34,034 bases of DNA from contig JAHFKK010000001.1 of the NCBI GenBank assembly GCA_023245335.1, positions 1,064,019-1,098,052 on the forward strand, written 5' to 3'. Below, in pieces: positions 1-34,034 of the stretch; the stretch's first letter is position 1, and the number at the start of each line of letters is the position of its first letter. The notes under the pieces are model-generated. The model did no database searches, was not told where the DNA came from, and worked only from the letters and a program-made list of their open reading frames with translations. Made by a program: the position numbers and the translations under genes. Origin of the DNA: Candidatus Gottesmanbacteria bacterium. GTDB taxonomy: Bacteria > Patescibacteriota > Microgenomatia > UBA10105 > UBA927.

Positions 1-120
1 TTGGCCTTCTGCTACCGGTCCAGCCGACAAGTTGATATTCACCGCATGTGCTGTTAAGGCGCCGGCGAAAAATATGCCTGCGACCACTACGAGAATTAGG
101 ACAATCCTTCCGACAGTCAT
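1..120 (-). CDS. Secreted/membrane protein of unknown function, N-terminal part only (runs off window)
   Basis: Minus-strand reading from ATG at 120: MTVGRIVLILVVVAGIFFAGALTAHAVNINLSAGPVAEGQ, signal-peptide-like; starts 1 nt after the stop of the next operon gene. Confidence 0.6.
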   Translation of the reverse strand, partial: MTVGRIVLILVVVAGIFFAGALTAHAVNINLSAGPVAEGQ

Positions 121-121
121 G

Positions 122-1009
122 TTAACCTCTCATCCGTGGGTATCTTTGATTACGATCTCCTGAATGCACCTCTTCGGCGACAAATCTGCCAAAGCCTGGA
201 GACACATCAGTATTATGCCGCCGGTCAAAGCCTTGCAACATTGCGAGAATGACGCTTATAGGAATTAATTGACCTTTGGTATATTGCCGTAACTGATTGC
301 CTATTTCCGGTCTGAATTCAGATGGCACTTGGTGAGCTTGCATATACTTCACTAACCATTTCGCCAACGTTTCGACCGGTATGCCATCTGATGTACCTGG
401 AGCAGGCAAAGTCTGTTGAGCTTGACCCTGTTTCATTAACATCGCGGCATAGGCTTGACCGATTTGGACTGTCACCTTGGCTATTGCCCGTTGCGGAGCG
501 CTTATTCCCCAAAATGCAACGTAAAGCAATATGGCTAAAATTAACCCTCCGATTGTACCGAAGAGTAGCCATGGCCAATATCCAGGTGTTCCGGACTGTC
601 CGCTTTTGCCAGAAACCGATGCCCCGTTGACATATTGAATGTACAACTTACCGGGACAACCAAGGACGCCTCCGCATACAGGATTCCATCCTAATGGCAT
701 ATCACGAACAAACACACCGTCTTCCGTAAACTGTTTCCAGCCGGTAAACGGTGTTGCCGTCGGGGATGGTGTAACGGACGGTGTAGGTGATTGCGTCGGC
801 GTTTCTGTCGGCTCTAACGTTGGCGTTCTCGTTGGCAAATCCGTACCTGCAGCAATTAAAGTATTCGCTGCATTGGCCACGACGGTTGAACCCCAGGCTG
901 TTTGCGTCACTGCATATTGCGTGGCCATAGCATCCTGTTGTTCCTGCGTAGCGCATCCTGCCAAAAGAACTGCAAGGAGAATGAGCGGTCCGTACCTAAT
1001 GAGATTCAC
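122..1009 (-). CDS. Lipoprotein with P/T-rich linker, central TM helix and cytoplasmic tail
   Basis: Lipobox LLAGC, TPTPS-rich linker, TM segment YWPWLLFGTIGGLILAILLYVAFWG; GTG start with strong SD (aaaggagg). Confidence 0.75.
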   Translation of the reverse strand: MNLIRYGPLILLAVLLAGCATQEQQDAMATQYAVTQTAWGSTVVANAANTLIAAGTDLPTRTPTLEPTETPTQSPTPSVTPSPTATPFTGWKQFTEDGVFVRDMPLGWNPVCGGVLGCPGKLYIQYVNGASVSGKSGQSGTPGYWPWLLFGTIGGLILAILLYVAFWGISAPQRAIAKVTVQIGQAYAAMLMKQGQAQQTLPAPGTSDGIPVETLAKWLVKYMQAHQVPSEFRPEIGNQLRQYTKGQLIPISVILAMLQGFDRRHNTDVSPGFGRFVAEEVHSGDRNQRYPRMRG

Positions 1010-1020
1010 CTTCTCCTCCT

Positions 1021-1602
1021 TTATCCAATCGCCAGATAGTAAATGGCCGTCAACAGCAGGACTATATTGGCAAAAAACGGCAACAGATGTGTTCCCTGTT
1101 CTTCCAATGAGTCAGGAAATGCCACTGTTATAACTTGCACAAAACCAAATAACGCAAGCAAGGCCGTTTTTGGTTGACCAATAAGCCACTCTGTTATAAA
1201 AAACGCAATCCATATAAGCATGGCAAGAACATAGGTCCACACAGATTTATTACCGATGACATACTTAGGGACTATATTGCCATGCCCATCATCCTCAGTT
1301 TCAATGACCTCTTCTGCAGATGATGTTTGTGGATGCTCGTAACGATCACCGCGCAGCAAAAATCCTGCATACGTCAACGCAAACGCGACGTAGAACCCAG
1401 TGAGAATAACCAAGGTCCTTTCACTCTGAGGATTCGCGTATAGTGCGGGAGCAAACCCAGATAAACCTCGGAAAGCCACCGCCAGAAAAAAAACCAATAT
1501 TCCCCAGAGCTTCGTCATCTGACGTAGGAGGTTTATGCCCCGTCCTGTCGCTAGCTGCAATTGATATTGCAGGTCAAACAGTTGCGTAAAATATTCTCGC
1601 AT
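1021..1602 (-). CDS. Multi-pass membrane protein of unknown function
   Basis: ORF 1021..1695; likely start MREYFTQ at 1602, which avoids overlap with the upstream gene; several hydrophobic segments. Confidence 0.6.
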   Translation of the reverse strand: MREYFTQLFDLQYQLQLATGRGINLLRQMTKLWGILVFFLAVAFRGLSGFAPALYANPQSERTLVILTGFYVAFALTYAGFLLRGDRYEHPQTSSAEEVIETEDDGHGNIVPKYVIGNKSVWTYVLAMLIWIAFFITEWLIGQPKTALLALFGFVQVITVAFPDSLEEQGTHLLPFFANIVLLLTAIYYLAIG

Positions 1603-1612
1603 GTCAGCCTCA

Positions 1613-2512
1613 CTATGATTTAATCCCGACGAGATCGAGCAGATCCTTACCAGCTTGGACAAATGTATTCCAGCCGGCAGTGCGCACTGCTTCAATCCAT
1701 TCGAGTTTCACATATAGAGCTTCGCCAAGGTGATCCGCAGCCTTTTTACGACCTTCAGCCTGAATACGCTCCGCAGTAGCATCTGCTTCTGCGCCGATGA
1801 CTCTATTCGCTGCGTCGTACATGGATTTCGGGTAGTTGATATCCATGATTCCGAACGCGCGGATTTCAACACCCCATTCCATTAGTAGCGAATTAGTCTG
1901 AATGAATCTCAGTATCTTTCGTTCGATATTTGGAAACTGTTTTTGTCCTTTAAGGGTATCAACGGTTTCTCCATGAAAACCTCGAACGACTTCACGCTGG
2001 ATCATATCGTCACTTTCTATTTCTGGATCACGGTCTGGCACGGAATTCAGAGTCAAATATGGATCTCTGAACCGTATGGCTCGTACATACCGCACCTTGA
2101 CGTCCGCTGGCTTATCACCGCCGAGCGGAATTGTAATTACACGAACGCGTTTTAGATCGAATGTTGCTGCGCGTCGTATTCGCTCTATGGGCCAGAGTAT
2201 GTGAATCGGTCCTTCCCCATGCGTGTCTTTTAACGCCTTTGCGAGACGGTAAACTACCGCAACATATTTATTGGGGACGAAATACCAGTTCATCGGTAAC
2301 AGGACATCGTAGATCACAAAAAGCCCTATCACCAAAGCGAACCAAACGGTCCACTGCATATCTGACGTCGGAGCAAGGACAATCAACGTAGCGAAAACAT
2401 ACACCACGCTGAAAAATGCCCAAATGCCTACACCGATTATGTTAATGAGCGGATGTCGAGTGCCCATCGGTTTTGGCGTTGATGCTTTTACGGTCGGTTT
2501 CTTTTCCATCAT
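1613..2512 (-). CDS. SPFH/Band-7 domain-like membrane protein
   Basis: N-terminal TM region followed by a band-7-like beta region and Ala/Glu-rich coiled segment (GAEADATAERIQAEGRKKAADHLGEAL). Confidence 0.7.
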   Translation of the reverse strand: MMEKKPTVKASTPKPMGTRHPLINIIGVGIWAFFSVVYVFATLIVLAPTSDMQWTVWFALVIGLFVIYDVLLPMNWYFVPNKYVAVVYRLAKALKDTHGEGPIHILWPIERIRRAATFDLKRVRVITIPLGGDKPADVKVRYVRAIRFRDPYLTLNSVPDRDPEIESDDMIQREVVRGFHGETVDTLKGQKQFPNIERKILRFIQTNSLLMEWGVEIRAFGIMDINYPKSMYDAANRVIGAEADATAERIQAEGRKKAADHLGEALYVKLEWIEAVRTAGWNTFVQAGKDLLDLVGIKS

Positions 2513-2525
2513 TCACCTTCCTCGC

Positions 2526-3269
2526 CTAAAAAACGGCCCGGCCTTCATGAACGGGCTCTTCCCATTGTTCTGCGTCCGCTTCTTCACCGACTTCTTCTTG
2601 TGAATCTTTAATCCCCAACAGGTCGCACACGGTCGATTTAGCGGCTTGCAGTAGATTCTGCGGAACGAGCCCATCCTTTATGGCGTTACGTATGGCTTCA
2701 GCCGTTGACGCTCGAGCGGTACGGTCATTTGTCACCGACTGTAAACCAAGTTGCTCCAGTAACTTTGCCGTATTAACGGTGACATCTCCTTTGCTACTCG
2801 TCAGCTTAATTGCGCTGATGATCTGCTCCGTAACCGAGGGTGTTATATGACCGGATTGTATTGCTTCCGCAATATTTTCATGCGTTTGTTCTTGACCATG
2901 GGACTTATTCCCCAATTGATAAAGTATCGCCCCAAAAATCACAATCCAAATCAAAGCACCGGCCGTCGCACCCAACCAGGGCGACCATACAGGCCAATCG
3001 CTGGGCATCATCTCTGACCACTGGTAGTAGCCAAATACCATGACCATACTAAAATTCACTAAGAGTAATGCACCCCGAACGAACCTGTTCTGGTTATTGG
3101 CAATCACATACAGTGTGAACATGGCATACACCAATGCAGCCATCCCAAACAAACTAAACTTTTGGGATACGAACAACCGGAGAAGCCAGGCGACAAGCAG
3201 CGACAATGCTATCGGAACAGTCAGCCAGAAGCCAAAAGTTCCAACTGTTTGTTGTCGGGAACCAGCCAT
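2526..3269 (-). CDS. Multi-pass membrane protein with soluble C-terminal region
   Basis: ORF 2526..3392; likely start MAGSRQQ at 3269 with SD (gaggagg); four hydrophobic segments and an acidic tail. Confidence 0.6.
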   Translation of the reverse strand: MAGSRQQTVGTFGFWLTVPIALSLLVAWLLRLFVSQKFSLFGMAALVYAMFTLYVIANNQNRFVRGALLLVNFSMVMVFGYYQWSEMMPSDWPVWSPWLGATAGALIWIVIFGAILYQLGNKSHGQEQTHENIAEAIQSGHITPSVTEQIISAIKLTSSKGDVTVNTAKLLEQLGLQSVTNDRTARASTAEAIRNAIKDGLVPQNLLQAAKSTVCDLLGIKDSQEEVGEEADAEQWEEPVHEGRAVF

Positions 3270-3270
3270 G

Positions 3271-3591
3271 TCATGCCTCCTCTTCGGTCTCACCCGTGTT
3301 ACTGGCCTCTGCCGCGATCTTCTCTGCCTCACCACTGAGCTGAGCAGCAATCTTCTCGGCTTCGGCGAGGATCGCGTTTGCCGCCTCATCAAATTCGATC
3401 GTCAATTCACTCTTACCTTCAGCGATAGCCATCGAACCAAACAATGTCTTCACGACGGCGCGTACCGGATCAATTAGGTGAATTCTTTTGATTGGTTTGT
3501 GACCCGCCAATCCTAAAAGCTCAGCGAAGCCGCTGGCGATCGAACCGAATAAAGGTTGTCTTTCCGTATGAATAGGTTGATCTGCCATCAC
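3271..3591 (-). CDS. Small acidic, Ala/Glu-rich hypothetical protein
   Basis: 106 aa ORF adjoining the next operon gene; ends EKIAAQLSGEAEKIAAEASNTGETEEEA. Confidence 0.6.
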   Translation of the reverse strand: MMADQPIHTERQPLFGSIASGFAELLGLAGHKPIKRIHLIDPVRAVVKTLFGSMAIAEGKSELTIEFDEAANAILAEAEKIAAQLSGEAEKIAAEASNTGETEEEA

Positions 3592-3847
3592 ACACCTTGC
3601 CTTTCGTGTTAGTTATTTCATGGTTAATTAGCATGCAACAACCTGGCAAAAATTCTATCGTTATGACTTCCGACTTGTCAGGACTAGTCTAAAACTAGCT
3701 TCGGACATCCAGACAGAATTTTCGCTCCTTGCAGAAAAGCCTTTTTCAGCCACTCTCCTTTCGTTGCGCATTTAACCGACACAGGATTGTGCCGGGTGGA
3801 AATAAACAGACTCGACTGCATTCGACAGCCGGTCTGACAATTTGTGG

Positions 3848-3877
3848 GCCAGACCCGTAGGTCTGGGTCTGGCTTTT
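3848..3877. repeat. 9-bp perfect inverted repeat followed by TTTT (+ strand), terminator/attenuator-like
   Basis: GCCAGACCC-gtaggtct-GGGTCTGGC-TTTT. Confidence 0.55.
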
Positions 3878-3892
3878 AAGCAGGAGGTGTTC

Positions 3893-4018
3893 TTAACGCT
3901 TTGCAGGATCGCGTCTCGGTTTGCCTTTACGTTTGATAACGTTGATCTTTTTTCGTTTCACAACGACGACCTTTGGCTTACGTGCTTCGCGATCCGATTT
4001 CGGTGTTGTCAATGACAT
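3893..4018 (-). CDS. 41-aa highly basic small protein
   Basis: MSLTTPKSDREARKPKVVVVKRKKINVIKRKGKPRRDPAKR preceded by strong SD (aggaggtgtgtcATG). Confidence 0.55.
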   Translation of the reverse strand: MSLTTPKSDREARKPKVVVVKRKKINVIKRKGKPRRDPAKR

Positions 4019-4290
4019 GACACACCTCCTCTTTAAGATACCAACAGACTTCCGTGTGGTTGTCTGCATGGTTTCATAAGTAGCCCGTCCAGACTTGCGT
4101 CGTGGATGGGAATTCATGGGGAGAGTCCACGAATATATACGAGTATTCAATTGTTTGAATCCACTAATTCTTTTCTTTCTCTCCTGATATTTGCATCGGT
4201 TATCCCCCAAAACATTGGAAATCCCCCGATATGTTGTTATCAGATCTAACTCTGATCTCTTTCTGACTTTCTAACATTATTTAATTCCCT

Positions 4291-4351
4291 CATAGATATA
4301 TAGACAAAAGAAACGACCATTGTGGTCATCTCCTCAATCTATATATCTATG
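4291..4351. repeat. Nested inverted repeat (14-bp perfect outer arms, inner 5-bp hairpin)
   Basis: CATAGATATATAGA (4291-4304) / TCTATATATCTATG (4338-4351); inner GACCA-ttg-TGGTC at 4315-4327. Confidence 0.75.
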
Positions 4352-4697
4352 CGGCTTACTTATGATGCACTACTTCCATGCGTATTTGAAAGGAGTTTTG
4401 CCTTCCGTACCGATCTCATACCTCTAGGAGCCACAAAAGACCGCTATCACCTATGATCTAACGTTTTGACCACAGAGACACTGTCTCACTGACGCCTTTC
4501 TCGTTTTGTAACACCCCTCACCTATAACTCTTTATTCAATTTCCTTCGTTCACTTGTTAACGTGCGCTTTGAGACAACCCGAACAAACCACCTCGATTAT
4601 GAGGCTATTCAGGCTTGCCAAAGCACTAAACGAACACAATTCGTCTACAGGTGACGCTTTGTCACCCTGACAAACTCTTGGCCTTTATGGGGCCAGG

Positions 4698-4730
4698 GGC
4701 GCGGATCTTCCTGTCCAAAAGATCCGCGCC
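4698..4730. repeat. 12-bp perfect inverted repeat, terminator-like hairpin
   Basis: GGCGCGGATCTT (4698-4709) / AAGATCCGCGCC (4719-4730). Confidence 0.7.
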
Positions 4731-4816
4731 TCCAACCCCTTTTGTGATCTGCCATATCTTCCCTCTCGCCTCATCCCACTATTCGTAGCGCGGCTCGAGG
4801 AGCGATAATCAGCGGA

Positions 4817-4869
4817 TTGATGGTTAGATAAGCCCGCGAATAAGGATTCGCTTGCCAACTAACCATCAA
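4817..4869. repeat. Nested inverted repeat (11-bp outer, 6-bp inner arms)
   Basis: TTGATGGTTAG / CTAACCATCAA outer; GCGAAT-aagg-ATTCGC inner. Confidence 0.7.
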
Positions 4870-4925
4870 AAAAAGCTCAGTTAAGAGCCTTGTACCGCCA
4901 AGCGGATTTATGTATGTATAGATCG

Positions 4926-4991
4926 GACAGATCTAGACAGCCGGACAGACCGGACAGCTTTCTCGGCAGGGACCAGACAGATCTCGGACAG
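4926..4991 (+). repeat. Cluster of six GACAG motifs within 66 bp
   Basis: GACAG at 4926, 4936, 4944, 4953, 4976 and 4987; lies upstream of the 5052 gene. Confidence 0.5.
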
Positions 4992-5051
4992 GACATATCC
5001 TATAGCATATTTTGGGTCAAAAATCAACCTAATCATGGTATACTTGGCCCT

Positions 5052-7289
5052 ATGGGACTCATACGTTGGTGTGACAGGCTCATTACGGGTGGTTACTTCC
5101 TGCTGTTTGCTCTCGTGCCGCTTCTTTTGACTCCCTGGAATTACGAACTCTTTGAATACAACAAAATGATGGCCGTTTATGGCCTCACGGTCATTATCCT
5201 AGCGAGCTGGGTGACGAAAATGCTCGTGCAAAAGGAATTTCGCGTGCGCCGGACGGTTCTCGACGTCCCGATAGTATTATTTGTGCTTTCACAGCTTGTC
5301 AGTGCGGCCTTTTCTCTGGATCCGCACGTATCGTGGTTTGGGTACTACAGTAGGTTTAACGGCGGCATGTGGTCAGTATTCTCCTACGTCATCCTCTACT
5401 ACGGGTTCGTTTCCAACTTCGCTCCTTCCGAAACGCCCACACGAACCAAAAATCAAAAAATGAATGCAAAAAACAGCGCTATGATTCCGCACGATGAATC
5501 CAAAGCCACAACCACGAAGTTTCTCCAGGCCTCCCTCATCACGGCGACGCTCGTTGCAGTGTATGGGGTACTTGAGCATATGGGGATCGACAAACACGTC
5601 TGGATACAGGACGTACAGAACCGCGTCTTCAGCACTCTGGGGCAACCCAACTGGCTGGCGGCCTACCTTGTGGCACTCACACCGCTTACGTGGTTTTTCG
5701 CGCTCAATACTCAATACACAATGACCAATAATACTCAAAAAAGGGTGAGGGACATTCATTGGATATTGAGTATTGTATATTGGATATTGTCCGCTCTCTT
5801 TTTCCTCACCCTACTCTATACCCGCAGCCGTTCAGGACTCTTGGGTTTGGCTGTAGCGGATGTCGTGTTCTGGGGAATCGTTTTGCTTCAAAGGAAATTC
5901 AACAAAACCACTTCCTACTCACTACTCACTATTCACTGTCTTTTTGCACTCATTATCTTTATTAACGGCACCAACATCGCACAAATAGATAGATACGTTA
6001 CCCTCGACGGATGGAAAGCAGCGCTTAGTAAGCAGAACACAGAAAGTAGTAAACAGACAACACAAAAAACGACCTATACCGCACCCGCATTGGAATCCGG
6101 AGGGACGGAATCAGGGACGATACGGAAATACGTCTGGGAAGCCGCGATACGGGCTTGGCGAAGCAGTACCAAAACCATGCTGATCGGTACCGGCACCGAA
6201 ACATTTGCGTTCGCCTTTTATCAGTTCCGGCCGGTCGGACATAACCAGACGTCCGAATGGGATTTCCTCTATAACAAAGCCCACAATGAATACCTGAACT
6301 ACCTCGCCACGACGGGTATCTTTGGTTTAGGAAGCTATCTCCTCATGCTTCTGGCCTTCACCATATGGTTTGGTAAAACCCAATTCACGAAACGTGATCT
6401 CCAACCGGATAATAAAAATCTTCAGTGGTCTCCCGACATGGGAGACTGGATACTGACCTCTGCCCTATTTGCCGGCTGGCTGTCCATATTGATCACGAAC
6501 TTTTTCGGTTTCTCGGTCGTCGTGACGCAAGTGAGCCTCTTTCTTTTCCCGGCCGCCGCCATATCCTTAAGCGACAAAACGGAGCCCGCATATCTTCGCA
6601 TACCGCTCTCGGTTCCGGCTTGGATATCATGGTTTCCTATCCTCGTCGCACTCTGGCTTATCACGACACTTTCTTCCATGTGGTACGCGGATAAGCAGTT
6701 CGCACTGGGCTACCAATATGACCGGGCGGGACTCTATGGTCAGGCCATGCCCGCGCTCCTTTCCGCCCTTGCCATAAACCCGAATGAGCCGCTCTACCAT
6801 GATGAAATTTCTACGGCTTACGCAGCCCTTGCGACCGGTTCGTTTACGGCGACCAAGAACGCAACACAGGCCGCACAGTTGGCACAAAGTGCTATGGCCG
6901 AAAGCGATAAAGCACTCGAGATATCTCCCAAAAACGTGAACTTCCTCAAATCCAGGACCAAAGTCTATTACACATTGTCAGCTCTGGACCCTTCATTCAA
7001 CACTGCCGCTATACATACGCTGAATCAAGCCGCGAAGCTCTCGCCAAACGACCCGAAAATTTATTATAACCTCGCGATCCTCCTGGGTCGGGAACAACAG
7101 AATGACGGGGCGATCAAAGATCTCCTCCAGGCAAAAGTTCTGAAGCCCGACTACCGCGATGCGTATAATGCGCTCAATATATTTTACGGCGAGATGGGGA
7201 AAAAAGCCGAAGCGCGGGCAATACTCGAAGAGTATCTGACGAAGATAAACCCTGATGATGCTGATTTTAAAACAAGAGCGGCAAAATGA
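5052..7289 (+). CDS. O-antigen ligase/Wzy-like polytopic membrane protein with C-terminal TPR repeats
   Basis: Many TM segments, ligase-like loop (GTGTETFAFAFYQFRP...WDFLYNKAHNEYLNYLATTGIFGLGSYL), TPR-like C terminus. Start at MGLIRWCDRL (5052) preferred because TATACT lies 7 nt upstream. Confidence 0.8.
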   Translation: MGLIRWCDRLITGGYFLLFALVPLLLTPWNYELFEYNKMMAVYGLTVIILASWVTKMLVQKEFRVRRTVLDVPIVLFVLSQLVSAAFSLDPHVSWFGYYSRFNGGMWSVFSYVILYYGFVSNFAPSETPTRTKNQKMNAKNSAMIPHDESKATTTKFLQASLITATLVAVYGVLEHMGIDKHVWIQDVQNRVFSTLGQPNWLAAYLVALTPLTWFFALNTQYTMTNNTQKRVRDIHWILSIVYWILSALFFLTLLYTRSRSGLLGLAVADVVFWGIVLLQRKFNKTTSYSLLTIHCLFALIIFINGTNIAQIDRYVTLDGWKAALSKQNTESSKQTTQKTTYTAPALESGGTESGTIRKYVWEAAIRAWRSSTKTMLIGTGTETFAFAFYQFRPVGHNQTSEWDFLYNKAHNEYLNYLATTGIFGLGSYLLMLLAFTIWFGKTQFTKRDLQPDNKNLQWSPDMGDWILTSALFAGWLSILITNFFGFSVVVTQVSLFLFPAAAISLSDKTEPAYLRIPLSVPAWISWFPILVALWLITTLSSMWYADKQFALGYQYDRAGLYGQAMPALLSALAINPNEPLYHDEISTAYAALATGSFTATKNATQAAQLAQSAMAESDKALEISPKNVNFLKSRTKVYYTLSALDPSFNTAAIHTLNQAAKLSPNDPKIYYNLAILLGREQQNDGAIKDLLQAKVLKPDYRDAYNALNIFYGEMGKKAEARAILEEYLTKINPDDADFKTRAAK
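5705..5789. repeat. AT-rich repeat inside CDS: 12-bp inverted repeat and 11-bp direct repeats
   Basis: CAATACTCAATA (5705-5716) / TATTGAGTATTG (5764-5775); ATTGGATATTG at 5758-5768 and 5779-5789 (encodes repeated WILS). Confidence 0.6.
5915..5940. repeat. Low-complexity repeat related to 7961-7990 (ACTACTCACTATTC core)
   Basis: ctactcactactcactattcactgtc; shares the 14-nt core ACTACTCACTATTC with a second copy inside fmt, read in a different frame. Confidence 0.6.
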
Positions 7290-7831
7290 AACCAATCGTG
7301 ACCGTCCCCAATCCAGTTCTGACCGCCCCGGCGGCGGCAGTCACCGCGTTTGACCGGACGCTCGCGGCGCTTCTCACACACATGCGGGAAACGCTCCTTG
7401 CGACGGTCGATCCCAAAGGCGTCGGTCTTGCCGCTCCGCAAGTCGGCGTATCACTTCGCGTATTCATCACCAAACCAACGGTCAAAGCGCCCATACGCGA
7501 ATTTATAAACCCGACGATCATGCGGCGTACCGGCGATCTCACGAACGGCGTTCCCGAACGGGGAAATAAACTGGAAGGGTGCCTTTCTATTCCGCATATT
7601 TGGGGCAAAGTATCCCGGACGTCATCGCTCACCCTCCGGTATCAGGACGCAAAAGGCACGGCGCACGAGGAATCGTTTAAAGGCTTCATCGCGACAATCA
7701 TCCAACATGAAACCGATCACCTCTCCGGTATCCTTTTTACCCAACGCGTCCTCGAACAAAAAGGCGTATTGTATCAAATCGTCCACGACGAAGAAGGCAA
7801 AGAGGTACTGGAGGAGATACCGTTGCATTAA
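7286..7831 (+). CDS. def: Peptide deformylase
   Basis: Motifs GVGLAAPQVG, EGCLSIP and QHETDHLSG; ATGA overlap with the upstream gene. Confidence 0.95.
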   Translation: MKPIVTVPNPVLTAPAAAVTAFDRTLAALLTHMRETLLATVDPKGVGLAAPQVGVSLRVFITKPTVKAPIREFINPTIMRRTGDLTNGVPERGNKLEGCLSIPHIWGKVSRTSSLTLRYQDAKGTAHEESFKGFIATIIQHETDHLSGILFTQRVLEQKGVLYQIVHDEEGKEVLEEIPLH

Positions 7832-7897
7832 TGTCATCGCGAGCTTGGCGTGGCGATCCCGTCGGGATTGCTTCATCGAAGACTCCTCGCAATGACA
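7832..7897. mobile_element. 66-bp palindromic (MITE-like) element, no ORF of its own
   Basis: TIR TGTCATCGCGAG / CTCGCAATGACA (one mismatch), internal ATCCC-gtc-GGGAT; starts directly after the def TAA; CATTA on both sides (7826-7830, 7898-7902) with one extra base. Confidence 0.65.
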
Positions 7898-7903
7898 CAT
7901 TAT

Positions 7904-8953
7904 ATGATGAATATCCTTTTTTTCGGCTCCACGACTGACTCGGTCATCATTTTAGACAAACTATTTACTACTCACTATTCGCTATTCACTCCGCGGATCA
8001 CCGCGATTGTCACCCAACCCCCGCGCCCCGTTGGCCGCAAACAACTCATGACGCCGACCCCGGTAGAAACATGGGCGAAAACGCGCGCGATCACCGTCCT
8101 GTCATTTCCATCCAATACGGCAAAACCCTGGCTGTATCTGGACGAAGCACAGGTCGTAGATGCACTGGAACCTTTGAAAGCCGACCTTATCGTATCCGCC
8201 TCTTACGGCCAAAAAATCCCGGCCAAGACGCTGAAAGACGCCAAATTTGGCGGGCTCAACGTCCATCCGTCACTCCTCCCCCGCTGGCGCGGCGGGGATC
8301 CGGTTCCGTGGGCCATTATGACCGGAGACCACCAGACGGGTGTCACGATCGTATCGTTGTCGGAAAAGTTTGATGCAGGAATAATCTATGCACAGAAAAA
8401 AATTCCAATCACCGGTACGGACACTAGCCGTGCTCTCCGAACTAAACTCTTTGAACTTGGTGCCAATCTTCTTGCCGACCTCCTACCACTCTACATAACC
8501 GGTAAGGCCAAAGGAAAACCACAAACCCTATCACAAACCGTATCATCGCAAGCCCATTCATCGGGGCGTGGCAAATCCGCCAGGTTTAAACCTGTTCAAC
8601 CCGGCGGGTTGATTAGGTTCAAACCTCTTCCTGTTCCTGAAAACGACGAACCGCGGGCGAGGCGCCTTTCCCGCGATACGGGATACGAGCCTTGGGACAC
8701 CATCCTCAAAGCACTATCGAACGAAACGGAGGCTACTCGCATCGAACGCAAATACCGCGCGCTCAATCCGTGGCCGGGAGTGTGGACCCTCCTTCGCCAA
8801 GACTTCGGAGGGCAGGCCGAAAAACGTTTAAAAATTTTGAAATTACATTTGGATAACGGATTACTGGCCATTGATGAGGTGCAATTGGAAGGTAAAAATC
8901 CGGTGTCATGGCAGCAATTTTCCCAAGCCTATCTCCCACCGATATCCTCTTGA
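7904..8953 (+). CDS. fmt: Methionyl-tRNA formyltransferase with internal repeat-encoded insertions
   Basis: AIVTQPPRPVGRK, FGGLNVHPSLLPRWRGGDPVPWAIMTGDHQTGVTIV, and ERKYRALNPWPGVWT...KRLKIL. ORF track start 7850 lies in the upstream repeat; MMNILFFGS start preferred. Confidence 0.9.
   Translation: MMNILFFGSTTDSVIILDKLFTTHYSLFTPRITAIVTQPPRPVGRKQLMTPTPVETWAKTRAITVLSFPSNTAKPWLYLDEAQVVDALEPLKADLIVSASYGQKIPAKTLKDAKFGGLNVHPSLLPRWRGGDPVPWAIMTGDHQTGVTIVSLSEKFDAGIIYAQKKIPITGTDTSRALRTKLFELGANLLADLLPLYITGKAKGKPQTLSQTVSSQAHSSGRGKSARFKPVQPGGLIRFKPLPVPENDEPRARRLSRDTGYEPWDTILKALSNETEATRIERKYRALNPWPGVWTLLRQDFGGQAEKRLKILKLHLDNGLLAIDEVQLEGKNPVSWQQFSQAYLPPISS
7961..7990. repeat. Low-complexity repeat inside fmt, related to 5915-5940
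   Basis: ctatttactactcactattcgctattcact; encodes LFTTHYSLFT, which breaks the usual Fmt N-terminal spacing. Confidence 0.6.
8582..8626. repeat. 45-nt palindromic insertion inside fmt
   Basis: AGGTTTAAACCT / AGGTTCAAACCT arms (11 of 12 paired) enclosing CAACCC-ggc-GGGTTG; encodes RFKPVQPGGLIRFKP. Confidence 0.75.
8787..8816. repeat. Palindromic insertion in the fmt C-terminal domain
   Basis: CCCTCC-ttcgccaagacttc-GGAGGG; encodes LRQDFGGQA between NPWPGVWT and KRLKIL, which lie close together in typical Fmt. Confidence 0.65.
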
Positions 8954-8999
8954 CAGTAACCCATCACACACGCTACCTTGATAGTAAGGAGTCATTATT

Positions 9000-9296
9000 A
9001 TGGCACGGCGAGTACAACGATCACGGATAAAGCCTACGTTTTCCACAGTCATGGGGAAAGACCTTTCCTCGTGGAACTTCGTCATATTCCTCACCTTGGC
9101 ATTTGTCTTATTGGTCGTCATCGTCGCCAGCATGAAGGGTATCGCGCTCGATATGCGAAGCCGCGCAGGCCTTTCCTGTCCCAATCCATTAGCGGCATTT
9201 AACGGCACACTCCCGAAAGCGAGTGAATGTACCGGTGAATGGAAACTCGCAAACGACGCACGCGGATGTCAGGTATTCCTCTGTCAGCCAAAATAA
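9000..9296 (+). CDS. Small single-pass membrane protein
   Basis: 98 aa, one TM segment (WNFVIFLTLAFVLLVVIVASM), SD-like taaggag upstream, Cys-containing C-terminal part. Confidence 0.65.
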   Translation: MARRVQRSRIKPTFSTVMGKDLSSWNFVIFLTLAFVLLVVIVASMKGIALDMRSRAGLSCPNPLAAFNGTLPKASECTGEWKLANDARGCQVFLCQPK

Positions 9297-9672
9297 TGTC
9301 ATTGCGAATCCCGATTCAATCGGGATGAAGCAAACCCGCTGGAAACGTGTGTACTATATTTATATTCTTTCCAACCTTCGGAACACAGTCTTGTATACGA
9401 GCGTTACCAACAACCTCAATCGCTGACTTTCAGAACATAGGAAATCTACAGGGCTTCATTTCACTCAGCGATATAATGTCACTAAGCTAGTATATTTTGA
9501 GCAGTTTCCTCGTATTATCGACGCAATTAATCGCGAAAAACAAATCAAGGCAGGATCAAGAAAAAAGAAGGAAAGCCTTATTGACGGCATAAATCCTCAG
9601 TGGAGCGATCTTGCAGCAAATCTTATTTAACGGGATTGCCGCGTCGTTCGATGACTCACTTCTCGCAATGAC
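9297..9672. mobile_element. 376-bp candidate element: TIR-flanked GIY-YIG nuclease gene remnant
   Basis: Left end TGTCATTGCGA, right end CTCGCAATGAC (10 of 11 complementary); ends resemble the 66-bp element at 7832; starts directly after a TAA stop. Confidence 0.65.
9325..9630 (+). pseudogene. GIY-YIG endonuclease family protein, interrupted by in-frame TGA
   Basis: MKQTRWKRVYYIYILSNLRNTVLYTSVTNNLNR*LSEHRKSTGLHFTQRYNVTKLVYFEQFPRIIDAINREKQIKAGSRKKKESLIDGINPQWSDLAANLI; TGA at 9424-9426; YIG changed to YTS. Confidence 0.8.
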
Positions 9673-9677
9673 GGTTG

Positions 9678-9923
9678 TTAGGCAGTAGCTACTGCTGCGG
9701 CTTTTTTATTATCAAATCCCGTGCGTTTAATGCAGTTGGCACATGCATGCACACGGCTCATCGTACCGTTTATCATGAGGCTCACCCAGTGGAGGTTCAC
9801 GCCGATTGTGCGCTTGGTGTGTGTAGCCCGTCTTTTCCACTGTCCGCCGGCAACTCCCCGGTGATGTACATGGGATCCGCCAGCCACAGATTTCTTGCCG
9901 CAGAGTTCGCATTTGAGTGCCAT
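9678..9923 (-). CDS. rpmB: 50S ribosomal protein bL28
   Basis: MALKCELCGKKSVAGGSHVHHRG...KRTIGVNLHWVSLMINGTMSRVHACANCIKRTGF; CxxC pairs; start at 9923. Confidence 0.8.
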   Translation of the reverse strand: MALKCELCGKKSVAGGSHVHHRGVAGGQWKRRATHTKRTIGVNLHWVSLMINGTMSRVHACANCIKRTGFDNKKAAAVATA

Positions 9924-9929
9924 AGAGGC

Positions 9930-9939
9930 TATACTATAC
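9930..9939. promoter_or_regulatory. Overlapping divergent -10 boxes between rpmB and the M50 gene
   Basis: tatactatac: TATACT on +, TATAGT on -; the two start codons are only 19 nt apart. Confidence 0.5.
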
Positions 9940-9942
9940 CAT

Positions 9943-10626
9943 ATGTTGGGTGATCTATTCAACAATCCATTTACGTTTTTTTCCTGGCTCATTGCGCTCG
10001 TTGTGGCAATCACCATCCACGAATTCTCCCACGCTTATGCTGCTGACCGCTTGGGAGACCCTACGCCGCGGGTTCAAGGCAGGCTGACACTCAATCCCCT
10101 GGCACACCTCGACCCCATCGGCACGCTTCTTCTTATCGTCGCGCATTTCGGGTGGGGCAAACCCGTGGTATTTGACCCGTTTAACCTCCGCCACCCGAGA
10201 CGGGATGCAGCAATTATTTCTCTTGCGGGGCCCGTGTCAAACTTACTCCTGGCGGGCGCACTTTCGTTGGTCTTACGGATCGTTCTTGCTTATCATACCG
10301 TGATGTTTGCCGGTCAAATCGGGCCGCTCGCGGGATTCATCATCACCGGGCTTCTCCAAACGGTCATCGTATTAAACGTGGTACTTGCTGTTTTTAATCT
10401 GGTACCAATCCATCCCCTGGACGGATTCAAGATCGTAGGCGGCATACTCCCGCGTGAGTACGCCGAACAATGGTATGAGCTAGAGCCATACGGCATCATC
10501 TTCCTCATCTTTCTCATTTTCCCGTTCTTTGGCGGAGTAGCTCCCATATCGCATTTCATGACACCGCTCGTCAACTTCTTCCTCTCCCTCTTTTTGCCCG
10601 GCGCGGGCAACACCGGCATTATCTAA
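9943..10626 (+). CDS. Site-2 protease (M50) family metalloprotease
   Basis: HEFSHAYAADRLGD (HExxH), NPLAHLDPIG, VPIHPLDGFKI; polytopic. Start MLGDLF at 9943. Confidence 0.9.
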   Translation: MLGDLFNNPFTFFSWLIALVVAITIHEFSHAYAADRLGDPTPRVQGRLTLNPLAHLDPIGTLLLIVAHFGWGKPVVFDPFNLRHPRRDAAIISLAGPVSNLLLAGALSLVLRIVLAYHTVMFAGQIGPLAGFIITGLLQTVIVLNVVLAVFNLVPIHPLDGFKIVGGILPREYAEQWYELEPYGIIFLIFLIFPFFGGVAPISHFMTPLVNFFLSLFLPGAGNTGII

Positions 10627-10638
10627 AAGAACTCCTTC

Positions 10639-10667
10639 TTGAGGCGAAAACCAAAACTTCGTATACT
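10639..10667 (+). promoter_or_regulatory. Sigma70-like promoter, leaderless configuration
   Basis: TTGAGG-17-TATACT, then 6 nt to ATG at 10674. Confidence 0.6.
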
Positions 10668-10673
10668 ACGCGT

Positions 10674-11231
10674 ATGATAGCCTACTTTACCGCCTCTATC
10701 GTCGGCAAGAAATATCATATCGACAAATACCGCCGGATCGTGGATCTTCTGAAATCTAAAGGTGTCAATGTGGTCGACGAACATATTCTGGAAGTATCCG
10801 AAAAGGATATTCAGTTGCAATCCCGGGAAAAACGGCTCGCGTTTCATGAACAGTTGGAAGACTGGGTAAACTCTGCGGATTTTCTGGTCGCCGAAACCAG
10901 CTTCCCAAGTATCAGTGTGGGGTACGAAATCTCTATGGCACTCGATCGCGGTAAGCCGGTGCTCATCCTCTACAGTGAAGGCGATCCGCCAGCGCTTTTT
11001 GCCTATCACGAAAATGAAAAAATCGTTTGTGAACAATATACGTTAGAGTCACTACCGGCAATCATCACGGACTTTCTTCATTTTGTCCGGGGCGAAGCGG
11101 ACACCAGATTTACTTTTTTTATCTCAAGCAAACAGGCGTCCTATCTTGCGAAACAAGGCAAAAAATACCGCGTACCCAAATCCGTCTATTTGCGTCAACT
11201 CATAGACCAGGACGCACGGAAAACGAAATAG
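10674..11231 (+). CDS. Nucleoside 2-deoxyribosyltransferase-like protein
   Basis: MIAYFTASIVGK...DWVNSADFLVAETSFPSISVGYEISMALDRGKPVLILY pattern. Confidence 0.65.
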   Translation: MIAYFTASIVGKKYHIDKYRRIVDLLKSKGVNVVDEHILEVSEKDIQLQSREKRLAFHEQLEDWVNSADFLVAETSFPSISVGYEISMALDRGKPVLILYSEGDPPALFAYHENEKIVCEQYTLESLPAIITDFLHFVRGEADTRFTFFISSKQASYLAKQGKKYRVPKSVYLRQLIDQDARKTK

Positions 11232-11333
11232 CCTCAATTTTCCCCTCTCGTTTGTACGATACCTCACTAATTAAGAGTGCATCAATATGATGCATCACGC
11301 TTTCTTCCTCTTTCCCCATACACTGACTAGGCT

Positions 11334-11549
11334 ATGGCAGCTGCTATCCGTTTATTTCATCGTCAATATGTATACCCGTTCAACCAGGCCTTTGCGACAA
11401 GCCTTACGCTTAACCACAAGCTCTGGACCGGACAGTTCGAACAGGCGTGGGATAGTCTCCGACTGGATGAGAAGCTTATCTGGGTTACATTTATTGTCAA
11501 TACGATCTGTATTTTGACGCTCATCGAATTTCTTTTCCTCAAGAAGTAA
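11334..11549 (+). CDS. Small membrane protein
   Basis: 71 aa with C-terminal hydrophobic segment LIWVTFIVNTICILTLIEFLFL; TACACT box upstream. Confidence 0.45.
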   Translation: MAAAIRLFHRQYVYPFNQAFATSLTLNHKLWTGQFEQAWDSLRLDEKLIWVTFIVNTICILTLIEFLFLKK

Positions 11550-11557
11550 TATTTCAC

Positions 11558-11586
11558 TTGACATCCGTGAAAACTCGTCCTACGAT
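11558..11586 (+). promoter_or_regulatory. Near-consensus sigma70-like promoter upstream of ORF-free region
   Basis: TTGACA-17-TACGAT. Confidence 0.7.
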
Positions 11587-11592
11587 AACTAT

Positions 11593-11947
11593 GCCCGTGT
11601 GGAGTTAGAAGACTATTTTCCTCCACAGAATCTTAACATTTGAGGTACGCTCTCTTTGATTACCTTAGAGGGTCACAGGACCACGTGCTCGTTCCACCTT
11701 GGTGGTACGGCCAGTCCTACCGATTTCCATTTAATCGGGGAAAATACTTCGAACTACGCACGCGGCGCAATTATTTACTCTTCTCTTGATAACTCCGACG
11801 GTTTCCTATTCCTAGATGTTTTGTTACAATAACTAACGTATCATCCCGTCACGGCCGTACCTACAAGATCTGAATAGGACGTGACACAATAGAGGGAAGA
11901 TCGTTGGGAACCCAGCTTTTCGCGAAAGGCTGGAGGCCCCAAGAACA
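11593..11947 (+). ncRNA. Candidate structured noncoding RNA or long leader upstream of tRNA-Thr
   Basis: No convincing ORF; hairpins TGTGGAG/CTCCACA, CCGATT/AATCGG, GTCACG/CGTGAC, CCAGCTTTT-cgcg-AAAGGCTGG; near-consensus promoter just upstream. Confidence 0.4.
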
Positions 11948-12018
11948 GCCTCCATAGCTCAATGGCAGAGCGACGGTTTTGTAAACCGCTGACGTCAGTC
12001 CGATTCTGACTGGGGGCT
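11948..12018 (+). tRNA. tRNA-Thr (anticodon UGU)
   Basis: Cloverleaf: GCCTCCA/TGGGGGC acceptor, anticodon loop TTTGTAA, T-arm GTCAG-TCCGATT-CTGAC; no encoded CCA. Confidence 0.9.
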
Positions 12019-12046
12019 CAAACTAAGCTAAGATATGATTTAAAGG

Positions 12047-12150
12047 GCGGTCAACGTCAGTCCCCCGCCTGCCATCGCTTACGCTCAGGCGTATGCGGGC
12101 AAGGATTCTGACTCGCCTCGCTGAGCGAGAGCGAAGCGGGCTGGGGCTCC
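12047..12150 (+). repeat. Partial duplicate of the tRNA-Thr 3' half interrupted by two GC-rich palindromic inserts
   Basis: acgtcagtcc (12054-12063), gattctgact (12104-12113), tggggctc (12142-12149) match the tRNA in order; inserts 12064-12103 and 12114-12141 each contain a hairpin. Confidence 0.65.
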
Positions 12151-12153
12151 AAT

Positions 12154-12987
12154 ATGTCAGAACTCACACCAAATACTCATAACGAACCGATATTTCAGGC
12201 GGCTGTCCTATCGCCTTCCGAAATAGCCAAGTCCAAAGAATTTGCCCCTGTTCTGGCCTGGTATACAGAAAGCTGTAATAAACTTCCGGAAATGCATGTC
12301 GACATTACGCCCGTCAAAGACGCCAAAACGACAAACGTGAATCCTGACTATTTTTCCTATGCCAATGTCGACATCACTACTCCCCGAAAGTCGTGGCAAC
12401 AGGGAGGCATCATGCAGCACGCCGAATCGCTGTCTCTGGGGAATTCCGAAACCATCGACGTCCATGGCGTCACCATCTTGTTGACTGATCCTGATGGCAG
12501 GACGTTCGTCACCGTGAGCCAGGAACCGATGGCGAATGCTAAATTTCGCACGGCGGAAGGCCAACTCAAGATCAAAAAAATGACGGATACGACCGAGATA
12601 CATCCGGTCGTACGCTCTCCGCTTCAGTCCAGTGCAGAAAAATTGAAACGCATCGCCCGATCCGCACACGAAGGTCTTGCGCTGGATCCTTCTATGACGA
12701 TAATTCTCGCCCGCATAGCGACCGAGCGCGGTCAGACAGTACAAAATTTGTTAGGCAGCATCCCGCTTTCCGAATCGGCAACTGACGGCAATCGCCTGAA
12801 AAGCAACGTGCTCTATGGGAATCTTACCGTACCTCATACGATTGCAGCCGAGATCGCCAAGGATGTTCGGAGCGGTCGGTGGGTAACGCCCGCAGAATTA
12901 GATGCACTGACGGTCATGGGGGTCACTAACGGCAACCTCAATATCGGCAGGAGCGTCACCGAAGCACAGCGTCGGCTTAGTCCTTAA
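12154..12987 (+). CDS. Hypothetical protein, possibly NDP-hexose 2,3-dehydratase-like
   Basis: 277 aa; FVTVSQEPMANA...IHPVVRSPLQSS vaguely resembles that family; weak recognition. Confidence 0.55.
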   Translation: MSELTPNTHNEPIFQAAVLSPSEIAKSKEFAPVLAWYTESCNKLPEMHVDITPVKDAKTTNVNPDYFSYANVDITTPRKSWQQGGIMQHAESLSLGNSETIDVHGVTILLTDPDGRTFVTVSQEPMANAKFRTAEGQLKIKKMTDTTEIHPVVRSPLQSSAEKLKRIARSAHEGLALDPSMTIILARIATERGQTVQNLLGSIPLSESATDGNRLKSNVLYGNLTVPHTIAAEIAKDVRSGRWVTPAELDALTVMGVTNGNLNIGRSVTEAQRRLSP

Positions 12988-13300
12988 TTTTTTTCAAAAA
13001 ATCCCGCCAAAAAGGAGTTTCTTCAAGAATCCCCGGTAATTCTTTAAACGCCCGGGCACGGAGTTTATAGAGCTTGTGTCTGCCATCCTGCTCTTTGGTT
13101 AACCAACCCGCTCTATACATGGCCTTGAGATGATGCATCAGAAGGTTTTCCTTAATCCGCAGGTGATGGGCAAGATCCTCCCCCCACATCGGCTCATGGG
13201 CGAGAAGATACACAATAGCGATACGATACGGATGTGCTAATCCTTTCACCATTTTTGAAAAAGGAGCCACCCGTTGCAGAAGCCGTTTGCCTGTCGTCAT
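12977..13300 (-). CDS. ArsR-family HTH transcriptional regulator
   Basis: LAHPYRIAIVYLLAHEPMWGEDLAHHLRIKENLLMHHLKAMYRAGWLTKEQDGRHKLYKL, winged-HTH pattern. Confidence 0.8.
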   Translation of the reverse strand: MTTGKRLLQRVAPFSKMVKGLAHPYRIAIVYLLAHEPMWGEDLAHHLRIKENLLMHHLKAMYRAGWLTKEQDGRHKLYKLRARAFKELPGILEETPFWRDFLKKIKD

Positions 13301-13376
13301 ACATCTCTAGTATAAAGAGAGCACCTTCAGGTTTCCAGCATAAAGAGAAATACGATATAATAAGAACCGTTCAATA

Positions 13377-13461
13377 GCTGAGATGGCGGAGTGGACAATC
13401 GCAACAGTCTGTAAAACTGTCGCCCGACAGGGCTACCTAGGTTCGAATCCTAGTCTCAGCA
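13377..13461 (+). tRNA. tRNA-Tyr (anticodon GUA)
   Basis: Acceptor GCTGAGA/TCTCAGC, anticodon loop CTGTAAA, long variable arm, T-loop TTCGAAT. Confidence 0.95.
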
Positions 13462-13530
13462 CAAAAATAAGACTCCTATAGTCCAATTCCCTCTTGCATA
13501 CCAACGAATTTTTTATCATACTCATTTCAT

Positions 13531-14037
13531 ATGGAAAAAGAAACATCTCCCGAAGTCATGGAATCCCCGTCCATGATGACGTATGTCATTGGGGCAGTTT
13601 TGGTCGTCGCAGTAGTTGCGGGGGCTTGGTATTTCCGCTCAAAGAGTCCGTCGACAGCATCCATGGAACCGGTCGCCCAACAGGCTCCGGTAGCCACCCC
13701 CACACCGGGTCCGATTACCGGGCTCGCCTGTGATAAGCAGTATTACAACCAAAAAGTCGGCTTCACACAATATTATCTTTCTGCAGAAGGCGGAGATCTC
13801 ACAACTGCTAAAACCGTTTCCTGCGACTTCACAGTGAAAGTAAAAGATAAAGTAGTCGCCAGCACATCGGGCGAAAGCCCATTATCGGATGCACCACAAC
13901 GCAACGGCGCGACATTCAAATGCACGACCAAGGCAGTGGAGCTTACACCAAACATACCCACCGTCGTAAATGTGGCGCTCAAAGACGATCTGGGAAAGAC
14001 GTCTACCTGTGCCGCGACATTTACTTTCCCACAGTAA
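13531..14037 (+). CDS. Membrane-anchored extracellular protein
   Basis: N-terminal TM, short P/T linker, Cys-containing beta-type domain; TTGCAT-17-CATACT-8-ATG. Confidence 0.7.
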   Translation: MEKETSPEVMESPSMMTYVIGAVLVVAVVAGAWYFRSKSPSTASMEPVAQQAPVATPTPGPITGLACDKQYYNQKVGFTQYYLSAEGGDLTTAKTVSCDFTVKVKDKVVASTSGESPLSDAPQRNGATFKCTTKAVELTPNIPTVVNVALKDDLGKTSTCAATFTFPQ

Positions 14038-15013
14038 GACGGGACGCATAGAAGGCCACATCCCGCGCAATCACCGTATTCCATCCGGGCGTGAGATCAT
14101 GATTTGCACCCGGGTACGTAAAGTACCCGATAGTAATATTTTTATCCCGTAGCATCTTGACGAAGTCATCTGTCCATTTGATCGGCACCGCGTCATCAGC
14201 GGTACCCTGGTGGATTTGCAGCGGGCCTTTGATATTTTCAAGATAATTGGTCAGCGAATAAAGATCCGCATCATATATTCCTTCAAACTTCGCGAGCTCC
14301 CGACGCAATAATGTACCATGGTCGTCTGCCTCATCGGTGTAATACAGTACGGAATATGGAAACGGCTTGGACACTGGTGCCCAAAGAACTGCTGGATAGG
14401 CTTTGGGAGCTGCTTCAAGGACCGTAAGGGCAATCTGTCCCCCATTGCTGTGTCCCCACACACCCACGCGTGTACTATCCGCCGTCGGCAGCGACCCAAC
14501 TGATGCTAAAAGAGTAAGAGCCGCTGTATGCGTCTGAAATCGTTCCTCAAAAACGTCCGTGGAAGGCTTATCACTTCCGCCATATCCCAAAAAGTCGGGT
14601 GCGAGGGAGATAAAGCCGTTGGACGCGAATACCTCGGCACTATGCTCCGTTCCCTCACCGGGATAGTAGTGAGCCGGATCGACATAACCTCGAAATTGAA
14701 CAATCACCGGAAATCCGTTTTGAGGTTTTGGGGTACTTGGAATATGTGCAACCCCGGTAACCTTTTTCCCTTCAGAAATATAGTGAAACGTATAGACAGT
14801 ATAAGAAGCGGCAGTAGCGGTTACTTCGTCCAAAACAATGTAGCTTGAATCAAACGGGGTTTTTTTGAGATTCGGGATGGCATACCGATCGAGCGGTCGG
14901 GCAACCACGGTAATAATCGGCGAAACCATCGATGATTTTGACCGCGTGGCAACAAACATTGCGCTTATTCCTATAACGACGATACCTATGCCTATACCAA
15001 AGACCCACCGCAT
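14021..15013 (-). CDS. Alpha/beta hydrolase, S9/dienelactone hydrolase-like
   Basis: GHSNGG nucleophile elbow, HQGTADDAVPI, GANHDLTPGW; start MRWVFGIGIG at 15013 preferred. Confidence 0.85.
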   Translation of the reverse strand: MRWVFGIGIGIVVIGISAMFVATRSKSSMVSPIITVVARPLDRYAIPNLKKTPFDSSYIVLDEVTATAASYTVYTFHYISEGKKVTGVAHIPSTPKPQNGFPVIVQFRGYVDPAHYYPGEGTEHSAEVFASNGFISLAPDFLGYGGSDKPSTDVFEERFQTHTAALTLLASVGSLPTADSTRVGVWGHSNGGQIALTVLEAAPKAYPAVLWAPVSKPFPYSVLYYTDEADDHGTLLRRELAKFEGIYDADLYSLTNYLENIKGPLQIHQGTADDAVPIKWTDDFVKMLRDKNITIGYFTYPGANHDLTPGWNTVIARDVAFYASRLTVGK

Positions 15014-15105
15014 ATCCCCCAGTCTATCACGACAGGCACCGCATCGTATTGCATATGCGTGTACTACCCGGGTATGATGGATGAAGTGAGAAGTTATTTG
15101 ACCGT

Positions 15106-16113
15106 ATGACCGACACTCCCCCCACGCCACCCACGTCCTCCGGGCTTATAGTTGAACCATCGGTTCCCCCACCTAAAGACATACGACACCGCTTCACCAG
15201 CCGGGCGGTTTTTATATGGATGAGTGTCATCACCATTCTGCTCATCGCCGAGGCCGTTTTTCTATTTTATAAAAACGTACAACTCCAATCGCTGGTGACC
15301 GCACCAAAAACATATGAAGAATGTCTGAACGCGGCCGGAAGCCGGGTGCAGGAAAGTTATCCCTCGACGTGTATTACCCAAAACGGCAAAAGCTTTACCC
15401 AAGTGCTCACCGATCAGCAAAAACGCGCGCTCCAGCTGCCTGATCTCACAGCCGATTGGAAATTATACACTGATGCAAAAGCCGGATACTCGCTAAAGTA
15501 TCCTGATTCAATTTTTACCTACCGGAATCCGAAGTTGGATTTTTTCGTTTCAACCGCAGTCCCGCAAGGCGGCAATAGTCCGAAATTTTTAGGACAAAAT
15601 GACGTATGGCTGGAAACCGGTTCGTCCTCCGGAGCAAATCTCAGCTCTCTCGATGAATATCTTACCCTGCCGGGACAACCTATATATCCGGCTGATGCAA
15701 AAAAAACACCGGTCACCATGGCGGGGGTATCCGGTTATGTCGTCGACTACCGTCTTCCTATTTCTGCGGGTGATCTCGTACAGTACACAAAAACCGGGAC
15801 TATACTTCAGAATGAAAAGATATACACCGTCACATTATCATCCTGGAGCCCGGATGTATTAGAACGCAACAACGAGCTGTTTACCCAAATCCTCTCGACG
15901 TTCAAACTTCTGGATACATCTCCCACGACGGTAACCGGGATCCGTACGGATATCTGCTGCGGATGCCCCACCCGAATTCCTGCGAGCCAAATCGGTAACG
16001 ACGGGTGGGTGGTGTATGAGCAGGGCAAAAATTACCGCAGTCAACTGCCCAGTCAGTGCAAACTAGTAGACTGTGCACCGTGCCCCCCTCTCACAACCCA
16101 ACCGGGAAACTGA
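15106..16113 (+). CDS. Membrane-anchored protein with PsbP-like domain
   Basis: N-terminal TM, then DWKLYTDAKAGYSLKYPDSIF pattern; Cys-rich C terminus. Confidence 0.65.
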   Translation: MTDTPPTPPTSSGLIVEPSVPPPKDIRHRFTSRAVFIWMSVITILLIAEAVFLFYKNVQLQSLVTAPKTYEECLNAAGSRVQESYPSTCITQNGKSFTQVLTDQQKRALQLPDLTADWKLYTDAKAGYSLKYPDSIFTYRNPKLDFFVSTAVPQGGNSPKFLGQNDVWLETGSSSGANLSSLDEYLTLPGQPIYPADAKKTPVTMAGVSGYVVDYRLPISAGDLVQYTKTGTILQNEKIYTVTLSSWSPDVLERNNELFTQILSTFKLLDTSPTTVTGIRTDICCGCPTRIPASQIGNDGWVVYEQGKNYRSQLPSQCKLVDCAPCPPLTTQPGN

Positions 16114-16162
16114 CATACGGGGCGGCACTCCCGAATATACGGCGTATTCAAGACGATGGTGC

Positions 16163-16231
16163 GTGACATACACCAATGGCAAAGTAGATATATTTGATTA
16201 CAACCAGCTTGTTGCAAATTTCGGGAAATAG
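16163..16231 (+). pseudogene. Dockerin-like repeat remnant
   Basis: VTYTNGKVDIFDYNQLVANFGK* resembles a type I dockerin half; no evident start codon of its own, different frame from the upstream gene. Confidence 0.55.
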
Positions 16232-16252
16232 CGAAATAATTACATCCATCCT

Positions 16253-17131
16253 ATGCAACAATCTCCGGACGATACCCTTTCTGACGAAACGACAGACAAT
16301 CCGACAATTCCGGGCGTCACCACTCCCGACCCCGCAGATGCTCCGACTTTTTCGCCGTCGGGGACGAATCGGAAATTTTCGTGGAAAAAAATCACACCGA
16401 TTCTGACGATGATACTCCTCTTGGGGGGTGTCATGGTAGGCATAGCGGCCACCAAAACATCGCAGGAAAATCGGTCCAGAGCGACAGTAACCGGCTCGAC
16501 GCTAGCCATCGAACCCAGTACAAAAACTGCAACCGCCGGTACGACATTTACTCTGGGAATTACCCTAAATACCAACGACGATCAGGTATCCGCTGCCGAA
16601 CTCCATCTCGCCTATGATCCCGCGGCTATCCAGATTACCGACTTCACTGTAGGCACCATACTCCCGCTCGTTCTGGTGCCAAAAAACATCGCAAACGGCT
16701 CGGTAAGTATAACGCTGGGTGCCCAACCCACGAGCCCATTTAAAGGAGCCGGAATCGTCGGGACGATCACGGTGAAAGCACTCACCTCTACCACATCAAC
16801 CATCACCTTCACCGGAGACACCACGGTTGCCGCTTTGTATAAACCCACGAACTCACTTGTGGAAAAAACGGGAGCCACCATAACCGACGGCGGACCGACG
16901 CCTACATCGGGAGGGCTACTCTATATTATAGAAAACAGCATGTGCAAAATCGTGACGACAGTACCGACCGACAAGACAAGTTATCCGTCGCTCAGCGCCT
17001 GTGTCGGCGGGCTCAATGATCTCATGTTTCCATCTCCGACCGCTACCCCGTCCGCGACACCGAAGCCATCCAATCCTGATAAGGGAGAATTGCAACGGGA
17101 AAAACGACACGAAGCAAAACAGGGACAATAA
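16253..17131 (+). CDS. Membrane-anchored cohesin-domain-like protein
   Basis: TM segment then LAIEPSTKTATAGTTFTLGITLNTNDDQVSAAELHLAYDPAAIQITDF...GAGIVGTITVKAL; P/T-rich tail. Confidence 0.75.
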   Translation: MQQSPDDTLSDETTDNPTIPGVTTPDPADAPTFSPSGTNRKFSWKKITPILTMILLLGGVMVGIAATKTSQENRSRATVTGSTLAIEPSTKTATAGTTFTLGITLNTNDDQVSAAELHLAYDPAAIQITDFTVGTILPLVLVPKNIANGSVSITLGAQPTSPFKGAGIVGTITVKALTSTTSTITFTGDTTVAALYKPTNSLVEKTGATITDGGPTPTSGGLLYIIENSMCKIVTTVPTDKTSYPSLSACVGGLNDLMFPSPTATPSATPKPSNPDKGELQREKRHEAKQGQ

Positions 17132-17179
17132 CTTCTTCTCTCCTACTCTTGCCTTACTCTCCACGGTCTCCTATCATGG

Positions 17180-17815
17180 TTGGGTATGCGTCCGTACAAA
17201 AAACAGCTATTCGGGATATGGCATAATCCCTTTTTTATCATTGGCGCTTCATGCGCCATTGTCTTCCTCGCAGGAGAAGTCTTCTATTCCTTTGTCGGAC
17301 GATATCAATCTCCGATTCCTCCTACTACGGCCACGCAAAACACTACCGCTGACTGGCAAACATTTACCGACGAATCCAATGGATTCTCTTTCCGGCATCC
17401 GATCGTCTACGAGGGACCGACGACGATGCGGGAAGGGATGGTGGAAGCATATGACGCCCTCTACCACCTGGTCGTTCTCATAAATATAATCACGACACCC
17501 AAAACACCTGGAGACTGGCTCCGCGACCAAAGAATCGAGGGATACACAAATAAGCCCTACACCTGTTTCTCCCAAACCGCCGTTACCGACGTACCGAGCG
17601 CCAGTTCACCAGACAAAACCATCCTTCACTTCGATGCGCCGGTTCTCTTTTTGGACAATATCGGAAGTCGAGAAAGTCAGCGGGGAAGCTGTACCAATCA
17701 CCCATTGGTGAGAATCCTTCTCATCCCGCATCATGGGAAAATAATTCGGATTATCTACACCGCCAGTAAAGAATCAGAGACAACCGTCTCAACGTTTCGG
17801 CTGCTTCAACCCTGA
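17180..17815 (+). CDS. Membrane-anchored PsbP-like protein
   Basis: N-terminal TM, DWQTFTDESNGFSFRHPIVY pattern; start could be 17186. Confidence 0.65.
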   Translation: MGMRPYKKQLFGIWHNPFFIIGASCAIVFLAGEVFYSFVGRYQSPIPPTTATQNTTADWQTFTDESNGFSFRHPIVYEGPTTMREGMVEAYDALYHLVVLINIITTPKTPGDWLRDQRIEGYTNKPYTCFSQTAVTDVPSASSPDKTILHFDAPVLFLDNIGSRESQRGSCTNHPLVRILLIPHHGKIIRIIYTASKESETTVSTFRLLQP

Positions 17816-17844
17816 AGCATATCCGCGATTGAAGGCATGAGGGA

Positions 17845-19305
17845 CTACTTTTGCACCTGGCCGCTTATCGTATCGAACTGTGTCGTGACTGACGGGAACT
17901 TCGGACCGAAGTTCCGTCCGTACAGTGCGACCTTGCCATCTCCACCCAGACTGCCGTTTTCCTCAGACCCGATTTGTTTCCAATCGCTGTCACCGTCTCC
18001 TATCCGATACCATGCACTATATTTATCAGCACTGCGGTTGACTCTCAACCACACCTTCGCTGTATTCTCGGCAATGGGAACCGATGACTTTTCCAAAAGC
18101 TGACCGTTTGGCGCCCGCACGGAAAATACTACTTTAGACGCCACTTTTGCATCTTTTGTCGTCTGCCATTCTACTGTTGCTGCCTCATCATCCACATTCG
18201 TGTTTGACTGAAAAGTAATGCCTGCAGCTCCGACCCCATCTCCAGTGACCTTCGGTCTGAACACCTGTACTGCGGCGTTGAAGTTTTTGTGATTCTGTAT
18301 GACCGGATCCTTCCGGGTAACCATCACCTGTTTCAGATGATTCTTTACTGCCCCCGGGGGAACCGACAACGACAGATTCTTGGCTGAATTTTCCGCAACA
18401 GACGTTCCATTCAGCGCGTTTACTGCCCAACCTTTCGCGATCGCACCGTTGGCGAATGAATCGCTAAAATTATTTGTTGAGGGCGTGGGTGCGGCATTAT
18501 CCTGCCATCCTACCGACACGCTATCAAATCTTCCAACGACGTTTGGATTTTTATCTTTCGTACCTGCATTGTTGGTCAATAACCGGATCCTGCCGCTGTT
18601 CCCAAGCGACGCATTGCCCACTTCACCCAAGATGACATCCTGCGAGTCGCCTGACGTATCCGCGCCGACATGGTATGACCCGCGGTACATTTTATTTACA
18701 CGCACCAGACTTATCACCGCCACATTGCTATTAATTGGAACAGCTTTACTCACAAGTGATGTCCCGTCGGGCGCTTTGATGCTGAAAGCAATCTCGCTTT
18801 TGGTTTGGCCAGAATTGGAAGAAACCCGCCATACGACCGATGCGCCCTCATCGTTTAGGTTATCCGTAGAGCTAAATGCGATACCGGATTGCCCTGTTCC
18901 GTCTCCCTTCAGGATCGGTCGATAGACAACCGCTGAAGTTCTGAAGTCGATCTTGTCGTCAAACTCTTTATTAAACACTAATCTCGCGGCTTTCGTTTTT
19001 ACGTTTTGGGACGCGGCACCTGCAGTAACGTCCATACGAAGGTTATCGGTTGCCGTTTCCGCGACCTTCGCATCACCTATGATGCTCGCAGACCAGTTGC
19101 CGGTATTGATTTTGCCTTCCTTGAACGCATCACTCATATTTCTGTTTATTTGCGGCCGTGCATAGGAAGCACGCGGCTTGACGATCGTCGTCACGAGTTT
19201 GGAGAAATTACCGCTCAATACAAGCATGGAGACAAGGATTATTACGATCGTGCCAACGGAAAGTATAAGTGAGACTCCCCACCCACCTCGAAGTTTGTAT
19301 GCCAT
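17845..19305 (-). CDS. Membrane-anchored protein with two tandem related beta domains
   Basis: N-terminal TM; repeated features (Y/FRP.LKGDGTGQSGIAFSS vs FRPKVTGDGVGAAGITFQS; FDSVSVGW vs FDTISGQV). Start MAYKLRGG at 19305 preferred. Confidence 0.75.
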   Translation of the reverse strand: MAYKLRGGWGVSLILSVGTIVIILVSMLVLSGNFSKLVTTIVKPRASYARPQINRNMSDAFKEGKINTGNWSASIIGDAKVAETATDNLRMDVTAGAASQNVKTKAARLVFNKEFDDKIDFRTSAVVYRPILKGDGTGQSGIAFSSTDNLNDEGASVVWRVSSNSGQTKSEIAFSIKAPDGTSLVSKAVPINSNVAVISLVRVNKMYRGSYHVGADTSGDSQDVILGEVGNASLGNSGRIRLLTNNAGTKDKNPNVVGRFDSVSVGWQDNAAPTPSTNNFSDSFANGAIAKGWAVNALNGTSVAENSAKNLSLSVPPGAVKNHLKQVMVTRKDPVIQNHKNFNAAVQVFRPKVTGDGVGAAGITFQSNTNVDDEAATVEWQTTKDAKVASKVVFSVRAPNGQLLEKSSVPIAENTAKVWLRVNRSADKYSAWYRIGDGDSDWKQIGSEENGSLGGDGKVALYGRNFGPKFPSVTTQFDTISGQVQK

Positions 19306-19367
19306 AAAAAATAAATCCCTTCTATAGAAACAGTACATGGCACGTCTGAAGCTGTCAAGAGAAGTTG

Positions 19368-19540
19368 TTACAACACATGGAGCTCTTTGCCGACTTTGGC
19401 AAAAGCTTTGAGTCCGTAGTCCACGTCTTTCTTGGTGTGTACGGCGGACGGCATGACACGAATACGCGCTTTACCCAAGGGCACCATCGGAAACTTGCCT
19501 CGCGTCGCAAGGGCGTGACTACGGGGCAGGCAATCTTCCT
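19368..19540 (-). pseudogene. C-terminal fragment of Kbl/BioF-type alpha-oxoamine synthase
   Basis: Minus frame reads [48 protein letters not shown]; rest of the gene absent. Upstream limit approximate. Confidence 0.65.
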
Positions 19541-19565
19541 ATTCATATGTTAAAATCGTTGTATC

Positions 19566-19637
19566 GCCCGGGTAGTTCATCGGTAGAACGCGTTCTTGGT
19601 AAGAACGAAGTAGCGGGTCCAATTCCCGCCCCGGGCT
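19566..19637 (+). tRNA. tRNA-Thr (anticodon GGU)
   Basis: Acceptor GCCCGGG/CCCGGGC, anticodon loop TTGGTAA, T-arm GCGGG-TCCAATT-CCCGC. Confidence 0.92.
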
Positions 19638-19640
19638 CAT

Positions 19641-19898
19641 ATGTCGCGTACAAATAACAGGATAGAGTACGACTTGACTGATCACCACGACGTTAACGCT
19701 ATCGAGGGACTTGCCTGGAAATTTGAGCGAAAAATGGCAACTCTCGAGAGAATCTTCAAACGACATATAGATGAGGGCCATCGCGTACCCACTATCGCTG
19801 AAATATCCCTCTATCAACGAATTGAACGCAAGCGAGACATAGTGAAGAGACTGGCTCGCCAATCCGCCGGTCTCAATCCGTATCTCAGGGAAAAATGA
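19641..19898 (+). CDS. Small hypothetical protein
   Basis: 85 aa ORF whose ATG is 3 nt after the tRNA-Thr discriminator base. Confidence 0.45.
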   Translation: MSRTNNRIEYDLTDHHDVNAIEGLAWKFERKMATLERIFKRHIDEGHRVPTIAEISLYQRIERKRDIVKRLARQSAGLNPYLREK

Positions 19899-19912
19899 CG
19901 CTCGCCCGTCGA

Positions 19913-19942
19913 ATATATCAACATGTTAACATGTTGATATAT
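19913..19942. repeat. 30-bp perfect palindrome
   Basis: ATATATCAACATGTTAACATGTTGATATAT, between convergent genes. Confidence 0.85.
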
Positions 19943-19948
19943 CCCTAC

Positions 19949-20815
19949 TCACAGAACCAGAAGTATAAGCCCCGCGATGACACCTATGACACCGATGAGC
20001 TTCCGTGTCGTCAAATCGTCATGGAAAAATAGCGCCGCACCGATGACGACCAACCCCATCGAAGACGCGTTCATTGCATTGATGTAGCCGATATTCGGCG
20101 CGGTGACAAAGCCTTCCTGCATACCGTAATTAAACCCAGCGCCCAAAACACCCACCAGCACCAAGTTAATAATTTGCGGTTTGGAGAGTTGCTTCCATCG
20201 AAGCTTCTTCCAAAACATTTCTCCTAAAATCAGTATCGTCACCATGGCCATAGAATAGATAAGCCGGGATAACACATTCACCCCCAGAACGAGCAGGTAC
20301 TTCGATGTTATCGTGAGCATACCCCAACAAAAAAATGCGCCTATGGCAAGCGGCAACCAGGATGGCCGGACAAATGTAGCACGCTTGGTACCTTTTTTAT
20401 CTATCGACATCATCGCAGAACACGCGACGATGAGGATGATCGCAACGGCCGAACGCACGGTGAGTGTTGATCCAAACAAAAAAATGGCGGCTACGGTCGT
20501 AAATACCACGTAACTTTTCGAAAGGACTAGGCTGTAACCCGGATTCGGGGCGTAGGCAATACTCATGAGAGACAGCGCGTTACCCAAATAACTGAAAAAT
20601 ATAGAAAGAATCGCAAGAATCAGCAATTGATACCAACTCACCGACAGGTTCGTATGCGTTGCCGTCGCCATGACGCTAAAAAGAATAAGCGGTATGACAA
20701 ACATCGCGAGGTTGATAAATTGCGAGGGTGTTTTGAGCGCGACACTTTTCCGTATCAGGAGATACTGCACTACCGAACAAAAAAACATGAGGAATCCGGC
20801 TACAATCCAGTTCAT
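19949..20815 (-). CDS. EamA/DMT-family transporter
   Basis: Polytopic, EamA-type repeat (NIGYINAMNASSMGLVVIGAALFFHDDLTTRKLIGVIGVIAGLILL); TATAAT 7 nt before ATG. Confidence 0.8.
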   Translation of the reverse strand: MNWIVAGFLMFFCSVVQYLLIRKSVALKTPSQFINLAMFVIPLILFSVMATATHTNLSVSWYQLLILAILSIFFSYLGNALSLMSIAYAPNPGYSLVLSKSYVVFTTVAAIFLFGSTLTVRSAVAIILIVACSAMMSIDKKGTKRATFVRPSWLPLAIGAFFCWGMLTITSKYLLVLGVNVLSRLIYSMAMVTILILGEMFWKKLRWKQLSKPQIINLVLVGVLGAGFNYGMQEGFVTAPNIGYINAMNASSMGLVVIGAALFFHDDLTTRKLIGVIGVIAGLILLVL

Positions 20816-20830
20816 AAAATAGATTATACC

Positions 20831-21694
20831 CTACCTCGATAGCCCGAGAGCCGCCGCGAACATGACAGCTGCGGCAGTTAACCTAATCGCGTAAATTTTG
20901 GCGGTATGCTTTTCCAATAACTTCGGCTTAAAGACGGAAAGCGGTATGACGATAAGCATGGAAATCGGCAATGTGATGATCGCGACAGATATGCTGACAT
21001 TCTGTGCAAACGCCTTAACTTCCCAAAAATATCCTGCGGCAAACAGTATTGTAGAAATGACCAACCCGTAATATTTGTTCAGTTTCACTTTCTTTAAATC
21101 CTTATAAAATAGCGGCAGCGTCGGAAGGAATAATATTGTCGCAATGAGATTAGACCACAGAAGCACCTCCCAAAATCCGTTATGCATCGAGGTCATTTTG
21201 ATGGTTGAGTTAAACCATACCGAGGTCAGAACCGCCACAACCGCGAGTAACGTGCCTTTGTGCCACAACACTTTAAGGCTCAGCTCTTCATCCGTATTGA
21301 TGAAAATTCCAGCTATGATAAGAATCGTCATGAGCACCCATTGGAATGACGTCAACACTTCGCGATAGAATAACGCCCCGACCAATACGATAAACGGCGT
21401 CCGTAAATTATAGAGAGGACTCAGTATCGTCAAATCAACTTCATAGAACGCCAGAATGAAGGCGACGCCAGACACCGCATTGGCGGCGCCGAGCCACAAC
21501 ATACTCCCCCAGTCTTGCGGCAGACCTACGTGGTTCGCTACCGCAAATGGAACTATAAGCACCGTCGACAGAAGCGCCCACATGAAATTATACAGCCACC
21601 GATTCGCTATCTGGTGCCGGATTGCGATTTTGCCTACGATAGAACCTAACGCATACACGACACTGGCAAGCCATGCAAATACGATGTAGGACAT
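20831..21694 (-). CDS. EamA/DMT-family transporter
   Basis: Polytopic, LTILSPLYNLRTPFIVLVGALFYREVLTSFQWVLMTILIIAGIFI; TATACT 6 nt before ATG at 21694. Confidence 0.8.
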   Translation of the reverse strand: MSYIVFAWLASVVYALGSIVGKIAIRHQIANRWLYNFMWALLSTVLIVPFAVANHVGLPQDWGSMLWLGAANAVSGVAFILAFYEVDLTILSPLYNLRTPFIVLVGALFYREVLTSFQWVLMTILIIAGIFINTDEELSLKVLWHKGTLLAVVAVLTSVWFNSTIKMTSMHNGFWEVLLWSNLIATILFLPTLPLFYKDLKKVKLNKYYGLVISTILFAAGYFWEVKAFAQNVSISVAIITLPISMLIVIPLSVFKPKLLEKHTAKIYAIRLTAAAVMFAAALGLSR

Positions 21695-21718
21695 GCCCAA
21701 AGTATATCAGAAACTCTA

Positions 21719-21747
21719 TTGACAATTAGTGCGAAATGCCGTTAAGT
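21719..21747 (+). promoter_or_regulatory. Sigma70-like promoter, leaderless configuration
   Basis: TTGACA-17-TTAAGT, 7 nt to ATG at 21755. Confidence 0.6.
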
Positions 21748-21754
21748 ATTTTTT

Positions 21755-22141
21755 ATGTTGCATAATCCGAATCCGCACGAAAAAAACTTTTACGGGCAGG
21801 AGCTCATCCTCAATCTCTACGACTGCAACTTCAGGAAAATTTCTTCCGAGAAAGAAATCAGAAAATTTGTCATCACGCTTTGCGATAGAGTCATCAAAAT
21901 GAAATGCTACGGAGAGCCCCAGATCCCCTACTTCGGCCTGGAAAATCCCATCACCGCGGGGTATTCACTCGTCCAGCTCATCGAGACAAGCTCGGTCACC
22001 GGTCACTTTTCCGAATACAAAAAAAGTTGCTACATCAATATCTTTTCCTGCGCGTGGTATGACATGGAAAAAACCGCACAATTTTGCCAGGAATTCTTCG
22101 GTGCCAAACGTATGCAGGCGACCTTCCTCAAACGCGATTGA
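21755..22141 (+). CDS. S-adenosylmethionine decarboxylase (SpeD/SpeH)-like protein
   Basis: LILNLYDCNF...LVQLIETSSVTGHFSEYKKSCYINIFSCAWYDMEKTAQFCQEFFGAKRMQATFLKR resembles AdoMetDC layout around the pyruvoyl serine. Confidence 0.65.
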   Translation: MLHNPNPHEKNFYGQELILNLYDCNFRKISSEKEIRKFVITLCDRVIKMKCYGEPQIPYFGLENPITAGYSLVQLIETSSVTGHFSEYKKSCYINIFSCAWYDMEKTAQFCQEFFGAKRMQATFLKRD

Positions 22142-22185
22142 GTTGATGTCTTTCCCCGCCTCACCAAACTTAGTATGATGGTCCC

Positions 22186-23151
22186 ATGCGTTGGTTCGCA
22201 GTCATCCTTTTTGGCATAATCAGTCTTATCGTCCTTCCGGTATACGCCGACAGTGGCGTCATCTCCCCGCTTGCCGATAGCCCACTCATACCGATCGTGG
22301 CCTCTCAACCATCCGCCGCATACTCCATTACCGCACCCAATGTCCTCGGAGTGCAAACCTCGCTGGGAGATGCCGTCACGCAATTTTTTAATAGCACACC
22401 AACACCTACTCCCACTCCGCAAATCCAATCGGATAGTGCTGCTATATCACCTACTCCTACCCCCACCCCGATACCACGGACCACCCGCAAAGCCCAAATG
22501 ACCGTCACTCTCCTCGGAGATTCCATGATCGACACCTTAGGTCCGGACGGAGGAGGACTTGCGGCACGGCTCAATAAAGTCTATCCCAAAACAACCTTCA
22601 CCATCATTAATCATGGCGTCGGCGGAGAAAATATCGACACCGGGCTCAAACATCTCACGAACGGCTATGCCTACATCGGCACTATCCGGCCATCTGTCAT
22701 ATCCCAGTCACCCGACATCATCGTCGTAGAATCCTTCGGGTACAATCCGTATCCGTACGATACCGGAGCGATCGAGACACACTGGCTGCAGCTCGCGAAC
22801 ATCATGAACACGATTAAACAAAACCTTCCACAAACCAAAATCGTCATCGCTGCAACCATTGCTCCGAACTGGGATGTCTTCGGCGACGGCGCGCCGTTTA
22901 TCAACATGAGCGCAGACGGCAAACGCCAAAAGGTCGCGACCATCGACAGCTACATCGAAAGCACGATCGGATTTGCCAAAAGCGAACATTATCCGCTTGC
23001 TGATGCATATCACCAGAGTAAAGGTTCCGACGGCAACGGGATGATCCAGTATATAAATCCCGGTGATCATATACACTACTCAGATGCAGGTCGGACGTTA
23101 TTTTCCCAAACGGTCGCGAGTACTATCACGAACCAAAAATTGCTTGAATGA
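22186..23151 (+). CDS. Secreted SGNH/GDSL hydrolase
   Basis: Signal peptide, PTPTP linker, VTLLGDSMIDTLG (GDS), GVGGENI, GDHIHYSDAGR (Asp/His block). Confidence 0.8.
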   Translation: MRWFAVILFGIISLIVLPVYADSGVISPLADSPLIPIVASQPSAAYSITAPNVLGVQTSLGDAVTQFFNSTPTPTPTPQIQSDSAAISPTPTPTPIPRTTRKAQMTVTLLGDSMIDTLGPDGGGLAARLNKVYPKTTFTIINHGVGGENIDTGLKHLTNGYAYIGTIRPSVISQSPDIIVVESFGYNPYPYDTGAIETHWLQLANIMNTIKQNLPQTKIVIAATIAPNWDVFGDGAPFINMSADGKRQKVATIDSYIESTIGFAKSEHYPLADAYHQSKGSDGNGMIQYINPGDHIHYSDAGRTLFSQTVASTITNQKLLE

Positions 23152-23199
23152 CAAACGAGCTTGATTTTTAAAACGTAAGGGGTTACACTCCACTCTGAT

Positions 23200-23616
23200 A
23201 TGCAGGAACTCGCAGTACTCAATATTAATCCGAACCTTATTCAACTCATTCCGACGCCCACTCCTACATTGGCACTCATTAAGCTTCCTCCTGGTTTCTT
23301 CGGACCGAGCGCGACGCCCACACCTCATCCGACACCGACACCGCAGGTCATCGTCGTCACAGCTACTCCCCAACCCGGAGTTCCTTCGCCGACACCAAAA
23401 ACCTTGACAGGCAACGCGACTCCGACCGAGACAGTTACTCCTCAGGCTTCACCGTCTACCACCATGACGATTACCCCGACGCCTTCACCGAAACCCACGA
23501 TGATCGCAGGATTTACCGCCCAGACTGCCGTATTAACCGTAGTGGTAGCCGTACTTGTCGCTATCGTCCTTATTCAGGTGTTATTTCCGAACCTTTTCCG
23601 CAGGAAAACGGAATAA
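23200..23616 (+). CDS. P/T-rich protein with a single C-terminal TM and basic tail
   Basis: PTPTP repeats; TM AVLTVVVAVLVAIVLIQVLF followed by RRK; no clear signal peptide. Confidence 0.65.
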   Translation: MQELAVLNINPNLIQLIPTPTPTLALIKLPPGFFGPSATPTPHPTPTPQVIVVTATPQPGVPSPTPKTLTGNATPTETVTPQASPSTTMTITPTPSPKPTMIAGFTAQTAVLTVVVAVLVAIVLIQVLFPNLFRRKTE

Positions 23617-23642
23617 TATCCCGCGCCCCTCTCAATAACCCC

Positions 23643-23671
23643 TTGGTAAAACGACCATAATGCGATATAAT
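23643..23671 (+). promoter_or_regulatory. Sigma70-like promoter of rpmG, leaderless configuration
   Basis: TTGGTA-17-TATAAT, 7 nt to ATG at 23679. Confidence 0.65.
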
Positions 23672-23678
23672 CTCCTCT

Positions 23679-23852
23679 ATGGCAAAGAAAGATCAACGAC
23701 TATTACTGGCGATGGTTTGCACAGTCTGCAAAAGTCAGAACTACATGACGACGAGGAATAAAATTAACACGACGGAAAAAATCGTGTTGAAAAAGTATTG
23801 TCCCCACTGCCGCAAACACACCGAACACAAGGAATCCAGCAAACTCGATTAA
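23679..23852 (+). CDS. rpmG: 50S ribosomal protein bL33
   Basis: MAKKDQRLLLAMVCTVCKSQNYMTTRNKINTTEKIVLKKYCPHCRKHTEHKESSKLD, CxxC pairs; too short for the ORF track. Confidence 0.92.
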   Translation: MAKKDQRLLLAMVCTVCKSQNYMTTRNKINTTEKIVLKKYCPHCRKHTEHKESSKLD

Positions 23853-23855
23853 CGT

Positions 23856-24365
23856 ATGCATAGAAATACGCTCTTTCTCACCGTCATACTCGCGGTGATT
23901 GCAGCACTCGTTGTCGGCGTCAATATCGGCCGTCATGACAATAAACCCCAGGCTATACCTACACCCTCGCTGACACCGACTGCAACTCCCATCAAGCATC
24001 TGACGTTTTCGAGCGCACTTTGTGGAATTACTCTGGAGTATCCAAGTAATCTTCAACCTTTGGAGAGTACGGCCAGTGGAACCGCATTTGTCGATAACGC
24101 GCACCCGGATCAATCCGTCATCCTGGTCTGCCGGCCGGATCTTCCCAAAATAACCGTCACCGCGGACAAGATAGAAAATATAACGATCCAAAATAGCGCA
24201 TCCAGTGGAGCGACGTTATCAGCCAAACTCTACCATGACGTATCTGCAAATAACGAACCGGTCGATAAACTCATGTTCCACAACGAGAAAAAGGGTCTCG
24301 ACGTCTATCTCGGAGGCTTCGGCGCGACGTTCAAAGAGATTATTGCCTCAATCAAACTCTTCTAA
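23856..24365 (+). CDS. Membrane-anchored extracellular protein
   Basis: N-terminal TM, PTPSLTPTATP linker, globular domain. Confidence 0.65.
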   Translation: MHRNTLFLTVILAVIAALVVGVNIGRHDNKPQAIPTPSLTPTATPIKHLTFSSALCGITLEYPSNLQPLESTASGTAFVDNAHPDQSVILVCRPDLPKITVTADKIENITIQNSASSGATLSAKLYHDVSANNEPVDKLMFHNEKKGLDVYLGGFGATFKEIIASIKLF

Positions 24366-24423
24366 ACGCCCCACGGGGAATATCATTTCATTCACTGGCT
24401 AAAGCTGATAAAATAGGTTCGTT

Positions 24424-24494
24424 AGGGCCATAGTTCAATGGTAGAATAGGGGTCTCCAAAACCTCTGATCGTGGTTCGACTCCACGTGGCCCTG
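24424..24494 (+). tRNA. tRNA-Trp (anticodon CCA)
   Basis: Acceptor AGGGCCA/TGGCCCT, anticodon loop CTCCAAA, T-loop TTCGACT, discriminator G. Confidence 0.95.
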
Positions 24495-24506
24495 CAAAAA
24501 AAGAGG

Positions 24507-25133
24507 TTACGTCGTCCCGAAGTAGCGATCCCCAAAATCCCCAAGACCGGGAACGATATATTTACGGCTATCGAGCCGTTTATCTATGGAAGCGGTAAAT
24601 ATCGGCACATCCGGGTGATGCGTCTGTATGCGCCGGACTCCTTCAGGGGCTGCAACGATCGAAAGCGCGAGAATCTCTTTGGCTCCCCGTTTTTTGAGGA
24701 GTGTCAGCGCCTGATCTTTGCTCCCGCCGGTTGCCAACATCGGATCAAAGAGAATAATCTTATCCAGCGGACTGATATTCGGAAGATGCTCATAATATTT
24801 GGCTGCTATAGCTGTTTTTTCGTCCCGTTTGAGCCCGATAAACCCGACCGGTGCGTCCGGCACGTACCCGTCAAGCGATTCAACCATTGCCTGTCCGGCC
24901 CGCAAAATTGCTACGAAGATCAGGGAATCAGCAAGTCGTTTCCCGTCAAAGGCCGCAAGCGGCGTATGAATCTTTTTGGTCCGCAAACGCAGACATTTGG
25001 TGGCTTCGATAAATACTATGAGGGAAACGATGCTCGTGTGGTGAACGAAATCCGCTTTTTTCGTCTTCACGTCCCGCAGGACGGTCAGAGAATGATCAAT
25101 GAGCGGGTGCTTAACGACAATAACTTCGGCCAT
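24507..25133 (-). CDS. upp: Uracil phosphoribosyltransferase
   Basis: FVAILRAGQAMV, ILFDPMLATGGS, VPGLGDFGDRYFGT. Confidence 0.93.
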   Translation of the reverse strand: MAEVIVVKHPLIDHSLTVLRDVKTKKADFVHHTSIVSLIVFIEATKCLRLRTKKIHTPLAAFDGKRLADSLIFVAILRAGQAMVESLDGYVPDAPVGFIGLKRDEKTAIAAKYYEHLPNISPLDKIILFDPMLATGGSKDQALTLLKKRGAKEILALSIVAAPEGVRRIQTHHPDVPIFTASIDKRLDSRKYIVPGLGDFGDRYFGTT

Positions 25134-25286
25134 ACCTCTTAGTTAATTAGAAATTTTAATGTCGCGCGAATCCAATATGTTAAATACTTACATCACCAAT
25201 AGAGATTATACCTCCGTTGTAAACAAAAATGTATGTGTGCTACCACACAACACAAATTATACGTACAAAAATGATACACTTATGTC

Positions 25287-25712
25287 ATGAATCTCCGCAC
25301 TATGACCCTCGCCGATCATCCGTCGCTCATCACATTTTGGAAAGCAAACTATTTCGTCAACGAGATGGACACCAAAAACCAGTTTAAACTTTTTCTCGAC
25401 AAAAATCCGGACTTGAGCATCGTCATGGAAACGGACGGCCGAATTATCGGTACAGCACTCGGTTCATACGATGGCCGTCGCGGCTATATCCAAAAAGTCG
25501 TAACCGCCAAAGAATATCGGAAGCGAGGAATCGGCAAGATGTTGGTCTTGGAGGTTATCAGACGCTTACGTGCTGTTGGAGTACTATATATCCCACTTGC
25601 AGAAGACAAGCATTTGGTCGCGTTTTATATAGAGTGCGGATTTAAAAAAACCGAACAAGTCGCCATGAATATGAGTTGGTCAACCTACACGTATACACCT
25701 GATACGGCATAA
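25287..25712 (+). CDS. GNAT-family N-acetyltransferase
   Basis: VVTAKEYRKRGIGKMLVLEVIRRL acetyl-CoA motif. Confidence 0.85.
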   Translation: MNLRTMTLADHPSLITFWKANYFVNEMDTKNQFKLFLDKNPDLSIVMETDGRIIGTALGSYDGRRGYIQKVVTAKEYRKRGIGKMLVLEVIRRLRAVGVLYIPLAEDKHLVAFYIECGFKKTEQVAMNMSWSTYTYTPDTA

Positions 25713-25724
25713 CATTCCCGGATA

Positions 25725-25753
25725 TTGACAACGATTGTATGAATTCGTACACT
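25725..25753 (+). promoter_or_regulatory. Sigma70-like promoter
   Basis: TTGACA-17-TACACT, 8 nt to ATG at 25762. Confidence 0.65.
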
Positions 25754-25761
25754 TAACGGAT

Positions 25762-26262
25762 ATGAATAAAACTACCGTTCTTGTTTTGGCTGTTGTCGTA
25801 CTTCTCGGTCTCGGATATGTTGGCCGGCAGCGAATTAAATCCATGTTGGGTATGTCTACCCCCGCTCCGGTTCAGGAGATGGCTCCGGCAAACGGATCCC
25901 CTTCTGCATCAGCTTCTGCTCCGACGACTTCTTCGTCTGATAGTGTCTACATGACAAAGGCCGATCCGGCCAAGGGTAGTTACATGACAGATTCACAGGG
26001 CATGACGCTCTATACCTTTGATAAAGACACCAAAGACGTCAGCAACTGTTCGGGAGGGTGTCTTGCAGCGTGGCCGGCATACAAATTCACGACCTCTGCA
26101 AATGCTACCTTACCGGCTAACGTCACGGCGATCACACGGGCCGATGGTGGCCAGCAATTCGCCTGGAAAGATATGCCGCTCTATTACTACACGAAAGACC
26201 AAAAAGCCGGAGACATCACGGGTGACGGCGTCGGCGGCGTATGGCACATCGTAAAGCTGTAA
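25762..26262 (+). CDS. Membrane-anchored secreted-repeat protein (Lipoprotein_15-like)
   Basis: YMTDSQGMTLYTFDKDTKDVSNCSGGCLAAWPAY...MPLYYYTKDQKAGDITGDGVGGVWHIV. Start by promoter position; ORF track gives 25735. Confidence 0.8.
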   Translation: MNKTTVLVLAVVVLLGLGYVGRQRIKSMLGMSTPAPVQEMAPANGSPSASASAPTTSSSDSVYMTKADPAKGSYMTDSQGMTLYTFDKDTKDVSNCSGGCLAAWPAYKFTTSANATLPANVTAITRADGGQQFAWKDMPLYYYTKDQKAGDITGDGVGGVWHIVKL

Positions 26263-26312
26263 CGAATTTTCGTGATAGTTAGTTTACTCGGAAAAATTGT
26301 TATACTACTGGA

Positions 26313-26930
26313 ATGGAACGTGTCGATCTGACCCATACGTTTACCGCGGATATGCCGGTGTATCCCGGAGATCCGAAATCAACACTCATACAAATCTCCT
26401 CTATCGCTAAAGACGGCTTTACCGATCATCTCCTAACAACCCCCATGCATGTCGGCACACACATGGATGCCCCGCTGCATATGATCGAAGGCGGTAAAAC
26501 CATTGATGCGATAGAACTGGACCGTTTTTTCGGGCCGGGAGTACTTCTGGACGCCAGGAATAAATTATCCGTAGACCGCGACATCCTCGACAATATCACC
26601 GTACCCAAAGGAGCATTTATCCTCGTGTACACCGGACAGGATGCGAAATGGAATAAGGATTCGTATTTCTACGGGTATCCGCTCATAACCGAAGCGTTCG
26701 GTACGCGCGCTGTAGAACTGGGTGTTCATGCCGTCGGAGTAGATACACCGAGTGTTGACGAACCGCCGTTTGCGACCCATAAAGCGCTCCTTGGGAAAGG
26801 AGTACTCGTCATTGAACACATGACGAATCTCGGCACTCTGGTGAATAAAAAATTTGATGTCATTGCCCTGCCTCCTAAACTTACGACAGACGGCGCGACG
26901 GTCCGCGTCATCGCTCAAACCCTCTCCTAA
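26313..26930 (+). CDS. Cyclase-family / kynurenine formamidase-like metal-dependent hydrolase
   Basis: DLTHTFTADMPVYPGDP, HVGTHMDAPLHM, VGVDTPSVD. Confidence 0.85.
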   Translation: MERVDLTHTFTADMPVYPGDPKSTLIQISSIAKDGFTDHLLTTPMHVGTHMDAPLHMIEGGKTIDAIELDRFFGPGVLLDARNKLSVDRDILDNITVPKGAFILVYTGQDAKWNKDSYFYGYPLITEAFGTRAVELGVHAVGVDTPSVDEPPFATHKALLGKGVLVIEHMTNLGTLVNKKFDVIALPPKLTTDGATVRVIAQTLS

Positions 26931-26980
26931 GCTCCCACATACCGTTCGCGCGCCTATGTACGATATACTTGTCATACGAT

Positions 26981-28165
26981 ATGGCGATTCATCGCAACAT
27001 AAAGCTTTTGGCACTGCACAACTTCTTTACGGACTTCGTCCTTTTTGCACCTGTCGCAATCATCTATTTCCAAAAAGTCACCGGGTCATTTGCTCTCGGC
27101 ATGAGCGTCTTCTCCGTCGCGTACGTATCCTCTGCCGTATTTGAGCTGCCGACCGGCATCTTCTCCGACATAGTCGGGCGCAAATGGACCGTCATATGGG
27201 GATCGTTCTTTTCTGTCATCTGTGTGGTCCTGTATGCCGTCGGCGGATCATACGCCATGCTTTTGGCCGGATCATTATTTCAGGGTCTCTCCCGTGCTTT
27301 TTTCAGCGGGAATAATGAAGCGCTCCTGCATGATTCACTTCGTGAGACGGATCAGACGCATCAGTATGGTGAATATCTCGGAAAAACCAGCACCACGTTT
27401 CAGATCGCCCTTGCCGCAGCGGCCGTCATCGGGAGCGTAACCGCAAGCCGTTCATTTGCCTGGGTTATGTGGCTCTCCGTCATTCCGCAGATCGCGGCGC
27501 TTATCGTTGCAACCCAGCTTACCGAACCGACAAATCCCCATAAGGCGGCAACCTCCATCTATGCGCACATGAAAGATTCTGCGAAACTTTTTATCACCAA
27601 TCCGATACTCAGGGACGTAAACCTCGCCGATGTCACCCGTTTCGGCCTGGGAGAATCGGTGTATTTCCTGCGGTCGGCATTCGTCAATTCCCTCTGGCCA
27701 CTGTGGGCTGTCGGGATATCCAATATGCTGGCGAACCTGGGAGGCGGACTGAGCTACTATTACAGCGATGCATTAATTAAGAAATTTAAGGAAATCCACA
27801 TACTGAATTTTGAAATCATCTTTAACCGGATCGTCAATTTCGCGGCTCTTCTTTTCCCGTCCGTACTCTCTCCGGTACTCATAAGTGCGTCATCACTTTC
27901 GTACGGCGTCGGATCGGTCGCTCTGGGCTCGCTTATGCAGAAAGAATTCACCGACCATCAACGGGCGACCATGGGATCCATTAACTCTCTTGCCGGCAAT
28001 GTCGTCTTCGGCATCTATTCCATAGCCCTTGGAGTCATGAGCGACCGCATGGGGGTACGCAGCGCCCTGCTTGCGGCAAATGTCGTCCTACTAGTTCCAC
28101 TTTACTTATATCGAAGGCTCGCACGGACCCAACAAACTTCTGCTACACTTACCAATGTTCTATGA
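26981..28165 (+). CDS. MFS transporter
   Basis: Polytopic; ELPTGIFSDIVGRKWTVIWGSF signature. Start ATG 26981 (TTG at 26969 possible). Confidence 0.85.
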   Translation: MAIHRNIKLLALHNFFTDFVLFAPVAIIYFQKVTGSFALGMSVFSVAYVSSAVFELPTGIFSDIVGRKWTVIWGSFFSVICVVLYAVGGSYAMLLAGSLFQGLSRAFFSGNNEALLHDSLRETDQTHQYGEYLGKTSTTFQIALAAAAVIGSVTASRSFAWVMWLSVIPQIAALIVATQLTEPTNPHKAATSIYAHMKDSAKLFITNPILRDVNLADVTRFGLGESVYFLRSAFVNSLWPLWAVGISNMLANLGGGLSYYYSDALIKKFKEIHILNFEIIFNRIVNFAALLFPSVLSPVLISASSLSYGVGSVALGSLMQKEFTDHQRATMGSINSLAGNVVFGIYSIALGVMSDRMGVRSALLAANVVLLVPLYLYRRLARTQQTSATLTNVL

Positions 28166-28764
28166 AAAAGCGGTTCAGAAAAATTAATCATGCCCACGGG
28201 ACGCATCCCCGACACAAAAAACACACCTACACAAACCTTCTCCTTGTCGCTCTGGGCTTTACGGCAGCCATACTACTCGCCAAGACACCTGCATTTGCTG
28301 CGTTCCTTCTGGGACTCGGAGGTTACGCGTATTTGGGGGCGTTTGTCGCCGGCGTACTTTTCGTCTGTACGCCGACGGCCGCAATTGGCGCGGTGATGCT
28401 TGTTGTTTTATCCAAAGACCTCCCGATACTGGGGGTATGTCTCATAGCGGGAATCGGCGCAGTGGTTGCCGATCTCGGCATGTTCCACATCGTCAAAGAC
28501 GGGTTACTCGAAGAGCTTGAGGACATATATAACGAGCTCCACGGCCGCAAGCTTTCGCATATTTTCCACAGCAAGGCATTCCGTTGGACCTTACCGGTTC
28601 TGGGCGCTATGATCATCGCCTCTCCGCTTCCGGATGAACTCGGGGTGGGACTCATGGGGATATCCAAGCTTAGCGTCTGGCGCTTTGCGGGGCTTTCGTG
28701 GGTTCTCAACTCCATCGGGATATTCACTGTGATATCGGCAATCTTCCTCATTCACCACGCGTAG
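28162..28764 (+). CDS. Multi-pass membrane protein
   Basis: Polytopic, ATGA overlap with the MFS gene; IIASPLPDELGVGLMGISKL. Confidence 0.65.
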   Translation: MKKRFRKINHAHGTHPRHKKHTYTNLLLVALGFTAAILLAKTPAFAAFLLGLGGYAYLGAFVAGVLFVCTPTAAIGAVMLVVLSKDLPILGVCLIAGIGAVVADLGMFHIVKDGLLEELEDIYNELHGRKLSHIFHSKAFRWTLPVLGAMIIASPLPDELGVGLMGISKLSVWRFAGLSWVLNSIGIFTVISAIFLIHHA

Positions 28765-28807
28765 TGTTGCATCATTTGTTATAATCCTCGTAAAGGAGCG
28801 TGTCTGT

Positions 28808-29185
28808 ATGTTTCATAAAATCTCTACAATCCTCATCTGGTCCGGCAACTGGAAGCCGCTTGCCGCATGGTATCAAAAAGTATTCAATCTCAAGACTATA
28901 GAGCAAATCAATCATCCGAAGGATACGGGTATATTGTTTGAATTCCCCGACGGGATGCCTTGGCTCTGGGTCGGACAGCACGACAAGATAAAAGGGAAGA
29001 ATAAAGACCATTTACGAATCATGTTTAATATAAATGTAGATTCCGTTGAGGAAGCGTACACATATCTCAGGAAAAAAGGCGTCAAATTCATCGCCCTACC
29101 CTTCCATGCACCGACCATGGAGAAATGGTTTGCGACATTTTCCGATCCTGACGGCAATACCATACAGATTATCGGTCAAAAATGA
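28808..29185 (+). CDS. VOC/glyoxalase-superfamily protein
   Basis: LAAWYQKVFNLKTIEQ...TFSDPDGNTIQIIG; SD aaaggag upstream. Confidence 0.85.
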   Translation: MFHKISTILIWSGNWKPLAAWYQKVFNLKTIEQINHPKDTGILFEFPDGMPWLWVGQHDKIKGKNKDHLRIMFNINVDSVEEAYTYLRKKGVKFIALPFHAPTMEKWFATFSDPDGNTIQIIGQK

Positions 29186-29541
29186 AACGACCACCTATCA
29201 AATCACCATTCGGCAAATACATCACCATGCTTGAAGAAGCCGATACGGACGTCAAAAACAAAGAAGAATACGGCTCATTCCTCATACTTTCGCTTGTCGA
29301 AGAAATAGGTGAGATGGCGAGGGCTTACCTTGCCAAACACGGCCGCAAACCGACAAATATCGCTGCCCAGGAAGACGAAACCTACGAACAGGAACTCGGA
29401 GACATTATCGTCGCAATCCTCCGATTCGCACGCATCAAAAATATCGACCTCCATAAACGCGTCATGTATACGCTTCGGAAAATAGAAAAGCGGCAACAGG
29501 AACCCAAACGTCAGGAAATCTCACGACACAGGGAGGGATAG
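29182..29541 (+). CDS. MazG-like nucleotide pyrophosphohydrolase
   Basis: SLVEEIGEMARAY...YEQELGDIIVAILRFARIKNIDL (EExxE/ExxD pattern); ATGA overlap. Confidence 0.7.
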   Translation: MKRPPIKSPFGKYITMLEEADTDVKNKEEYGSFLILSLVEEIGEMARAYLAKHGRKPTNIAAQEDETYEQELGDIIVAILRFARIKNIDLHKRVMYTLRKIEKRQQEPKRQEISRHREG

Positions 29542-30099
29542 GGTCCACTTAAGAAATGGGAAATGGGCCGGTAAGACACTCCGCACCAATTTATCCCACC
29601 ATACATTGCCGCCGTGCGGTACAAACCAATGAAGACTCCATTCCTGGATAATTTTCAGTATGATGATGACCCCCAACCACAACGCCTGATATGGTAGTAC
29701 TTGGATACGAGGCGTTGGTGCAGGATAAAATACAAATAACCAAAGTACAGCCGCTTCATAAATATTGGGGCACAACAAAAAAATTTCGGACGCACCGGAG
29801 GCCACATAAATGACGTATCCTATCGCCCGCCAAAGAAATAGCGGGAGGAACGCCAACCAGACTCCGTATCGCCACACAATATATAGCTCTACACAATAGC
29901 CCACCATATCGAGCGCTTTATCCCACCGGTGATACGATAAACGGTCAAAGACGCCGGTTGCGGCAAACACTCTCCCATCCAGAAAATCAAAAATCATAGT
30001 GAGTACTATTCCGGGAAGCGGTGCTATAAACATGGAGAACGCCGCGAGTATGCGCGCTAACGTAACAAGTGGAATGATAAGGACGTGTGCATTTTTCAT
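29521..30099 (-). CDS. Polytopic membrane protein, possibly CDP-alcohol phosphatidyltransferase-like
   Basis: DFLDGRVFAATGVFDRLSYHRWDKALD partly matches the D..DG...D...D motif. Confidence 0.5.
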   Translation of the reverse strand: MKNAHVLIIPLVTLARILAAFSMFIAPLPGIVLTMIFDFLDGRVFAATGVFDRLSYHRWDKALDMVGYCVELYIVWRYGVWLAFLPLFLWRAIGYVIYVASGASEIFLLCPNIYEAAVLWLFVFYPAPTPRIQVLPYQALWLGVIIILKIIQEWSLHWFVPHGGNVWWDKLVRSVLPAHFPFLKWTLSLPVS

Positions 30100-30106
30100 G
30101 AGGAGT

Positions 30107-30607
30107 TTAGCGCGGTCTGCCCCACCGACTCCAATTTGTATTCATTTCGCCCAACTGTATGAGATCGTCCGCGATATCAAACAAATAGTGGCTTACTATG
30201 GAGCCAAACAATACGACACCGAGATGCCAATCGACAAACGAAGCAAGGGCCGCAAGAGCAATAAAGATACCTACGATATACACATTGTGATACGACAAAC
30301 TGGTATTTAGCTTATGGCCCGTCGCGACGAAGTAAAATAATTTACGCCACTCCCGTTTTTTGACGTGGGAAAACACCTGTTGGGTGTAGGTGTCATGACG
30401 GCCATACCCCAACCAGTAATTGAAATGGTCGATGTCAGGTAATACCGACCCTATGGCCGCGGTCCAAATCCATTTGAGGTTAAACTCCCCCCACAATTCA
30501 CGCAAGAACCATGCCCACAAAAGCCCCAGCATGACGTGGTATGCCATGTGTCGTGATTGCCAGAGAATAAATCCAGCGCCGCGCATTCGGGCGAATGTTT
30601 TTCGCAT
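30107..30607 (-). CDS. Membrane-bound metal-dependent hydrolase-like (YdjM-type) protein
   Basis: GSVLPDIDHFNYW...SHYLFDIADDL; start MRKTFARMRG at 30607 by promoter position. Confidence 0.6.
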   Translation of the reverse strand: MRKTFARMRGAGFILWQSRHMAYHVMLGLLWAWFLRELWGEFNLKWIWTAAIGSVLPDIDHFNYWLGYGRHDTYTQQVFSHVKKREWRKLFYFVATGHKLNTSLSYHNVYIVGIFIALAALASFVDWHLGVVLFGSIVSHYLFDIADDLIQLGEMNTNWSRWGRPR

Positions 30608-30636
30608 GCCCCCAGTTTCGGGTATTGGTCCACTTG

Positions 30637-30655
30637 TGTCAAGTATTTTTTGACA
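30637..30655. promoter_or_regulatory. Back-to-back -35 boxes of a divergent promoter pair
   Basis: TGTCAA-gtatttt-TTGACA; minus: TTGACA-17-GAAACT-6-ATG(30607); plus: TTGACA-17-AATAGT-7-ATG(30686). Confidence 0.55.
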
Positions 30656-30685
30656 AACGCCCCGCAGTGCGCAATAGTACGATAT

Positions 30686-30865
30686 ATGGCAGACGGATCG
30701 AAACACTCTTATGTCTTTGACGCCGTTGGTCTTATCCTCCTCTACGCCGTCGCCATGGCAAGCGTCGCGATACCATACCGGGTGCTTATACAAAAAATCA
30801 GCATCACCACGCCCCTTGAGGTAAAGGCGCAAGGAAACCAGCAAATCACCACAACGGGTAAATGA
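30686..30865 (+). CDS. 59-aa single-pass membrane protein
   Basis: MADGSKHSYVFDAVGLILLYAVAMASVAIPYRVLIQKISITTPLEVKAQGNQQITTTGK. Confidence 0.5.
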   Translation: MADGSKHSYVFDAVGLILLYAVAMASVAIPYRVLIQKISITTPLEVKAQGNQQITTTGK

Positions 30866-30867
30866 AC

Positions 30868-31746
30868 TTACAGCTTGAGGCTTTTGAGGTACTCCCGAAA
30901 ATCACCGTTTAAATCTTTGTGTGCCAAAGCAAACTCAACAACGGTTTTGAGATATTCAAGTTTGTTCCCGGTGTCGTAGTAACGGCCTTCTTTTACCAAG
31001 CATGCGTAGACCGGCCGTGATTTCATAAGTTCCCGTATCGCGTCGGTGAGCCATACCTCTCCGCTTTTTCCCGGTGCAAGGTGCTCGAGTATCGGAAAAA
31101 TGTCAGGCGTCAGGACGTAGCAGCCATGGGCTGCAATATTACTCGGGGCCTCTTCTTTCTTCGGTTTTTCGATGAGTTTTTTGATCTGCCAGACGTTGTC
31201 CTCTACGTTGACCGCGTCAACGATGCCATACCGGGAAACGTCCTGATTGGATACTTTGATTGCGGATATTACGGGGTCGCCGTATTTTTCGAATACGTCG
31301 ATACATTGTTTGGCGCGTGGGGGCTTCGCATATATGAATTCATCTCCCCATATCGCCACAAACGGCTCGTCTCCGATGACGTTTCTGGCGCATAGTACCG
31401 GTGTGCCGTTCCCATACGGGCCTTTTTGACGGATATAAATAAAGTTAGCAAGTTCTGCCGTCCGTTTGACTTCTTCAAGCTGTTCTTGTTTCCCCTGCTC
31501 TTTCAGCGTCTGAATGAGTTCATTGGGATAATCAAAATGGTCCTCAATTGCCCGCTTGTGCCATCCGGTCACGATGACAATGTCGGTAATACCGGAAGCG
31601 ACTAACTCTTCGACCACATACTGTATGACCGGTTTGTCCACAATGGGGAGCATTTCTTTCGGCATTGCCTTCGTCTGGGGAAGAAATCGCGTCCCAAAAC
31701 CTGCTGCGGGGATGACTGCTTTGCGGATCTTTTGTGCCTTCGCCAT
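30868..31746 (-). CDS. galU: UTP--glucose-1-phosphate uridylyltransferase
   Basis: KAVIPAAGFGTRFLPQTKAMPKEMLPIVDKPVIQYVVEELVASGI. Confidence 0.95.
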   Translation of the reverse strand: MAKAQKIRKAVIPAAGFGTRFLPQTKAMPKEMLPIVDKPVIQYVVEELVASGITDIVIVTGWHKRAIEDHFDYPNELIQTLKEQGKQEQLEEVKRTAELANFIYIRQKGPYGNGTPVLCARNVIGDEPFVAIWGDEFIYAKPPRAKQCIDVFEKYGDPVISAIKVSNQDVSRYGIVDAVNVEDNVWQIKKLIEKPKKEEAPSNIAAHGCYVLTPDIFPILEHLAPGKSGEVWLTDAIRELMKSRPVYACLVKEGRYYDTGNKLEYLKTVVEFALAHKDLNGDFREYLKSLKL

Positions 31747-31835
31747 ATAAAAAAAGTGGACAGGTACTCCTGATTGTACCGTCGGAGAATTTCATTTGTC
31801 AATTTGTTATGATGAAAGTAGGCAGCTCCGGAGGT

Positions 31836-33782
31836 ATGAAAAAATTATTTGTCCTGCTTATTTTGTCGGTCCTTGTCCTCATCCCAATAACACCCGTGTT
31901 TGCCGGGGTAGCTTCACATGCGACGACCAAAGCAGGCGATGCGATTGACATCACGCTGCATCCCATACATCAACTCCCCCAAAAGTTCGGATATGACATA
32001 ACGGGCGACATCATTCCTATCGTCGCGGCAGTAGAGAAAAGAATAGCTATCCCCGATGTCTACCCTTTTGCCGTTTTCAATAAAGCGTTAAGCGATCTCG
32101 CGCAATCGATATACGGAAAACAAAAGACTATTGATTTTACGAATAACAACCCCGTGAGCGCCAAGTATTGCGTCAAAATGGTTCTCACGCCTCCGTATAT
32201 GGAAAAGGTTGTCCGCTATGACATCACCGACACCACTACGGAAATATCGGCCGATTGGCCCGATTCCCGCGTGGCCGGACAGGCGGAAGAATATTTGGCG
32301 AGCTGGAACGGGCTTTGGAAAAAAGGGCCGAATACTGCCGGATACTATGATTATAATTACCCCACACATGTCATCGCGACCATCGTCACCGGCGACTGCG
32401 GGATGCAGACGTCTGCCGTACCGGTGAAAACAGGTGACCCGTTGGTCGCGAAGCAACTAGCCCGATTCGAGCCGGGTTGTCCTGACGTCGATCATTGTTC
32501 CCACTACGAAGATTGGTACTCCGGACCAGAAAAGAAGTACTGGGTAGAAGGTGATGGAATTAAACCAGGCCACTGGGAATGGGTCCATCTCCCCGTACCA
32601 ATACGGTATGAAATCACCCGCAAATCGGGCGACGGACACTTCACCAACTTACAGGCCAAAAGCGGCAGGTGTGATTCGGGCGATACCAGCGACGCACAAA
32701 CAGCTGCGCTCTGTGACCAGCGGGGGCAATGGACGTCCGGATTTGTCCCGAAATCGATATTTGACATACCGATCGCCCCGCACGCCCAGGTCGAACAGCA
32801 GGTCCAATTGTCCGGGATAACCGCGCAACATATATCCACACTCGATCATCCGGTAACATTGGACACCGCGTTCAAAAATACGCATAGCGCCATGGAGGAC
32901 ACCAAAACAGCGGTCTGTTTTCTGACGCCAATGTCAAGACAAAATGCGGTAAGTATCGGCGACAAAACCGACAGCATACCGCTCACATGTAACGTGCGCG
33001 CGGTGAAATGCCCCATAGATGTCATTCTGGACGAAAATCCTCAGAGCAAAGACAACTCCTGCAGTTTGTGCAATACAGGAAGCTACACTAGTTCCGATAA
33101 CTTTCTCACCCCCGCGGAAAAGCTTGCATTCCCGGGGGGCGTCCCTCCTGCACTTGTCAAAGTGCTTCGCTATGCGGGCGGTGTGTATCATGTGCCCCCT
33201 GCGGTACTTTTGGGTACCATGCTGGAAGAAGGAGCCTTCGAACACGCACCCTCATGGACATGGACTGACACGACCGTACGCACATATAGCGACTGTACGA
33301 TCAAAGACCCTATGCCCCGTTGTGATGAGTTTGCCCACCCGACAACCGGCGCAAAAGGAGCGTTTGGATTTATACAATTTTGGTGGGATCAATCCATGGC
33401 ACAACTCGGCGAATTCGGTCCGTTCAAACCGCTCGCTGATGACCCGCTATTTAAAGACGTCCTTGCAAACCGGCCTAAAGACACAATGGGTTCATGTAAC
33501 TTCCTGGACGCCGCGATGATGGCGGCCCAGGATATGGGGACAACACAAAGCCACCTCTATGTTCCCGGCGTTCCGCAGTCCTGCAGTGAAGGAACCTATG
33601 GCACGACGACCTATCCAATCTATCAAGGCGGCGATATCCCCGGCTCCTGCAGTGTATGGGAGTCTGATCGTGTCGCGCTCACGCGTTATCAATACTCCGA
33701 CCGCGTCTGTGATGCGACTATCGGACGGACCGTACGGACGTTCGATGCTTTTAACTGCAGCACCGATGCCGGCGCCCCGTAA
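31836..33782 (+). CDS. Large secreted protein with C-terminal lysozyme/transglycosylase-like region
   Basis: Signal peptide MKKLFVLLILSVLVLIPITPVFA; C-terminal YHVPPAVLLGTMLEEGAFEH...GAKGAFGFIQFWWDQSMAQLG. Upstream Met (31809/31812) also possible. Confidence 0.65.
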   Translation: MKKLFVLLILSVLVLIPITPVFAGVASHATTKAGDAIDITLHPIHQLPQKFGYDITGDIIPIVAAVEKRIAIPDVYPFAVFNKALSDLAQSIYGKQKTIDFTNNNPVSAKYCVKMVLTPPYMEKVVRYDITDTTTEISADWPDSRVAGQAEEYLASWNGLWKKGPNTAGYYDYNYPTHVIATIVTGDCGMQTSAVPVKTGDPLVAKQLARFEPGCPDVDHCSHYEDWYSGPEKKYWVEGDGIKPGHWEWVHLPVPIRYEITRKSGDGHFTNLQAKSGRCDSGDTSDAQTAALCDQRGQWTSGFVPKSIFDIPIAPHAQVEQQVQLSGITAQHISTLDHPVTLDTAFKNTHSAMEDTKTAVCFLTPMSRQNAVSIGDKTDSIPLTCNVRAVKCPIDVILDENPQSKDNSCSLCNTGSYTSSDNFLTPAEKLAFPGGVPPALVKVLRYAGGVYHVPPAVLLGTMLEEGAFEHAPSWTWTDTTVRTYSDCTIKDPMPRCDEFAHPTTGAKGAFGFIQFWWDQSMAQLGEFGPFKPLADDPLFKDVLANRPKDTMGSCNFLDAAMMAAQDMGTTQSHLYVPGVPQSCSEGTYGTTTYPIYQGGDIPGSCSVWESDRVALTRYQYSDRVCDATIGRTVRTFDAFNCSTDAGAP

Positions 33783-33864
33783 GATACCTGCCTTTACAAG
33801 GATGGTTCCTTTTTGGTATAGTACGGGTTGTCCCCGGGGAGGGGGCTTTTGTTAGGGAAACGAC

Positions 33865-34034
33865 ATGGAGAGACCAAACGCACCAAGTTTGCCGAAGACA
33901 TTGCCTGCTACATTTTTGCAGGAAGTAGTCTCAGAACTCAGGAAAGTCACCTGGCCAACACGTGCGGAAACGATCAAGCTGACCATAACGGTCATCGTCA
34001 TATCGCTCCTTATCGGCGCATTTATCGGCGGACT
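33865..34034 (+). CDS. secE: Preprotein translocase subunit SecE (truncated by window end)
   Basis: MERPNAPSLPKTLPATFLQEVVSELRKVTWPTRAETIKLTITVIVISLLIGAFIGG. Confidence 0.88.
   Translation, partial: MERPNAPSLPKTLPATFLQEVVSELRKVTWPTRAETIKLTITVIVISLLIGAFIGG

Follow-up and report, generated by a model that had tools for sequence, protein, structure and literature searches.

Palindromic elements within coding sequences

Rickettsia palindromic elements (RPEs) are dispersed palindromes that lie in frame within unrelated conserved genes and add extra peptides to the encoded proteins at tolerant places (PMC10969869, PMC3733652). In REP/RAYT systems, including REPtrons and TIRtrons, inverted palindromes bound a single Y1 gene and solo copies are dispersed, some of them intragenic (PMC3733652). 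In-frame palindromes are thus already known, both as Rickettsia elements and as intragenic REPs (PMC10969869, PMC3733652). Small non-autonomous elements of the MITE/ERIC type have also been identified within coding sequence in enterobacteria (PMC2229807, PMC2759123).

The DNA analysed here (34,034 nucleotides, referred to as the window) is part of a 1.22 Mb contig from a genome of 1.55 Mb. The host is a tiny uncultured groundwater bacterium and very probably belongs to the Patescibacteria (candidate phyla radiation). Its fmt gene contains a 45-nt palindrome (element B), a 30-nt palindrome (element C) and a short heptamer array (tract A). Similar to RPEs, palindromes were found here in frame in fmt, infB, recR, map, mreB, valS, gltX and other genes. 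The units are 20–50 nt long, however, compared with approximately 150 nt in the first-described RPE (range approximately 100–150 nt), and for several families the genome that carries them also encodes a Y1 transposase that matches. The host also belongs to another phylum and the sequences are apparently unrelated. No CGTC tag, as in RPEs, is evident in B or C. Element B resembles REP/RAYT systems in showing inverted copies that bound one Y1 gene together with dispersed solo copies. The GTAG tetranucleotide by the hairpin is absent from the B consensus of aligned copies, and B is made up of two or three hairpins side by side, which places it nearer to the TIR-type variant of REP/RAYT. Unlike in REP/RAYT systems, in-frame intragenic copies are frequent here and not the exception, and several families occupy one linker. 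A resemblance to IS200/IS605 ends is seen in genome G007, in which the Fmt insert matches hairpins beside a 142-aa Y1 TnpA open frame of the same genome; the difference is that solo 35-nt copies occur without a gene, one of them kept as fmt codons. MITE/ERIC-type elements are approximately 100–170 bp long, whereas the units here are far shorter and are found repeatedly at a single site of orthologous proteins.

No report of in-frame palindromic insertion in Patescibacteria or the candidate phyla radiation was found in the literature searched, with subscription papers mostly outside coverage. As far as that literature goes, in-frame palindromes in Patescibacteria, genomes that pair in-frame elements with the Y1 transposases matching them, and a single linker repeatedly occupied by unrelated families are all new. 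To our knowledge, the mover of RPEs has so far been an open question. The co-occurrence of in-frame palindromes and matching Y1 transposases in single genomes makes the mechanism directly testable.

The fmt gene and its product

The fmt gene (7904–8953, + strand) encodes a methionyl-tRNA formyltransferase of 349 aa, a conserved enzyme of translation initiation, and is adjoined by def. Both Pfam domains, Formyl_trans_N (6.8e-33) and Formyl_trans_C (1.5e-9), were identified in the product, which scores 181 bits against TIGR00460, under the cut-off of 201.5. The N-domain can be aligned to solved Fmt chains across the NVHPSLLPRWRG and FDAG regions; RFKPVQPGGLIR is a further peptide stretch of this protein. 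Genomes are labelled with G000 as the genome of the window, and G018, G020 and the record L228 belong to the same genus; in G000, most of the small contigs were read along with the main contig. The Fmt of G020, the nearest relative, is 75% identical to that of G000. Over aligned codons against G020, dN is 0.22 and dS approximately 2.7, indicating that fmt is under purifying selection, and its frame is open. Pseudogene status was considered and ruled out by a dN/dS of approximately 0.08, with dS near saturation.

The earlier note had described three repeat tracts inside fmt (7961–7990, 8582–8626 and 8787–8816), and all of them are confirmed at these places. In an alignment of Fmt from 22 genomes, the three tracts are located at length-variable sites: tract A before strand AIVTQP, B in the linker between the N- and C-domains, and C in the turn after NPWPGvWT. 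An AlphaFold model (two input sequences, mean pLDDT 52) predicts residues 24–29 between a helix and a strand, residues 200–259 as low-confidence coil and residues 298–306 between two strands, a weak agreement in kind with the placement from the alignment.

Tract A and heptamer arrays

Tract A (7958–7990, + strand) is a 7-nt quasi-tandem array with the units CTATTTA CTACTCA CTATTCG CTATTCA, lying in the loop before AIVTQP. Similar arrays occur in the genome, with 11 period-7 arrays observed vs 3–5 in codon-shuffled controls, and comparable short arrays were recognised by eye at the Fmt sites of G005, G006, G007, G008, G011 and G012. Tract A is only approximately 4 aa longer than insert-free relatives and a diverged, decayed version is present in G020, and so it is not a clean insertion. 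The repeat reported in the earlier note therefore exists, but not as a discrete insert. That note had also named a finding that would speak against insertion, namely relatives carrying the same peptide segments with diverged DNA; this is seen in part for the heptamer tract, in G020, and for neither palindrome. Tract A represents an older expansion of heptamers, located in a third loop and outside the insertion model. An O-antigen-ligase-type gene upstream (4890–7289) likewise contains in-frame heptamer arrays, at 5705–5790 and 5905–5937 of the window (ILSIVYWILS, SYSLLTIHCLF).

Element B and the associated Y1 transposase

Element B (8582–8626, + strand; AGGTTTAAACCTGTTCAACCCGGCGGGTTGATTAGGTTCAAACCT) is translated as 15 codons, RFKPVQPGGLIRFKP, and consists of three consecutive hairpins, AGGTTTAAACCT, CAACCCGGCGGGTTG and AGGTTCAAACCT. 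Five more copies of its two-hairpin unit lie elsewhere on this contig, with blastn E values as low as 4e-12. Across 280 genomes, a strict full-length triple-hairpin pattern matched only the fmt copy, indicating that the triple form is unusual and that the two-hairpin unit is the dispersed one. Reversed control patterns for B and C gave zero matches, and a plasmid search with the cruciform region returned none. Element B is contained in an expanded interdomain linker (8525–8644, + strand) of 40 codons, compared with three residues (LGK) in the Fmt of G020 in the 22-genome alignment; the expansion exceeds the palindrome itself. The rest of the linker insert, including the part upstream of B (8525–8581, with GCCCATTCATCGGGGCGTGGC), shows no repeat-family match in this genome.

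Two inverted B copies bound a Y1 transposase gene encoding 225 aa (contig position 905428–906102), and the right-hand copy provides its stop codon. The protein scores 34.9 bits against Y1_Tnp (cut-off 23), contains the MPNHFH motif and is the sole Y1_Tnp match detected in the genome. In the RAYT equivalog test (NF047646) it reaches 47.3 bits, under the cut-off of 80. Homologous Y1 genes bounded by B were also identified in four other genera (G012, G013, G014 and G015). The fmt copy of B is 97% identical to a transposase end and G020 has no insert, which makes the insertion recent relative to the split of G000 and G020. The claim that this palindrome is an insert is thus borne out by a dispersed family and an insert-free congeneric Fmt.

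Many different Y1 transposase genes are present in related genomes (L178–L227, up to 10 per genome), many with an end palindrome family of their own. In G013 and G015 (L240, L241), a TTTAAAGG-family palindrome lies in frame within a Y1 transposase gene that is flanked by the same family.

Element C and related palindrome families

Element C (8787–8816, + strand; CCCTCCTTCGCCAAGACTTCGGAGGGCAGG) is a CCCTCC...GGAGGGCAGG hairpin translated as LRQDFGGQA. According to the earlier note it separates NPWPGVWT from KRLKIL, which are normally close in Fmt; the same-genus record L228 agrees, reading WSTVNGKRLKLL. With up to 3 mismatches, three further copies of C are found in this genome and the family occurs in 55 of the 187 genomes of the class, with zero matches for the reversed control pattern; its description as an insert is upheld. 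Among 96 distinct copies, mutual information peaks exactly at stem pairs 11/14, 10/15 and 3/22 (0.74, 0.67 and 0.57 bits vs a shuffled maximum of 0.20), so the stem covaries.

Thirty loci were read, and C was found in frame in many conserved genes, including valS, recR, mreB, map, argS, dprA, the gene for an NAD(P)H-hydrate dehydratase and that for an ABC ATPase. At C, RecR has five and MreB four extra residues compared with the solved proteins. Within G000, infB (SSRPSSAEATAGRPPVVAVLGHVDHG) and a gene for a cobalamin adenosyltransferase also contain C. At the infB site, C is absent in G020, and G018 and G002 have other GGCAGG palindromes there, as judged from retrieved loci only and with an IF-2 probe that is generic beyond its first 48 residues. 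In the fmt of G013 (L101), C occupies the same position and itself encloses another palindrome (CCGCCTGCCGGCAGG), and the frame is still open. A single element is found in the fmt genes of G001 and G023, inverted in one relative to the other.

Direct repeats of at least 6 nt, often A-rich, flank 7 of 31 C copies, a number reached in 0 of 2000 shuffles; most copies have none. These repeats may be target duplications, or C may have inserted into heptamer arrays. Elements of the C type in L148, L149, L171, L173 and the fmt of G014 (L103) are flanked by heptamer-like repeats, e.g., CAAAAGTC or CAAAATTC. For the transposases of this taxonomic family, none of the scanned Y1 loci had a full C hairpin at its ends, and Y1 loci collected later gave no C match.

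Related palindrome families lie in frame in further genes, namely those for glutamyl-tRNA synthetase (gltX in G013 and G015), a RarA-type ATPase, LepA, CoaD-DUF359, a glycosyltransferase, PheS, a glmS-type product, a penicillin-binding protein and a PfkB-type kinase, and also within the transposase gene itself. In CoaD-DUF359, two different families are located at about the same place, in G005 (L312) and G015 (L239). CoaD-DUF359 is a second convergent site.

The Fmt linker as a recurrent site

A search was performed with 102 end queries from 51 Y1-type loci (a few representing the same gene) against 79 kb around 22 fmt genes. All strong transposase-end matches fall inside the Fmt linker, which makes up approximately 2% of the DNA searched, in five genera (G000, G005, G007, G008 and G013). 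One additional match has an E of 0.003 and is chance-like. The five linker palindromes represent five distinct families. In G000, G005, G007 and G013, the palindrome is matched by transposase loci from within the genome itself; the G008 palindrome has its matching ends in G005 and G015. The peptides encoded by the linker inserts are unrelated (RFKPVQPGG, HTFKGGTLQG, HTLEVIQLRTSG, SRYHVLKQDN and KGVAFKGS), and several congeners have no linker insert in the 22-genome alignment. By a rough estimate, which assumes approximately 5 intragenic copies per genome and approximately 1,100 genes and depends on the assumed copy number, approximately 0.1 matches would be expected in one named gene over the 21 other genomes; four were seen. 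The test began from fmt, so that G000 itself is ascertained.

With five unrelated families in one linker, nature has in effect replicated an experiment on which places in a protein take up new sequence. Such inserts also bear on annotation: they may depress family-model scores, as with the TIGR00460 score of this Fmt, and they seed similar peptides in unrelated proteins.

Origin of the inserts and alternative explanations

We consider it very probable that element B is a solo, non-autonomous end hairpin of a Y1 element that was put into fmt and retained as protein, that C was acquired likewise and that A is a heptamer expansion. The hairpin in the linker would be a copy of the end hairpin of a Y1 (IS200/REP-type) single-strand transposase, and this transposase, or its ancestor, would have placed it into fmt. 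The enzyme would have survived, and B been kept as protein, because the unit is stop-free in frame, consists of whole codons and sits in a flexible interdomain linker. Element C would represent a second, class-wide hairpin family doing likewise in a turn of the C-domain. Survival of the inserts would then reflect tolerance of the loops rather than a benefit, whatever effect they may have on Fmt.

The segments could instead be normal, rapidly evolving loops of Fmt that resemble repeats by coincidence. All three sites do vary in length and sequence across the Fmt family, and tract A is common to G020 in diverged form, but at the nucleotide level B and C have counterparts in dispersed DNA families, the reversed controls are empty, and the transposase-end matches in fmt loci are concentrated in the linker. 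The dispersed copies contradict this explanation for B and C, and it may hold for tract A; for the locus as a whole we consider it highly improbable. Nearly as improbable is a role as regulatory RNA hairpins (REP-like attenuators or stability elements) in the fmt mRNA, with translation incidental. The mid-gene position with an unbroken reading frame, the unrelated or missing hairpins at the same site in orthologues and the occurrence of the same families in many unrelated genes all speak against such a role. As would be expected of an RNA element, the predicted RNA fold of the B segment is strong (−24 kcal/mol) and the stem of C covaries, but DNA hairpins recognised by Y1 transposases should covary too.

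An adaptive origin, in which selection holds the added residues for their tuning of tRNA binding or of domain movement in Fmt, appears unlikely. It could account for inserts in the same linker in five genera, and for the finding that in G000, G007 and G008 no family member other than the one in fmt was seen inside a long conserved gene. The peptides, however, are unrelated between inserts, several congeners lack any insert, and the same families are also found within unrelated proteins.

Capture of mobile hairpins, our preferred explanation, agrees with the parallel to Rickettsia elements drawn in the earlier note as far as the two palindromes are concerned: both belong to dispersed families, are absent from congeneric orthologues and are whole-codon inserts in a linker or turn. 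The parallel does not extend unchanged to all three tracts: a Y1 transposase is additionally associated with the 45-nt palindrome, and the heptamer tract differs in nature. The finding is also more general than that note supposed. Tentatively, and with somewhat more doubt than confidence, we suggest that in these Patescibacteria new protein segments regularly arise from Y1 hairpins and palindromes like them, with stop-free units repeatedly recolonising loops, chiefly the Fmt linker, and loops evolving by serial hairpin insertion and point change.

Repeats around fmt

Element D, a TGTCATCGCGAG...CTCGCAATGACA repeat without assigned strand, lies outside the gene in the def–fmt gap (7832–7897) and has partial copies elsewhere in the genome. 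Repeats of the TGTCATTGCGAG type are intergenic around fmt, at 7832–7897 and 9298–9332 of the window. Relatives of these repeats lie in frame within a tgt gene (contig position 934720–936045) and within a MiaB-type radical SAM gene (481224–482489) of the same genome.
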